Source: Steroidobacteraceae bacterium
GTDB taxonomy: Bacteria > Pseudomonadota > Gammaproteobacteria > Steroidobacterales > Steroidobacteraceae
Direction of reading: 5' to 3'
DNA length: 64,000 nt
NCBI GenBank assembly: GCA_019634895.1
Contig: JAHCAM010000005.1
Location: forward strand, 62,001 to 126,000
The first letter of the stretch is position 1. Every line of letters starts with the position of its first letter. Positions 1-64,000 of this stretch are shown here, piece by piece. Under the pieces are notes generated by a model. It did no database searches. It saw only the letters and a list, made by a program, of their open reading frames with translations, and was not told the origin of the DNA. Both the position numbers and the translations under genes were made by a program.

Positions 1-977
1 GCGGATGCCGCCCGGACCCAGCTTGATGTCGTCCTCGAGCTCGCGGCGCGCGACCTCGCGCGCGATCATCGCCTTCATTTCGCGCAGGCTCTCGAACACG
101 CCGAAGTCGAGGTAGCGCCGGTACACGAATGGCCGCACGACGTCGTCGTAGAGGCCGCGGTAGGCTGCCTCCCCGGTCACTGCGCGAGCCTTCACCCAGG
201 CATAGCGCTCCCAGTCGCGGCCGTGCTTCTGCAGGTACTCCTCGAATGCGGCGAAGCTGACCACCAGCGGCCCGGACTCGCCGAGCGGCCGCAGCCGCAT
301 GTCCACGCGGAACACGAAGCCCTCGGCGGTGCGCGCGTCGAGCAGGCGGATCAGCGCCTGCCCGAGCCGGGTGAAGTACTCCTCGTTCGCGATCGGCCGC
401 CGCCCGTCGGTTTCGCCGGCCTCCGGATGGAGAAAGACCAGGTCGACGTCCGAGGAGAAGTTCAGTTCGCGCCCGCCGAGCTTGCCCATGGCGAGCACCA
501 CGAGTTCCTGCGCGGCGCCGGATGCGGAGCGCGGCAGGCCATAGCGCGACGCCAGCGACCGCGAGGCGGTTGCGAGCGCCGACCGGATCGCGGCGTCGGC
601 AAGGTCCGACAGCTCGAGCAGCACTTCGTCCAGCGGCGCCGATCCCGTGAGATCGCGCCAGGCGATGCGCACCATCTCGCGCCGGCGCAGGCGGCGCAGC
701 GCGTCCATGAACGGCGCCTCGTCGCCGTTGCCGGCGAGCGCCATTGCGAGCTCCGCGATTTCGCCCGGCCGGCGTGCGCGTTCGAGAACCCCGGACGCGG
801 CCAGTTCCGGCAGCAGTGCCGGCTCGCGGATCGCCGCTTCCGCGACGAATTCGCTCGCGGCGAAGACGCGCGGCACGGCGCCGGCCACGCCGGCCGGAAG
901 CTGCGCCGGCTCTCCCCCCGCCTCGCGCCAGCGCGCCTGCAGCCGCCCGGCCCGTTCGCGCAACGCAGCCGTCAAGT
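1..977 (-). CDS. glnE: Glutamine synthetase adenylyltransferase/deadenylase, partial (N-terminal 325 residues)
   Basis: Bifunctional enzyme that adenylylates and deadenylylates glutamine synthetase in response to PII. The gene runs off the left edge, so only the N-terminal (deadenylylase) nucleotidyltransferase half is visible. Near residues 164-181 it has the family signature GKLGGRELNFSSDVDLVF, with both metal-binding aspartates in SSDVDLVF. The last visible residues read IKLGPGGIR, another GlnE hallmark. The chosen start is TTG at 977, eight bases after the stop of the universal stress gene and preceded by GAGG; no upstream ATG or GTG fits. It is the last visible gene of a minus-strand run that begins with the sulfotransferase. 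Identity is secure; the start codon is less so. Confidence 0.95.
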
Positions 978-985
978 TGCCTGCC

Positions 986-1876
986 TCAGCGGCGGCCCGC
1001 CGGCTTGACGACCAGGACGTCGGTGCCGAGAGCCGGGATCACCTGTTCCGCAGTGCTGCCGACGAAGAAGCGCGGCAGCCCGCGGCGCGCCGCGGTGCCC
1101 ATGACGGTCACCGCGGGCCGCAACTGGCGCGCCAGCCTGGGCAACGCGCGCTCCGGGCGCCCGAGCAGCGCGTGGCGCCGGAAGGCGACGCCGCGCGGCC
1201 CAGCGCGCAGCCGCGCGACCAGGCGCCGCACGGCAACGTGCTCCTGCGCCTTCAGGTACGCCCGCCGGTCCACGATGCCGAGATCCAGCGGCAGCGGCGG
1301 CACCTCGTGCACGTAGGCCGCCTGCGCGGGACCGCCGCAGTTGCGGGTCCACCAGCCCGCTGCCGCGAGCACGCTGCGGTCGATCGCCTGCGCCCGCGCG
1401 GAGCGCGCGCCGGCATTGAGCGTGGCCAGCGCGCCCGCGCCGCCGCGCGCAGCGTCCGGGTTGACGAGCAGCAGCGGCGCGCGCAGTTCGCGCATCAATA
1501 ACCAGTCGCTCGGCACGTACCAGGGCCGGCCGCTCGGGTGATTCGTCTTGACGACCAGGGCGGCCCGGAGCGTCGCTGCGTAGGTGCACAGCCAGTCCGC
1601 CAGCAGCCGGGTCCAGACCACGCGCAACGAAACCGGGACGGCCGCCTCGCGGATGTGCCGTTCGAGCCCCTTCCGGCGCTCGTCGAGCATGCGTCGGGTG
1701 GCCTGGCGGCGGTCGCGCGCGGGCAGCCGCGGGTTGTCGGCGACTGCGGAATCATGGACGAAGCCGATCAGCTCGACGGCGGCGCCGGTCGAGTGCGCGA
1801 TCGAGAGCGCGCGAGCCAGGGCGTGCTGCTCGGTGCCCGTGTCCGCGACCACGACGATGCGTTCGATCCGCTTCAT
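986..1876 (-). CDS. Universal stress protein, two tandem Usp domains (UspE-like)
   Basis: A 296-residue protein with two Usp folds. The first begins at MKRIERIVVVADTGTEQHAL and the second ends with VMGTAARRG...VGSTAEQVI...VLVVKP. This C-terminal glycine-rich GxxxxxG...GST segment is the usual nucleotide-binding signature, and the tandem arrangement matches UspE-type proteins. Cytoplasmic; no signal or membrane segment. The exact cellular role of UspE-type proteins is not well defined beyond stress survival. It starts two bases after the stop of the cation exchanger and ends eight bases before glnE, so it is probably cotranscribed with both. Confidence 0.85.
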   Translation of the reverse strand: MKRIERIVVVADTGTEQHALARALSIAHSTGAAVELIGFVHDSAVADNPRLPARDRRQATRRMLDERRKGLERHIREAAVPVSLRVVWTRLLADWLCTYAATLRAALVVKTNHPSGRPWYVPSDWLLMRELRAPLLLVNPDAARGGAGALATLNAGARSARAQAIDRSVLAAAGWWTRNCGGPAQAAYVHEVPPLPLDLGIVDRRAYLKAQEHVAVRRLVARLRAGPRGVAFRRHALLGRPERALPRLARQLRPAVTVMGTAARRGLPRFFVGSTAEQVIPALGTDVLVVKPAGRR

Positions 1877-1877
1877 G

Positions 1878-2909
1878 TCATGCCCTCCCCAGCAGCCAGG
1901 CCCCGGCAGCGTAGCAGGCGACGATCAGCACGCTGCCAGAGCGCACCAGGCCGGCCCGTTCCCGCAGGCGCGCCAGCATCGCCATCACCCCGAGCGCGAG
2001 GCAGAGTACGGCCAGCAGCGCGCTCAGCAGGTGGCCGCCGGACACGTGGGCGAGCACCGGGCCCTCGGCGTACGCCAGGTCCATCATCGGCAGGATCAGC
2101 ATGTTGAACGCATTGCTGCCGAAGATGTTGCCGATCGCCAGGTCCACGGCGCCCATGCGCACCGCCGCGACGCTCGCCGCAATTTCCGGGAATGAGGTCG
2201 TCAATCCGACCAGCAGCGTGCCGACGAAGGTCTGGCTCAGGCCCGATTCCAGCGACAGCGCCTCAGCCGATACCACCAGCAGCGGCGCGATGATCGCGAG
2301 CCCGGCACCGGCGGCCAGGAAGGCGCCGATGGCACCCCGCATCCGCAGCCGCGCAACCCCCGGCTCGCGCGACGCCTCGGAAACGATCGCCCCCGCCGCC
2401 TCCTGGGTCATCAGGTACACCATGCGCATGCCGGCGAGGTACACCACGGCGATCAGCAGAGTCTCGACGCCGACGAACCCGATCCTGCCGAGCCCGCCGG
2501 TCGCAATGGCTACGCCCGCGATCGTCGTCAGCACGATCGCAAGCAGTCCGACCACCGCGTGGTGGACCGCCACCGTCTGCAGGATGTAGCGGCGCGCATA
2601 GACCAGGTCGAGCATCGCCAGGATCAGCATGTTGGCGAGCGTCGAGCCCAGCAGGTCGCCGACGCCGATGTCGGGCGCGTCGAGCAGCGCGGCATTGATG
2701 TCGGTCAGCACCTCGGGCAGCGAGGTGGCGGCAGCCAGCAGGATCATGCCGATCCACGCCCTGCCGAGGCCGGTCGTCTCCGCGATGACGTCGGCCGCGC
2801 GCGCGAGGCGCGCGGCGACCAGGAACACGCCCGCGCCGAGCACTGCGAAGGAAACGAGCGGCAGCCAGGCGCCCCGCCCCGTCAGCATGTGCAGCAGGAA
2901 CTCCTTCAT
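1878..2909 (-). CDS. CaCA-family sodium/calcium exchanger
   Basis: A 343-residue integral membrane antiporter of the calcium:cation superfamily. Two inverted alpha repeats are visible: LLAAATSLPEVLTDINAALL with a following GDLLGSTLANMLIL, and LLVGLTTSFPEIAASVAAVR with GNIFGSNAFNMLILPMMDL. These contain the acidic residues and the G(S/N)xxxN motifs that bind the ions. About ten hydrophobic segments fill the rest. The substrate (Ca2+, Na+, K+ or H+) cannot be told from sequence alone. ATG start, 12 bases downstream of the sulfotransferase stop. Confidence 0.88.
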   Translation of the reverse strand: MKEFLLHMLTGRGAWLPLVSFAVLGAGVFLVAARLARAADVIAETTGLGRAWIGMILLAAATSLPEVLTDINAALLDAPDIGVGDLLGSTLANMLILAMLDLVYARRYILQTVAVHHAVVGLLAIVLTTIAGVAIATGGLGRIGFVGVETLLIAVVYLAGMRMVYLMTQEAAGAIVSEASREPGVARLRMRGAIGAFLAAGAGLAIIAPLLVVSAEALSLESGLSQTFVGTLLVGLTTSFPEIAASVAAVRMGAVDLAIGNIFGSNAFNMLILPMMDLAYAEGPVLAHVSGGHLLSALLAVLCLALGVMAMLARLRERAGLVRSGSVLIVACYAAGAWLLGRA

Positions 2910-2921
2910 CGGCGGGTGATT

Positions 2922-3878
2922 CTACTGCGCGGTCGCGGCCGTCGGCGCGTGCAGGGCCAGCAGGCGTTGCAGCGCCGGCCTTGCGAACACGTCGATCGCC
3001 CCGCGCAACTCGGCGGAAGCGGCGGCGCGCTTGCGGGCGCTGTCGTCGGCGTAGGCGCTGACCCTGCCGACCGGGGATTTCGAGTAGTTTGACGCAGCCC
3101 GGGCCATGCGCCGCCGGGCGTCTTCGTTCATCGCCAGCCCGAAATGCGGCGCGACCGTATCCCAGACCGCAGCGGGCAGCGCCGGGTGCGGCACCAGCCT
3201 GCCGCGCGACGGTTCGAGCTGAGCCGCGGCCTCGCAGAAGGCGCCGAAAACCCGGGCGACGCGCTCTTCCGCCGACGCCGGCGCGCCTTGCGGTTGTACG
3301 ACCGCGTACAGCCGTTGCGCCGGCGCCTCGCCTGCGCGCAGCCAGCCGGGCGGCTGTGCGAGCAGCGACACGCAGACCTCGACCGGGTCGCGCAGGCTGA
3401 GCACCCAGGGTGAATGCGGAAAGGCCTCGGTCAGGAGCCCGCAGAACAGCGTGTTCCAGCTGCTCAGCTTGAGGACGTACCGCCCGGCCGCATGCCGCGC
3501 GAAGGCCGCCGCCAGGGAACGCAACGCGGCGACGAGTTCATCGCGCGGCCAGGCGTGGGGCGGCAGCAGCAGTTCGTTGACCGGCTGCGGCTCGGCGTAG
3601 ACCACGGCGTCGAGCTCGCGCAGCAGCTGCGAGATCACGGTCGAGCCGCAGCGCGCGACGTGGAAGACGATGCCGGCGGGCGCAGTGTCCGCCGCGGCCT
3701 TGCCGACGTCCTCGCGACCGATGCGGACGATGGAGTCCGTGGCCGGCAGGCGCGCGATGGTCTCCTGCAGGAAGGCGTCCCGCAGTTCCGCGGCCGGAAT
3801 CTCGCGCCCGGCGAGGTACAGTCCGTCCGGCTGCAGGGCGGCACGCACCGGCAACCAGGACTCGTTCGTGCCGCGCAT
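2922..3878 (-). CDS. PAPS-dependent sulfotransferase family protein
   Basis: Predicted to transfer sulfate from PAPS to an unknown acceptor. It has a 5'-phosphosulfate loop in FHVARCGSTVISQLL and a 3'-phosphate motif in SLRDPVEVCVSLL, with the expected spacing. About 318 residues, no signal peptide. I chose the ATG at 3878. An upstream in-frame TTG at 3914 would leave only 22 bases to the divergent gene's start and has no ribosome binding site. The gene heads a probable operon with the cation exchanger, usp and glnE. Its divergent neighbour is a JmjC-type oxygenase, so both might modify proteins or a common metabolite; that link is inference. Substrate unknown. Confidence 0.8.
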   Translation of the reverse strand: MRGTNESWLPVRAALQPDGLYLAGREIPAAELRDAFLQETIARLPATDSIVRIGREDVGKAAADTAPAGIVFHVARCGSTVISQLLRELDAVVYAEPQPVNELLLPPHAWPRDELVAALRSLAAAFARHAAGRYVLKLSSWNTLFCGLLTEAFPHSPWVLSLRDPVEVCVSLLAQPPGWLRAGEAPAQRLYAVVQPQGAPASAEERVARVFGAFCEAAAQLEPSRGRLVPHPALPAAVWDTVAPHFGLAMNEDARRRMARAASNYSKSPVGRVSAYADDSARKRAAASAELRGAIDVFARPALQRLLALHAPTAATAQ

Positions 3879-3918
3879 CGCCGGAAGAAAGCACGAGCTA
3901 GCCGGGTCCGTCAAGGAA

Positions 3919-3927
3919 TGCTACCGT
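3919..3927 (+). promoter_or_regulatory. Extended -10 element TGCTACCGT before the cupin gene
   Basis: The TGnTAnnnT pattern of an extended -10 box ends nine bases before the GTG start at 3937. A transcript beginning 6-8 bases after the box would have essentially no leader. No -35 box or Shine-Dalgarno sequence is evident. The same element at the same spacing precedes the genes starting at 44366 and 46368. Confidence 0.4.
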
Positions 3928-3936
3928 CCGCGCATC

Positions 3937-5112
3937 GTGCAATTCGCGGATTTCATTGCGCCTTTCGACGCGGCCGCGTTCCGCGCGGATCATTTCGGCA
4001 AGCGTCCGCTGCACGTCCGTGGCGACGTCCGCCGCCGGCCGGAGATCTTCGACTGGGCCCGGTTCAACGAGGCGCTGGCGGTCACGCCGTACTGGAACGA
4101 GGAGTCGCTCAAGGTCTACTACCGCAGCCGCGCCGCGCTGCGCGAGAACTACTGCGACACCGCCGACCTGCGACCCGGCACGCCCGCGCCGGTCAACCCG
4201 GCCAAGGTCAGGGCGCTGCTCGGCCTGGGCGCCAGCCTGATCGCGAACCACATCCACCGCGTGTGCCCGCCGGTCGCCGCGGTCGCCGGCATGCTCGAGC
4301 GCGAGTTCTCGGCGCGCGTGTTTGCCAACGTGTACTGCTCCTTCCAGGGCGTGCAGGCCTTCCAGACGCACTTCGACCTGCACGACGTGTTCGCGGTGCA
4401 GGTCGAGGGCGAGAAGACCTGGCGCGTCTACGAGTCGCGCGCCGACACGCCGATCAACCCGCTGCCGCCGGGCGACGAGGTCGAGAAGTGGCTGGTCGCC
4501 TCCCGCGGCAAGCTGCTGTTCGAGGCGCAGATGAGGCCGGGCGACATCCTCTACCTGCCGCGGGGCCAGTATCACGACGCGCTCACGGGCGCGCGGGCGT
4601 CCCTGCACGTGACCTTCGGCGTGGCACCCGCGACCGGCCTCGCGCTGTTTGCACTGCTCGAGAAATCGCTGCTCCGGGAAAGCGAGTTCCGGGAATACCT
4701 GCCGGACGCACGCTCGGTCCGCGATCTCGGCGAGCGGCTCGCGAAACTTGCGGAGCGCGTGACGGCGGTCATGACCTCCCCGGCCTTCGCGGTGGACGTG
4801 ATGAACCACCAGCGCGACCTGGCGCGCCCGCCTGCGGATTACGGCCTGCCTGCGCAGTTGAAGACGACCTGGTACTCGGTGGCGCGCCGCGCGCAGGTCC
4901 TGCGCCGCGACCCTGCGTATGCGGCGGTTTTCGAGGGCGGCGAGATCGTGCTCGGCGCCGACTGGCCCACCGTGGAATGGATGCTGAAGCAGCGCGTGTT
5001 CTCGCTGGAGGACGCCGCGGCCCGGCAGACCGGCCTCGACCGCGCCGAGCTCCAGCGCCACCTCGACCAGCTCATCCATGCGGGCGTGCTCGTTGAAACC
5101 GAGATGCGTTAG
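3937..5112 (+). CDS. JmjC/cupin-4 2-oxoglutarate-dependent oxygenase (ribosomal oxygenase-like)
   Basis: A 391-residue Fe(II)/2-oxoglutarate oxygenase of the Cupin_4 (RoxA/MINA53-like) group. Iron ligands are seen in QTHFDLHDVF (HxD) and the distal histidine in PRGQYHDALTG. The strand EGEKTWRVY follows the first motif as in ribosomal oxygenases. The C-terminal ~90 residues, ending EDAAARQTGLDRAELQRHLD..., resemble the winged helix of RoxA-type enzymes. Its target could be a ribosomal protein, but it is divergent enough that L16 hydroxylation should not be assumed. The open frame continues upstream to 3670, but that part is antisense to the sulfotransferase. GTG at 3937 begins the conserved region. 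Confidence 0.75.
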   Translation: MQFADFIAPFDAAAFRADHFGKRPLHVRGDVRRRPEIFDWARFNEALAVTPYWNEESLKVYYRSRAALRENYCDTADLRPGTPAPVNPAKVRALLGLGASLIANHIHRVCPPVAAVAGMLEREFSARVFANVYCSFQGVQAFQTHFDLHDVFAVQVEGEKTWRVYESRADTPINPLPPGDEVEKWLVASRGKLLFEAQMRPGDILYLPRGQYHDALTGARASLHVTFGVAPATGLALFALLEKSLLRESEFREYLPDARSVRDLGERLAKLAERVTAVMTSPAFAVDVMNHQRDLARPPADYGLPAQLKTTWYSVARRAQVLRRDPAYAAVFEGGEIVLGADWPTVEWMLKQRVFSLEDAAARQTGLDRAELQRHLDQLIHAGVLVETEMR

Positions 5113-5965
5113 CCGCGCGGCCGGCGCAGTGCTGGCCGCCGTGGTTGCGCTGGCCCAGGCACAGGCGCCGGATTCCGCGAGCCTCGCCGGCAGGCTGCCG
5201 CGCACCGAGGCCGTGCCCGGCGGCGTCGTCGCGATTCCGATCGAAGGCCCGCCGGATGCGGAGCCGGTCGTCACGCTGGACGGCGCCCGCGCGATGGTGC
5301 TGAAGGACGCGGACGGCTGGCTCGCGATCGTCGGCATCCCGCTCTCGGCCAGGCCCGGCCGCCATGAGCTGGTCGTCGGGCGCGCCGGCGCCACTGCACG
5401 CATCGGCTTCGACGTCGCCGCCAAGGAGTACGCCGTGCAGCGCCTCAAGGTGCCGCCCGCGCAGGTGGACCTTTCGAAGGAGAACCTCAGGCGCGTCGAG
5501 GACGAGCGCCTGCGGATCCGCAAGGCGCTGACCACGTACACGGCCAGCGCCCCGCAAACGCTGCGCCTGCTGCAGCCGACCGAAGGCCCGCGCTCGAGCT
5601 CCTTCGGCCTGCGCCGGTTCTTCAACGAGCAGGCGCGCAACCCGCACACCGGCATGGACATCGCCGCGCCCACCGGCAGCGCGGTGCGGGCGGCGGCCGC
5701 GGCCACCGTCGTCGATGTCGGGGACTACTTCTTCAACGGCAACACCGTGATCCTCGACCACGGCGCCGGACTGGTGACCATGTATTGCCACCTCAGCCGG
5801 GTGCTGGTGAAGCCGGGCGACCGCCTGGCCGCAGGAGATCCGATCGGCGCGGTAGGCGCCACCGGCCGGGTCACCGGTGCGCACCTGCACTTCGGCGTCA
5901 CGCTGAACGGAACGATGGTCGACCCGGAGCTCTTCCTGCCGGCGCAAGGCGGCATGACCGAGTAG
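5078..5965 (+). CDS. M23 (LytM-type) peptidoglycan metallopeptidase, secreted
   Basis: A 295-residue periplasmic peptidase. A signal peptide is visible (SRAAGAVLAAVVALAQAQA). The N-terminal ~150 residues form a beta-rich region, followed by the M23 domain. Zinc ligands and catalytic residues lie in NPHTGMDIAAP and GAHLHFGVTLNG. It would cleave peptide cross-links in peptidoglycan or regulate an amidase. The ATG at 5078 lies within the end of the oxygenase gene, a 35-base overlap in another frame; TTG at 5093 is an alternative start. Ordinary length for the family. Confidence 0.88.
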   Translation: MRACSLKPRCVSRAAGAVLAAVVALAQAQAPDSASLAGRLPRTEAVPGGVVAIPIEGPPDAEPVVTLDGARAMVLKDADGWLAIVGIPLSARPGRHELVVGRAGATARIGFDVAAKEYAVQRLKVPPAQVDLSKENLRRVEDERLRIRKALTTYTASAPQTLRLLQPTEGPRSSSFGLRRFFNEQARNPHTGMDIAAPTGSAVRAAAAATVVDVGDYFFNGNTVILDHGAGLVTMYCHLSRVLVKPGDRLAAGDPIGAVGATGRVTGAHLHFGVTLNGTMVDPELFLPAQGGMTE

Positions 5966-6085
5966 CGAATTCCGGCCATTACCCGGGAATTTTCTGCGAC
6001 CGGGTTAACGATAACGCACCCCGCCCCGCCAGCCCGGCGGCGCCCTGCGTCACACTGAATGCGGTAGCGACAGGGCGCCCTCACC

Positions 6086-8743
6086 ATGCCTCACGCGCTG
6101 AAGTCAGCGCTGGTCATCGCACTGTGCATCGCGCTGCTCATGAGCGCGATCAGCGGCACCGCGCGCTTCTACCTGCTCGAAAGCTACGTCAGCCTGGAGC
6201 GCGAAGCCACCGAACGCACCGCCGCCGGCCTGCGCCGCGCCTGGCAGGAGGAGCTGGCGCAGCTCGAGGCGTCGGTCCGCAACTACGCGGTCTGGGACGA
6301 CATGTACGAGTTCGTGCGCCGGCCGAACATCCCATTCGTGCAGAGCAGCCTCGCGTCCACGTCGATGTCGAACCAGTGGGTCGACACGGTGCTGGTGGCC
6401 GACCACAAGGCCGAGCCCGTCTTCTGGCGCAGCTTCCGCGATCCCGGCAATCGCGGCTTCCCGGATGCCCGGCTGCTGATCGCGGACCTGCCGGCCGGCG
6501 TGCTCGCGCTCGACTCGCCGGCGCTGCCGGGGCCCCGCGTTACCGGCATCCTGCCGCGGCAGGGCGGCGCGATGCTGGTCTCGATCACCCGCATCCTGCC
6601 GACCAACGGCAATGCGCCGGCTCGCGGCACGTTGCTGTTCGGCCGCGCGCTGGACAGCCTGGTCCTGGAGCGCCTGAGCGCCGCAGCCGGCATCAGTGTC
6701 TACGGCATCGTGCCCGACGATCCCGCGCTGCCCGATGCGGTGCGCGCGGCGGCCGGGCAGCCGCGCAACGGGCCGGAGGCGCTGACGGTCATCGAGGGCG
6801 AGGATCGCACGGCCACGCACCTGATCATCCCGGACATCACCGGGTCCGCCGCGCTCGTCCTGAGGGTGACCGAGCCCCGGCGGGTGTTCGTGCGCGGCCT
6901 CGAGACCATCAATTACCTCGTCTATGGCGCGTTCATCATGTGCCTGCTGTTCGGCCTGATCGCGCTGCTGCTGTGGCTGCGGTTGACGCGGCACTGGGCG
7001 CAGCGCAACGAGAGCGAGGCGCGCTACCGCGCGGTCGTCGCGCAGGCCAGCGAAGGCATCGCGCTCGTCGATCCCGCCACGCTCGCGATCCTCGAGGCGA
7101 ACCAGGCGTTCCTCGACAACGCGGGCTACGCGCGGCTGCCCGGAGCGGGGCTGAACCTCGCCGACGTGTTCCCGCCCGGACCGGTGAACACGCCGGCACT
7201 GACCCGGGGACTGCTGCCCGGCGACCGCCCGGTGGAACTCAAGCTGCGCACGCGTGGCGGCGAGACCGCGGACGCGGAAGTCACGACCAGCGTGATCACC
7301 TACCAGGGCCGCGAGGTGTTCTGCCTGGTGATGCGCGACGTGACTGCCCGCAAGGCCGCCGACGCGCGCCTGCGCGCCAGCGAACGGCGCCTGGAGCACC
7401 TCGCGCACCACGACCCGCTGACCGACCTGCCCAATCGCCTGTTCCTGGTGTCCTGCCTCAGGCGCGCGCTGGCGCAATCCGAGGCGACCGGCACGCCGCT
7501 CGCGCTGCTGTTCCTCGACCTCGACCGCTTCAAGCTCATCAACGACTCGCGCGGCCACGAGACCGGCGATGCGCTGCTCAAGGAGGTGGCGCGGCGGCTG
7601 AAGGCCGCGGTCGCCCAGGGCCACATCGTCGTGCGCATGGGCGGCGACGAGTTCGTGGTCGTCGTGCCGGATGCGTCGGACGCCGGCGCCGTGGAGCAGC
7701 TCGGCCAGCGCATCCTCGAGTCGCTGAGCCAGCCCTTCCCGCTCGGCGACCTGCAGCTCCAGGTGACCTGCAGCGTCGGCATCAGCATCTATCCGCGCGA
7801 CGCCGCGGACATCTCCACGCTGGTGCGCAGCGCCGACACGGCGATGTACCACGCCAAGGAAAAGGGCCGGAACAACCTGCAGCGCTACCATGCCAGCCTG
7901 AATGCGCGGGTCAGCGACCGCGTGCAGCTGGAAGCGAGCCTGCGCGCGGCCGTCGACCAGGACCGGCTGCAGCTCGTGTACCAGCCGCAGTTCGACCTGC
8001 GCACGGGGCTGATCATGGGCGTGGAGGCGCTGCTGCGCTGGCGCGACGAGAACGGCGCGCTGCGCAGCTCCGACCGGATCCTGCAGGTCGCCGAGGAAAC
8101 CGGTCTCATCGTCCCGATTGGCGAATGGGTGCTGCGCGAAGCCTGTCGCGTGCGCCGCGACTGGCGGGAGGGGCTGGTGGGGGACTTCCGCATGGCGGTC
8201 AACCTGAGCCCCAGCCAGCTGCGGCGGCCGGAATTCATCACGCGGCTGCGCGCGGTGCTGGCCGAGACCGGCCTCGCGCCGCAGCTGCTGGAGATGGAGC
8301 TCACCGAGAGCGCATTCATGCAGCATGCCGGCGAGGAAGCGCAGCCGCTGAACCAGCTGCGCCAGCTCGGCATTGGCGTCGCCGTGGACGACTTCGGCAT
8401 CGGCTATTCGTCGCTGTCCTACCTCAAGCACTTCCCGGTGACCAAGCTCAAGATCGACCGCTCCTTCATCCGCGACCTGGCCACCGATCCGAACGACGCC
8501 GCCATCGTGCGCGCCATCCTGGCGCTCGCGCAGTCGATGAAGATCCCGGTGTGCGCCGAGGGCGTGGAAGCCGCCGGCCAGGTGGAGTTCCTGCTGGAGC
8601 ACCGCTGCGAATACGCGCAGGGCTTCTTCTTCGCCGAGCCGATGGACGAGGAATCCTGCCTGATGCTGCTCGCGGGGACCGCAGACGGGTCGGTGACCGT
8701 ACGCCTGCGGCCGTCGCAGACCTCGGGGCAGCGCCAGCGATGA
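6086..8743 (+). CDS. CHASE4-PAS-GGDEF-EAL cyclic-di-GMP turnover protein
   Basis: An 885-residue inner-membrane signalling protein. Order: membrane helix near residues 8-25, a periplasmic CHASE4-like sensor (with NYAVWDDMYEFV), a second membrane helix near 273-296, a PAS domain (about 307-430), GGDEF with intact GGDEF at 519-523, and EAL with intact EAL at 647-649. EAL metal and substrate residues appear complete (VNLSPSQL, ELTES, DDFGIGYSSL, LKIDRSFI, AEGVEA, AQGFFF). The diguanylate cyclase inhibitory RxxD site upstream of GGDEF is absent. Both synthesis and hydrolysis are possible; which dominates cannot be read from sequence. It stands alone, convergent with groEL. Confidence 0.92.
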   Translation: MPHALKSALVIALCIALLMSAISGTARFYLLESYVSLEREATERTAAGLRRAWQEELAQLEASVRNYAVWDDMYEFVRRPNIPFVQSSLASTSMSNQWVDTVLVADHKAEPVFWRSFRDPGNRGFPDARLLIADLPAGVLALDSPALPGPRVTGILPRQGGAMLVSITRILPTNGNAPARGTLLFGRALDSLVLERLSAAAGISVYGIVPDDPALPDAVRAAAGQPRNGPEALTVIEGEDRTATHLIIPDITGSAALVLRVTEPRRVFVRGLETINYLVYGAFIMCLLFGLIALLLWLRLTRHWAQRNESEARYRAVVAQASEGIALVDPATLAILEANQAFLDNAGYARLPGAGLNLADVFPPGPVNTPALTRGLLPGDRPVELKLRTRGGETADAEVTTSVITYQGREVFCLVMRDVTARKAADARLRASERRLEHLAHHDPLTDLPNRLFLVSCLRRALAQSEATGTPLALLFLDLDRFKLINDSRGHETGDALLKEVARRLKAAVAQGHIVVRMGGDEFVVVVPDASDAGAVEQLGQRILESLSQPFPLGDLQLQVTCSVGISIYPRDAADISTLVRSADTAMYHAKEKGRNNLQRYHASLNARVSDRVQLEASLRAAVDQDRLQLVYQPQFDLRTGLIMGVEALLRWRDENGALRSSDRILQVAEETGLIVPIGEWVLREACRVRRDWREGLVGDFRMAVNLSPSQLRRPEFITRLRAVLAETGLAPQLLEMELTESAFMQHAGEEAQPLNQLRQLGIGVAVDDFGIGYSSLSYLKHFPVTKLKIDRSFIRDLATDPNDAAIVRAILALAQSMKIPVCAEGVEAAGQVEFLLEHRCEYAQGFFFAEPMDEESCLMLLAGTADGSVTVRLRPSQTSGQRQR

Positions 8744-8773
8744 AAAAGGCCCGGGAGTCGCCTCCCGGGCCTT
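8743..8773 (-). terminator. Rho-independent terminator of groESL
   Basis: A perfect stem, AAGGCCCGGGAG (8746-8757) against CTCCCGGGCCTT (8762-8773), with a short loop. On the minus strand it is followed by a run of five U, so it terminates the groES-groEL transcript 28 bases after the groEL stop. On the plus strand no U-run follows, so termination of the GGDEF-EAL gene would be weaker. Confidence 0.85.
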
Positions 8774-8801
8774 GTCGTTCGAGCCGTAGAGCCTTGCGGC
8801 T

Positions 8802-10755
<1,954 letters not shown>

Positions 10756-10817
10756 GGGTCATCTCTCCTGTCAGGATCTGTGGTCTTGGATCGGGCCCGG
10801 GGGCTCAACCGGTGCTG

Positions 10818-10844
10818 TTAGCACTCACCCCGGTCGGCTGCTAA
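10818..10844 (-). promoter_or_regulatory. CIRCE-like HrcA operator of groESL
   Basis: Read on the plus strand: TTAGCACTC, nine bases, GGCTGCTAA. This matches the CIRCE consensus (TTAGCACTC-N9-GAGTGCTAA) at all nine positions of one arm and seven of nine in the other, with the exact spacer. It lies 63 bases upstream of groES and directly after the predicted -10 box, the usual position for HrcA repression. Confidence 0.75.
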
Positions 10845-10872
10845 TGATAGGGATCGGCCCTCCGATTTCAAG
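10844..10872 (-). promoter_or_regulatory. Overlapping sigma32 and sigma70 promoter of groESL
   Basis: On the minus strand CTTGAA (10872-10867) is followed after 14 bases by CCCTATCAT, close to the sigma32 pattern CTTGAA-N13-14-CCCCATnTA. The same bases can be read as sigma70: TTGAAA (10871-10866), 16 bases, TATCAT (10849-10844). The CIRCE-like operator begins at the end of the -10 box, so heat-shock sigma and HrcA control probably converge here. Confidence 0.65.
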
Positions 10873-10895
10873 CACCGATCACGCGCGGCGGGGGC

Positions 10896-10923
10896 TTGAA
10901 CTTAACTTATTGATTCTTATAGC
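10896..10923 (+). promoter_or_regulatory. Candidate sigma70 promoter for dsbD
   Basis: TTGAAC (10896-10901), a 16-base AT-rich spacer, then TATAGC (10918-10923). It points toward dsbD, about 130 bases away, and lies back to back with the groESL promoter. It is the only AT-rich patch in the 299-base intergenic region. Confidence 0.4.
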
Positions 10924-10989
10924 GTGATGAGGATGCCACGGGCTGTCTTCGGCATCCGGTTTCTGGATTTCCGGCGCTGGGCCAAGACA

Positions 10990-11007
10990 AGCGGCCGATC
11001 GGCCGCT
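10990..11007. repeat. 18-bp perfect palindrome in the dsbD leader
   Basis: AGCGGCCGATCGGCCGCT reads identically on both strands. It sits between the candidate promoter and the dsbD start. It could be a protein-binding site or a very stable short hairpin in the mRNA leader. No known operator is recognised. Confidence 0.6.
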
Positions 11008-11054
11008 AACCTCTCGGCGCCACGGTCCCTTTTCGGTCACGAGGAATCCCGGGA

Positions 11055-12869
11055 ATGACGAGTTTCAGGACTGCCCTGATCGCGCTGTGCCTCGCCCTGC
11101 CCCTGCCCGCCGCGGCCCAGGGGCTGCTCGGGCCGGCCAGCAACCAGGACCAGTTCCTGCCGGTGGACGAAGCCTTCCGTTTCGGCGCCAGCGCCGACGG
11201 CGGCGCCCAGGTGGCGCTCGACTGGCAGATCGCGCCGGGCTACTACCTCTACCGCCACCGCGTCTCGGCGAAGACGGAGACCGAGGGCTTCTCCCTTGGC
11301 GAGGTCGCGCTGCCGGCCGGAAAGAAGAAGACCGACGAGTTCTTCGGCGACGTCGAGGTGTATTACGACGCGCTCGCGGCGACGGTGCCGGTCCTGCGGC
11401 CCGAGGGCGGTTCGGCCTTCGACATTGCGGTCACCTACCAGGGCTGCGCCGACGCGGGGCTGTGCTATCCGCCCGTCACGAAGACCGTCTCGATCGAGCT
11501 GCCGCCGCCCGGCACGCCGCCGCGCTCCGAGGCGCCGGTCATGGTGGCGGAACAGGACCGGCTTGCCCGCCTGATCGCCGACGGCGGCCTGCTGGTGGTG
11601 ATGGCCACCTTCTTCGGCTTCGGCCTGCTGCTCGCCTTCACGCCCTGCGTGCTGCCGATGATCCCGATCCTCTCCGGCATCATTGCCGGCCAGGGCGCCG
11701 CCGCCACGCCCTCGCGCTCCTTCCTGCTGTCGCTGACCTACGTGCTCGGGATGGCCGCGACGTACACGATCGCGGGCGCCGCCTTTGCCGCCGCCGGCCA
11801 GCAGGCGCAGGCCTTCTTCCAGCAGCCCTGGATCATCATTCTTTTCGCGGGACTGTTCGTCGTGCTCGCGCTGGCGATGTTCGGGCTCTTCGACCTCAAG
11901 ATTCCCGCCGCGCTCGAGACGCGGCTCGCGGCCGTGTCGGGCCGGCAGAAGGCCGGCAGCTTCGTCGGCACGGCGATCATGGGCGCGCTGTCGGCGCTGG
12001 TCGTCACCGCCTGCGTCGCGCCACCCATGGTCGCGGCGCTCGCGGTGATCGGCCAGACCGGCGACGTGCTGCGCGGCGCGCTCGCGCTGTTCGCCATGGC
12101 CATGGGCATGGGCGCGCCGCTCTTGCTGGTCGGCGTCGCCGGCGGGCGCTTCCTGCCGCACGCCGGGCCGTGGATGACGGCGATCAAGACGCTGTTCGGC
12201 GTGCTGTTCCTCGCGGTCGCGGTGTGGATGCTGGAGCGCATCCTGCCGGGGCCGCTGACGCTCGCGCTGTGGGCCCTGCTGGTGATCGTCGCCGGTTACT
12301 ACTTCGGCGGCTTCGGCCGCGGTGCGCCGGGCGACGCGGCCATTCGCCTGCTCACGCGCGGCGCCGGGCTCGCCGCCATCGTCTGGGGCATCCTCATGCT
12401 GGTCGGCGCCGCCGCGGGCGGGCACGATCCCCTGCAGCCGCTGCGCGGCGCATCGCTGCCGGGTTTCGGCGGCAGCGCCGCTGCCCGTAGCGCCGAGGCG
12501 CTGCCGTTCGTGAAAGTGGCGAGCGTCGAGGAACTCGACCGTGAACTCGCGGCAGCGCAGGCGGCCGGCAAGCCCGCCATGCTCGATTTCTATGCGGACT
12601 GGTGCGTGTCCTGCAAGGAAATGGAGAAATACACGTTCTCGGTCGCCGCGGTGCAGCAGGACCTCGCCGGTTTCGCGCTGCTGAAGGCCGACGTCACCGC
12701 CAACAACGAGGCCGACCAGGCGCTGCTGCGCCGCTTCGGCGTCTACGGCCCGCCGACCACCGCCTTCTTCGGCACGCATGGCCGCGAATGCCGCCCGTTC
12801 CGGCTGGTGGGCTTCGTCAAGGCCGACGATTTTCGCGCGCATCTGGCGCGCTTCGCCCGCGAGTGCTGA
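11055..12869 (+). CDS. dsbD: Thiol:disulfide interchange protein DsbD
   Basis: A 604-residue inner-membrane reductase that carries electrons from cytoplasmic thioredoxin to periplasmic partners such as DsbC and cytochrome c maturation proteins. A signal peptide precedes the periplasmic alpha domain, which has the cysteine pair at 131 and 137 (GCADAGLCYPP). The eight-helix beta domain carries the two membrane cysteines in FTPCVLPMIPIL and TACVAPP. The C-terminal thioredoxin-like gamma domain has CVSC at 517-520. All six redox cysteines are present. The next gene, two bases downstream, is a TlpA-like thioredoxin and a likely redox partner. Confidence 0.97.
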   Translation: MTSFRTALIALCLALPLPAAAQGLLGPASNQDQFLPVDEAFRFGASADGGAQVALDWQIAPGYYLYRHRVSAKTETEGFSLGEVALPAGKKKTDEFFGDVEVYYDALAATVPVLRPEGGSAFDIAVTYQGCADAGLCYPPVTKTVSIELPPPGTPPRSEAPVMVAEQDRLARLIADGGLLVVMATFFGFGLLLAFTPCVLPMIPILSGIIAGQGAAATPSRSFLLSLTYVLGMAATYTIAGAAFAAAGQQAQAFFQQPWIIILFAGLFVVLALAMFGLFDLKIPAALETRLAAVSGRQKAGSFVGTAIMGALSALVVTACVAPPMVAALAVIGQTGDVLRGALALFAMAMGMGAPLLLVGVAGGRFLPHAGPWMTAIKTLFGVLFLAVAVWMLERILPGPLTLALWALLVIVAGYYFGGFGRGAPGDAAIRLLTRGAGLAAIVWGILMLVGAAAGGHDPLQPLRGASLPGFGGSAAARSAEALPFVKVASVEELDRELAAAQAAGKPAMLDFYADWCVSCKEMEKYTFSVAAVQQDLAGFALLKADVTANNEADQALLRRFGVYGPPTTAFFGTHGRECRPFRLVGFVKADDFRAHLARFAREC

Positions 12870-12871
12870 CC

Positions 12872-13501
12872 ATGCGCGGGGGCAGCCGGCACGCGATCGT
12901 CGTTGCCGTCGCGCTTGCCGCCGGCATCGCCGCCTTCCTGGTCAGCCGCAAGCTGCTCGAACCGGAGCCGGCGCCGCCGCCGACGCTGCAGCCCGCCGTC
13001 ATTCCGGATCTGCGCCCGGATATCACGCTGGCCGACCGCGACGGCGTGCCCAGGGCGCTGTCGGAGTGGGATGGCAAGCCGCTGGTGATCAATTTCTGGG
13101 CCACCTGGTGCGCGCCCTGCCGGCGCGAGATCCCGATGCTGAACGCGCTGGCGCGCGACAAGGCTGCCGCGGGTTTCGAGGTCATCGGCATCGCCATCGA
13201 TTTCCGCGACGCGGTGCTCGAGTTCCTCGAGACCACGCCGCTGGAATACGCAGTGCTGATCGGCGAGCAGGACGGCATGGATGCGGCGCGCGCCTTCGGC
13301 ATGGCGACCGTCGGCCTGCCATTCACGGCCTTCACCGACCGGCAGGGCCGGATCGCGACCCTCCATGTCGGGGAGTTGCACCGGCCGCAGGCGGAAGTCA
13401 TCCTGTCGGCGGTCGAAGCCCTCGATGCCGGCGGGATCGACATGGCCACCGCCCGTCAGCAGATCCGGGACGGTTTGGCGAAACTGCCCCCCGATTCCTG
13501 A
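12872..13501 (+). CDS. TlpA/ResA-like membrane-anchored thioredoxin
   Basis: A 209-residue protein with one N-terminal membrane anchor or uncleaved signal (HAIVVAVALAAGIAAFLV) and a periplasmic TlpA/AhpC-type thioredoxin domain. The active site WCAPC has cysteines at 80 and 83. A cis-proline loop follows in TVGLPFTAF. The ATG at 12872 is two bases after dsbD, so the two are cotranscribed and DsbD probably reduces this protein. Family members act in cytochrome c maturation or general periplasmic reduction; which applies here is open. Confidence 0.88.
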   Translation: MRGGSRHAIVVAVALAAGIAAFLVSRKLLEPEPAPPPTLQPAVIPDLRPDITLADRDGVPRALSEWDGKPLVINFWATWCAPCRREIPMLNALARDKAAAGFEVIGIAIDFRDAVLEFLETTPLEYAVLIGEQDGMDAARAFGMATVGLPFTAFTDRQGRIATLHVGELHRPQAEVILSAVEALDAGGIDMATARQQIRDGLAKLPPDS

Positions 13502-13642
13502 GCCCAGAAGTTGAAGTAGTGCGCCATTTCGGCGCCGTTCAACGCTTTTAGCAGCATCATCCGGGCATAATCTGGACAAACCGACCCGGCTCGGGTTGAA
13601 TGTCCCTCCACCTCTGGCGGGGATACGGGGGAACAGGGGCCA

Positions 13643-14098
13643 ATGCGCCGGATCCTGCTCGTCAACGGGCCCAACCTCAATCTGCTCGGTCGCCGTGAGC
13701 CCGGCTATTACGGTGACGTGACGCTTCCCGCGATCGAGGAGCGCCTCGGCCGGCAGGCTGCCGCCCGTGGCGCCCGCCTGGAGACTTTCCAGAGCAACGC
13801 CGAGCACGAACTGGTGGACCGGGTGCAGGCCCTCGCCGGGGATCCGGTGGATTTCGTGATCCTGAATCCCGGCGCCTTCACGCACACCAGCATCGCGCTG
13901 CGCGACGCCCTGCTGGCGGTCGCCGTGCCGTTCATCGAGGTGCACCTGTCCAACGTGCACGCGCGGGAGCCATTCCGCCGGCACTCGTACTTTTCCGACA
14001 TCGCGGCGGGCAGCATCGTCGGCCTCGGGGCGCAGGGCTATGAACTCGCGCTCGCCGCCGCGCTCGACCGCCTCGATCCGCCGTTCGGGGGGAACTGA
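13643..14098 (+). CDS. aroQ: Type II 3-dehydroquinate dehydratase
   Basis: A 151-residue dodecameric enzyme converting 3-dehydroquinate to 3-dehydroshikimate in the shikimate pathway. The family signature [17 protein letters not shown] opens the protein. The catalytic tyrosine lies in that stretch and the catalytic histidine in [16 protein letters not shown] precedes the ATG by four bases. The 141 bases upstream hold a weak -10-like CATAAT at 13566 and nothing else obvious. Its last base overlaps the accB ATG, as in many proteobacteria with aroQ-accB-accC. Confidence 0.97.
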
Positions 14099-14559
14099 TG
14101 GATATCCGCAAGATCAAGAAGCTGATCGAGCTGCTCGAGGAATCCGGGCTCGCGGAGCTCGAGATCTCCGAGGGCGAGGAATCGGTGCGCATCGCGCGCT
14201 ACGCGCAGGGCGCTCCGGCGGCGCCGCAGGCGCTGCAGGTCGCCATGCCGGCGGCTCCCGCCCAGGCTGCGGGCCCGGCCGCCGGAACCGCTGCCGCGCC
14301 GGCTCCCGCGCCGCCGGCGCGCGACGAGAGCCTGGTGACCGCGCCGATGGTCGGCACTTTCTATTCCTCCCCGGCTCCCGGCGCCAAGTCCTTCGTCGAG
14401 GTCGGCCAGGAGGTCCGCGTCGGCCAGGTGCTGTGCATCATCGAGGCCATGAAGATGATGAACCAGATCGAGAGCGAGCGCGCCGGCAAGGTCGTCGCCG
14501 TGCTCGCCAAGAACGGCGAGCCGGTGGAGTTCGGCCAGCCGCTGTTCGCGATCGAGTAA
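14098..14559 (+). CDS. accB: Biotin carboxyl carrier protein of acetyl-CoA carboxylase
   Basis: A 153-residue carrier that ferries carboxybiotin between AccC and the carboxyltransferase in fatty acid synthesis. It has the N-terminal helical region ([20 protein letters not shown]), an Ala/Pro-rich linker (about residues 38-78), and the biotinyl domain with [10 protein letters not shown], where the first lysine is biotinylated. The ATG overlaps the aroQ stop by one base; accC follows after 18 bases. Confidence 0.98.
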
Positions 14560-14577
14560 GGGAACGCCGGCACCCCG

Positions 14578-15921
14578 ATGCTCGACAAGATCGTCATCGC
14601 CAATCGCGGCGAGATCGCGCTGCGGATCCTGCGCGCCTGCCGCGAGCTCGGCATCAAGACCGTCGCCGTGCACTCGACCGCCGACCAGAACCTCAAGCAC
14701 GTGCTGCTCGCGGACGAGACCGTCTGCATCGGCCCGCCCGCCTCCAAGGACAGCTACCTCAACATGCCGGCGATCATCAGCGCGGCCGAGGTCACCGATT
14801 CCGTCGGCATCCACCCGGGTTACGGCTTCCTGTCGGAGAACGCCGACTTCGCGGAACGGGTCGAGAACAGCGGCTTCGTGTTCATCGGGCCGAAGAGCGA
14901 GACCATCCGCCTGATGGGCGACAAGGTCTCCGCGATCCGCGTCATGAAGGAGCACGGGGTGCCCTGCGTGCCGGGCTCCGACGGCCCGCTGCCGGCGGAC
15001 ATGGACGAATGCTTCCGCCATGCGCGCGACATCGGCTATCCGGTGATCATCAAGGCTTCCGGCGGCGGCGGCGGCCGCGGCATGCGCGTGGTGCACAGCG
15101 ACGCGACGCTGGTGAACGCGATCAACGTTGCCAAGGCCGAGGCACAGGCGGCCTTCGGCAACGACATGGTCTACATGGAGAAATTCCTCGAGAAGCCGCG
15201 GCACATCGAGTTCCAGGTGATCGGCGACAATTACGGCAACGTGGTCTCGCTCGGCGAGCGCGACTGCTCGCTGCAGCGCCGCCGCCAGAAGATCATCGAG
15301 GAGTCCCCGGCGCCCGGCATCACCGCCAAGCAGCGCGAGGAGATGGGCGGGAAGCTCGTGGCCGCCTGCGCCGCGGTCGGTTACCGCAGCGCCGGCACGC
15401 TGGAGTTCCTGTACGAGGACGGCAACTTCTACTTCATCGAGATGAACACGCGCGTGCAGGTCGAGCACCCGGTCACCGAGCTGGTCACCGGCGTGGACAT
15501 CGTCAAGCTGCAGCTGCGCATCGCCGCCGGCGAGCCGCTGCCGTTCCGGCAGCAGGACATCGTGCTGCGCGGCTGCGCGATGGAATGCCGCATCAACGCC
15601 GAGGACCCGAAGACCTTTGCGCCCTCGCCCGGGCCGGTGCGGCTGTTTCACGCGCCGGGCGGACCGGGGATCCGCGTCGACAGCCACCTGTACTCGGGCT
15701 ACGCCGTGCCGCCGTTCTACGACTCGCTGGTCGCGAAGCTCATCACCTGGGGCGAGAACCGCGACACCGCGCTCGCGCGCATGAAGAACGCCCTGTCGGA
15801 GATGGTAGTCGAGGGCATCAAGACCAACGCGCCCCTGCACCAGGAGATCTTCGGGCATTCGGCGTTCCGACAGGGCGGGCTCGACATCCATTACCTGGAG
15901 CGGCGGCTCGGCCTGAAATAG
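14578..15921 (+). CDS. accC: Biotin carboxylase subunit of acetyl-CoA carboxylase
   Basis: A 447-residue ATP-grasp enzyme that carboxylates the biotin on AccB. It begins [20 protein letters not shown]. The glycine-rich ATP loop is [12 protein letters not shown], and the catalytic region contains [14 protein letters not shown]. Length matches the family. AGGGA lies upstream of the ATG. Operon aroQ-accB-accC, continuing into prmA with a one-base gap. Confidence 0.99.
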
Positions 15922-15922
15922 C

Positions 15923-16804
15923 GTGCCGTTCCACCAGCTCGTGATCGACCTCGGCCGCGCGGATCCGGGCCCTGCGGAGCAGGCCTGCCTGGGGCTGGGC
16001 GCGATCGCGATCTCGCTGACCGATGCCGGCGATCACCCCGTGCTCGAACCTGCGCCCGGCGCGACGCCGCTGTGGCCCGAGGTCAGGCTGCAGGCCCTGT
16101 TCGGGCAGGACGCGGAGCCGCGCGTGCTGGCCGCCGTGCTGACCGCCATGCTCGGGCTTTCCGGCGGCGCGATCCGCATCGAGCAGCTTGCGGACCGGCA
16201 GTGGGAACGCGAATGGCTCAAGGACTTCCGGCCGATGCGCTTCGGACGCCGGCTCTGGGTCTGCCCCGGCGGCCAGCCCGCACCCGACCCGCAAGCCGTG
16301 GTGCTCGAACTCGATCCGGGCCTCGCCTTCGGCACCGGCACCCACGCGACCACGGCGCTGTGCCTCGAGTGGCTCGACGCGCAGCCGCTGGCCGGCCGGC
16401 GCGTGCTCGACTACGGCTGCGGTTCGGGCATCCTCGCGCTCGCCGCGCTCAGGCTCGGCGCGGCTTCGGCAACCGCGTTCGACATCGATCCGCAGGCGCT
16501 CACCGCCACGCGCGAGAATGCCAGTCGCAATGCGCTCGAGGACCGGCTCGCGGTCGCCGCAGCGCCGGCCGGGATCGGCGGCCCGTTCGACGTCGTATTG
16601 GCGAACATCCTGGCCGGACCGCTGGTATCGCTTGCGCCGGCGCTGGCCGGATACTGCGCGCCGCGCGCCGCGCTCGCGCTCGCCGGGCTGCTCGACGCGC
16701 AGGCGCCCGAAGTGGCGGTGGCGTATGGACCGTGGTTTGATATCGCACCCGCGGCGCGCCGCGACGGCTGGACGATGCTCGCCGGCTGCCGGCGCGCGGA
16801 GTAG
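15923..16804 (+). CDS. prmA: Ribosomal protein L11 methyltransferase
   Basis: A 293-residue SAM-dependent enzyme that trimethylates L11. The N-terminal substrate-recognition domain spans roughly residues 1-130. The methyltransferase core carries the PrmA-specific AFGTGTHATTALCL followed by VLDYGCGSGILALAA, and the NPPF-type position reads VLANILAGPL, as in PrmA. GTG start one base after the accC stop. The accC-prmA pair is common in gammaproteobacteria. Confidence 0.96.
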   Translation: MPFHQLVIDLGRADPGPAEQACLGLGAIAISLTDAGDHPVLEPAPGATPLWPEVRLQALFGQDAEPRVLAAVLTAMLGLSGGAIRIEQLADRQWEREWLKDFRPMRFGRRLWVCPGGQPAPDPQAVVLELDPGLAFGTGTHATTALCLEWLDAQPLAGRRVLDYGCGSGILALAALRLGAASATAFDIDPQALTATRENASRNALEDRLAVAAAPAGIGGPFDVVLANILAGPLVSLAPALAGYCAPRAALALAGLLDAQAPEVAVAYGPWFDIAPAARRDGWTMLAGCRRAE

Positions 16805-16806
16805 CC

Positions 16807-18003
16807 GTGTACACGCAGTGCCCGAAATGCAGGACGGTCTTTCGCGTCACCGCCGAAGTGCTGCGCGCGGCACAGGGCGAGGTGCGCTGCGGCGTCTGCG
16901 CGACCACCTTCGATGCGCTCGCGAACCTGAGCGAGGAGCCCTTCAAGGCCGCCGCGGAACCGGAACAGACGCCCGACCCGGCGGACTCGATGACGGTCGA
17001 GGAGTTGCCCGCGCTCGAGGACATCGAGCTGTCGTCGGCCGGCGAAACCCAGGCGCCGGATGAAGCCGCAACCGCGGAAGCCGGGGCGGCGCCGGAGGAC
17101 ACGTCGCTCGAGTTCCACGGCGATGCCGGCGACCTCGACCGGCTGTTCGTCGTCGAGGAGGCCACGGTCGCGGAGTTCGACCCCGCTGCCATCGCCGCGC
17201 AACTTACCGCGGCCCGCGGGCCGCCGGCGGAGGACCCCGAGCGCACGGACGAGTACCCGATCCTGGTGCTCGACGAGCGCGACGAGCCGCCGGAGGCGGC
17301 CGGGGAGGAAGTCGTGCTGGAATCGGCGGCAACGGCCGATGAAGACCCGCCGGCGACGTCCGACAGCGCCTACACCGCGCCGCGCATCCTGATTCCGGAG
17401 GAGATGCGCGAGCGCCTCGCGGAGGAAGCGGCGGCACGATCCGCCCTGGCGACGGACTTCGGCGCGCAGGAGCCGGCATCCGGCGAGCGCCGCTGGCCCT
17501 GGGCCGCGGCAGCAGCCGCGCTGCTGCTGGTCCTCGTCGCGCAGGTCGTCCACAGCCAGCACGCATCGCTGCTGCGCCAGCCGGGCATCGGCCCGTTGCT
17601 GGCGCAGGTGTACGAAGTTCTCGGCCAGTCGCTGGCCATGCCCACCGACCTGTCCGCCTACGAGTTGCGCCAGTGGGGAGCCGCCAGCGACCCTGGCCAG
17701 CAGGGTCGCCTGCTGCTGCGGGCGAGCGTCGTCAACCGCGCCGCCTTCGCCCAGCCGTATCCGCTGCTGCGCCTGGCGCTGCAGGATCGCTTCGGCGCGA
17801 CCCTGGGCGTGCGCGACATCGGACCCGGCGACTACCTGCCCGGGGAGACACGGTCGAAGCTGCTGGGGCCCGGCGAGCGTGCGGACGCCGAGATCCGCAT
17901 CGTCGACCCGGGCCAGGAGGCCGTCGGCTTCGAGATGGACGTGTGCCTGCCCGTGGATGGCGGCGTGCGCTGCGCCAGCCAGATGGCGGCTGCCGCACAG
18001 TGA
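16807..18003 (+). CDS. Zinc-ribbon and DUF3426 membrane protein
   Basis: A 398-residue protein. The N terminus is an MJ0042-type zinc ribbon (CPKC at 5-8, CGVC near 35-38). A long acidic, low-complexity middle (about 50-215) follows, then one membrane helix (WAAAAAALLLVLVAQVV, near 237-253) and a C-terminal DUF3426 domain. The family is conserved between prmA and dusB in many gammaproteobacteria. Function unknown; topology suggests an anchored regulator or assembly factor with the zinc ribbon in the cytoplasm. GTG start two bases after prmA. Confidence 0.85.
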   Translation: MYTQCPKCRTVFRVTAEVLRAAQGEVRCGVCATTFDALANLSEEPFKAAAEPEQTPDPADSMTVEELPALEDIELSSAGETQAPDEAATAEAGAAPEDTSLEFHGDAGDLDRLFVVEEATVAEFDPAAIAAQLTAARGPPAEDPERTDEYPILVLDERDEPPEAAGEEVVLESAATADEDPPATSDSAYTAPRILIPEEMRERLAEEAAARSALATDFGAQEPASGERRWPWAAAAAALLLVLVAQVVHSQHASLLRQPGIGPLLAQVYEVLGQSLAMPTDLSAYELRQWGAASDPGQQGRLLLRASVVNRAAFAQPYPLLRLALQDRFGATLGVRDIGPGDYLPGETRSKLLGPGERADAEIRIVDPGQEAVGFEMDVCLPVDGGVRCASQMAAAAQ

Positions 18004-18983
18004 GGATCGGACCCTACGAACTCGCGGCGCCGCTCGCGCTGGCGCCCATGGCCGGGGTCACCGACCGCCCGTTCCGCCGGCTTTGCCGGCAGCTGGGCGC
18101 CGGCATCGCGGCGTCGGAAATGGTGACCGCGGATGTCCGGCTCTGGAATACGTCCAAATCGCGGTTGCGCATGGACCATCGCGACGAGCCCGAACCGCGG
18201 GTGGTGCAGATCGCCGGCTACGAGCCGTCGATGATGGCGGAAGCGGCGCGCCGCAACGTGGCCATGGGCGCGCAGCTCATCGACATCAACTTCGGTTGCC
18301 CGGCGAAGAAAGTGTGCAACCGGGCCGCAGGCTCGGCGCTCATGCGCGACGAGGTGCTGGCGCGCGCAATCCTGGCCGCCGTCGTCAAGTCCGCGGGCGT
18401 CCCGGTCACGCTCAAGATGCGCACCGGCTGGGATGCGGCCAGCCGCAACGCCGTCTCCATTGCGCGCATCGCCGAAGGCGAGGGTGTCGCGGCGCTCGCC
18501 GTGCATGGCCGCACGCGCGCGGATTTCTTTGCCGGCGAGGCCGAATACCACACGGTCGCGGCAGTCAAGCGTGCCGTTGCCATTCCCGTCTTCGTGAATG
18601 GCGACGTCGATTGTGTCGCCAAGGCATTGAAGGCGCTGGAACAAAGCGGCGCGGATGGCGTGATGATCGGCCGCGCCGCGCAGGGACGACCGTGGATCTT
18701 CCGCGAACTGCGCGCGGGACTCGCGGGAACGGAAGTTGCATCGCCTTCACTCGAGGAGGTCCGTGATATCATCACCTCGCACCTCGAGGCCCTTTACTCG
18801 TTCTACGGCGAGTCGCAAGGTGTCCGCGTGGCGCGCAAGCATCTCGGCTGGTACTGCCGGTTTCATCGCGAGATCGGACGATTGCCCGCCGGGTTGTTGA
18901 CGACGGAAAGCGCAACGGAGCAGCTGTCGCTCGTCAGCGCATTCCTTTCGGGCATCCCGGGGCACGTCGCCCGCGCGGCCTGA
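18000..18983 (+). CDS. dusB: tRNA-dihydrouridine synthase B
   Basis: A 327-residue FMN enzyme reducing uridines in tRNA. The N terminus APLALAPMAGVTDRPFRRL is typical. The catalytic cysteine lies in NFGCPAKKVCNRAAGSALM, and RNA and FMN contacts in KMRTGWD and VHGRTR. GTG at 18000 overlaps the DUF3426 gene by four bases. The frame is open further upstream, but that is a shadow of the DUF3426 gene. As in Escherichia coli, it is followed by fis in one operon. Confidence 0.96.
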   Translation: MRIGPYELAAPLALAPMAGVTDRPFRRLCRQLGAGIAASEMVTADVRLWNTSKSRLRMDHRDEPEPRVVQIAGYEPSMMAEAARRNVAMGAQLIDINFGCPAKKVCNRAAGSALMRDEVLARAILAAVVKSAGVPVTLKMRTGWDAASRNAVSIARIAEGEGVAALAVHGRTRADFFAGEAEYHTVAAVKRAVAIPVFVNGDVDCVAKALKALEQSGADGVMIGRAAQGRPWIFRELRAGLAGTEVASPSLEEVRDIITSHLEALYSFYGESQGVRVARKHLGWYCRFHREIGRLPAGLLTTESATEQLSLVSAFLSGIPGHVARAA

Positions 18984-19020
18984 GCGGTGAAGACAGGGCG
19001 ACAGGCGGGGAACAGTTGGC

Positions 19021-19323
19021 ATGACCGCAAAGAACAGGGCGTTGGCGTCGCGCCGTCCGCAATATTCCCGCCCGGTCAACGGGCATGCGCGCGAGATACC
19101 GCTGCGCGACCACACCGAGCAGGCGCTCAACTCCTATTTCGACAGCCTGGACGGCCACCGGCCGGGACGGCTGTACGAGCTGGTGATGCGCGAGGTCGAG
19201 TTGCCGCTGTTCCAGGCGGTGATGGACTACGCCCACGGCAACCAGAGCCGTGCCGCGAACATCCTGGGCATCAACCGCGGCACGCTGCGCAAGAAATTGC
19301 GCGAGTACGGGCTGTCTGCCTGA
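19021..19323 (+). CDS. fis: Nucleoid protein and transcription regulator Fis
   Basis: A 100-residue homodimeric DNA-bending protein that activates rRNA promoters and shapes the nucleoid. The C-terminal helix-turn-helix reads [20 protein letters not shown], near-identical to enterobacterial Fis. The N-terminal region is a little longer and more basic than in Escherichia coli. Classic dusB-fis order, with purH starting four bases after the fis stop. Confidence 0.97.
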
Positions 19324-19327
19324 GCCG

Positions 19328-20884
19328 ATGACGGCTCCGCGCGCCCGCCGGGCGCTGCTCTCCGTCTCCGACAAGTCCGGCATCGTCGAGTTCGCGCGCC
19401 GACTCGCGTCGCTCGGCTTCGAACTGCTCTCGACCGGCGGCACGGCGAAGGCGCTCGCCGCCGCCGGGCTGGCCGTGACCGAGGTTTCGGCCGAGACCGG
19501 CTTTCCCGAGATCATGGACGGGCGCGTAAAGACGCTGCATCCGAAGGTTCATGGTGCCCTGCTCGGCCGCGCGGGCGTGGACGATGCGGTCATGCGCGAA
19601 CACGGCATCCGCCCCATCGACCTCGTGGCCGTGAACCTGTACCCGTTCGCCGCGACCGTCGCGCGGCCCGACTGCAGCTACCAGGACGGCGTCGAGAACA
19701 TCGACATCGGCGGCCCGGCGATGCTGCGGGCGGCCGCCAAGAACCACGAGCGCGTGGCCGTCGTCGTGGACCCCGCGGACTACGCCGCGGTGCTCGAGGA
19801 AATCCGCGCCGGGGCGGTGTCGGAGGCGACACGCCGGACGCTGGCTGCGAAGGCTTACGCGCACACCGCGCAGTACGACGCCTCCGTCGCCGCCTGGCTG
19901 CGCCGGCAGCAGGGCGACGCGGGCTGGCCGCAGTCGCTCGCGCTCGGCTTCGTCAAGAAACAGGACCTGCGCTACGGCGAGAACCCGCACCAGGGCGCGG
20001 CCTTCTATGCCGATCCGCTCGCCGGCGACGCGGGCATCGCGGCCGCGATCCAGTTGCAGGGCAAGGACCTCTCGTTCAACAACATCGCCGACGCCGACAC
20101 CGCGATCGAGTGCGTGCGCCAGTTCGCGGGCCCGGCCTGCGTCATCGTCAAGCATGCGAATCCCTGCGGCGTCGCCGTCGCCGCCGGCATCCTCGATGCC
20201 TACCTGCGCGCCCACGCGCCGGACCCGACCTCGGCCTTCGGCGGCATCATCGCCTTCAACCGCCCGCTCGACGCCGCCACCACGGCCGCGATCGTGGAGC
20301 GGCAGTTCGTCGAGGTGATCGCGGCTCCCGACGTGGATGCGGACGCGCTCGCTGCGCTCGCCGCGAAGCAGAACGTGCGCGTGCTGAAGACCGGGCCGCT
20401 GGCGATGGCCGCGCCCGCCGGGCTCGAGCTCAGGTCCGTGACCGGCGGCCTGCTCGCGCAGACCCGTGACGACGGCAGGGTGGGTACGGATGCGCTGCGC
20501 GTGGTGACGAAGCGCGCCCCGACCGCAGACGAGCTGGCAGACCTCGAGTTCGCCTGGCGCGTCTGCCGCCACGTGAAGTCGAACGCCATCGTGTTCGCCC
20601 GCGGCGGCGCAACCGTCGGCATCGGCGCCGGCCAGACCAGCCGCGTGGTCTCGACGCGGATCGCAGCGATCAAGGCCGCCGATGCCGGCCTGTCCGTCGC
20701 CGGCTGCGTGATGGCCTCCGACGCCTTCTTTCCGTTCCGCGACGGCCTGGATGCGGCCGCGGAACTCGGCGCGCGCGCGGTGATCCAGCCGGGCGGCTCG
20801 TTGCGCGACGCCGAGGTGATCGCGGCGGCCGACGAGCGCGGCATGGCGATGGTCTTCACCGGCATGCGGCACTTCCGCCATTGA
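19328..20884 (+). CDS. purH: Bifunctional AICAR transformylase / IMP cyclohydrolase
   Basis: A 518-residue enzyme catalysing the last two steps of IMP synthesis. The N-terminal MGS-like cyclohydrolase domain (about 1-195) shows [15 protein letters not shown] and [13 protein letters not shown]. The C-terminal transformylase carries the catalytic [11 protein letters not shown] and [11 protein letters not shown]. The ATG at 19328 gives the standard N terminus; the upstream frame is a fis shadow. purD follows after seven bases. Confidence 0.98.
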
Positions 20885-20891
20885 GTGCCGG

Positions 20892-22169
20892 ATGAAGGTC
20901 CTGGTCATCGGCGGCGGCGGCCGGGAGCACGCGCTCGCCTGGAAGCTGGCGCAGTCGCCGCGCATAAGCGAGGTGCTGGTCGCACCCGGCAATGCCGGCA
21001 CCGCGACGGAACCGAAGTGCCGGAACGTCGCCGTGCCGGCGGCCGATGTCTCCGGCCTGGTCGCGCTGGCCCGCAGCGAGGGCATCGGGCTCACGGTGGT
21101 CGGCCCCGAGGGCCCGCTGGTCGCAGGCGTCGTGGACGCCTTCGAGGCGGCCGGCCTCGCCTGCTTTGGCCCGAAGCAGGCGGCCGCCCGCCTGGAGGGC
21201 AGCAAGCTCTTTACCAAGGAATTCCTCGCGCGGCACCGCATCCCGAGCGCCCGCTACTCGGCCTTCACGCGCGCGGACTTCGATCCCGCCGTCATCCGCG
21301 GGCAGCGCCCGCCGATCGTCGTCAAGGCCGACGGCCTCGCCGCCGGCAAGGGCGTCGTCATCGCGCAGTCCGCCGACGAGGCGATCCGCACGGTCGAGCA
21401 GATGTTCGCAGGCGCCTTCGGCGATGCCGGCAGGACCGTCGTCGTCGAGGAGTTCCTGGAGGGCGAGGAAGCGAGCTTCATCGTGATGGCGGACGGCGCG
21501 CACGTGCTGCCGCTCGCGACCTCGCAGGATCACAAGCGCCTGCTGGACGGCGACCGCGGCCCCAACACCGGCGGCATGGGCGCGTACTCGCCGGCCCCCG
21601 TGGTCACGCCCGCGCTGCATGCGCGCATCATGGGCGAGGTCATCGAGCCGACGCTCGCGGGACTTGCGGCCGAAGGCATGCCCTACACCGGATTCCTGTA
21701 CGCGGGCCTGATGATCGCGCCGGACGGCACGCCGAACGTGCTCGAGTTCAACTGCCGCTTCGGCGATCCCGAGACGCAGCCCATCCTCGCGCGCCTGACC
21801 AGCGATCTGGCGGAACTCTGCCAAGCCGCCCTGGCCGGCCGGCTGCACGAGGTGCGCGCGGTCTGGGACCCGCGCGCCGCGCTCGGCGTCGTGCTCGCCG
21901 CCGCGGGTTACCCGGATGAGCCGCGGCTCGGCGATGCGATCGCGGGCCTTGCGGATGCCGCGTCGCTGCCCGGCAAGGTATTCCACGCAGGGACGAGGCA
22001 GGACGGCGACCGCGTGGTGACGGCCGGCGGGCGCGTGCTCTGCGCCGTGGGCCTCGGCGACGGCATCGCCGAGGCCCGGCGCGCGGCCTACGCGCTGGTC
22101 GACCGGCTGTGCTGGCGCGGCATGCAGTTTCGCCGCGACATCGGCTGGCGCGCCATCGCCCGGCGCTGA
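20892..22169 (+). CDS. purD: Phosphoribosylamine-glycine ligase (GAR synthetase)
   Basis: A 425-residue ATP-grasp enzyme of purine synthesis. It starts MKVLVIGGGGREHALAWKL. The central ATP-grasp domain has VVKADGLAAGKGVVIA and EFLEGEEASFIVM, and the metal/ATP region NVLEFNCRFGDPETQ. Standard length. The purH-purD pair follows fis, as often seen in GC-rich gammaproteobacteria. Confidence 0.98.
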   Translation: MKVLVIGGGGREHALAWKLAQSPRISEVLVAPGNAGTATEPKCRNVAVPAADVSGLVALARSEGIGLTVVGPEGPLVAGVVDAFEAAGLACFGPKQAAARLEGSKLFTKEFLARHRIPSARYSAFTRADFDPAVIRGQRPPIVVKADGLAAGKGVVIAQSADEAIRTVEQMFAGAFGDAGRTVVVEEFLEGEEASFIVMADGAHVLPLATSQDHKRLLDGDRGPNTGGMGAYSPAPVVTPALHARIMGEVIEPTLAGLAAEGMPYTGFLYAGLMIAPDGTPNVLEFNCRFGDPETQPILARLTSDLAELCQAALAGRLHEVRAVWDPRAALGVVLAAAGYPDEPRLGDAIAGLADAASLPGKVFHAGTRQDGDRVVTAGGRVLCAVGLGDGIAEARRAAYALVDRLCWRGMQFRRDIGWRAIARR

Positions 22170-22176
22170 GCCTGGC

Positions 22177-22182
22177 TATAAT
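22177..22182 (+). promoter_or_regulatory. Consensus -10 box TATAAT six bases before a start codon
   Basis: A perfect TATAAT ends six bases before the ATG at 22189, in a 19-base gap of otherwise GC-rich DNA. Initiation at the usual distance would begin at or next to the A of the ATG, giving a leaderless mRNA. No clear -35 box is seen. Confidence 0.5.
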
Positions 22183-22188
22183 TTCTGC

Positions 22189-22476
22189 ATGAGCCGCATC
22201 CACCTGCGCCGCGCGCACGACCTGACGCCGAAGGCCGCGCGCACGCGCGTGAACCGCATGGCGGACGCGCTCGGCAGGAAGTTCGACGCGGAATGCAGCT
22301 GGGACGGCGACGTGCTCTCCATCGAGCACCCCAACGTCAACGGCACCGTGACCGTGGGCAGGAACGAGATCGTGGTCGAGGCGACGCTCGGATTCCTGCT
22401 GGCGATGTTCCGCGACCGCGTGGACGAGGAGCTGGTGCGCATCCTCGACGCGGAGTTTCCTGAAGCCGGCGCCTAA
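22189..22476 (+). CDS. Polyhydroxyalkanoic acid system family protein
   Basis: A 95-residue protein of the PHA granule-region family (PF09650 type). Features are RRAHDLTPKAARTRVNRMAD at the start, then GNGT-like strands around VNGTVTVGRNEIVVEATLG, and LLAMFRDRVDEEL at the end. Members sit in or near PHA synthesis loci, but their role is not settled. No PHA synthase is in this window. No ribosome binding site precedes the ATG; the TATAAT at 22177 suggests leaderless expression. Its end overlaps the convergent repeat protein by four bases. Confidence 0.8.
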   Translation: MSRIHLRRAHDLTPKAARTRVNRMADALGRKFDAECSWDGDVLSIEHPNVNGTVTVGRNEIVVEATLGFLLAMFRDRVDEELVRILDAEFPEAGA

Positions 22477-23411
22477 TCCGCCGGCCGCACCAGCAGCGGC
22501 CAGTTCAGCGTGGATTCCACGTCGCGCAGGTTGCGCCGCGCCGGATGGAACACCAGGCTCCTGAGGATGCAGGCGCCCGCCTCGTCGAGCGAGGCGTTGC
22601 CGCTCGATTCCAGCAGTTCCGCCTTGCGCACGCGGCCGGTCTTCGCGACCGTGATGCGGTACTGGATCGTGACCATGGCGGTCTGGCCCCCGGGATAGCA
22701 CTTGCGGTAGGCGGCGAGGATCGCGGCCTCGTCCGAGCGCGGGCGCGGCGGCTCGACCTCGGCGTCGTAGTGCCGGTTGTAGCTGAGGTTGAACTCGAGC
22801 GGCACCATCACCCAGGACTCGACCAGCGTCGTGCGCAGCCGCGCCGGGTAGAACTCCAGGCGCTCGGCCACGCACTGGGTCGCTTCGGTCATCCACGGCA
22901 GCATGCCGGCCGGGAGCTGGTATTCCTTGATCCTGCCGTCGGTGCCGACGCGGCCGATCAGGTTGACGCTTCCCTCCTTCAGGTTTTCGAGCGTCCACGG
23001 CGCGTGGCAGTAATCCACGACGCGGCGCAGGTCGCCGCGGAGCTCCGGCAGGCTGGGGAACGTCACCGGCAGCACCAGCTTCTCCGGCACGGGCTGTCCG
23101 TCCCGCAGCGCCGGCTGGTACTTCAGGCGCACGCCGACGCACTGTGCGGCGGCAGCCACGCGATCGTGCGTTCCGGGCGGCGCAGTCACGGCACTGGCGC
23201 GGCCGTCGGCGCCGACGACGACCGTGACCTCCACCGACCCGGTCAGCGGACCGCTGCGGGCGTGGACCTGGTAGCAATGAACCGCGGCATCGACGACGTC
23301 GCCCAGCGGTTGCGGCAGCCGCTCGCCGTCCTGCGCGTGCGCCATCGCGGCGAGCAAGGCGATGGCGGGCAACAGCGGGCGTGCGGCACCGGGCAGGCGC
23401 ATGAGGATCAC
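22473..23411 (-). CDS. Secreted protein with three TonB-C-like repeats (repeat family, member 1)
   Basis: A 312-residue exported protein of unknown function. A signal peptide (LLPAIALLAAMAHAQ) is followed by three repeats of about 95 residues, resembling the TonB C-terminal fold. Each has a first cysteine (VHCYQ, DYCHAP, RKCYPGG), a beta segment with GADGRA- or GTDGRI-like turns, and a second cysteine in a helix-strand motif (CVGVRLKYQP, CVAERLEFYP, CILRSLVFHP). These six are the only cysteines in the mature part. It lacks the N-terminal membrane anchor and proline linker of true TonB. GTG start at 23411; ATG at 23402 is an alternative. Distal member of the four-gene array. Confidence 0.75.
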   Translation of the reverse strand: MILMRLPGAARPLLPAIALLAAMAHAQDGERLPQPLGDVVDAAVHCYQVHARSGPLTGSVEVTVVVGADGRASAVTAPPGTHDRVAAAAQCVGVRLKYQPALRDGQPVPEKLVLPVTFPSLPELRGDLRRVVDYCHAPWTLENLKEGSVNLIGRVGTDGRIKEYQLPAGMLPWMTEATQCVAERLEFYPARLRTTLVESWVMVPLEFNLSYNRHYDAEVEPPRPRSDEAAILAAYRKCYPGGQTAMVTIQYRITVAKTGRVRKAELLESSGNASLDEAGACILRSLVFHPARRNLRDVESTLNWPLLVRPAD

Positions 23412-23418
23412 TCTGCCT

Positions 23419-24111
23419 CTAGGGCGCGCCTTGCGGCGGGCTCAGCTCGATCGGCATGGATACCGTGGATCTCACGGCCTGGCTGCCGCGCAGCAGCGGC
23501 TTGAACTGCAGCTTCTTCACGATGCACGCACCGGCCTTGTCGAGGCGGGGATCGCCGCCGGACTTCAGCAGCCTGACGTTGCGCGCGCGGCCATCCACGC
23601 CGACCGTAAACCGGAACACGGGCGTCTGGGTCGCAACCGTACTGGCCGGGTAGCAGTCATGATGCGCCCGGCGGATAGCCTCAGCGTTGGACCGGATCTC
23701 CGGCGAATGGAACTCCGGCGCCTTGCCCGAGGCGCGCACGATGCCCAGCGTGACGGGCATCGTCGTCTCGACGGCGGCGACCACGCCGTCAACCATTCCG
23801 GGCCGGAAACGCGAGTTCGCGAGCACGCAGCGGGCGGCCTGCTGCTGCCATGGCTCGGTGCCCAGCGCAAACTGCGGATCCGTTGCCGTGCCATCCGGCT
23901 GCACCACGAAGCGCACGACCACGACGCCTTCGCGACCCAGGCTCGCGGCGCCGTGCGGGTAGCAGTGCGACAGATCGGCCGAGTTCGGCTGCAGCATGGG
24001 CGCCACGATTCTCCGAGGTGCCCCGTCCTCGGACGCGAGAACGGGTCCCGCCGCGCTTGCGAATCCCGCCACCACAAGCATGCCGGGGCCCCAACACCGC
24101 CGACCCGCCAT
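23419..24111 (-). CDS. Secreted protein with two TonB-C-like repeats (member 2)
   Basis: A 230-residue exported protein. Signal peptide MLVVAGFASAAGPVLAS, then two repeats with the cysteine pairs SHCYPHG/CVLANSRFRP and HDCYPAS/CIVKKLQFKP. The ATG at 24111 has GGAG eight bases upstream. An earlier in-frame ATG at 24138 would fall before the transcript start predicted from the extended -10 box at 24140-24148. It ends eight bases before member 1. Function unknown; mature repeats share motifs with members 1, 3 and 4. Confidence 0.75.
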   Translation of the reverse strand: MAGRRCWGPGMLVVAGFASAAGPVLASEDGAPRRIVAPMLQPNSADLSHCYPHGAASLGREGVVVVRFVVQPDGTATDPQFALGTEPWQQQAARCVLANSRFRPGMVDGVVAAVETTMPVTLGIVRASGKAPEFHSPEIRSNAEAIRRAHHDCYPASTVATQTPVFRFTVGVDGRARNVRLLKSGGDPRLDKAGACIVKKLQFKPLLRGSQAVRSTVSMPIELSPPQGAP

Positions 24112-24139
24112 GGTCGATCTCCAATGCCGTGACACCATT

Positions 24140-24148
24140 ACGCTAGCA
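24140..24148 (-). promoter_or_regulatory. Extended -10 element upstream of repeat protein 2
   Basis: On the minus strand TGCTAGCGT matches the extended -10 pattern TGnTAnnnT. Transcription would start near 24132, leaving a leader of about 20 bases with GGAG before the ATG at 24111. It suggests members 2 and 1 can be transcribed separately from members 4 and 3. Confidence 0.35.
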
Positions 24149-24250
24149 CGAGAGCGTGGCAGGGCGAGGTACCGGGACTTCGCCCAATCTGGCCGGAACG
24201 TGTGGTTTCGGCCATATGCGCCGGTCGCCGTGGCTGGCCGGGAGTCCCGA

Positions 24251-24976
24251 TCAGCCGCCGGGCTGCGGCAGGATGATCACGCCCCAGTGCACGTGCAGGC
24301 GCGCGTGCCTGCCCTCGAGCATCAGCGGCTCGAATCGCAGCCGCTCGATGATGCAGTGGCCCAGGCGATTGGCGTCGCGCGGTGTCCCGGAATCGAGCAC
24401 TCGCACGTTGCGCGCGCGGCCATCTTCATCCACGGAGAACTGGTATACGACGCGCTGCTCGGTGGTGATCTCGCCGGTCACGCACTGCCGATAGGCCGCG
24501 CCGAATTCCTCCGGCGACGAGCGAAGTCGTGCGGGCATCGATTGCCGCGGATTCAGCAGGTCCTGACCCACTTCGGTCCATGACTTCAGCGGGATCTCCG
24601 CAATCGCCTGCACGGCAACCCCGTCCTGAACGCCCGGCTCGAAGCGCATGGTCTTGATGACGCAGGTTGCCCAGCGCTGCACACGGTTCTTCGCCCAGGG
24701 CTTCGCCTTCATCGTCGCCAGCAACGGAACATCGACGTTCAGGACCCGCCCGTCGGCGCCGATCGTCGCGACCGCGACGACTTCGAGATCCCCGATCTGT
24801 TGTCCGTCGATATTCGGTTCCTTCAGCTTCATGTAGCAGGGACGTGTGTCGCCAATCTCGACGGCGCGCGGCCCCGCGCTTTCCTGCGCCCATGCAGGCT
24901 GTGGGATGGCGGTCAACGCCACAAGGCCGTACAACATATCGCGCACCACGGTCAGCATCCGGCCATGCTTGAGCAC
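24251..24976 (-). CDS. Secreted protein with two TonB-C-like repeats (member 3)
   Basis: A 241-residue exported protein. The start is GTG at 24976, with AGAGG nine bases upstream; the frame further upstream lies inside member 4. Signal peptide MLYGLVALTAIPQPAWAQ. Two repeats follow, with cysteine pairs RPCYMKL/CVIKTMRFEP and RQCVTGE/CIIERLRFEP. The first repeat has an insertion before its GADGRVLNV turn. 31 bases separate it from member 4, and 112 GC-rich bases follow before member 2 begins its own promoter region. Function unknown. Confidence 0.75.
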   Translation of the reverse strand: MLKHGRMLTVVRDMLYGLVALTAIPQPAWAQESAGPRAVEIGDTRPCYMKLKEPNIDGQQIGDLEVVAVATIGADGRVLNVDVPLLATMKAKPWAKNRVQRWATCVIKTMRFEPGVQDGVAVQAIAEIPLKSWTEVGQDLLNPRQSMPARLRSSPEEFGAAYRQCVTGEITTEQRVVYQFSVDEDGRARNVRVLDSGTPRDANRLGHCIIERLRFEPLMLEGRHARLHVHWGVIILPQPGG

Positions 24977-25007
24977 AGTTCGCACCTCTCGCCGGCCGCA
25001 TGGCGGT

Positions 25008-25973
25008 TCATGGCTGCGGAGGTATGGTGACCGTCCACCACACCATCTTGACGTCAACCCGCTGGCCCCGGTAAACGGCCGGCTCGTACCGTAACCAGCG
25101 GGTAAGGCACCGGGCAACGTCATCCACCTTGCGCGAACCGCTGCTGACGGCGACCTGCGCACCCACCACACGTCCTTTCTTGCTCACGGTGAGCGACAGC
25201 TTGACGTCGCCGCCTTCCTTCATCTTTGCGGACCGGCAGTGCCCCATCGCCTTCGCCAGATCCGGTTCACCAGTCAGCAGCCTTGCCGGCTGCAACGTTG
25301 CATTCAGGTCGTCCTCGGGCCGGGCGAACCTGATGGGCAGCGTCACCCAGGACGCTTCCGCCCGGCCGTCGCGGGTCGCGGGATCGAGCTGCAGGCTGCC
25401 GACGATGCAACGAACGGCGGCCCGCATCTCCTCGGTCAGGTTCGGCGGCATCTCGATCTGTTCCACCGCGCCGGTCGCTGCGACCATGACATAGACACGC
25501 ACATCCATGCGTTCGATCGACCGCGGGTAGCAGCGCTCCTGCACGCGCTCGTCCGGAAGGCCGCGCAGGCGCGGCGGCACCTGCCCGCGGCTGCGATAGG
25601 CTCGCACCGCCCAATTGATTTCTGCTGCCAGCCGTTCCGCCTCGGCGATCGCGGCGTCGTTCAGGTCCGCCCTGATGGACTCCAGAGATTCGCGGTCTTC
25701 CGGCCTGGCTTCCAGCTGGCGCGACAGTTCCCGTGCCAAGCAGGTCGAATAGGCGGTCACACTCGCATCGAACTCCCTAAAGGCATCCTGTGCCTGCCGC
25801 ATCTCGGTTTCCGTTGCCTTGCTTCCGTCCGGAATCGCCAGCTGCGTGCTGGGCATTTTGCAGGCGAGTCCGAACGCATTGCGCGCCTCGGCGGTATCGG
25901 AAGCGCTGCCGGCCTCGGCCGACACTGCCGGCGAAGTCACCAGGGTCCACAGCAGCAATGCGGCTGCGTTCAT
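25008..25973 (-). CDS. Secreted protein with helical region and two TonB-C-like repeats (member 4)
   Basis: A 321-residue exported protein, the first of the array. Signal peptide MNAAALLLWTLVTSPAVSA. About 120 residues of mostly helical sequence with two extra cysteines (LACKM, STCLARE) come before the two repeats, whose pairs are ERCYPRS/CIVGSLQLDP and GHCRSAK/CLTRWLRYEP. The helical segment is absent from the other three members. ATG at 25973; the frame upstream is a shadow of alkA. It lies 41 bases after alkA and may be read from the trxA-rho-alkA transcript. Function unknown. Confidence 0.75.
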   Translation of the reverse strand: MNAAALLLWTLVTSPAVSAEAGSASDTAEARNAFGLACKMPSTQLAIPDGSKATETEMRQAQDAFREFDASVTAYSTCLARELSRQLEARPEDRESLESIRADLNDAAIAEAERLAAEINWAVRAYRSRGQVPPRLRGLPDERVQERCYPRSIERMDVRVYVMVAATGAVEQIEMPPNLTEEMRAAVRCIVGSLQLDPATRDGRAEASWVTLPIRFARPEDDLNATLQPARLLTGEPDLAKAMGHCRSAKMKEGGDVKLSLTVSKKGRVVGAQVAVSSGSRKVDDVARCLTRWLRYEPAVYRGQRVDVKMVWWTVTIPPQP

Positions 25974-26014
25974 GCCGGGAAATGTTCGGTCACAACCAGG
26001 CAGCAATGGCGAGC

Positions 26015-26647
26015 TCAGGATCTCGCGCGTCGCTCCTCTCTGGCCAAATCCACCGCCCGCCAAAGGTACCACGACGCGGTGGTCCGGTATGGCGCCCAGA
26101 CCTCGCCGTGGCGGGCGAGCGCCTTCGGCTTCGGCAGCGTGCGCTTGCCATAGGCGATGCGATAGCCCATGCGGATGCCGTAATCGTCCACCGGCAGCAC
26201 GTCCGGCCGTCCCAGCGTGAACATCAGGAACATCTCCACCGTCCAGCGCCCGACGCCGCGCGCCTCGACGAGACGTTCGATGATCGCCTCGTTGTCCAGG
26301 CGGGCGAGCGCGCGCCGCGGCGGGATGGTGCCGTCGAGCGTCTTCGCCGCGATGTCCTTGAGCGACGCCGCCTTGGCGCGCGAGAAGCCGCAACCGCGCA
26401 ACTGCTCGTCGGGCGTCGCCGCCAGCAGTTCCGGCGGCGGGCAGCCGTCGAGCCCGTACAGCGCGTAGAAACGGCCGAGGATCGTCTGCGCGGCCTTGCC
26501 GGTGAGCTGCTGGTGCGCGACGGCGCGCACCAGGGCTTCGTACGGACTGCGCCCGCGGACCGGGGCGATGGCGCAGGGTTCGGCGCGGCGGATCAGCTGC
26601 GCCATCACCGGGTCGACCCGGCGCAGGTGGCGCAGCGCCTCCGTCAT
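26015..26647 (-). CDS. alkA: DNA-3-methyladenine glycosylase II (AlkA-type, HhH-GPD)
   Basis: A 210-residue base-excision glycosylase for alkylated purines. The helix-hairpin-helix is in [15 protein letters not shown], and the catalytic aspartate follows in [11 protein letters not shown]. The N-terminal AlkA-specific domain of the Escherichia coli protein is missing, so it is the short form common in proteobacteria. The ATG overlaps the rho stop (ATGA), implying translational coupling to rho. Confidence 0.88.
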
Positions 26648-27903
26648 CCGCGCTTCATGGACTCGAAGAATTCCGCGTTGGTCTTCGTGTCCTTCATCTT
26701 GTCGAGCAGGAACTCGACCGCGGCCAGCTCGTCCATCGGGTGCAGCAGCTTGCGCAGGATCCAGATCTTGGCCAGCTCGTCCTGCGCCGTGATCAGCTCC
26801 TCGCGGCGCGTGCCGGAGCGGTTGATGTTGAAGGCCGGGAAAATGCGCTTCTCGGAAATCCGGCGATCCAGGTGGATCTCGCTGTTGCCGGTGCCCTTGA
26901 ACTCCTCGTAGATCACGTCGTCCATGCGCGACCCGGTGTCGATCAGCGCGGTCGCGATGATCGTCAGCGAGCCGCCCTCCTCGACGTTGCGCGCGGCGCC
27001 GAAGAAGCGCTTCGGCCGCTGCAAGGCGTTCGCGTCCACGCCGCCGGTCAGCACCTTGCCGGAGCTCGGCACCACGGTGTTGTAGGCGCGCGCCAGGCGC
27101 GTGATGGAGTCGAGCAGGATCACCACGTCGCGCTTGTGCTCGACCAGGCGCTTGGCCTTCTCGATGACCATCTCGGCCACCTGCACGTGCCGGCTCGCCG
27201 GCTCGTCGAAGGTCGAGGCGACCACCTCGCCCTTGACCGTGCGCGACATCTCGGTCACTTCCTCGGGCCGCTCGTCGATCAGCAGCACGATCAGGTAGAC
27301 GTCCGGGTGGTTCCAGGTGATCGAGGTCGCGATGTTCTGCAGCAGCATCGTCTTGCCGGCCTTCGGCGGCGAGATGATGAGGCCGCGCTGGCCCTTGCCG
27401 AGCGGCGCCATCAGGTCGATCATGCGCGCCGTCAGGTCCTCGGTGGAGCCGTTGCCGCGCTCGAGCTTGAGGCGCTTGGTCGGGTGCAGCGGCGTCAGGT
27501 TCTCGAACAGCAGCTTGTGCCGCGCGCTCTCCGGCGTGTCGAAGTTGATCTCGCCGACCTTCAGCAGCGCGAAATAGCGCTCGCCGTCCTTGGGCGGGCG
27601 GATCAGTCCTGAAATCGAGTCTCCGGTGCGGAGGTTGAAGCGGCGGATCTGGCTGGGGCTGACGTAGATGTCGTCGGGGCCGGCGAGGTAGGAGCTGTCG
27701 GCGGAGCGGAGGAAGCCGAAGCCGTCCTGGAGGATTTCGAGGACCCCGTCGCCGTAGATGTCCTCCCCGCCCCTCGCGTGCGCCTTCAGGATCGAGAAGA
27801 TCACGTCCTGCTTGCGCTGGCGGGCCATGTTCTCGAGGCCCATGGATTCCGCCATCTGCACCAGCTCGTGCACCGGCTTGGCCTTGAGCATCGTCAGGCT
27901 CAT
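26644..27903 (-). CDS. rho: Transcription termination factor Rho
   Basis: A 419-residue hexameric RNA-dependent ATPase, exactly the Escherichia coli length. The N terminus [20 protein letters not shown] fits, followed by the RNA-binding domain with GFGFLRS and the Walker A motif [11 protein letters not shown]. Also present are [11 protein letters not shown] and the secondary RNA site in [21 protein letters not shown]. The frame is open and plausible for 56 more codons up to a GTG at 28071 that overlaps the trxA stop. That basic, glycine-rich stretch may be translated as an N-terminal extension. I kept the conserved start. Confidence 0.97.
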
Positions 27904-28067
27904 GGCGTTGCGCTTCGCCGCAAGCTCCTCCGGCGAGATGATGTCGCCGTCCGGTCCCTCGGTCAGGTGGTCGTCGACCGGCAGGCCCTCGTTCCCGTGC
28001 CGCGGGCCGCCGCCGCCGCGGCGGTGGCCCTTCTGGCGGTTGCGCGCCTGGTTGCCGAGATAGCCCC

Positions 28068-28394
28068 TCACAGGTGCTGGTCCAGCAGGGCGGCGAGCTT
28101 GGTCTTGCCGACGAGGCCCACCTGCTGCGCCTCCGGAGCTCCGTTCTTGAACAGGATCAGCGTCGGGATACCCCGCACGCCGTACTTGATCGGGGTGTGG
28201 CGGTTGTCGTCGATGTTGAGCTTGGCGACGGTAACCCGGCCCGCGTAATCGCGGGCGATGTCGTCGAGGATGGGCGCGATGGCCTTGCAGGGGCCGCACC
28301 ATTCGGCCCAGAAATCGAGCAGGACGGGGGTTTCGGACTTGAGGACGTCAGCCTCGAACGTCGCATCGGACGTGTGGACGATATTGCCGCTCAC
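28068..28394 (-). CDS. trxA: Thioredoxin 1
   Basis: A 108-residue cytoplasmic disulfide reductase with WCGPC (cysteines 33 and 36) and the cis-proline loop [14 protein letters not shown] start at 28394 with AGGAGAAG at proper distance; the upstream frame is leader sequence. trxA-rho is the standard gammaproteobacterial order, divergent from rhlB. It also supplies electrons to DsbD, encoded in this window. Confidence 0.98.
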
Positions 28395-28506
28395 GCGGGA
28401 CTTCTCCTGGTCTCTGGTTGATATGTGACGGGCGAACGCCCGATACGGCACAATACTTGGCGCGGTAGGGGGCGGATGTTGCGGGAAACCGCAGGTGTCA
28501 GGTGCC

Positions 28507-28535
28507 TTTGTAGCGCCTTGGAGGCCATTTTTCAA
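28507..28535 (-). promoter_or_regulatory. Sigma70 promoter of the trxA-rho transcript
   Basis: On the minus strand TTGAAA (28535-28530), 17 bases, TACAAA (28512-28507). This predicts a start near 28500 and a leader of about 105 bases before trxA. The leader contains the hairpin CGGGCG-AA-CGCCCG (28429-28442). Confidence 0.6.
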
Positions 28536-28561
28536 GTGATGAGCGTCATAATGGAAGTCCG

Positions 28562-29962
28562 GTGACCCAGCAGTATTCCGACCTTTCCTTCACCGGCCTG
28601 CACCTGCCCGAGTCCGTCGCCCGCGGAATTGCCGATGCCGGCTTCGAACGCTGCACCCCGATCCAGGCGCAGGCGTTGCCGCGCGCGCTCGCGGGCCTCG
28701 ACGTCGCCGGCCAGGCGCAGACCGGCACCGGCAAGACCGCCGCGTTCCTGGTGGCGCTGTTCACGCACCTGCTGCGCTATCCCGCGGCGCCCGACCGGCC
28801 GATCACCTCGCCGCGGGCGCTGGTGCTGGCGCCGACGCGGGAACTTGCGATCCAGATCCACAAGGACGCGGAACTGCTCGGCCAGTACACCGGGCTCGTG
28901 CTCGGCCTCGCCTTCGGCGGCGTGGACTACGACAAGCAGCGCCGCGCGCTGCAGGCCGGCGTGGACGTCCTGATCGGCACGCCCGGCCGCATCATCGACT
29001 ACTTCAGGCAGCACGTTTTCGACCTGCGCCACGCGCAGGTGATGGTGCTGGACGAGGCCGACCGCATGTTCGACCTCGGCTTCATCAAGGACATCCGCTA
29101 CCTGCTGCGCCGGCTGCCAGATCCCGAGCGGCGCCTGAACCTGCTGTTCTCCGCCACCCTCTCCCACCGCGTGCTCGAACTGGCCTACGAGCACATGAAC
29201 GATCCCGAGCTGATCCGCATCGAGCCCGAGCGCATCACCGCCGAGCGCGTGCGCCAGGTCATCTACTACCCGGCGATGGAGGAGAAGGCCTCCCTGCTCG
29301 TGCACCTGATGCGCACCGGCGCCGCCACGCGCACGCTGGTGTTCGTCAACACCAAGCGCCTGGCCGAGCGGCTCGAGCGCCTGCTGCGCGCGAACGGCAT
29401 CGTGGCCGCGACCATGTCCGGCGACGTGCCGCAGCGCAAGCGCATGCGCATGCTGCGCGAGTTCCACGAGGGCAAGGTCGCCGCGCTGGTCGCGACCGAC
29501 GTCGCCGCCCGCGGCCTGCACATCCCGGACGTCAGCCATGTCTTCAATTACGACCTGCCGCAGGACCCCGAGGATTACGTGCACCGCATCGGGCGCACCG
29601 CGCGCGCCGGCGCCGCGGGCGATGCGGTCAGCTTCGGTTGCGAGCAGTACGTGGTTTCGCTGCCGGACATCGAGGACTTCCTCGGCCATCGCATTCCGGT
29701 CGGCAGCTTCGATCCGGCCGCGCTGCCGGAACTGAAGCCCGCACATTACGCGCCGCGGTCGTTTGGCGACGAGGAAGAGGACGGCCCGCCGCCGGTACAC
29801 GGCCGCAGGCCCGAGCAGGGCCGGCACGGCGGTCGCGGTCACGGCGGCGGCTCCGGCGGATCCGGCCAGGCCGCGGGATCGTCGGCGCCAGCCAAGCGCC
29901 GCCGGCGCCGGCGCCACGGCAAGGGCCGGCCGGACGGCGCGCCTCAGGCGCCGGGCGGCTGA
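28562..29962 (+). CDS. rhlB: DEAD-box ATP-dependent RNA helicase RhlB
   Basis: A 466-residue helicase, partner of RNase E in the degradosome of enterobacteria. Motifs in order: Q motif in [37 protein letters not shown] in [13 protein letters not shown] in LFSATLS, and [10 protein letters not shown]. The C-terminal ~80 residues are Gly/Arg/Pro-rich and end in a basic [12 protein letters not shown] tail, probably for RNA or RNase E binding. GTG start with GGAAG upstream. Divergent from trxA as in Escherichia coli. Confidence 0.95.
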
Positions 29963-30651
29963 GCGGCCCGTTCCCGGTCGAGCCCCGCAGCCAGCTCGTG
30001 CACCGAATCCACTCCCGGGACTTCCGCCGGCGCGCGCGGCGGCGCATGGCGGACGGGCTTGCGGATCGCGTAGACCCAGCGGATGCCGTGCCGGCGCGCG
30101 GACTCGAGCACCGGCACGGTGTCGTCCGCGAACAGCGTGCGGCCGCGGTCGAAGGACTCGCGGGCCTCGAGGTGCTCCCAGTACTGCGCGAGTTCCTTCG
30201 GCGCGCCGAGTTCGTGCGCGCTGTACACGGCGTCGAAATGCCGCCGCACCCCGAGGTGCGCATCCTTGATCGCGAGTATCTCCGGGTGCGCATTCGTCAC
30301 CAGCACCACGCGCCGGCCGCTGGCGCGCACGCGCGCGACGAAAGCGCGCGATTCCGGCAGCCAGGCGATGCGGTGGCGGGTCGCGCGCTTGAGCGCCACG
30401 ACGTCGAGCGCGAGCGCCCGGCTCCAGTAGTCCACGCAGTACCATTCGAGCGTGCCGCGCGTCGCCTCGTGGATCGGGCGCATGCGGCGGTGCGCCTCGT
30501 CCACCGAGATGCCGTTGCTCTCGGCGTAGCGCCGGGGCAGGACCTGCTGCCAGAAATGGATGTCGCAACCGAGGTCGAGCACGGTGCCGTCCATGTCGAG
30601 CAGGACGGTGTCGATCGCGGACCAGTCCGGGGAATGGCCGTTCAGCTTCAC
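29944..30651 (-). CDS. yrfG: HAD-family GMP/IMP nucleotidase (YrfG-like)
   Basis: A 235-residue haloacid dehalogenase phosphatase. The nucleophile motif [13 protein letters not shown] has D19 and D21. Motif II is VLVTNAHPE, and the acidic motif is [12 protein letters not shown]. The stretch [17 protein letters not shown] matches YrfG, which dephosphorylates purine nucleotides. It overlaps the end of rhlB by 19 bases, tail to tail, and is divergent from cysQ across a 23-base gap. Substrate preference is inferred from similarity. Confidence 0.85.
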
Positions 30652-30674
30652 GCGCCTATGATATAGGACCGGAC

Positions 30675-31475
30675 ATGGCCGATAACCTCTCCCGGTTGCT
30701 GCCCGAGGTGATCGCGATCGCCCGCGAGGCCGGGCGCACGATCCTCGAGGTGTACGAATCGTCCTATACCGTCAAGGAGAAGGACGATCGCTCGCCGCTG
30801 ACCGAGGCAGACCTGCGCTCGGAGAAGCTGATCCTGGCCGGCCTCAGGCGCATCGCACCGGAGGTCCCCGTGCTCTCCGAGGAGACCGGCCAGGCGCCCT
30901 GGGCCACGCGCCGCAGCTGGAGCAGGCTGTGGGTGGTGGATCCGCTCGACGGCACCAGGGAGTTCATCGGCCGCAACGGCGAGTTTACGGTCAACATCGC
31001 GCTGGCGCAGGACGGGCGCGTGGTGCTCGGCGTGGTGCACGCGCCCGCGCTCGGGCGCAGCTACTTCGCCTGCGAGGGTGCCGGTGCCTTCCGCTCGGAT
31101 GCGGCGGCCGCGGGCAGGCCGATCCATGTCGCGAAACGCGGACCCGGCCCGGTGCGCGTGGTCGGCAGCCGCTCGCACCGCGGCAGTTCGCTGGACGCGT
31201 TCCTCGAGCGCGTCGGGCCGCATGAACTGGTCGAGGTCGGCAGCTCCCTGAAGCTCTGCCTGGTCGCGGAAGGCGCCGCCGACGTCTATCCGCGTCTCGG
31301 CCCGACCTGCGAATGGGACACGGCTGCCGGGCAGTGCGTGCTCGAACAGGCCGGCGGCCAGGTGCTCACCCTGGAGGGCCGTCCGCTCGCCTACAACGCG
31401 CGCGAGGAGGTCCTCAATCCCTTCTTCGTCGGCTTCGCGGATCCGGACACCGACTGGCTCGCGTTGATGCGATGA
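30675..31475 (+). CDS. cysQ: 3'(2'),5'-bisphosphate nucleotidase CysQ
   Basis: A 266-residue Li+-sensitive phosphatase of the inositol monophosphatase family that removes PAP formed in sulfate assimilation. Metal motifs: EADLRSEKLI, WVVDPLDGTREFI, and CEWDTAAGQCVLEQAGG. ATG preceded by GGACCGGA; a -10-like TATGAT lies at 30657. It opens a six-gene run in which each start overlaps or abuts the preceding stop. The sulfotransferase at 2922-3878 would also produce PAP. Confidence 0.93.
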   Translation: MADNLSRLLPEVIAIAREAGRTILEVYESSYTVKEKDDRSPLTEADLRSEKLILAGLRRIAPEVPVLSEETGQAPWATRRSWSRLWVVDPLDGTREFIGRNGEFTVNIALAQDGRVVLGVVHAPALGRSYFACEGAGAFRSDAAAAGRPIHVAKRGPGPVRVVGSRSHRGSSLDAFLERVGPHELVEVGSSLKLCLVAEGAADVYPRLGPTCEWDTAAGQCVLEQAGGQVLTLEGRPLAYNAREEVLNPFFVGFADPDTDWLALMR

Positions 31476-31783
31476 GCTGGGAGCTGCTGGCCGCCGCCGC
31501 GTTCGCCGCCGCGCTCGGATTGTTCTGGCATTCGAGCCTGGCGGCGCGCGAGCTCGCGAACCGCGTCGCTGCCGAGACCTGCACGGAGGCGGGCGTGCAG
31601 ATGCTCGACGGCACGGTCGCGATCCACCGCCTGCGGCTGGTGCGCGGCATGGATGCCCCGTTCGCCTGGCAGCGCATCTACGTGTTCGAGTACACGGAGG
31701 ACGGCTACAGCCGCAAGCGCGGCTTCGTCGTCACTACCGGCGATTTGCTGGACTCGGTCGGGCTCGGGCCGCGCGCCGCATGA
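31472..31783 (+). CDS. DUF3301 family protein
   Basis: A 103-residue protein with one N-terminal membrane helix (WELLAAAAFAAALGLFW). It has the DUF3301 pattern of conserved tryptophan and aromatic residues (GTVAIHRLRLVRG, WQRIYVFEYTEDGYSR). The family is found in gammaproteobacteria near cysQ and has no known function. The ATG overlaps the cysQ stop by four bases and its stop overlaps the next start by four. Confidence 0.85.
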   Translation: MSWELLAAAAFAAALGLFWHSSLAARELANRVAAETCTEAGVQMLDGTVAIHRLRLVRGMDAPFAWQRIYVFEYTEDGYSRKRGFVVTTGDLLDSVGLGPRAA

Positions 31784-32652
31784 ATCACCGGTCAGCCGTC
31801 GATCTGCACCTGCATTCGACCGCCTCGGACGGCATGCTTTCCCCGGCCGAGCTCGTCGCGCACGTGGCCGCCTGCGGCGTGCGCCTGATGGCGCTCACCG
31901 ACCACGATACGGTCGCCGGCGTCGCCGAAGCGGCTGCGGCGGCGCAGGTGCATGGCATCGGCTTCGTCGCCGGCGTCGAGATTTCGGTGTCCTGGCGCGG
32001 GCGCTCGCTGCACCTGCTGGGCCTCGCCATCGACCCGGCGGCGCCCGCGCTCACAAGCGGGCTCGCCGGGCAGGTCTCGCTGCGCCTGCAACGGGCTGCG
32101 CGGATCGCGGAGCGCCTCGATGCCCGCGGCGCGCCGGGCCGCGAGGCGCTCGAGGCATTGCAGTCGCGGGGCGTGATTCCCACCCGCATGCATTTCGCGC
32201 GCGAACTGGTCGCGCTCGGGATCGCACCGGACCCGGGCGCGGCCTTCGAGCGCTGGCTGGGACGCGGCCGGCCTGGTCACGTGCGGGCGGACTGGCCGGA
32301 GCTCGCCGAGGCGACGCGGTGGATCCGGGCGGCCGGCGGCAAGGCCGCGATCGCGCACCCGATGCGCTATCCCCTCTCCGCCGGTGCGCGGCGCGAGCTG
32401 TGCGCCGAATTCGCCGCTGCCGGCGGCCATGGCATCGAGGTCGTCACCGGCGGCGGCAGCCCGAATCACCGCGAACAGGCGCTTTCCCTGGCGGTCCGCA
32501 GCGGCCTCGAGGGCTCGGTCGGTTCCGACTTCCACGACCCGGCGATTCCGTGGAATCCGCCGGGTCGATTGGCTAAGCTTCCCGGGTCGGTCCGCCCGGT
32601 GTGGCGGGGCGCTCCGTTCCCCGGCCTCGCGGCCGACCCCGAGACCGCATGA
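31780..32652 (+). CDS. rnm: PHP-domain 5'-3' exoribonuclease (RNase AM / YciV-like)
   Basis: A 290-residue PHP phosphoesterase. Metal ligands are seen in VDLHLHSTASDGMLSP, LTDHDTVAG, AGVEIS, HPMRYPLS and GSDFHDP. The Escherichia coli relative matures the 5' ends of rRNAs and acts on short RNAs. Cytoplasmic. Coupled by four-base overlaps to DUF3301 upstream and the YdcH-like gene downstream. Confidence 0.88.
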   Translation: MNHRSAVDLHLHSTASDGMLSPAELVAHVAACGVRLMALTDHDTVAGVAEAAAAAQVHGIGFVAGVEISVSWRGRSLHLLGLAIDPAAPALTSGLAGQVSLRLQRAARIAERLDARGAPGREALEALQSRGVIPTRMHFARELVALGIAPDPGAAFERWLGRGRPGHVRADWPELAEATRWIRAAGGKAAIAHPMRYPLSAGARRELCAEFAAAGGHGIEVVTGGGSPNHREQALSLAVRSGLEGSVGSDFHDPAIPWNPPGRLAKLPGSVRPVWRGAPFPGLAADPETA

Positions 32653-32870
32653 CGGACGAAGACAAGGTCAACACCGAGCTGTTCGCGCGGATGCAGCGGC
32701 TGCGCGAACTGCGCATCGAGCACCGCGACCTCGACGACGTCATCTGCCGCCTTTCGATGGACATCTACGTGGATGAACTGCAGCTCCGGCGGCTCAAGAA
32801 GCGCAAGCTGATGCTCAAGGACCAGATCATGCGGCTCGAGAGCGAGCTGATCCCGGACCTCAACGCCTGA
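32649..32870 (+). CDS. YdcH/DUF465-like small coiled-coil protein
   Basis: A 73-residue, highly charged, entirely helical protein (LFARMQRLRELRIEHRDLDD, then RLKKRKLMLKDQIMRLE). The size and heptad pattern fit the YdcH/DUF465 family of small coiled-coil proteins of unknown role. Start and stop overlap neighbouring genes by four bases and one base, so it is translated as part of the cysQ-arfB run. Confidence 0.75.
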   Translation: MTDEDKVNTELFARMQRLRELRIEHRDLDDVICRLSMDIYVDELQLRRLKKRKLMLKDQIMRLESELIPDLNA

Positions 32871-34216
32871 TGAACGAGCTCGGCGCCTGGTTCGCGGGGC
32901 TGTACCAGCAGGCGGGCACTGCGCAGCTCGTCGTCCTGTTGCTGACCACTCTGGTCGTGGTCGTGGGCGTTGTCATGGGCCGTCGCTGGTACCTCGGCCG
33001 GCTGGAGAACGGCCATGGCGCCCGCGGCATCGTCGCCGAGGCGCTCGCGGTCGTCTCGCCCTTCCTCGCGGGCCTGCTCGTGGTCGGCATGGCGCGCGTC
33101 GCGCTGGCGCGCGCGGGCGACGCGACCGGCTGGCTCGACACCGCGTGGACGCTGCTGGCCACGCTGGCGCTCATCCGCCTGCTCGCCTTCCTGCTCAGGC
33201 TTTCGCTCGGCAAGGGCACCCGCATCAAGGCCTGGGAACTGCGCCTCACGCTGGTCATCTGGGCGCTCATCGCCATCCAGATGCTCGGCTGGGTGGACGC
33301 CATCGTCCGGGCGCTCGACTCGATCGGGCTCGCGACCGGTGCCACGCGCATCACCATCTGGTCGGTGCTGAAGGCCTTCGCGCTGGTCACGATCTTCGTC
33401 ATCGTCAGCGTCTGGATCGCGCGCTGGATCGACCGCCGCGTCAACTCGGTGCAGGAGCTCGCCCCATCCACCCGCATCGGCATCGGCAAGTTCGCCTACG
33501 CCTTCCTGATCGCGCTCGGCATCCTGCTCGGGCTGCAGGCGGCGGGCGTCAACCTGACCGCGCTGACGGTCTTCTCCGGCGCCATCGGCCTCGGCCTTGG
33601 CTTCGGCCTGCAGGCGATCGCCGCGAACTTCGTCAGCGGCTTCGTGCTGCTGATCGACCGCTCGATCAAGCCGGGCGACGTGATCAGCTTCACCGGCGCG
33701 ACCGGCACCAGCACGACCGGCTTCGGCTGGGTCGAGGAGCTGCGCGGACGCCACATCGTGGTGCGCGACCGCGACGGCGTCGCGACGCTGGTGCCGAACC
33801 AGAACGTGATCACCAACCCGCTGATCAACTGGAGCTACGGCCACCCGCGCGTGCGGCTGCGGCTGCCGGTGCGCATCAGCTACCAGGACGACGTGGAGCT
33901 CGCGCTCCGGCTGCTGCTCGAGGCCACCGAGCACCCGCGCATCCTGCGCGACCCGCCGCCGGTGTCGCGGCTGATGGAATTCGCCGACTACGGCATGGAG
34001 ATCGAGGTGCGGTTCTGGATCGGCGACCCGGCCGAGGGCGTCAACAACGTGCGCTCCGACGTCAACCGCAGGATCTGGGCGCTGTTCCGCGGGCACGGCA
34101 TCGTCATCCCGCCCGCGCAGCGCGAGATCCGCATCCTGGAGGGCGGGAAATCGGCGTCCGCGCTGGCGCCGCGCCCGACCGGCCCGATCGCGCCCACCAC
34201 CGATCAGCAGGATTGA
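32870..34216 (+). CDS. MscS-family mechanosensitive channel
   Basis: A 448-residue channel that opens on membrane tension to release solutes. About five hydrophobic helices precede the pore region. The pore helix and beta domain are typical: SGAIGLGLGFGLQAIAANFV, SGFVLLIDRSIKPGDVI, VRDRDGVATLVPNQNVITN. The C-terminal alpha/beta domain ends near RGHGIVIPPAQREI. It has more N-terminal helices than the small MscS of Escherichia coli. Its stop overlaps the presumed TTG start of arfB. Confidence 0.92.
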   Translation: MNELGAWFAGLYQQAGTAQLVVLLLTTLVVVVGVVMGRRWYLGRLENGHGARGIVAEALAVVSPFLAGLLVVGMARVALARAGDATGWLDTAWTLLATLALIRLLAFLLRLSLGKGTRIKAWELRLTLVIWALIAIQMLGWVDAIVRALDSIGLATGATRITIWSVLKAFALVTIFVIVSVWIARWIDRRVNSVQELAPSTRIGIGKFAYAFLIALGILLGLQAAGVNLTALTVFSGAIGLGLGFGLQAIAANFVSGFVLLIDRSIKPGDVISFTGATGTSTTGFGWVEELRGRHIVVRDRDGVATLVPNQNVITNPLINWSYGHPRVRLRLPVRISYQDDVELALRLLLEATEHPRILRDPPPVSRLMEFADYGMEIEVRFWIGDPAEGVNNVRSDVNRRIWALFRGHGIVIPPAQREIRILEGGKSASALAPRPTGPIAPTTDQQD

Positions 34217-34614
34217 TCGCGATACCGGAACGCGAGTACACGCTGGCCTGGGTCCGGAGTCCGGGCCCCGGCGGGCAGAACGTCAACAAGGTCGCGACCG
34301 CCTGCGAGCTGCGCTTCTTCGTGGGCGCCACCACGCTGCTCGACGAGGGCGGCAGGCGCAGGCTGCGCGCGCTCGCGGGGCGGCGCCTCACGCAGGCCGA
34401 CGAGATCCTGATCGAGGCCCACCGGCACCGCTCGCGCGAGGCGAACCGGCGCGACGCGATCGGCCGGCTCGCGGAGCTGGTCGCGAAGGCGCGCCACGTG
34501 CCCAAGGCCCGCAAGCGCACCAAGCCCACCCGGTCGGCGCGGGCGGCAAGGCTTCAGGGCAAGAAAATCCGCAAGGAAATCAAGAAGCTGCGGTCGAAGC
34601 CTGCTTTCGACTGA
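34213..34614 (+). CDS. arfB: Alternative ribosome-rescue factor ArfB (peptidyl-tRNA hydrolase, YaeJ)
   Basis: A 133-residue release-factor-like hydrolase that frees ribosomes stalled on non-stop mRNA. The GGQ catalytic loop is in RSPGPGGQNVNKVAT. The basic C-terminal tail (KARKRTKPTRSARAARLQGKKIRKEIKKL) that enters the empty mRNA channel is present. TTG start overlapping the mscS stop, which implies translational coupling. The last 35 bases overlap the convergent RND gene. Confidence 0.88.
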   Translation: MIAIPEREYTLAWVRSPGPGGQNVNKVATACELRFFVGATTLLDEGGRRRLRALAGRRLTQADEILIEAHRHRSREANRRDAIGRLAELVAKARHVPKARKRTKPTRSARAARLQGKKIRKEIKKLRSKPAFD

Positions 34615-36952
34615 GCATCCACGCCCCCAGCGCAGGCAACAGGATCATCGCCCCCAGCATGTTGACCAGGAACATGAAGGTCAGCATCAATCCGACGTCG
34701 GCCTGGAACTTGAGCGGCGAGAACACCCAGGTCGCCACACCGATCGCCAGCGTCACGCCGGTGAAGAAGATGGCGGCACCCGTCACGCGCAGCGCTCCGA
34801 GATAGGCCTGCTGCACGCTCTCGCCCCTGCGCAGGAACTCCTGCATGCGGCTGAACAGGTAGATCCCGTAATCCACGCCGATGCCGGCGCCGAGCGCGAC
34901 CATCGGCAGCGTATTGACCTTGAGCCCGATGCCGACGAAAGCCATGACCGCATACACCAGGATCGAGACCAGCAGCAGCGGCACGATCACCATGATCGTG
35001 CCGATCACGCTCCTGAAGTTCACCAGGCACATGATGGTGACCGCCGCAAACACCCAGCCGAGGATCACGAACTCCTTGGCCTCGACCTCCTCGTTCTGCG
35101 CCGCCATGACGCCGACGTTGCCGGTCGCGAGGCGGAACTTCACGTCCGGCGTCGAGTGCGTACCACGGTACTGCTTCACGGCTGCCACCACGCGCCCGAT
35201 GGTCTCGGCACGGTGGTCGGCGAGGAAGATCATCACCGGCATCACGCTGCAGTCGCGGTTCAGCAGCCCGGTGCTGGTCTCGATGTAGTTCTGCGCCTGC
35301 ACCAGCTGGCGCTCGTCGCGCGGGAGGTTGCGCCACTTCAGGCTGCCCTCGCTCCAGCCGGCGCTGATGACCTTCGAGACGCCGGCGAGCGACATGACGT
35401 CGCGCACGCCCTCGACGTTCGCCATGTGCCAGGCGAAGCGGTCGATGGCGTCGATGATCTGGAAGTCGATGCAGCCGTCGGCCCTGGTCTCGACGATCAC
35501 GTTGATGATGTCGGTGCCGATCGAGAAGCGCGAGCTGATCAGGTTGCTGTCCTGGTTGTAGCGCGAGTCGGGCCTCAGCTCCGGAACGCCGGCCTGGGTG
35601 TCGCCGATCGGGGTCTCGAGGCCCTTGTAGAAGCCCAGCACGCCGAGCACGGCCGCCACCGCGATGATGAGCGCCGCCGGTCCCCTGTTGGTGATCCTCG
35701 ACAGCCCGTTCCACAGGGCGCGCAGGTGCTCCTGGCGCTTCGCGACCCGCCCACGGAACCGGTCGGTGATCGGCACGAAGGACACCAGCAGCGGCAGCAG
35801 GATCAGGTCGGTGAGGATGATCACGCCGATGCCGAGGCTGGCGGTCACCGCCATTTCCTGTATCACCGGAACGCGGATCAGCAGGATGGTGATGAAACCT
35901 ACCAGGTTGGCGAGCAGCGCCACGATCGCCGGCAGGAACAGCAGCCGGAAGGTGCGGCGGGCAGCATCCACGCAGTCGCAGCCCGACAGCGCGGCGTCCG
36001 AAACGGCGCTGATCTTCTGCACGCCGTGGCTGGTGCCGATCGCGAAGATGATGAACGGCACCAGGATGCCGAGCGGGTCCACGCCGTAGCCGAGCAGCAC
36101 CAGCAGCCCCAGCATCCACACCATCGCCACCAGCGAGGAGATCACCGGCACCAGCGCGATGCGCAGCGACTGGATGTAGATCCAGACGAACAGCAGCGTC
36201 AGCCCGACCGTCACGATCGCGAAGGTGATGACCGACAGCGCGCCGTCCGCGACGTCGCCCACCACCTTGGCGAAGCCGATCATGTGCACCGAGACCGGCA
36301 CGTCGACCGCGACATCCAGGTTCGCGCCCTCGATCCGCGCCCGCACCTTCTGCTCCAGCTCGCGCGAGATCGCGATGTAGTCCACCGGCTCGCCGGTCTC
36401 CGGGTTGGCGTCGAGCAGCTGCGCGCTCACCATCGCGCCGGAGAAGTCGTTGGCCACCAGCCGGCCGACGATGCCGGCCTTCAGGATGTTCTCCTTGACG
36501 CGCGCGAGGCCGTCCTCGTCCGGCTGGAAGTCGGACGGGATGACGTCGCCCGCCTCGATGCCCCCCTCGACCACCTCCGTGTAGCGCGTGTTCGGCGTCC
36601 ACAGCGACTGCACGCGCGAACGGTCCACGCCCTCGATGAAGAACACCTCGTCGGTGGCGATCTTGAGCGCGTCGAAGAACTCGGGCGTGAACATGTTGCC
36701 GTCGCGGGCGAACAGCGCGATCAGCAGCCGGTTGGCGCCGCCGAACTCCTCCTTGTGGTCGAGGTAGGTCCGGATGTACTCGTGCTCGAGCGGCAGCTGC
36801 TTGGTGAAGTTGGTGTCGAGCTTGAGCCCGGTGGCCGCGATCCAGCCGAGCACGGCCGTGACCACCGCGAAGATGCCGAGGATCAGCGTGCGGTTGCCGA
36901 AGACACGCGGTTCGAGGTACTCGGCGATGCGGGTGTCGCCCGACTCCTTCAC
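34580..36952 (-). CDS. RND/MMPL-family transporter
   Basis: A 790-residue inner-membrane exporter of the MMPL/hydrophobe type. One N-terminal helix (LILGIFAVVTAVLGWIAATG) is followed by a large periplasmic loop and a five-helix bundle. A second half has the same plan, giving about 12 helices. The proton-relay region contains GAGIGVDYGIYLFSRMQEFL and, in the first half, FAIGTSHGVQKI. GTG start overlapping the stop of the Ycf48-like gene by three bases. Last gene of a DUF1302-DUF1329-Ycf48-RND operon. Substrate unknown; lipids or other hydrophobic molecules are likely from family knowledge. Confidence 0.9.
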   Translation of the reverse strand: MKESGDTRIAEYLEPRVFGNRTLILGIFAVVTAVLGWIAATGLKLDTNFTKQLPLEHEYIRTYLDHKEEFGGANRLLIALFARDGNMFTPEFFDALKIATDEVFFIEGVDRSRVQSLWTPNTRYTEVVEGGIEAGDVIPSDFQPDEDGLARVKENILKAGIVGRLVANDFSGAMVSAQLLDANPETGEPVDYIAISRELEQKVRARIEGANLDVAVDVPVSVHMIGFAKVVGDVADGALSVITFAIVTVGLTLLFVWIYIQSLRIALVPVISSLVAMVWMLGLLVLLGYGVDPLGILVPFIIFAIGTSHGVQKISAVSDAALSGCDCVDAARRTFRLLFLPAIVALLANLVGFITILLIRVPVIQEMAVTASLGIGVIILTDLILLPLLVSFVPITDRFRGRVAKRQEHLRALWNGLSRITNRGPAALIIAVAAVLGVLGFYKGLETPIGDTQAGVPELRPDSRYNQDSNLISSRFSIGTDIINVIVETRADGCIDFQIIDAIDRFAWHMANVEGVRDVMSLAGVSKVISAGWSEGSLKWRNLPRDERQLVQAQNYIETSTGLLNRDCSVMPVMIFLADHRAETIGRVVAAVKQYRGTHSTPDVKFRLATGNVGVMAAQNEEVEAKEFVILGWVFAAVTIMCLVNFRSVIGTIMVIVPLLLVSILVYAVMAFVGIGLKVNTLPMVALGAGIGVDYGIYLFSRMQEFLRRGESVQQAYLGALRVTGAAIFFTGVTLAIGVATWVFSPLKFQADVGLMLTFMFLVNMLGAMILLPALGAWMLSRKQASTAAS

Positions 36953-37989
36953 GGCGCGCCCCCTTCGATGCCGGGCAGCGTCGTGCGCATGACGCCGTCC
37001 TCCCCGGCCACGATCACCGCGCCGTCCGCGGCGGGCAGCACCGCGGACAGCGCCTTGCGGTCCTCGCGCTGGTGCAGCGCGAAGGTGCGCCCGCCGTCAT
37101 GGCTCGCGAGCTGCACGCCCGCCATGCCGACGATGACGACGGTTTCGGCATCCACGCGCGTGCCGGCATTCAGCAGCGCGACCGTGCCGGTCTCGACCGG
37201 TGTCCACTGCATGCCGCCGTCGTCGGAGCGGAACAGGTTGCCGCGCAGCCCGAAGGCCAGCAGCGCGTCGCCGTCCAGCGGCAGGACGCCGTAGAAAGAG
37301 CCGTCGTACGGCGACGGCAGCTCGCGCCAGCTCGCGCCGTCGTCGTCGGAGCGGAACAGGCGGCCGGCCTCGGCGCCGAGGTAGACGCGCCGGCCCGGGC
37401 CCCGCGCGATGGCATTCAGGTGGAACTCGAAGCCGAGGTCCACGTCGGCCTCCATCTCGTCCGCATCCTCGACGGCCGGCCTGGTGCTGCCGTCGAGCGG
37501 CACCGGATCGAACGGCACCTGGCTCCACACGCGGCCGCCGTCCGCGGTCGTGTAGATGACACCGTAGGCGCCGGTCGCGATGCCGCGCTCGCGGTCCGCG
37601 AACCAGACGTCGAGCAGGGGCTGCTGGTGCTCGGGCGCGAAGTGGGTGAGCTCCCAGGTCCTGCCACCGTCCCAGGTGCAGAGGATCGTCTCGACGTGGC
37701 CGACGGCGCAGCCATGCTCGGCGTCGTTGAAGTGCACGGCGGTCAGGTTGGCGCTGCCCGGCACCTGCACCTGGGTCCAGCTGCGGCCCTCGTCGTCCGA
37801 ATACAGCACGTGGCCGCGCTCGCCGACCGCGAACACGCGCTCGCCCGCCCGGGCAAGGTCGATCAGCAGCGAGCGCGCCGCCAGCGGCGCGATGACCGAC
37901 GGCTGCGCGGCCGGATCCGCCGGCCGCGCGTCCTGCGCGATTGCTGGCGACGCCACCGCCAGGGCGCAAGCCGCCAGCGCCGGTCTCAC
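36949..37989 (-). CDS. Ycf48/BNR-repeat beta-propeller protein, exported
   Basis: A 346-residue secreted protein with signal peptide RPALAACALAVASPAIAQ. It is built of beta-propeller blades with Asp-box-like SDDEGRSWTQVQ, TWDGGRTWELT, TADGGRVWSQV, SDDDGASWREL and SDDGGMQWTPV, typical of Ycf48 and sialidase-like folds. In such operons it likely serves as a periplasmic assembly or adaptor protein for the RND pump; this is inference. GTG start one base after DUF1329 and overlapping the RND gene at its end. Confidence 0.85.
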   Translation of the reverse strand: MRPALAACALAVASPAIAQDARPADPAAQPSVIAPLAARSLLIDLARAGERVFAVGERGHVLYSDDEGRSWTQVQVPGSANLTAVHFNDAEHGCAVGHVETILCTWDGGRTWELTHFAPEHQQPLLDVWFADRERGIATGAYGVIYTTADGGRVWSQVPFDPVPLDGSTRPAVEDADEMEADVDLGFEFHLNAIARGPGRRVYLGAEAGRLFRSDDDGASWRELPSPYDGSFYGVLPLDGDALLAFGLRGNLFRSDDGGMQWTPVETGTVALLNAGTRVDAETVVIVGMAGVQLASHDGGRTFALHQREDRKALSAVLPAADGAVIVAGEDGVMRTTLPGIEGGAP

Positions 37990-37990
37990 G

Positions 37991-39370
37991 TCAGCGCGTG
38001 CCCCGGCGGGCGATGGCGGCCGGCGTGAAGTCCGCGGCCGTGCGCCTGGCGTTGAAGTTGACGGTCATCGGCTCCTCGTTGTCGAGACCGAGCGCGAGGT
38101 AGCGGCCGGACTGCAGGTCGTAGGTGAGCTCCAGCGTGGTCCAGAAGGTCGGGATCTCGTAGTAGTTGATCGAGTGGCCCTCCTGCACCCGCCAGAGCTG
38201 GTCGCGGTTGTCGTAGCAGTCCACCACCAGGATCTGCCACGAGTCCTCGTCCACGTAGAACGTGCGGCGCTTGTAGATGTGCCGCTGGCCGGAGCGCAGC
38301 GTCGCGTCCACGACCCACACCCGGTGCAGCTCGTAGCGTGCGTGCTCCTGGTTGATGTGCAGCGGGCTGATGATGTCGCTGTTCTTGAGCTTGTTGCTGT
38401 GCAGCGGGTAGGCGTTGTAGGGAACGAGGATTTCCTTCTTGCCGACCAGCTTCCAGTCGTAGCGCTCGGGACTGCCGTTGTAGATGTCGAACTGGTCCGA
38501 GGTGCGCAGCCCGTCGGAACCCGTGCCCGGATTGTCGAAGGCGACGTTCGGCGCCCGGCGCACCCGGCGCTGGCCCGGGTTGTAGAGCCAGGCCTTGCGG
38601 TGCTCGAGGGTCTGGTCGAGCGTCTCGTGCACCAGCAGGATCTCGCCCGCGAGCCGGGCCGGGGCGATCGTTTCCTGGATGAAGTAGAGCACCACGTTGT
38701 CGAGTGCGGCCTCGGTCGCGCCCGGCAGGCTGTAGCCCACCATCGTCTCGTCGCGGAACTTCACCAGGTTGTAGGCGCCGGTGCGGGTGACCGCCGCCTG
38801 GCCGATGATGCGCTCGGCGATCTCGGCGCGGAAGCGCAGGATGTGGTTCCAGATGACCTCGACGCCCTGGCTCGGGATCGGGAACGGCACGCCGATGATC
38901 GCGCCGGTGACGCCGGTGCCGGCGCCGGTAAGCCTGGCGGTGGCCGCGTTCGCCCTGGTGGCGTCATAGATCCGCTGCGGGAAGGCCGCCGAGCGGCGCG
39001 ACGGGTACACGTTCATGAAGTACGTGCCCTTGTACGCGTTCAGCAGCGCCTTGTGCCCGGCGGTCAGGCTGTCCGCGTAGCGCGCCATGTTGCCGGCGTC
39101 GACCTTGTACAGCGGCTTGTCGCTCGCGTACGGATCGGGATGATGGCCGCCCGACTTGAAGTTCGGGAATCCCGCCTTCGCCGCCGAGGTGATGCCGCCG
39201 TCCCAGGCGGGGATCGTGCCGGCGGCATTGCCGGCCTTCTCCGCACCCATGGGCGTGAGGTCGGCGCCGAGGCGCGCGGCCTGCTGGGCGGTGACGGCGG
39301 CGCTGGCAGCGGCGGCGGCGCCCGCGACGGCGAGCACGCCCGCGCGCAGCATGTTCTTGAGGATCGTCAT
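37991..39370 (-). CDS. DUF1329 periplasmic protein (LolB-like fold family)
   Basis: A 459-residue exported protein. Signal peptide AGVLAVAGAAAAASAAVTAQ, then the DUF1329 start with LGADLTPMGAEKAGN and GTIPAWDGGI. Later conserved parts include YKGTYFMNVYPSRR, LWRVQEG and YDLQSGRYLA. ATG at 39370 has GGAGG upstream, 20 bases after DUF1302. The family nearly always accompanies DUF1302 and is thought to handle a lipid-like ligand in the periplasm, though no biochemical role is certain. The long frame upstream is a DUF1302 shadow. Confidence 0.9.
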   Translation of the reverse strand: MTILKNMLRAGVLAVAGAAAAASAAVTAQQAARLGADLTPMGAEKAGNAAGTIPAWDGGITSAAKAGFPNFKSGGHHPDPYASDKPLYKVDAGNMARYADSLTAGHKALLNAYKGTYFMNVYPSRRSAAFPQRIYDATRANAATARLTGAGTGVTGAIIGVPFPIPSQGVEVIWNHILRFRAEIAERIIGQAAVTRTGAYNLVKFRDETMVGYSLPGATEAALDNVVLYFIQETIAPARLAGEILLVHETLDQTLEHRKAWLYNPGQRRVRRAPNVAFDNPGTGSDGLRTSDQFDIYNGSPERYDWKLVGKKEILVPYNAYPLHSNKLKNSDIISPLHINQEHARYELHRVWVVDATLRSGQRHIYKRRTFYVDEDSWQILVVDCYDNRDQLWRVQEGHSINYYEIPTFWTTLELTYDLQSGRYLALGLDNEEPMTVNFNARRTAADFTPAAIARRGTR

Positions 39371-39390
39371 GACTGGCCTCCGGACGTGGT

Positions 39391-41481
39391 TCAGAACGAG
39401 TACTTGACCGTCGCCGCGAAGAAGTCGCGGTCGCCCAGCTCGTTGTAGCGGCCCGCGCCGCCGAAGATCGTATAGCTGAGGTCGAACTCCAGCCTGGACT
39501 GGTAGTTCGCGCCGACGCCGACGGTCGCGCCGTAGCGGCCCTCGACGAAGTTTCCGCCCGGCCCCGGCGTCGTGCCGTCGACGTCGTGCGCCCAGACGAA
39601 GCGCGGCGAGAAGTTCCAGGCGCCGATCAGGCCGAGGTAGTCGAGCCGGAGCGCCGCGCGGTAACCCCAGGAGGTCGCATCCGCGAAGCGGTCCTGCGGC
39701 TCGACCTCGTTGAAGTGGCGGCTGGCGAGCTCGGCGTTGCCGGACACGGACGTGCCGGGGCCGTTCAGCCGCAGGCCGCGGCCGTTCGGGCCGCCGCTCA
39801 GCTTGTCGGGCATGCCGTCCACCTGCGTGACGCCGGCCTCGACGACGGCGACCAGCTGCGCCGCGCCCAGCAGCGGCGGGAAAGCCTTGGTCGCGGTCAG
39901 CTGCGCCTGCCAGACGTCGAACAGGCCCCAGCCCTGCACCACCTGGTTCGGGCCGTAGGCGCCGAGCTGTCCGCAGCGCGCCAGCGTCGTCAGCGCGGGC
40001 GTGCAGGTCGAGGGCACCGCGATGCCCTGGGCGCCGAGCGCGACCGCCTCGAACGGCGTAAGCGCCGCGAACAGCAGTTCCACGTCGTCGTACTGCAGCG
40101 GCTGGTCCATGCGGTAGGACAGCTCGCCCTGCAGCGCGATGCCGGTGGTGCCCAGCGAGGTGTTGAACGACAGCCCGAGCATCTGGATGTCCTCGGGATA
40201 CTGCGTGAAGTACTGCGCGGTCTTCGCATATTCGTGGGTCGCCAGGTTGGTCGCCTGCGCGGTGATGTTGCCGCCGCCGAGCACGGTGTTGCCGGCGATG
40301 GTCGCGTACTCGGTCGCGGTCGCGAGCGACAGGTTGCCGCCATTCGCCAGCGCCGCGTTGCGGCCCTGGGCGGCGCCCAGCGCGATCGCGCCGGGCAGCG
40401 GCACGCCGCCGCCGAGCGCGGTCGCGGTCGCGATCGCGGCCGTCAGCGTGCCGACCGAGTTGCCGAGCCCCACGGTCGTGCCGGTGCGGCCGCTGATCAG
40501 CGGCAGCTTGCTGTGGTAGTTGACGAAGTAGAAGCCGAACTCGGTGCCCGAGGCGAAGTTCGGCAGGAACCACCTGAGCGCCACGCCGTACTGGCCCTGG
40601 TCGTCCGGGTCCAGGGTGGGCCCGCGCGGCACCCCCTGGAAGTCGGAGATCAGCGTGCCGCCGAGCGGGCGGAAATCCACGCCCTGGTCGGAGAATGCGC
40701 CAAAGCCGAGGAACACCCGGTCGCCGCCGCGCGGCACGAAGTCGTTGGACGAGAAGTAGGTGCCGACCGGCTCCGGCTGGGTGCGGTTCCAGTCGAAGAT
40801 GCCGATGACCTCGCCGGTCACGTTGTCGGTGAAGGCGTAGGAGACCTTCAGGATCTCCTGCGGCAGGTAGGCCTCGCGCAGTTCGGATCCCGGCACGCGC
40901 AGCGCCGAGACGTCGAAATGGTTGATGGCGTTGTTGATGCCGCCCTGGATGAAGGTGCTCTCGCCCCAGTTCACGACCTGGCGGCCGGCGCGGATCTCGA
41001 GCTCGTGGCCCGAGAGGTCCCAGCGGCCGTAGGCAAAGGCGTCGAGCAGCCGGGTGTAGGATCCCGCGAGGTTCTTGCCGGACTTGGAGACGGGCGTGCG
41101 CTCGGCGCCATCCGCCTCGACCATGTAGTCGTACAGCGCCGAGCCGCGAACGAACAGGCCGAAGTTGCCGCGGTCGAGCGCCAGTTCGGCAACCCCCTTG
41201 AACGCGCTCGACACGCGGTCCACGTCCCAGTTCAGGTTGCCGTCGTCGATGTTGGGCGAGCGCCCGGTGCCGCCGTTCGCCGTGCCGATCAGGCGCGGGT
41301 CGCGCTTCTCGTCGCGCCACAACTGGCCGTAGGAAAGGGTCGTGTTCAGGCTGCCATTCCAGCCGCCCGCGCTGAAATCGAGCGCGGATGCCGCACCGGG
41401 TGCGAGCAGCCCGGCGGCGAGCGCCGTGTGGACGCCCAGACGCAGCGCATGCGGGATGATTCGCTTGGAAGTCGTGCTCAT
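39391..41481 (-). CDS. DUF1302 outer-membrane beta-barrel protein
   Basis: A 696-residue outer-membrane protein. Signal peptide near residues 10-34 (LGVHTALAAGLLAPGAASA). The mature part starts LDFSAGGWNGSLNTTLSYG and alternates amphipathic strands, ending in the C-terminal phenylalanine signature ATVKYSF. Typical internal motif: RAGRQVVNWGESTFIQGGIN. ATG at 41481 with GGGGAACC upstream. It probably forms the outer-membrane channel of the RND system that follows it. Confidence 0.9.
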   Translation of the reverse strand: MSTTSKRIIPHALRLGVHTALAAGLLAPGAASALDFSAGGWNGSLNTTLSYGQLWRDEKRDPRLIGTANGGTGRSPNIDDGNLNWDVDRVSSAFKGVAELALDRGNFGLFVRGSALYDYMVEADGAERTPVSKSGKNLAGSYTRLLDAFAYGRWDLSGHELEIRAGRQVVNWGESTFIQGGINNAINHFDVSALRVPGSELREAYLPQEILKVSYAFTDNVTGEVIGIFDWNRTQPEPVGTYFSSNDFVPRGGDRVFLGFGAFSDQGVDFRPLGGTLISDFQGVPRGPTLDPDDQGQYGVALRWFLPNFASGTEFGFYFVNYHSKLPLISGRTGTTVGLGNSVGTLTAAIATATALGGGVPLPGAIALGAAQGRNAALANGGNLSLATATEYATIAGNTVLGGGNITAQATNLATHEYAKTAQYFTQYPEDIQMLGLSFNTSLGTTGIALQGELSYRMDQPLQYDDVELLFAALTPFEAVALGAQGIAVPSTCTPALTTLARCGQLGAYGPNQVVQGWGLFDVWQAQLTATKAFPPLLGAAQLVAVVEAGVTQVDGMPDKLSGGPNGRGLRLNGPGTSVSGNAELASRHFNEVEPQDRFADATSWGYRAALRLDYLGLIGAWNFSPRFVWAHDVDGTTPGPGGNFVEGRYGATVGVGANYQSRLEFDLSYTIFGGAGRYNELGDRDFFAATVKYSF

Positions 41482-41523
41482 GTGGTTCCCCAGGGCAGGA
41501 CCGGTCGGTGTTTTGGGCAAGGA

Positions 41524-41552
41524 TATATCAGCGCTGCAGCTTTGCAGTGCAA
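41524..41552 (-). promoter_or_regulatory. Candidate sigma70 promoter of the DUF1302-RND operon
   Basis: Minus strand TTGCAC (41552-41547), 17 bases, GATATA (41529-41524), in the 101-base gap before the operon. The spacer contains the imperfect dyad TGCAAAGCTGCAG, a possible operator. Confidence 0.4.
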
Positions 41553-41582
41553 AACGCGCCTCCTGACCCGGGTCGTCGAGGG

Positions 41583-44027
41583 TCAGCTATGAGTGACCTG
41601 CAGGATGCTGTTGCGGATCTGTTCCGAGAGCACGATGCGCGCGTCCTCGGCCACCGCCAGCAGCGCGTCGTCGAAGGTCAGGCGGCCCTCTCCGTCCTGG
41701 CGGATGACCCCGCGCAGCCGCAGCAACTCGATGAAGTCGCGGAACATCGCGCGGTCGAAGAACTCCGGCGCCGCCAGGCCGTAGAGCATGGACATGCGCT
41801 GGGCCATCGCCACGCAGCGCTGCTCGAGCGCGTCGGTGGACAGCACCGAGCGCCCGGCGCGCAGCAGCAGCGCGATGGCCAGGTAGTAGCGCTCGATGGT
41901 CTGGACCGTCGCCTGGGCCAGCACCGACAGGCGCACGGCCTCGGCGCTGCCGGTCGGCGGCCGGCGCCACATCGTGCCGTCGCCGACGCGCTCGAGCAGG
42001 CCCTGCGCCGCGAGCGCCGCGAGCACGCCGTCCACGACGCCGGGCAGTTCCTCCTCGCGCCAGCGCAGGAACAGCTCCTGGCGGATGTAGGGATAGACGC
42101 GCCACACCAGGCGCTGGATGTCCTCGTGGCGCATCGCCGGGTTGTTGAGGAAGGCGCAGGCGACCAGCGAGGGCAGCGCGAACAGGTGCAGCACGTTGTT
42201 GCGGTAGTAGGTCGCGAGCACCGCGTTCTTCTCGACCATGCGCAGCACGTCGCCGAGCGGGTGCGCGCGGCGCTCGAGCATGCCCATCTGCTCGCAATAG
42301 CGGACGATCGCGGCGCCGTCCGCGACCGCCACCGACACGTCCGGCGAATACGGGAACTGCTTCAGCAGGTCGAGGTAGAGCTGCAGTTGCCGCTCCAGGT
42401 CCGCCTCGACCATCGCCTGGCGCGGCGCGGCGAGCAGCGCGACGGACAGCAGGTTGACCGGGGTCACCGCGGCGGCCGCGTTGATGCGGCGCATGATCTC
42501 GGTGGCGACCGCGTCCACCGCATCGCCGAACCAGGCCGGGCGCGCGTTCTCGTCGCCCGCATCGGCGCGCCAGCCGGGCTGCAGCTGGTCGAGCAGCCCG
42601 TCGAGCAGCAGCGGCTCGCCGAAGCCGATGTGCACGCGGCCCTGCTGCCGGCGCAGCATCGGGATCACGCGCAGCAGGCCGCCGACCGTCTCCTTCTGCT
42701 TCGGCCGGCCTTGCAGTTCGTCGATGTAGGTCTCGGCCTCCAGCAGCCGGTCGTAGCCGAAATACACCGGCACGTAGGCGACCGGGCGGCGCGCGTCGCG
42801 CAGGAAGCTGCGCAGCGTCATGGTCAGCATGCCGGTGCGCGGGCGCAGCAGCCGCCCGGTCCGGCTGCGTCCGCCCTCGATGAAGAACTCGATCGGGTGG
42901 CCGCGGTTCATCATCACGTCCACGTACTTCATGAACACGATCGGGTAGAGTCCCGAGCCGCGGAAACTGCGGCGGATGAAGAACCCGCCGCCCTTGCGCA
43001 GGAAGCGCCCGATCACCGGCAGGTTGAGGTTGATGCCGGCCGCGACGTAGGGCACCGCGTAGCCGCGCCGGTAGATCACGTACGACAGCAGCAGGTAGTC
43101 CACGTGGCTGCGGTGGCAGGGCACGTAGACGATCTCGCAGGCCGGCGGCAGCCGGTCGAGATACTCGGCGTTGGCGACTTCGACGCCGTCGTACATGCCG
43201 TTCAGCAGCCGGTCGAGGATTCGCTCGGCGACGCGGACGAAGGCGTGTGAGTAGTTGGCGGCGATCTCGAGTGCGTGGCGCCGCGCGACCCGGAGGCCGT
43301 CCCGGCGCGAGCGCTTCGAGCCCGCAATCTCCTGGCGCACGGCCTGGCGCACGGCGCGCGTGCGCAGCACCTGGGCGATGATCGCCCGCCGGCGCGACAG
43401 GTCCGGACCCAGCGTGTCGGTGCGCATGTGCCGGAACTCGGCGCGCAGGTCCCGGAGCAGGCGCCGCGCGCCGCGCGCGCCCTCCGGCCCGGCCGCGACC
43501 CAGGAACGCAATGCCCGCGCCTCGCCGAAGCGGATCAGCGTGCTGCGGCCGTTGACGAGGATCGACAGCACGCGCCGGAACGGGCCCACCAGCGCCCAGT
43601 TCTCGGAGAAGACCAGCCGCAGGAACGACCGTTCCCGCTGCGGCGCGCGGCCCCAGTACACCGCGACCGGCACGATGTCGAGCTCCAGCGCCTCGTCCGC
43701 TGCGGCGGCCGCGACCGCCTGCGCGAGCTCACGCGGCGTGCGCCGGTCGGCGCGGCGGCGCAGCACGCCGGCACGGCGCTCGAGCGCGACCACGGAATGC
43801 GCGAGGTCGAGCGTGCGCAGCTTGAGCCGCTTGCCCGGCCGTCGCAGCCCGCCCTTCATGCAGGCGAGCTCGAGCGCCACCAGGTCCGAGACGTTGCGCT
43901 CCTCGAGCACATAGAGGACCGCACGCGCGCGGCCGCGCAGGCGCTGGATCGCGTCCTCGGGCACGACCGTGGCGCGCACGAACAGGCGCATGACGCCGCG
44001 CAGCGCCCACAACAGCGTTCGATTCAC
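41583..44027 (-). CDS. plsB: Glycerol-3-phosphate 1-O-acyltransferase PlsB
   Basis: An 814-residue membrane-associated acyltransferase starting phospholipid synthesis. The catalytic HRSHVDYLLLSYVIY begins at residue 305, almost the same position as in Escherichia coli. Block II/III residues lie in GGGFFIRRSFRGSGLY and FFIEGGRSRTGRLLRPRTG. GTG start 12 bases after the upstream lipoprotein gene, probably cotranscribed. Confidence 0.97.
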   Translation of the reverse strand: MNRTLLWALRGVMRLFVRATVVPEDAIQRLRGRARAVLYVLEERNVSDLVALELACMKGGLRRPGKRLKLRTLDLAHSVVALERRAGVLRRRADRRTPRELAQAVAAAAADEALELDIVPVAVYWGRAPQRERSFLRLVFSENWALVGPFRRVLSILVNGRSTLIRFGEARALRSWVAAGPEGARGARRLLRDLRAEFRHMRTDTLGPDLSRRRAIIAQVLRTRAVRQAVRQEIAGSKRSRRDGLRVARRHALEIAANYSHAFVRVAERILDRLLNGMYDGVEVANAEYLDRLPPACEIVYVPCHRSHVDYLLLSYVIYRRGYAVPYVAAGINLNLPVIGRFLRKGGGFFIRRSFRGSGLYPIVFMKYVDVMMNRGHPIEFFIEGGRSRTGRLLRPRTGMLTMTLRSFLRDARRPVAYVPVYFGYDRLLEAETYIDELQGRPKQKETVGGLLRVIPMLRRQQGRVHIGFGEPLLLDGLLDQLQPGWRADAGDENARPAWFGDAVDAVATEIMRRINAAAAVTPVNLLSVALLAAPRQAMVEADLERQLQLYLDLLKQFPYSPDVSVAVADGAAIVRYCEQMGMLERRAHPLGDVLRMVEKNAVLATYYRNNVLHLFALPSLVACAFLNNPAMRHEDIQRLVWRVYPYIRQELFLRWREEELPGVVDGVLAALAAQGLLERVGDGTMWRRPPTGSAEAVRLSVLAQATVQTIERYYLAIALLLRAGRSVLSTDALEQRCVAMAQRMSMLYGLAAPEFFDRAMFRDFIELLRLRGVIRQDGEGRLTFDDALLAVAEDARIVLSEQIRNSILQVTHS

Positions 44028-44039
44028 CGCGGCTTTCCG

Positions 44040-44285
44040 CTATTCCCCGGGCGGCGCGCCTTCGTCCGCCTCGAGCCGGGACCGGAGCGCCTCGCGGTGC
44101 GCGTCCACCGCGGCATTGGCGCTGTCCTCGACCCGCGCCGGCGCCGTGACCAGGTCGCCCACGACCGTGTCCTCGACTTTCATCGGCGGCTCCGCGGCCT
44201 GCGCTTCGCGGCCCTCGTCCCCGCCGCCACAGCCCGCCGCCAGCAGCAGGGCTGCGAGCACCGTCGCCAGCTTCGTGGTCTGCAT
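44040..44285 (-). CDS. Small lipoprotein of unknown function
   Basis: An 81-residue protein with a lipobox (ALLLAAGC) and a short, acidic mature part (GGGDEGREAQAAEPPMKVEDTVVGDLV...). A strong GGGAGGG ribosome binding site precedes the ATG. No recognised domain. It lies directly upstream of plsB in the same direction. The second half (VEDSANAAVDAHREALRSRLE) looks helical. Confidence 0.7.
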   Translation of the reverse strand: MQTTKLATVLAALLLAAGCGGGDEGREAQAAEPPMKVEDTVVGDLVTAPARVEDSANAAVDAHREALRSRLEADEGAPPGE

Positions 44286-44306
44286 CCGCGTCCCTCCCGG
44301 GCCGAC

Positions 44307-44318
44307 ACTTGCGCAAGT
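44307..44318. repeat. 12-bp perfect palindrome between lipoprotein and SDR genes
   Basis: ACTTGCGCAAGT is identical on both strands and sits in the 80-base divergent region, 21 bases from the lipoprotein start. It is a candidate operator. A minus-strand TAGACT just beside it (44324-44319 region) could be the lipoprotein -10 box. Confidence 0.45.
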
Positions 44319-44324
44319 CTAGCG

Positions 44325-44347
44325 GAAAAGGAGACAGCCCCCTTTTC
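44325..44347. repeat. Short REP-like hairpin GAAAAGG...CCTTTTC
   Basis: A perfect 7-bp stem (44325-44331 with 44341-44347) around a 9-base loop. The AAAAGGnGACAG...CCCCCTTTT layout resembles extragenic REP-type repeats. It lies just before the extended -10 element of the SDR gene. Confidence 0.4.
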
Positions 44348-44356
44348 TGCTACCTT
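44348..44356 (+). promoter_or_regulatory. Extended -10 element TGCTACCTT before the SDR gene
   Basis: TGnTAnnnT pattern ending nine bases before the GTG at 44366, the same geometry as at 3919 and 46350. A transcript from here would be leaderless or nearly so. No ribosome binding site is seen. Confidence 0.4.
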
Positions 44357-44365
44357 GCCGGCTGC

Positions 44366-45169
44366 GTGGAAAGCTACGCCGGCAAGGTGGTGGTGCTGAC
44401 CGGCGCGTCCGAGGGCATCGGCCGCGCGCTGGCGCTGCGCTTCGCGCGCGCGGGGGCGCGCCTGGCGCTGGCTGCGCGCAACGCCGCGCGGCTCAATTCG
44501 CTCGCCGAGGAATGCCGCGGCCTGGGCGCGCAGGCACTGGTCGTGCCGACGGACGTCGGCTCGCGCGAGCAGTGCGAGGCGCTCGCGGATGCGGCCTTCG
44601 CGCACTTCGGCGCCATCGACGTGCTGGTCCTGAATGCCGGCGCGACCATGTGGTCGCGGCTCGACGAGCTCGAGGACGCGAACGTGCTCGAGCGCCTGAT
44701 GCGCGTGAACTACCTGGGCGCGGCCTGGCTGACGCGCCGCGCACTGCCCGCGCTGGTCGCCGCGCGCGGGCGCATCGTCGCGGTATCGAGCCTCACGGGA
44801 CTGGCCGGCGTGCCGACGCGCACCGGCTACGCCGCCTCCAAGCACGCGATGTTCGGGTTCTTCGACTCGCTGCGCGTCGAGCTCGCGGACCGCGGCGTCT
44901 CGGTCACCGTCGTCGCGCCGGATTTCGTCCGCTCGGAGATCCATCGCCGCGCCGCCGGCCCGGATGGCAAGCCGCTGGGTACGAACCCGATGCAGGACGC
45001 CAGCATCATGGGCGCCGACGAGTGCGCCGGCATCATCGCCGACGCCGCGCTGGCACGACGGCGCCTGGTCATCACCTCGTTCCGTGGAAAGCTCATGCGC
45101 TGGATCAGACTGCTCGCACCGGGGCTCGTCGACCGCCTCGCAGCGCGGGCGATCCGGCGGCGACGCTAG
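44366..45169 (+). CDS. Short-chain dehydrogenase/reductase (SDR)
   Basis: A 267-residue NAD(P)-dependent oxidoreductase. Cofactor motif TGASEGIGRAL, NAG in LNAGATMW, catalytic serine in VAVSSLTGLAG, and YxxxK in GYAASKHAM. The C-terminal extension with two hydrophobic segments resembles membrane-associated DHRS7-like SDRs. GTG at 44366 chosen; the frame is open to a TTG at 44309, but that part crosses the palindrome and hairpin. Substrate unknown. Confidence 0.88.
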   Translation: MESYAGKVVVLTGASEGIGRALALRFARAGARLALAARNAARLNSLAEECRGLGAQALVVPTDVGSREQCEALADAAFAHFGAIDVLVLNAGATMWSRLDELEDANVLERLMRVNYLGAAWLTRRALPALVAARGRIVAVSSLTGLAGVPTRTGYAASKHAMFGFFDSLRVELADRGVSVTVVAPDFVRSEIHRRAAGPDGKPLGTNPMQDASIMGADECAGIIADAALARRRLVITSFRGKLMRWIRLLAPGLVDRLAARAIRRRR

Positions 45170-45181
45170 ACGGTCGCGGCG

Positions 45182-45349
45182 GTGGCGTCGGGCGGGCTGG
45201 CTCGCTCGCGCCGCCGGAACTGACGCGCTCGCTCGCCACCCGCCCGACGCCACTACCGTGCCCCGCTCGCGGCACCGGCACAGCGCGCGCGCCGGAACGC
45301 GCCGGACGGGGTCCCGAGTGAGCGCGTAAGTTCCGGCGGCGCGAACGAG
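45182..45349. repeat. Nested inverted repeats in a 246-base convergent gap
   Basis: Two overlapping inverted repeats. Repeat A is 15 perfect bases, 45182-45196 against 45239-45253. Repeat B is 35 bases with three mismatches, 45201-45235 against 45315-45349. The left arm of B lies within the loop of A, so the two pairings compete. The whole stretch, between the SDR stop and the hydrolase stop, is GC-rich and has no gene. It might be a transcript-end structure, an RNA element or a decayed repeat pair. Confidence 0.6.
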
Positions 45350-45415
45350 GGAGCCCCGTTCGGCCCGTCCCGTGCGCGCGCCATGCAGCCGCAGCGTGGC
45401 GGGCGGGATCCGGCG

Positions 45416-45934
45416 TCAGCGCCGCTTCGGCAGGTCGAGGGCGACGAGGAAATACTCGAACAGGTAATTGATCAGCGGCAGCTCGCTGTGCAGCCGGTGG
45501 TCCGAGTTGAGGATGTGCAGGGTCGCCTCGTGCTCGCGTGCGAAGCGCATGCTGTTCTCGACCGGTACGACCTCGTCCTTCCAGCCGTGGACCAGCGTCT
45601 TCGGGCAGGGCGCCGGCCTGGCGGTGAGCTGCTCCATGCCCGGCACGTAGAACGCCGGCGCCATCAGGAACAGCCCGCGCGCGTGCAGCAGGGCGGATGC
45701 CGAGGTCGCCACGTAGGCGCCCATGCTCGAACCCACGAGCACCAGGTCGCCGCGCAGGTCGCGGCAGAAGCTCAGCAGCCGCGTGACCCGGTCACGCGGC
45801 TCGCGGACGCCGCGGTAGTCCACCGAGTCGACGTTCCAGCCTTCGCTTTTCGCGACCTCGGCCATCGCCGAGATCTTGGTGCCCCATGGCCCGCCGTCGA
45901 GGCCATGCGAGAACACCACGTGACGGATCGCCAT
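45416..45934 (-). CDS. Small alpha/beta hydrolase
   Basis: A 172-residue serine hydrolase of the YqiA/RBBP9-like size class. Elements: HVVFSHGLDGGPWGTK (oxyanion strand), nucleophile in VLVGSSMGAYVA, acid in HGWKDEVVPVE, histidine in SDHRLH. Probably an esterase of unknown substrate. It runs convergent to the SDR gene across the inverted-repeat region and is 33 bases downstream of the alkyltransferase-like gene. Confidence 0.85.
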   Translation of the reverse strand: MAIRHVVFSHGLDGGPWGTKISAMAEVAKSEGWNVDSVDYRGVREPRDRVTRLLSFCRDLRGDLVLVGSSMGAYVATSASALLHARGLFLMAPAFYVPGMEQLTARPAPCPKTLVHGWKDEVVPVENSMRFAREHEATLHILNSDHRLHSELPLINYLFEYFLVALDLPKRR

Positions 45935-45967
45935 GAATCGCCCCTGCCCCGGACGGCGCCGATGTTA

Positions 45968-46318
45968 TCAGTCCCGGGGCCGCCACAGGAACGCATCGAG
46001 GTCGGCGTCGTCGCCGCGCGCGGCCCGCTCGACCCGGCCGTTGCTGAAGCGCACGCCCTCCGCTTCCAGCAGCCGCCGCTGCAGCCGGTGCGCCCTGGAT
46101 CCGGGCGGCAGGCTGATGCGTCCCTGGGCGTTCAGCACGCGGTGCCAGGGCAGCTTCAGGCGCGCGGGCGCGACCTTGAGCGCGTGGCCGACGAACCGGG
46201 CGCGCCGCGGCGCACCGGCGCGTCGCGCGATGGCGCCGTAGCTCGCGACCCGGCCGCGCGGGATCGCGGCGACTGCCGCCCAGATTCGCTCGAGCAGCTT
46301 GCGGTCCGTCACAGCCAT
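45968..46318 (-). CDS. Alkyltransferase-like protein (ATL; MGMT family without the active cysteine)
   Basis: A 116-residue DNA-binding protein related to O6-alkylguanine transferases. The active-site motif reads PWHRVLNAQG: tryptophan replaces the alkyl-accepting cysteine of PCHRV. ATLs bind O6-alkylguanine and hand it to nucleotide excision repair. The helix-turn-helix region (IPRGRVASYGAIARRAG) is intact. A minus-strand -10-like TAGAAT at 46332-46327 is eight bases before the ATG, so the message may be leaderless. Confidence 0.9.
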   Translation of the reverse strand: MAVTDRKLLERIWAAVAAIPRGRVASYGAIARRAGAPRRARFVGHALKVAPARLKLPWHRVLNAQGRISLPPGSRAHRLQRRLLEAEGVRFSNGRVERAARGDDADLDAFLWRPRD

Positions 46319-46349
46319 GGCGACCGATTCTAGCGGCCGGCGGCGGAAG

Positions 46350-46358
46350 TGCTATCGT
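46350..46358 (+). promoter_or_regulatory. Extended -10 element TGCTATCGT before the patatin gene
   Basis: TGnTAnnnT pattern ending nine bases before the GTG at 46368. Third instance with identical spacing (see 3919 and 44348). It overlaps no coding region. Confidence 0.45.
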
Positions 46359-46367
46359 CCGGCTGCC

Positions 46368-48137
46368 GTGGACGCAGAGGACGAGCGCACCCAGATCGAC
46401 CCGCGGGCCAACCCCTGGGCGATGCTGTCCGCGCTGCCGCTGTTCTCCGGCCTGCCGAAGAGCGTCGTGGATGACGCCGTCGCGGAGCTCGAGTGGACCT
46501 CGCTGCCGGGCGGGCGTGTGCTGTTCGAGGCGGGCTCGCCCGCGGACGCCGTCTACTTCGTCATCAGCGGCTGCCTCGGCGCCTTCGCGCCCGACGGCGA
46601 GCTGGTCGGGCGCATCACCGCCGGCGAGAGCGTCGGCGAGATGGGCCTGATCGTCGCGCGGCCGCGCGCCGCCACCGTGCGCGCGCTGCGGGACTCCGAG
46701 CTCGCCATGCTGTCCGCAGGCACCTTCGAGCGCGTGCTGCTCGGGCACCCGGAAGCGATCCTGCGGCTCGCCCGCCTCACCGTCGAGCGCCTCGAGGATG
46801 CGGCCGGCAGCCGCGAGCGGCGGGCGATGCCGCGCACGATCGCGCTGCTGCCGCGCCACGCCGACATCGACGTCGCGGCGCTGTCGGCGGACCTCGCCGG
46901 CGCCCTCTCCGTCTTTGGCCGCGTGGACTTCGTCAGCAGCCTGCGGGCGGGCAGCCACAGCCCGCAGTGGTTCCATGAACTCGAGTCGCGCAACGACTTC
47001 GTCGTCTACGTGGCCGACCCGGCCGACACGCCCTGGACCCGGCTGTGCCTGCGGCAGGCCGACGTGGTGCTGCTCGCGGCGCTCGCGACCGACGCGCCGG
47101 GCCTGTGGCAGGGTTTCGACGGACAGGACGCCGCCGTGCGGCGCGCCGAGCTGCTGCTGGTCCACCGTGGCCCGCTCGCGGCCGGCGCCGCGGGCCGCTG
47201 GCGCGCGCTGCTGCCGGTGACGCCGATCCATCACCTGCGCGGCCCGCAGGACTGCCCGCGCCTCGCGCGGCTGCTGACCGGGCGCGCGGTCGGCCTGGTG
47301 ATGTCCGGGGGCGGCGCGCGCGGTTTCGCGCATCTCGGCGTGGTGCGCGCGCTGCGCGAGCACGGCGTGCCGATCGACCTGGTCGGCGGCTCCAGCATGG
47401 GCGGCATCCTCGCCGCGGGCGTCGCCGCCGACTGGAGCGACGCCGAACTCGTCGAGCGCTTCCGCCGCTGCTTCGTGGACACCAACCCGCTCGCGGACTT
47501 CACGCTGCCGCTGGTGTCGCTGGTGGCCGGCCGCAAGGTCGGCCGGCTGCTGCGGCATGAGCTGGGCGAGGTCGACATCGAGGACCTGCCGCTGCCGTTC
47601 TTCTGCGTGTCCTCGAACCTCACCACCGGGCGCGTGGCGGTGCACCAGCGCGGGCCGCTGTGGCGCTGGCTGCGGGCCTCGGTCGCGATCCCCGGGGTGC
47701 TGCCGCCGGTGTTCCACGGCGGCGAGGTCTACGTGGACGGCGGCACCATGAACAACCTGCCGGTGGACGTGATGCGGGCCAAGGGCCGCGGCCCGGTGAT
47801 CGGCGTGGACGTCGGCACCGACCGCGCGTTCACCACCGACGTCGAGGCGACCGAGGCACCCTCGGTCTGGAAGCTGTTCCGGGGCGGCCGGCGCCGGCGC
47901 CCCAACATCCTGCAGATCCTGTGGCGCTCGGGCATGGTGAACGCGACTGCGATCACCAAGGAACGCCGCGCGCAGAGCGACCTGCTGCTGACGCCGGCGC
48001 TCGAGTCGCTCGACCTGCTGGACTGGAAGTCCTTCGGGCGCGCGATCGACATCGGCTATCGCGACGCCTGCGAGAAGCTGGCCGGCGGCGCGCTCGAGCG
48101 GCTGCGCGCGGCCTACGAACCGCCGGCCGGCGGCTGA
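46368..48137 (+). CDS. Cyclic-nucleotide-binding, patatin-like phospholipase (NTE-like)
   Basis: A 589-residue protein. Residues about 20-140 form a cNMP-binding domain (LFSGLPKSVVDDAV, GESVGEMGLIVARPRAATV). A middle region (about 150-300) resembles the central part of bacterial NTE proteins. The patatin domain starts near 305 with the oxyanion SGGGARGFAHLGVVRA, nucleophile GGSSMGGI and catalytic aspartate in YVDGGTMNNLPV. Likely a lysophospholipase gated by a nucleotide or another ligand. GTG at 46368; a longer frame from 46299 would cross the divergent gene's start. Its end overlaps the symporter gene by 25 bases. Confidence 0.88.
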   Translation: MDAEDERTQIDPRANPWAMLSALPLFSGLPKSVVDDAVAELEWTSLPGGRVLFEAGSPADAVYFVISGCLGAFAPDGELVGRITAGESVGEMGLIVARPRAATVRALRDSELAMLSAGTFERVLLGHPEAILRLARLTVERLEDAAGSRERRAMPRTIALLPRHADIDVAALSADLAGALSVFGRVDFVSSLRAGSHSPQWFHELESRNDFVVYVADPADTPWTRLCLRQADVVLLAALATDAPGLWQGFDGQDAAVRRAELLLVHRGPLAAGAAGRWRALLPVTPIHHLRGPQDCPRLARLLTGRAVGLVMSGGGARGFAHLGVVRALREHGVPIDLVGGSSMGGILAAGVAADWSDAELVERFRRCFVDTNPLADFTLPLVSLVAGRKVGRLLRHELGEVDIEDLPLPFFCVSSNLTTGRVAVHQRGPLWRWLRASVAIPGVLPPVFHGGEVYVDGGTMNNLPVDVMRAKGRGPVIGVDVGTDRAFTTDVEATEAPSVWKLFRGGRRRRPNILQILWRSGMVNATAITKERRAQSDLLLTPALESLDLLDWKSFGRAIDIGYRDACEKLAGGALERLRAAYEPPAGG

Positions 48138-49495
48138 CGACGGCGGTCGAGCGCCAGCACCAGCGCGAGCGCCACGAAGAAAGGTCCGAGGCGCTCGAGC
48201 ACGTCGCCCGGCGCGTCCGGCATCAGGTAGAAGGCGACGGTCAGCAGGAATCCCGCCAGCATCCCGGCAAGGCCTGCGGCCGGCGCCGGGCGGCGGCCGG
48301 CGGCTGCGAGCACGACCAGCGGCCCGAAGGCCGCGCCCAGCGCGTTCCAGGCGAACAGCACGCGGCTGTAGATCGCCTCCGGCACGAAGATCGCGAGCGC
48401 GACCGCCGCCAGCGAGAAGGCGAGCAGTGCCGCGCGCGTGCGCGCCAGCGAGATCCTGCGGTCCACGTCCACGGTGACGCTGGACGTCGCCGTGATCAGC
48501 TGGCTGTCGACCGTGGACATGATCGCGGACATGACCGCGACCGCGATGACGCCGGCGAAGACCGGCGGCAGCCAGGCCTGCGCGGCGATGTAGAGCACCT
48601 GCTCGCCGTTGCCGGGCGGGGCCGCCAGCGCGCGGCCGGCCCAGCCGGCGACCAGCATGCCGGCGAGGATCAGCGCGATCCAGGCGATCGCGATGATGCC
48701 GCCCTTGCGGATCGCGGCGTCGTCGCGCGCGGCCATGAAGTGGTTGACGACGTGCGGCTGCCCGAATGCGCCCAGCCCGATGCCGAAGATGCCGGCGACG
48801 AATGCCAGGCCGCCCAGTGCAGCGGGCGCGGATGGCGACGGCGCCGCGGCCGCGGCCAGCACCGCATCGAGGCCGCCGGTCGCCACGATGCCGGCGACCG
48901 GCAGCACGACGGCGATGGCGAGCATCAGCGCGCCCTGCACGAAGTCGGTCACGCTCGCGGCCCAGAAGCCGCCCGCCAGCGTGTAGGCGACGGTGACGGC
49001 CGCGCCGGCCAGGATGCAGGCCTCGACCGGCAGGCCGAGCGTGACCGCGAACGCCTGGCCGGCCGCATCGAACTGCGCGGCGACGTAGAACAGGAAGGAC
49101 AGCAGGATGATCGCCGCTGCCACGCGCCGGTGGTGCCGGCGCTGGTGGCCGCCGAACAGCAGCTGCACCAGCGACAGGCTGCCGTCCGCCGCCGACAGGC
49201 GCCGCAGCCGCGGCGCGATCCAGAGCCAGTTGACGCAGTAGCCGGCGACCACCGAGGCCCAGATCCAGGCGGCGTCGAGGCCCCACAGGAACGCCGCGCC
49301 GCTGACGCCGGCGAGCGTCCAGGCCGAGGATTGCGTGGCGCCCTGGGAGAGCGCCGCGACCCACGGCCCGAGCCGCCGCCCGCTCAGGAAGAAATCCGCG
49401 GCGTCGCGCGTGCGGCGCGTCGCCCAGGCGCCGATCGCGAGCATCAGCGCGCCATAACCGGCGATCGTCAGGATCGCCCAGCCGCGCAGGTCCAT
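48113..49495 (-). CDS. Sodium:solute symporter (SSS/PutP family)
   Basis: A 460-residue membrane transporter with about 13 helices. It begins WAILTIAGYGALMLAIGAW and has the family segment RDAADFFLSGRRLGPWVAALS, SQGATQSSAWTLAGVSGAAF and the sodium-site region MSAIMSTVDSQLITATSSV. Resembles the proline/panthothenate group. The start is 18 bases from the divergent HyuA-HyuB gene, so it might import a substrate such as an oxoproline or hydantoin; that is inference from position. Confidence 0.9.
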   Translation of the reverse strand: MDLRGWAILTIAGYGALMLAIGAWATRRTRDAADFFLSGRRLGPWVAALSQGATQSSAWTLAGVSGAAFLWGLDAAWIWASVVAGYCVNWLWIAPRLRRLSAADGSLSLVQLLFGGHQRRHHRRVAAAIILLSFLFYVAAQFDAAGQAFAVTLGLPVEACILAGAAVTVAYTLAGGFWAASVTDFVQGALMLAIAVVLPVAGIVATGGLDAVLAAAAAPSPSAPAALGGLAFVAGIFGIGLGAFGQPHVVNHFMAARDDAAIRKGGIIAIAWIALILAGMLVAGWAGRALAAPPGNGEQVLYIAAQAWLPPVFAGVIAVAVMSAIMSTVDSQLITATSSVTVDVDRRISLARTRAALLAFSLAAVALAIFVPEAIYSRVLFAWNALGAAFGPLVVLAAAGRRPAPAAGLAGMLAGFLLTVAFYLMPDAPGDVLERLGPFFVALALVLALDRRRQPPAGGS

Positions 49496-49513
49496 GCGCT
49501 AGTCTAACCGTGC

Positions 49514-53097
<3,584 letters not shown>

Positions 53098-53101
<4 letters not shown>

Positions 53102-54717
53102 GCCGACTCGGCCTCCGGCAGGTCGAGTTCCGCGAGTGCCTGGGTGAGGCCGGTGTCCGGGACGCCGGCCAGGTTGGGACTCACGACCTGCACGCGGCTG
53201 CCGCCGGCGCGATGGCTCACCAGCCAGGCATGGAAGCCGCCCGGACGCGCCGCCGGGATGCCGAACATCAGGTTGAAGACGCCCTGGTCGCGCTGGCGCT
53301 CGCGGTTCAGCCGTTCGCTGCACAGCACGAACCAGCGGTCGCCCGGCTCGCGGTGCGAGAACGCGCCGCGGTCCTCGAGTCCCGCGAGGAAGGCGTGCAC
53401 CTGTGCCGCCGCGCGCCGCCAGGTCGCCGCCTCGTTCGGCTCGAACACCACCCAGCGCGTGCCGCGCTCGATGCTGTTGACCACGAACAGCGCGAAGCGC
53501 CGCGCCGGCAGCGAGCGCCAGTCGGTGCTGCCCGCGCCGGGGCCCGCGAGCGTGCACGGCGCCGGCTGCGGGCGCCCCGGGCGGCGCACGGTCTGCACCG
53601 TGTTGACGCCGCAGGCCGCGAGCCGCGCGCGTGCCGCGTCATCCACCGCGCAGGCGGGCTTCAGGCCCGGGCGCAGCACGTACTCCTCCCCGGTCGCCGA
53701 CCACACCGGCCACAGCTCGGAGGCGCGCGACATCATGCCGGCGACCGCGCCCGAAGGCGCGAAGGCCTCGAAGCGGCCGCGGAGCTTGTCGTAGCCGAGC
53801 AGCCGCGGGAAGAACAGGCATGCGGAATCGGAGGGCAGCGGCCAGCCGCGCATCTCGGCCAGCGCGCGCGCCGCCGAGTCCCAGGCCAGCGGCGGGTCCA
53901 CCAGCAGGATCGCGCGGCGCTCGCGGCAGTAGCGGTTCGCGACCAGCAGCGTGCTGGCGCCGAGGTCCACGTCGCGCGCGAGCGGCGGGATGCACAGCAG
54001 GTTGAACTCTTCCGCGCCGTCGAGCGCGAACAGCCCGGTGCGCTTCGCGGCGGAGCCGATGACGTCGTAATCGGTGAGCGGGCCGCCATCGTCGCCGTCC
54101 GGGTTCGACAGCACGTAGCCGGCGAGCCCGCGCGAGCCGGGCGGCGGCGTCGCGTCGGGCCGCCACCCCGGCAGCTCGCCGTCGACGCGCGCGAGCTGCG
54201 ATTCGGCGAGCACCAGCGTCACGTTCCTCGCGCTGTCCGCGCGCAGCGACACGCGGCGGAAGATCTCCTGGTCCTCGATGTGCTCGGAGCCCGGCGTGCG
54301 CACGCGCTGCAGCACCAGGTTGAAGCAGTCGTCCTCGTTGTCGCCGATGCCGTCGTAGTCCACGGCGGCGCGCAGGAACTCGCGCGTGCCGGGCGCCAGC
54401 GCGCGCAGCACCAGCGCCTGCGGGCCGGCGGGCAGCGCCAGCGTGCAGCTCCTCGCCCCGTTCGCGACGCGCACCACGACGGCGGTGCGGCCGCCGTTCT
54501 CGAAGAACTGCTCCACCGCGTAGGACAGCGTCGAGGGCTGCCACAGGCCGCCGAAGACGCGCTGGAACTCGGCGAAGCCGGTCAGCGTGACCGGGTGGTC
54601 GACCGGGCCGCGCAGGCAGCGGCCGACGAACGCGGTGATCGCGGTCGGTGCCTCCGCAATCGGCAATTGAGAACCGGCTTCTTCGAGTACCTGTATGCCG
54701 GCCAGCCGTTCCGCCAC
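53098..54717 (-). CDS. Contractile tail-sheath-like protein, solitary
   Basis: A 539-residue protein of the phage/contractile-injection sheath family. N-terminal pattern: AITAFVGRCLRGPVDHPV, FAEFQRVFGGLW, YAVEQFFENGGRTAVVVRV. Central: FAPSGAVAGMMSRASELWPVW. C-terminal: RRFALFVVNSIERGTRWVVF and EPNEAATW, then FHAWLVSHRAGGSRVQVVSPN. These are the structural core motifs of sheath domains. No tube, baseplate, spike or AAA gene is nearby; both neighbours are metabolic or transport genes. GTG start with AGGGAG. Base composition looks like the neighbours'. It could be a resident domesticated gene; function unknown. Confidence 0.82.
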
Positions 54718-54762
54718 CGGTCACTCCCTGCGCATTCGGCTCAGATTAACATACGCGAACGC

Positions 54763-55680
54763 ATGCAGGCCGGCCCCGGCAACTGGAAACTCGGGTTCAC
54801 GATGTCGCTGACCACGGCCGTGCTGTGGGGCTTGCTGCCGATCGCGCTCAAGGTCGCGCTGACCGGCATGGACGCGGTGACGATCACCTGGTGGCGCTTC
54901 GCGGTCTCGATGGCCGGCCTCGGCGCCTTCCTGGCCTGGCGCGGACAGCTGCCGCGGCTCGCCGGCGCCGGCCGCACGGGCTGGGTGCTGCTCGCGGTCG
55001 CGCTCGCGATGCTGCTCGCGAACTACGTGCTCTACCTCGTCGCGCTCGACCACACCACGCCCTCGGTCGCGCAGGTGGTGATCCAGCTTGCGCCGCTGCT
55101 GCTGCTGCTCGGCGGCGTGTTCGTGTTCAAGGAACGATTCGCGCCGTCGCAGTGGCTCGGGTTCGCGGTGCTGGCCGTCGGACTGCTGCTGTTCTTCAAT
55201 CGCCGGCTGCCCGAGCTGCTGCGCCCGGCCGAGGGCCTGGGCCTCGGCGTGCTGCTGATGATTGTCGCGGCGGTCGCCTGGGCGGTCTACGGGCTGCTGC
55301 AGAAGCAGCTGCTCCGCCGCTTCAGCGCGCGCCAGGTGCTGTGGCTGCTGTACGCGGGCGCGACCATCGCGCTGCTGCCGTTCTCGGCGCCCATGCTGGT
55401 GCGCGGGCTCGACGGCCTGCAGCTCGGGATGCTCGGATTCTGCTGCGCCAACACGCTGGTCGCCTATGGCGCCTTCGGCGAGGCGCTGCATCACTGGGAC
55501 GTCTCGCGCGTGAGCGCCGTGCTCTCGACCGCGCCGCTGGTCACGATCACGGCGATGTGGGCGATCGAGCGCATGGGTCTTGGCCTGGTGCCGCCCGAGG
55601 GCCTGAACGCACTCTCGACCGTGGGGGCACTCGCGGTGGTCGCCGGTTCGATGGTCTCCGCGCTGGCGGCGCGGCGCTAG
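54763..55680 (+). CDS. EamA/DMT-family membrane transporter
   Basis: A 305-residue protein with ten predicted helices in two EamA repeats. The first runs from LTTAVLWGLLPIALKVAL to GLLLFFNRRLPELL and the second from GVLLMIVAAVAWAVYGLLQK onward. Typical of drug/metabolite exporters (RhaT/PecM-like). ATG at 54763; the frame upstream is antisense to the sheath gene. A -10-like TAACAT ends ten bases before the ATG and no ribosome binding site is seen. Confidence 0.88.
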   Translation: MQAGPGNWKLGFTMSLTTAVLWGLLPIALKVALTGMDAVTITWWRFAVSMAGLGAFLAWRGQLPRLAGAGRTGWVLLAVALAMLLANYVLYLVALDHTTPSVAQVVIQLAPLLLLLGGVFVFKERFAPSQWLGFAVLAVGLLLFFNRRLPELLRPAEGLGLGVLLMIVAAVAWAVYGLLQKQLLRRFSARQVLWLLYAGATIALLPFSAPMLVRGLDGLQLGMLGFCCANTLVAYGAFGEALHHWDVSRVSAVLSTAPLVTITAMWAIERMGLGLVPPEGLNALSTVGALAVVAGSMVSALAARR

Positions 55681-55687
55681 CGCCGGT

Positions 55688-56896
55688 TCAGGGCCCGGTG
55701 CTCGCCGTGCCGGCGGCGGCATCCGCGGGCCTGGCGAATCTCGGGTCGCCGGCGTACTGGTCCTCGACCCCGTTCCAGTTCGCACCCTGCGGGATGGCGT
55801 TGCGCACCCGCGGGGCCTGCGCGATCGCCGCCGCCAGTTCCGGCGCCGGTCCCGGACCGACTGCGATGGCGATGCCGTGCGGTTGCGCCGCCGCCGCCTC
55901 GATGCGCTGCCAGTCGATCGCCGCCGCCTGTTCCGCGACCTTCTTCCACAATGGCGTCGCCGGCTTCTTCGTCTTCTGGCGCAGCGCCTTCGGCACGTCC
56001 GACCAGTCGCGCTGGTCGTCAACCTGCGGCCCGTAGGCCTGCAGCAGCAGCCGGTCGCCGTGCCAGCCCAGCAGGTAGGGCTGGTTCACCACGGTGACCC
56101 GGGTGCCGTCCGGCACCAGCTCGTAGATCCGCGCGATGTCCTCCGGATACAGGCGGATGCAGCCGGCGCTCGCGCGCATGCCGACGGCCGGCGGCTTGTT
56201 GGTGCCGTGGATCAGGTAGCTCGGCCAGCCGAGGCGCATCACGTGGCGGCCCAGCGGATTCTCGGGCCCGGGCGGCACCCTGGCGGGGAGGATGTCGCCC
56301 TCCTTCTCGTGTTCCCGCCGCACCGACAGCGGCGGCGTCCACACCGGGTCCTTGGCCCGCGACACGACCTTGGTGGTGCCCTCGGGGGTGGCCCAGCCGA
56401 CCTTGCCGATGCCGATGGGGTGCGTGTACACCTCGACCGGCCCGTCCTTCGGCGCATCCTTCGGCCGCTTCGGATAGTAATAGAGGCGCATCGCCGCGAG
56501 GTTCAGCACCAGGCCCTCGCGCGGCGCGTCCGGCAGGACGAACTCAGTCGGCAGCACGATCGGCGTGCCCGCGCCCGGCAGCCAGGGATCGACGCCGGGA
56601 TTGGCGCGCACCAGTTCCTCGTAGCCGACGTTGAAGCGCCGTGCGATGTCCGCGAAGGTGTCCTCGTGGAACGCGTGGGTGACCTGCAGCCGGCCGACCA
56701 CGTCCTGGCCGGGACCCACGACGAAGTGATGGGTCGCGCTGGCCAACGGCAGCGGCGCCGCCGCCTGTGCCGCCGCCGCCGTGGGCGGCTCGCCCTCGCG
56801 CGGCGGCTTGCGCCACAGCGATTCGAACGGCGTGCAGGCTGCCGCGGCGACGAGCGTCGCGGGGATCAGCAGCAGGCGCGGCGCCAAGCGCATCAT
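55688..56896 (-). CDS. L,D-transpeptidase with LysM-like domain, lipoprotein
   Basis: A 402-residue YkuD-family enzyme that cross-links peptidoglycan or attaches lipoproteins to it. Lipobox-like VAAAACTP near residue 20. A LysM-like segment (EDTFADIARRFNVGYEELVRANP) is followed by the YkuD domain with HGTNKP and RASAGCIRLYPEDI, catalytic cysteine 246. The C-terminal ~100 residues are Ala/Pro-rich, as in ErfK-type proteins. It begins 58 bases after the M13 peptidase gene stop. Confidence 0.92.
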   Translation of the reverse strand: MMRLAPRLLLIPATLVAAAACTPFESLWRKPPREGEPPTAAAAQAAAPLPLASATHHFVVGPGQDVVGRLQVTHAFHEDTFADIARRFNVGYEELVRANPGVDPWLPGAGTPIVLPTEFVLPDAPREGLVLNLAAMRLYYYPKRPKDAPKDGPVEVYTHPIGIGKVGWATPEGTTKVVSRAKDPVWTPPLSVRREHEKEGDILPARVPPGPENPLGRHVMRLGWPSYLIHGTNKPPAVGMRASAGCIRLYPEDIARIYELVPDGTRVTVVNQPYLLGWHGDRLLLQAYGPQVDDQRDWSDVPKALRQKTKKPATPLWKKVAEQAAAIDWQRIEAAAAQPHGIAIAVGPGPAPELAAAIAQAPRVRNAIPQGANWNGVEDQYAGDPRFARPADAAAGTASTGP

Positions 56897-56954
56897 GGCC
56901 CGGCATTATCCACGCAAAGCGCCTCCCGCGGCCAGTCGGCGGCCGCGCGGCGTC

Positions 56955-58979
56955 TCACCAGATCTTCACGCGCTCCGCGGCGGGCCGCCAGAGCCTGTCG
57001 CCCTCGCGCAGGCCGAAGGCCGCGTAGAATTCGTCCATGTTGGCCACCACGCCGTTGGCGCGGAATTCCGAGGGCGAATGGGGATCGGTCAGGACGACCT
57101 CGCGCATCAGTCCTTCGCGCCACTTGGTGCGCCAGGCCTGCGCATAGCCCAGGAAGAAGCGCTGCGGGCCGGTGAAGCCGTCGATCACCGGCGGCTCGGA
57201 ACCGTCCAGGGACGCGACGTAGGCGGCGTAGGCGACCGCGGCGCCCGACAGGTCGCCTATGTTCTCGCCGAGCGTGAGCTCGCCGTTGACGTTGAGTCCC
57301 GGCAGCGCCTCGAAAGCGGAGTACTGCTTCACCAGCCCCGCCGCCCTCTGCATGAACTTGTCGTTGTCCTCCGCCGTCCACCAGTCGCGCAGGTTGCCGT
57401 CGCCGTCGTACTGGCGGCCCTTGTCGTCGAAGCCGTGGCTGATCTCGTGGCCGATCACCGCGCCGATCGCGCCGTAGTTGACGGCGTCGTCCGCGGCCAT
57501 GTTGAACAGCGGCGGTTGCAGGAACGCGGCCGGGAACACGATCTCGTTGTTGGTCGGCAGGTAGTAGGCGTTGACGGTCTGCGGCGTCATGAACCACTCG
57601 GTCGGGTCCTTGGGCTGCCCCGCACGCGCCGCCTGCCAGTTCCACTCGAACTGGTTCGCGCGCATCACGTTGCCCGCGAGATCGTCGCGCCGGATGACGA
57701 GGCCGGTGTAATCACGCCACTGGTCCGGGTAGCCGATCTTGACGTTGATCTTGCGAAGCTTCGCGTGCGCCTCCGCCCGGGTCGCCGGGCTCATCCACTC
57801 GAGTGAGTCGATGCCGCGGTCGAATGCCTGCAGCAGGTTTTGCACCAGTTCGTCCATGCGCTGCTTGGCCTGCGGCGGGAAGTGCCGCGCGACGTACTCG
57901 GCGCCGATCGCCTCGCCCATCGCACTGTCGGTCTCCTGCACCGCGCGTTTCCAGCGCGGGCGCAGCTGCTCGGTCCCGCGCAGCGTGCGCGAGTTGAAGT
58001 CGAACGAGGCCTCGACGAAATCCGAGGACAGCACGCGCGCATAGGCGCCGATCGCGCGCACCTTCAGGTAGTCCCTCCACACCGCGAGATCCGCGTCGTG
58101 CAGGTGGCCGCCGAGCGCCGTCGCGTAGCCCGGCTGGCGCAGGATGAAGTCGCCGGCCGGCAGGCCGGTGGCCGCGTGGAAGCCCTTCCAGTCGAACGCG
58201 GGCGCCAGCGCCGCGGCGGACTCGAGGCCGTGGCGGTTGTAGGTCGCGATCGGGTCGCGGTTCTGCACCGGCGTCCACTGGTCCGTTGCGATCCCCGTTT
58301 CGAGCTCGAGGATCTTCGCGGCCCGCGCCGCGCCGTCCGCCTCGCCCGCGAGTTCGAGGAGCTTCGCCAGGTACAGCACGTACTTGCCGCGGAACCCGAC
58401 GTACTCGTCCTCCTCGCGCAGGTAATAGTCGCGGTTCGGCATGCCGAGGCCGGACTGGCTCAGGTAGGCGACGTTGTGCGTGGAATTGCGCGCGTCGGGA
58501 AAGACGTAGATGCCCAGCGGCACGCTGATGCCGAGGCCCTGGGCGCGGCCGAAGAAGCGCGCCAGCGCGGCGGGCCCGTCGATCGCGGAGATCTCGGCGA
58601 AAATCGGTGCCAGCGGCTTGACGCCCAGCGCCTCGACCCGCGCCTCGTCCATGAAGCTCGCGTACATGTCGCCGAGCCGCTGCATGGCGGGCGTCCCGTC
58701 CGCGCCCGCGGCCGCAGCCTCGAGCAGGATCTTCTGCACGTCCTCCTGCGCCTTCTCGAACAGCATGATGCCGATGCCGGCGCTGGCGTATTCGGCCGGG
58801 AACGGCGTGTTCTCGAGCCAGGTGCCGTTCACGAAGCGGAACAGGTCGTCCTGCGGGCGCACGCTCCGGTCCATCGCCGACAGGTCGATGCCGGAAACGG
58901 GCGGCGGGGCGGCATCGTCGGCGGCGGCGGTGGCGCAGGCGGCCAGCGCCAGCGCGGGCAGGAACTTGTGCAGGTTCAT
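56955..58979 (-). CDS. M13-family zinc metallopeptidase (neprilysin/PepO-like), lipoprotein
   Basis: A 674-residue secreted endopeptidase for small peptides. Lipobox-like ALALAACAT near the N terminus. Catalytic HEISH at 511-515, the third zinc ligand in GENIGDLSG, and the substrate motif VNAYYLPTNNEIVFP. The C terminus ends in KIW as in the family. GGAGA precedes the ATG, and a minus-strand TATACT (59014-59009) is a good -10 box upstream. Confidence 0.94.
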   Translation of the reverse strand: MNLHKFLPALALAACATAAADDAAPPPVSGIDLSAMDRSVRPQDDLFRFVNGTWLENTPFPAEYASAGIGIMLFEKAQEDVQKILLEAAAAGADGTPAMQRLGDMYASFMDEARVEALGVKPLAPIFAEISAIDGPAALARFFGRAQGLGISVPLGIYVFPDARNSTHNVAYLSQSGLGMPNRDYYLREEDEYVGFRGKYVLYLAKLLELAGEADGAARAAKILELETGIATDQWTPVQNRDPIATYNRHGLESAAALAPAFDWKGFHAATGLPAGDFILRQPGYATALGGHLHDADLAVWRDYLKVRAIGAYARVLSSDFVEASFDFNSRTLRGTEQLRPRWKRAVQETDSAMGEAIGAEYVARHFPPQAKQRMDELVQNLLQAFDRGIDSLEWMSPATRAEAHAKLRKINVKIGYPDQWRDYTGLVIRRDDLAGNVMRANQFEWNWQAARAGQPKDPTEWFMTPQTVNAYYLPTNNEIVFPAAFLQPPLFNMAADDAVNYGAIGAVIGHEISHGFDDKGRQYDGDGNLRDWWTAEDNDKFMQRAAGLVKQYSAFEALPGLNVNGELTLGENIGDLSGAAVAYAAYVASLDGSEPPVIDGFTGPQRFFLGYAQAWRTKWREGLMREVVLTDPHSPSEFRANGVVANMDEFYAAFGLREGDRLWRPAAERVKIW

Positions 58980-59008
58980 CCGCGATCTCCAGGGTATCGG
59001 GGGCGCGC

Positions 59009-59014
59009 AGTATA
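59009..59014 (-). promoter_or_regulatory. -10 box TATACT for the M13 peptidase gene
   Basis: The minus-strand hexamer TATACT is 29 bases upstream of the ATG at 58979, leaving room for a leader with GGAGA. No matching -35 sequence is seen in the GC-rich DNA upstream. Confidence 0.35.
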
Positions 59015-59092
59015 AGGCAGCGGCGATCGGTGCCGGTTCCGCGCCGCGACCAGGCGTTGCGCGGGCGGGACGAATGCGCGCGCCGCCACGGC

Positions 59093-59845
59093 TCAGGCCC
59101 GCGCGGCCTTCACCACCAGCGGCCAGCGGACCGCGCGCCGGCCCTCGCCCCAGGCAGCCGCGAGGGCCGGCACGAGCAGCGCCATCGGGTCGCGGGCGCT
59201 GCGCGCGCGGCAGCGCGCGACGGCCGACCAGGTGCCGACGTAGCCCAGCATCGCGGCGCAGTCCCAGACGGCTTCCATCGCAAACGGCGGCGTCGCCAGC
59301 GGCGCGAACGGCAGCGCGAGCCCGCGGTAGCCCTCGTCCACGAGCCGGCGCTCGCGCGGCCAGTACGGACCCACGGCATCGCGCGCGAAGTCCAGCAGGA
59401 TGCGGTCCACCTCGGGCGTCACCGTGCAGTACGCGTAGCTCCAGATCGCGAGCACGCCGCCCGGCTTCAGCACCCGCGCCGCCTCCCGGCAGAACGCCGG
59501 CCAGTCGAACCAGTGCGCGGCCTGCGCGGCGCCCAGCAGGTCCGCGGCGTGGTCCGGCAGGGACAGCGACTCTGCGGTCTCGTGCCGGTACTCGATGCGC
59601 GGGTGCGGCGGCGCCGCCCGGAGCTGCGCCAGGGAGGGCTCGCAGCCGATGACGGCATCAAAATGTCCCGCGAGCGCGAGCGCCGCCTGCCCATTGCCGG
59701 TGCCGACGTCCACTGCCAGGGCGCGTGCAGGCGCCTCGGCGGCCAGCCAGTCGAAGAGTGCCGGCGGGTAGCCGGGGCGGTAGCGGCCGTAGTCGGCGGC
59801 CTGCGCGGAAAAATGATCCGGGAACGCCGGCCGCCGGGCATTCAC
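59093..59845 (-). CDS. Class I SAM-dependent methyltransferase
   Basis: A 250-residue methyltransferase of the Methyltransf_11 type. SAM motif VDVGTGNGQAALAL, acidic loop in IGCEPSLAQL, motif around LPDHAADLLGAAQAAHWFDW, and post-I VLKPGGVLAIWSY. The family includes small-molecule methyltransferases; the substrate is unknown. ATG overlaps the lapA stop by four bases. Confidence 0.85.
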   Translation of the reverse strand: MNARRPAFPDHFSAQAADYGRYRPGYPPALFDWLAAEAPARALAVDVGTGNGQAALALAGHFDAVIGCEPSLAQLRAAPPHPRIEYRHETAESLSLPDHAADLLGAAQAAHWFDWPAFCREAARVLKPGGVLAIWSYAYCTVTPEVDRILLDFARDAVGPYWPRERRLVDEGYRGLALPFAPLATPPFAMEAVWDCAAMLGYVGTWSAVARCRARSARDPMALLVPALAAAWGEGRRAVRWPLVVKAARA

Positions 59846-60093
59846 GCGCGGTCGGTGCCGCCGGGCTGCGGTCCGGGCGCCCTGGTGGCGCGCCGCACCA
59901 GCGTGCGCAGCAGGCCGACGACGAAACCGCCGGTCAGCATGCCGAGCACGTACACCAGGATCACCAGCAACGAAACCGGAATGGTGAGGCTCGCGGTCAG
60001 GAAGGACACGGTGACGAGGTCCAGGTTCTGGAACTTGAAGGTGAACACGACGGCGGAGATCAGGATGATGAGCGCGAGGTAGAGGTATCGCAT
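59842..60093 (-). CDS. lapA: LapA/DUF1049 family membrane protein
   Basis: An 83-residue inner-membrane protein with two helices (YLYLALIILISAVVFTFKF and VSLLVILVYVLGMLTGGFVVGLL) joined by QNLDLVTVSFLTA, the DUF1049 signature. In Escherichia coli LapA works with LapB in lipopolysaccharide assembly control. LapB and the usual upstream rpsA-ihfB are absent here. GGAG precedes the ATG; a minus-strand TAGAAT at 60141-60136 may be its -10 box. Confidence 0.88.
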   Translation of the reverse strand: MRYLYLALIILISAVVFTFKFQNLDLVTVSFLTASLTIPVSLLVILVYVLGMLTGGFVVGLLRTLVRRATRAPGPQPGGTDRA

Positions 60094-60146
60094 GGGCAGT
60101 CTCCGGGGCCAGTGGCGCTGCGGGCCGGTCCGGAGATTCTAGCGGC

Positions 60147-60178
60147 GAAAAAAAGCCCCGGACTTTGGATCCGGGGCT
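60147..60178 (-). terminator. Strong Rho-independent terminator
   Basis: Stem AGCCCCGGA/TCCGGGGCT (60154-60162 with 60170-60178), 7-base loop, followed on the minus strand by seven U. No protein gene on the minus strand ends here: the next gene upstream on that strand is homospermidine synthase, which ends at 60916. It therefore points to a short non-coding transcript from about 60250-60340. Confidence 0.8.
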
Positions 60179-60250
60179 GAAGTGCGGACTTTCGGTGAAG
60201 GGAAGGAAGTCCGCTAGGGGATACCGACGTAGACAACAAATCCGGTGGAT
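60148..60250 (-). ncRNA. Candidate small RNA upstream of greB
   Basis: On the minus strand a second stem precedes the terminator: GCGGACTT (60214-60207) pairs with AAGTCCGC (60191-60184). Its loop CCTTCCCTTCACCGA exposes a pyrimidine-rich CCUUCCC able to pair with Shine-Dalgarno sequences. Stem-loop, short linker, terminator stem and U-run are the usual design of trans-acting bacterial small RNAs. The 5' end is a guess; no clear promoter is seen. Confidence 0.4.
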
Positions 60251-60330
60251 AAGCTAGCGCGCAGCGCGTCGGCCGCTCCGTGATCCAGGCCGCAAATTCA
60301 CGGCATTCGCCTGCGGCCACCAAAAAGCCA

Positions 60331-60336
60331 TATGAT
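60331..60336 (+). promoter_or_regulatory. -10 box TATGAT for greB
   Basis: TATGAT ends 14 bases before the ATG at 60351 and eight before an in-frame TTG at 60345. No Shine-Dalgarno sequence follows, so the greB message may have almost no leader. Confidence 0.35.
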
Positions 60337-60350
60337 TCAGCAAGTTGAAT

Positions 60351-60866
60351 ATGCGGTGCGTCGTCTTGAACCGCCCCAGGACAGGTTCGAAACCGGGTTC
60401 CAGATACGCGACGCCGGAGGGCGCGGCCCGCCTGCGCGCGGAACTCGACCAGCTCTGGTTGCGTGAGCGGCCGGCCGTGACCCGCGCAGTCGCCGAGGCC
60501 GCCGCGATGGGCGACCGCTCCGAGAATGCCGAGTACATCTACGGCAAGCGGCGGCTGCGCGAAATCGACCGCCGCGTGCGCTTCCTGCGCCAGCGCCTCG
60601 ACGGCCTCAAGGTCGTCAGCGCGCCGCCCGCCGACCGCTCGCGCGCGTTCTTCGGCGCCTGGGTCAGCATCGAGGACGCGCAGGGCCGGGTTCGCCGGCA
60701 CCGCATCGTCGGCCCGGACGAATTCGACCGCGAGCCGGGCTTCATCAGCATGGATTCACCGCTCGGCCGCGCCCTGCTCGGCAGGCGCGTGGACGATGAG
60801 TTCGAGGTCGAATTGCCGGCGGGCCGCCGGCGCTTCACCGTAACCGCGATCGACTACGAAAAGTAA
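60351..60866 (+). CDS. greB: Transcription elongation factor GreB
   Basis: A 171-residue factor that stimulates RNA polymerase to cleave backtracked RNA. The coiled-coil tip motif AAMGDRSENAEYIYGKRRL carries the catalytic acidic pair. The C-terminal FKBP-like domain has FFGAWVSIEDAQG and ISMDSPLGRALLGRRVDDE. The N terminus is about 15 residues longer than in Escherichia coli. In-frame TTG at 60345 is an alternative start. Its stop codon TAA is the first three bases of the 23-bp hairpin that follows. Confidence 0.94.
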   Translation: MRCVVLNRPRTGSKPGSRYATPEGAARLRAELDQLWLRERPAVTRAVAEAAAMGDRSENAEYIYGKRRLREIDRRVRFLRQRLDGLKVVSAPPADRSRAFFGAWVSIEDAQGRVRRHRIVGPDEFDREPGFISMDSPLGRALLGRRVDDEFEVELPAGRRRFTVTAIDYEK

Positions 60867-60915
60867 AGGGGACGCGTCCAATTACCCGGCGCGGTAATTG
60901 GACGCGTCCCCTTTA
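60864..60915. repeat. 23-bp perfect inverted repeat between two convergent stop codons
   Basis: Arms 60864-60886 and 60893-60915 are perfectly complementary around the loop CGGCGC. Each arm contains the 10-bp palindrome GGACGCGTCC. The left arm begins with the greB stop codon, and the right arm ends one base before the homospermidine synthase stop. The AAAGGGGACGCG...CCCCTTTA layout resembles REP-type extragenic repeats. It may act as a bidirectional terminator; on the minus strand a T-rich stretch follows. Confidence 0.85.
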
Positions 60916-62337
60916 TCAGTAGACGACGCGGATATTCTTGAACTGCCAGGGATCGCTCTCGTCGACGTCCTCCGGGAACAGCCGGCCGCGGTCGAACAGC
61001 GGCGTCCAGTCCGTGTACTTGCCGACGACCGGGCCCAGGTAGGGCATGCAGATCTCGAGGTTGCGGCGGAAGTCGATTTCGTCCGGCTCGACCAGGCCCA
61101 TGGCCGGGTTCTCGATCGCCCAGATCATGCCGGCGAGCGCCGCCACCGTGACCTGCAGCGAAGTCGCGCTGTTGTAGGGCGCCAGCTTCCGCGCCTCGCC
61201 GATCGAGAGCTGCGAGCCGTACCAGTAGGCGTTCTTCGCATGGCCGGCGAGCAGCACGCCCAGCTCGTCGATGCCGCAGGTGATGTCCTCCATCATGATC
61301 CGCTTGCGGTCCTGCAGCTGGAAGTTGCGGCCCGCGAATTCGTGCACCGACAGCACCGCGTTGTCGGACGGGTGATACGCGTAGTGCACGGTGGGCCGGT
61401 ACAGCACGCGGTCGTTTTGCTTCACGGTCAGGAAGTCCGAGATCGAGATGGACTCGCCGTGGGTGACCAGGAAGCCATGGAAATGCCCGGCCTCGGGCGT
61501 CCAGGTGCGCACGCGCGTGGCGCATCCGGGCTGCGTCAGGAAAATGGCGCTCTTGCGGCCGAAGTCGTGCTGGCGACCGTCGCGCGGGAAATGCCGCTCG
61601 TGCGTGCCCCAGCCGAGTTCCGCGGGCTGGCTGCCCTCGCTGACGAAGCCGTCCACCGACCAGGTGTTCACGAACTCGCCCGGCATCTTGGGCTGGTTCG
61701 AGACCTGTGTGTCGCGCTCGGCGATGTGGATCACCTTGACGCCGAGCTTGCTGGCGAGCGCCGCCCAGTCGTCGCGGCCCTGCGGGTCGGCCTCGACGCC
61801 CGTGTCGGCGGCGATGTTCAGAAGCGCCTGCTTGACGAAGTGCGAGACCAGGCCCGGGTTGGCGCCGTGGGTGATCACCGCCGTGGGGCCGTTGGTCCAG
61901 TTCCTGCGCAGCTCGAGGACCTCCTCGCGCAGCGCATAATTGGTGCGCCGGCTGGCCGGGATGTTGGGGTCGGTGTAGCCGCCCGGCCAGGGCTCGATGC
62001 AGGTGTCGAGGTAGAGCGCGCCTTTCTCGTGGCAGAGCTTGATCAACGCGATGCTGGAGACGTCCACCGAGAGGTTGAGCAGGAAGTCGCCGCGGCCGAC
62101 CAGCGGATCGAGCACGTGGCGGAAGTTCTCGCGCGTCAGCGGGTGCTTCAGGAACCTGATGCCGTACTGCTCGGCTTCCTGGCGCCCGGCGTCGTCGGCG
62201 GTGACGATCATGATGCGCTCTGGCGCGAGCCCGCCCACGTGGCGCAGGATCAGCGGCAGCACGCCCTGGCCGATGGAACCGAAGCCGATGAAGATCAGCC
62301 GCCCGGGGAAATGCGTGTGTACGATGTGCTGGGTCAT
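60916..62337 (-). CDS. hss: Homospermidine synthase
   Basis: A 473-residue NAD-dependent enzyme that makes homospermidine from putrescine (or spermidine). Rossmann motif LIFIGFGSIGQGVLPL, then the saccharopine-dehydrogenase-like fold with THGANPGLVSHFVKQAL and ENPAMGLVEPDEIDF. ATG at 62337 gives the usual N terminus (MTQHIVHTHFPGRLIF); a longer frame to 62391 overlaps the divergent gene. Arginine decarboxylase (speA) begins 1.6 kb away, consistent with polyamine synthesis. Confidence 0.93.
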   Translation of the reverse strand: MTQHIVHTHFPGRLIFIGFGSIGQGVLPLILRHVGGLAPERIMIVTADDAGRQEAEQYGIRFLKHPLTRENFRHVLDPLVGRGDFLLNLSVDVSSIALIKLCHEKGALYLDTCIEPWPGGYTDPNIPASRRTNYALREEVLELRRNWTNGPTAVITHGANPGLVSHFVKQALLNIAADTGVEADPQGRDDWAALASKLGVKVIHIAERDTQVSNQPKMPGEFVNTWSVDGFVSEGSQPAELGWGTHERHFPRDGRQHDFGRKSAIFLTQPGCATRVRTWTPEAGHFHGFLVTHGESISISDFLTVKQNDRVLYRPTVHYAYHPSDNAVLSVHEFAGRNFQLQDRKRIMMEDITCGIDELGVLLAGHAKNAYWYGSQLSIGEARKLAPYNSATSLQVTVAALAGMIWAIENPAMGLVEPDEIDFRRNLEICMPYLGPVVGKYTDWTPLFDRGRLFPEDVDESDPWQFKNIRVVY

Positions 62338-62348
62338 CAGGGCGCAGA

Positions 62349-62990
62349 ATGTACCGTAATTTGAACCCGAAGTGGCGCTATCCGCTGGCACTGCTTGCCC
62401 TGTACGGCGTGTTCTGGCTGGCGCTCGCGATCGATCCGCTGTACCGGCAGGACTGGCTGCTGGAGAACGCGCTGGTGCTGGTTGCGGTGCCGCTGCTGGT
62501 GTGGACCGCGCCGCGCCTGCGCTTCTCGGATTTCACCTACACCTGCCTGTTCGTGTTCTTCGTGTTCCATGCGATCGGCGCCCACTACACCTACTCGCTG
62601 GTGCCCTACGACGAGTGGTTCCAGGCGGCGACCGGGGCGTCGCTCGACGGCACGCTCGGGTTCGCGCGCAATCACTACGACCGCCTGGTGCATTTCCTGT
62701 ACGGCTTGCTCATCACGCCGGCGGCGGTGGAGATCTTCGCGCACTACGGGCGCTATCCGCGCAGCTGGGCGGCGCTGTTCCCGTTCCTCTTCATCGTCTC
62801 GCACTCGACGATCTACGAGCTGATCGAGTACGCCGCCGCGCTGGTGTTCGGCGGCGACCTCGGCCAGGCCTACCTCGGCACGCAGGGCGACATCTGGGAC
62901 GGGCAGAAGGACATGGCGCTGGCCATGCTGGGCAGCGCCATCACCATCGTCGGCATGGCGGCGGCGGGCAGGCTGCCGGTGCGGCGCTGA
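62349..62990 (+). CDS. DUF2238/YjdF-like membrane protein
   Basis: A 213-residue protein with about six hydrophobic helices. Conserved motifs include HAIGAHYTYSLVPYD, NHYDRLVHFLYGLLITP, STIYELIEYAAAL and GTQGDIWDGQKDMALAMLGS, which define the YjdF family. Charged and histidine residues within membrane segments suggest metal or lipid binding, but the function is unknown. The start is 11 bases from the divergent homospermidine synthase start. Confidence 0.87.
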   Translation: MYRNLNPKWRYPLALLALYGVFWLALAIDPLYRQDWLLENALVLVAVPLLVWTAPRLRFSDFTYTCLFVFFVFHAIGAHYTYSLVPYDEWFQAATGASLDGTLGFARNHYDRLVHFLYGLLITPAAVEIFAHYGRYPRSWAALFPFLFIVSHSTIYELIEYAAALVFGGDLGQAYLGTQGDIWDGQKDMALAMLGSAITIVGMAAAGRLPVRR

Positions 62991-63003
62991 GAGGGCGCCG
63001 GCG

Positions 63004-63852
63004 TTGCCCTGCACGACGCTGATCTCCACCGGGGCGCTGGCCGGGCGGCTGTCCGATCCGGACTGGCTGGTGGCCGACTGCCGCTTCGAGCTGTCCGACC
63101 CGACGGCGGGCGCACGGGCCTGGCGCGAAGGGCACATTCCGGGCGCCATCCATGCCGACCTCGAGCGCGACCTCTCGGCGCCGGTGACGGCGGCGACCGG
63201 GCGGCATCCGCTGCCGCCGGTCGCGCAGCTCGAAGCGACGTTTTCGCGCTTCGGCATCTCCGGGCGCACCCAGGTCGTCGCCTACGACGCGGGTCCCGGC
63301 GCCTATGCCGCGCGCCTGTGGTGGATCCTGCGCTGGCTGGGCCACGATGCCGTCGCCGTGCTGGACGGCGGCTTCGCCGCATGGGCCGCGGAAGGCCGCG
63401 CGGTGACGACCGCGGAGCCGGTCCGTTCGCCGGCCCGCTTCGTCGCGCGCCCGCGCCCGCAGATGCTGTGCGCGGCCGGCGAGATTCCGGCTGCCCTGGC
63501 GCAGGGCGCGGTGCTGGTGGACGTGCGCGGCGCCGAGCGCTTCCGCGGCGAGGTCGAACCGCTGGACGCCGTCGCGGGCCACGTGCCGGGCGCGGTCAAC
63601 CTGCCCTACCTCGAGAATCTCGGCCCCGACGGGCGCTTCCGCGATGCGACCGCGCTCGGCGCGCTGTGGCGGGCGCGCGCGGGAGTCGCGCCGGGAAGCG
63701 AGGTCATCTGCATGTGCGGTTCCGGCGTCACCGCCTGCCAGGGACTGCTCGCGCTCGAGTCGGCGGGCATCGCGGGCGGGCGCCTGTACGCGGGATCGTG
63801 GAGCGAGTGGATCCGCGATCCCACGCGGCCGGTCGCGCGCGGCCCGGCCTGA
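63004..63852 (+). CDS. Two-domain sulfurtransferase (rhodanese, SseA-like)
   Basis: A 282-residue thiosulfate or 3-mercaptopyruvate sulfurtransferase. The N-terminal inactive rhodanese domain has VADCRFELSDP, GHIPGAIHADLERDL. The C-terminal active domain carries the cysteine loop MCGSGVTACQ; the CGSGVTA form is usual for mercaptopyruvate enzymes. TTG start with GAGAGGG eight bases upstream. Ends 76 bases before speA. Confidence 0.9.
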   Translation: MPCTTLISTGALAGRLSDPDWLVADCRFELSDPTAGARAWREGHIPGAIHADLERDLSAPVTAATGRHPLPPVAQLEATFSRFGISGRTQVVAYDAGPGAYAARLWWILRWLGHDAVAVLDGGFAAWAAEGRAVTTAEPVRSPARFVARPRPQMLCAAGEIPAALAQGAVLVDVRGAERFRGEVEPLDAVAGHVPGAVNLPYLENLGPDGRFRDATALGALWRARAGVAPGSEVICMCGSGVTACQGLLALESAGIAGGRLYAGSWSEWIRDPTRPVARGPA

Positions 63853-63865
63853 CGCCGCGCGCGCA

Positions 63866-63893
63866 TTTACATCAGCGCCGGTTCTGGTATCGT
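63866..63893 (+). promoter_or_regulatory. Candidate promoter of speA
   Basis: TTTACA (63866-63871), 16 bases, TATCGT (63888-63893) preceded by TGG, forming an extended -10. It is 35 bases before the TTG at 63929, which has AAGAGG upstream. Unlike the GTG cases, this gene has a normal leader. Confidence 0.5.
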
Positions 63894-63928
63894 CCGCGCG
63901 CTGCCGTCATCTAAGAGGACCTGGCAGG

Positions 63929-64000
63929 TTGGACAGCCCGACGCGCGGCTCCGTGACACCGCGGCCCTCCTGGAGCACCGAGGATTCCCGCGACCTGTAC
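63929..64000 (+). CDS. speA: Biosynthetic arginine decarboxylase, partial (first 24 codons)
   Basis: Only 24 residues are visible before the right edge. They end in SWSTEDSRDLY, matching the N-terminal region of biosynthetic arginine decarboxylase (SpeA), which begins with a W-S/T-x-x-DS-x-x-x-Y pattern. TTG start with AAGAGG upstream and a promoter at 63866-63893. The enzyme would make agmatine for putrescine and homospermidine synthesis. Identity rests on a short stretch. Confidence 0.6.
   Translation, partial: MDSPTRGSVTPRPSWSTEDSRDLY

Follow-up and report, generated by a model that had tools for sequence, protein, structure and literature searches.

The window, a 64,000-nucleotide stretch from a Steroidobacteraceae bacterium (a gammaproteobacterium known from metagenomes), carries a minus-strand array of four genes, G1–G4, whose products are built from tandem TonB C-terminal domains. 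The proteins bear export signals but no membrane anchor, each domain contains a conserved cysteine pair, and the array probably arose from the tail of the clade's own cysteine-paired TonB. Gene calls and TonB_C matches agree with the initial annotation of a four-gene array of exported proteins with 3+2+2+2 repeats, nine in total. The features are as follows.

22189–22476, plus strand: PHA_gran_rgn (PF09650), left border; next to purD also in relatives
22473–23402, minus strand: G1, 309 residues, predicted exported, three TonB_C repeats (TonB_C 67.4 bits)
23411, minus strand: alternative GTG start of G1
23043–23303, minus strand: repeat G1a, cysteines 43 and 88
22779–23039, minus strand: repeat G1b, cysteines 132 and 177
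22476–22742, minus strand: repeat G1c, cysteines 235 and 278
23419–24138, minus strand: G2, 239 residues, predicted exported, two TonB_C repeats (TonB_C 70.1 bits)
23740–23991, minus strand: repeat G2a, cysteines 59 and 104
23434–23697, minus strand: repeat G2b, cysteines 162 and 205
24251–24958, minus strand: G3, 235 residues, predicted exported, two TonB_C repeats (TonB_C 29.3 bits)
24575–24865, minus strand: repeat G3a, cysteines 41 and 99, separated by an insert
24263–24523, minus strand: repeat G3b, cysteines 159 and 202
25008–25973, minus strand: G4, 321 residues, predicted exported, helical N-terminal region and two TonB_C repeats (TonB_C 47.1 bits)
25581–25886, minus strand: N-terminal helical region of G4 (residues about 30–131), with its own cysteine pair (38 and 78)
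25317–25562, minus strand: repeat G4a, cysteines 148 and 189
25014–25277, minus strand: repeat G4b, cysteines 246 and 289
26015–26647, minus strand: HhH-GPD glycosylase (alkA-like), right border; next to rho also in relatives

The repeats are no chance pattern, because all four proteins exceed the curated Pfam cut-off for TonB_C (PF03544; 24.6 bits, with scores taken over whole proteins). Three of the four also exceed the cut-off of TIGR01352. Promoter or terminator consensus sequences were not found in the array region, a result of little weight in a GC-rich host.

Pfam scores of G1–G4 and AlphaFold models of G2 and G4 support the TonB C-terminal fold that had been proposed from the repeat consensus. 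The G2 model, derived from 16 sequences (pLDDT 77.9, pTM 0.48), is differentiated into two domains that follow the helix–strand–strand–helix–strand order of TonB tails. Its second repeat superimposes on the TonB C-terminal domain of a transferrin receptor complex (VIA-align; Z 9.2, rmsd 2.5, 82 residues aligned), and the model matches Escherichia coli TonB with a Z of 8.0 (VIA-align). An AF2 model of G4, derived from four window paralogues (pLDDT 83.0), places two long helices in the N-terminal part, bearing out the extra helical region noted earlier for this member, and then two TonB-tail domains; the last repeat matches a TonB C-terminal domain with Z 9.9 (rmsd 2.2, 87 residues aligned), these fold comparisons covering mainly the second repeats and the first repeats barely. 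First repeats carry LPxGxxPW where TonB has SSGFxRLD, and their divergence is strong enough that some of them may have lost TonB-box binding.

Both cysteines are present in all nine repeats, as first described. The accompanying motif needed correction: the version given for the second cysteine held one x too many and should read C-[IVL]-x3-[LMS]-x-[FYL]-x-P, and the first cysteine, said to lie often in CYP, does so in four of the nine repeats (CY in six). The mature proteins have no cysteines other than those of the repeat pairs and of the N-terminal pair of G4, the sole odd one being C15 in the G2 signal peptide. In the G2 model, the first helix ends with one cysteine of the pair, and the second helix contains the other. 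Co-occurrence and invariance agree with the proposal that the two act together—cysteines make up four of the ten invariant columns of the tandem alignment, and 75 domain rows (overlapping fragments and close relatives included) divide into 37 with both cysteines, 37 with neither, one with the second only and none with the first only. In the exceptional row, a cysteine precedes YYP by a few residues. Since fragments overlap and relatives are close, a Fisher value on these rows overstates their independence. Read from the alignment, this co-occurrence is the pattern of a putative disulfide, of which one per repeat domain would probably form in the periplasm; the host genome encodes a DsbA.

The pair does not mark the array specifically, as had been supposed, given that the organism's own ordinary TonBs contain it. 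TonB1 and TonB2 (L068 3563-6256, contig C87 of the same genome) form a tandem pair ahead of exbB and exbD, each with an N-terminal membrane span that includes the motor-box His, followed by a proline-rich stretch. Their cysteines occupy the array positions (NACYPAAARR...MDCVIRRLEF and NACYPSASRR...AECVIRKLPF). With these two TonBs as queries, 84,980 named genomes yielded related TonBs from other genomes, with both cysteines present in 12 of 12; two of these are labelled Steroidobacteraceae and most others come from Gammaproteobacteria metagenome bins. We read the pair as a clade-wide feature of this TonB, small but testable in its own right. Because the anchored TonBs carry a cysteine pair at the same positions, the array most likely descends from the clade's own Cys-paired TonB tail.

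An HMM built from the tandem region was run on 396 genomes of the order and 369 across the class, the two sets overlapping slightly. After the array proteins, its best matches in the order are TonBs of the same genus and of genus g24 (55–71 bits), those of other genera scoring at most 53 bits; the remaining class-wide matches score at most 47 bits. In the order, the HMM finds array-type proteins in the same genus only; other searches added one further Steroidobacteraceae genus (genome G030). No relatives were found among 72,556 plasmids, a search of named genomes with G2 as a single protein returned none, and the tandem alignment contains no stretch with enough conservation to serve as a query there. 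A domain tree (85 columns, long branches) groups most last repeats together (97/92) and the Cys-TonBs together (96/97), while the first repeats scatter on very long branches. Last repeats stay near TonB in sequence by both HMM score and tree. Arrays and Cys-TonBs as a single group give a p-AU of 0.463, a grouping that the tree neither rejects nor positively places. Separately, TonBs of genus g7 in the same family (L127, L128, L129, L131 and L027) have their cysteines in the first strand (EGTC) and the second helix (DKAC) instead, as if a disulfide had shifted within the fold.

The sequences of G1–G4 accord with the reported absence of a membrane anchor and proline-rich linker. Each N-terminus consists of a short hydrophobic stretch with an AxA-type signal-peptidase-like site; none of the four N-termini has a lipobox, and no further clear membrane span is present beyond the hydrophobic stretch. 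Proline content is 5.9–8.8%, without a proline-rich linker, and the repeats begin shortly after the signal peptide or, in G4, after the helical region. The proteins had been termed secreted; the N-terminal signals argue for export, not for release from the cell, and since the products would be exported in a Gram-negative cell they are most likely periplasmic. TonB carries its motor-binding (SHLS) box in the anchor (PMC12204202). The His of this box is missing from the hydrophobic stretch of G2–G4, whereas both anchored TonBs have it, and the His of G1 sits at the likely cleavage site. Neighbours of the array are PHA_gran_rgn, purD, alkA, rho and trxA, the exbB–exbD pair lying on another contig, and no transporter gene adjoins the array within the stretch read.

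The TonB C-terminal fold is used for pairing with TonB boxes through strand addition, and the host genome encodes 25 TonB-plug domains. In E. coli, overproduction of a periplasmic TonB domain reportedly inhibits uptake, according to work of the early 2000s. Proteins without an anchor or motor box cannot pass force, so the simplest reading is that the array proteins bind TonB partners passively and without energy, serving as decoys or a scaffold; we favour this tentatively, at somewhat less than an even chance. Under such a scheme, a TonB C-terminal domain of the clade would have lost its anchor and linker and repeated internally, the repeated-domain gene would then have duplicated at one chromosomal site, and in G4 the tandem domains would have been fused with a small, unrelated exported protein. 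The individual domains, each probably held by one periplasm-made disulfide, would pair with outer-membrane partners but transmit no force, occupying or cross-bridging the TonB boxes of TonB-dependent transporters and thereby damping or organizing their use. The binding target, the periplasmic location and the decoy or scaffold role are what we infer for the array, and the fact that close relatives live without it counts against TonB-partner binding. We think it unlikely that the proteins go further and form a class of anchor-free, multivalent TonB tails dedicated to regulating uptake by competing with or cross-linking the cell's own TonB–transporter contacts. A soluble TonB fragment binds FhuA (PMC11658791); if the array binds TonB boxes without force, it would be a natural counterpart of such laboratory fragments, and TonB-dependent uptake would be regulated by means other than gene expression.

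Because the N-terminal region of G4 shares homology with an exported protein that also occurs on its own, at about 110–120 residues, we interpret G4 as a fusion of this widespread, undescribed protein with tandem TonB domains. The standalone form is present in 338 of the 396 genomes of the order, possesses its own conserved cysteine pair and follows the pattern C-x-Y-P...IPDG-x-T-A..EM...AY-x-x-CL...NAAVD...FNEQLR. It has no match in Pfam, NCBIfam or PDB sequences and merits its own family entry. The copy in the same genome (L187 5141-5500, contig C79) neighbours what look like molybdenum-cofactor genes; elsewhere the protein sometimes occurs in several tandem copies (for example, L191). The helical part of G4 has designed and spectrin-like bundles as its fold matches (Z up to 9.6), and these were dismissed as meaningless.

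The long helices of the G4 model would also suit a structural role, in which the tandem domains bind peptidoglycan or envelope proteins as a spacer or scaffold without regulating transport, the G4 hairpin extending their reach. A TonB-like protein with a role in the cell wall rather than transport exists in SjdR of Anabaena (PMC8262864), and the first repeats, without TonB-typical residues, nonetheless share LPxG..PW in several orthologs, as for a different partner. However, the last repeats remain near TonB sequence and G1–G4 match no peptidoglycan-binding family in Pfam; we regard a structural role as doubtful.

The linkage to trxA–rho–alkA that was initially remarked upon is positional only. 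Close relatives hold rho–alkA–PHA_gran_rgn–purD without the array, making the association incidental and ruling out a functional tie. In genomes G002, G029, G047, G100 and G114, the site between alkA and PHA_gran_rgn is empty (about 20–50 bases). The same-genus genome G005 has one three-repeat G1 ortholog there (51% identical), G004 has a homocysteine methyltransferase (L104 5027-5890), G001 has a cytochrome c (L067 2826-3752) and G4-type genes, on two contig ends, and G030, from the other genus, has a G4-type gene adjoining purD–PHA_gran_rgn. With relatives either empty or holding array-type genes or, in other species of the genus, unrelated single genes, this is a small variable insertion site and the array its variable cargo. 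Orthologs of G1 and G4 in different species of the genus rule out a recent tandem expansion in one strain; at least two types are therefore older than the species, with later losses.

The patchy distribution could instead mean that the genes are decaying paralogues, functionless at present. Several close relatives have no array genes, the first repeats sit on very long branches, and the G4 ortholog of G001 (L067 about 4210, contig C66) is frameshifted near an A run at a contig end, through either true decay or assembly error. Against this, the four window genes are all intact, with coding base composition (GC3 0.79–0.92), both cysteines are retained in every repeat read, and G1 is constrained, judging by a dN/dS of about 0.45 versus its G005 ortholog (dN 0.46, dS 1.02; NG86). 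Decay is thus improbable in our view. The changing cargo might also reflect pressure from TonB-dependent phages or bacteriocins, the soluble domains blocking TonB boxes as an envelope shield; a site that is empty, array-bearing or filled with unrelated genes among close relatives would fit, as would the fast divergence of array genes (about 51% identity within the genus). Yet the site showed no sign of a defence gene, an integrase or a mobile element, its other cargo (homocysteine methyltransferase and cytochrome c) looks metabolic, and we give a shield very little credence.

A literature search found no described system of secreted tandem TonB-C-like domains, in line with the initial annotation; several known families are nevertheless comparable to the array. 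Members of PF03544 and TIGR01352 usually cap an anchored energizer, whereas the array proteins have no anchor. Domain III of TolA, an anchored force transducer (PMC12204202), has a fold related to the G2 model (Z 5.4–6.5) but matches more weakly than TonB (Z up to 9.9), and Pfam reports no TolA family for the array proteins. A distant likeness exists to NF033768 (myxo_SS_tail), the C-terminal domain of AgmX/PglI (GltJ/GltG), whose name in the NCBI model hints at a TonB-like tail with paired cysteines. Scores for this family are 28 (G1), 24.9 (G2), 29.5 (G3) and 17.2 bits (G4), all under the 40-bit cut-off, ruling out membership. The one match above the cut-off in the same genome (L012, contig C89, 65.3 bits) is unlike the array, being of anchored type with a hydrophobic span, a proline-rich stretch and one cysteine only, at a different place in the domain. 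L012 is also an AgmX/PglI-tail protein outside the myxobacteria, the family's namesake group.

Two proteins from the same order (G016 L033 and G216 L126) resemble the array in having an export signal, two TonB_C domains and no anchor, but they are cysteine-free, without the conserved pair, and distant in sequence. The clade's own TonB resembles the array proteins in its C-terminal fold, its helix-CYP start and its same-position cysteine pair. It differs in having one domain, an anchor with the motor-box His, a proline-rich linker and exbB–exbD neighbours; the array proteins combine two or three domains with a cleavable export signal and lack the anchor, motor box, linker and exbB–exbD. Each part of the array is known; what is new is the variant that they form together, anchor-free tandem domains encoded by a gene array with a probable origin in a Cys-paired TonB.
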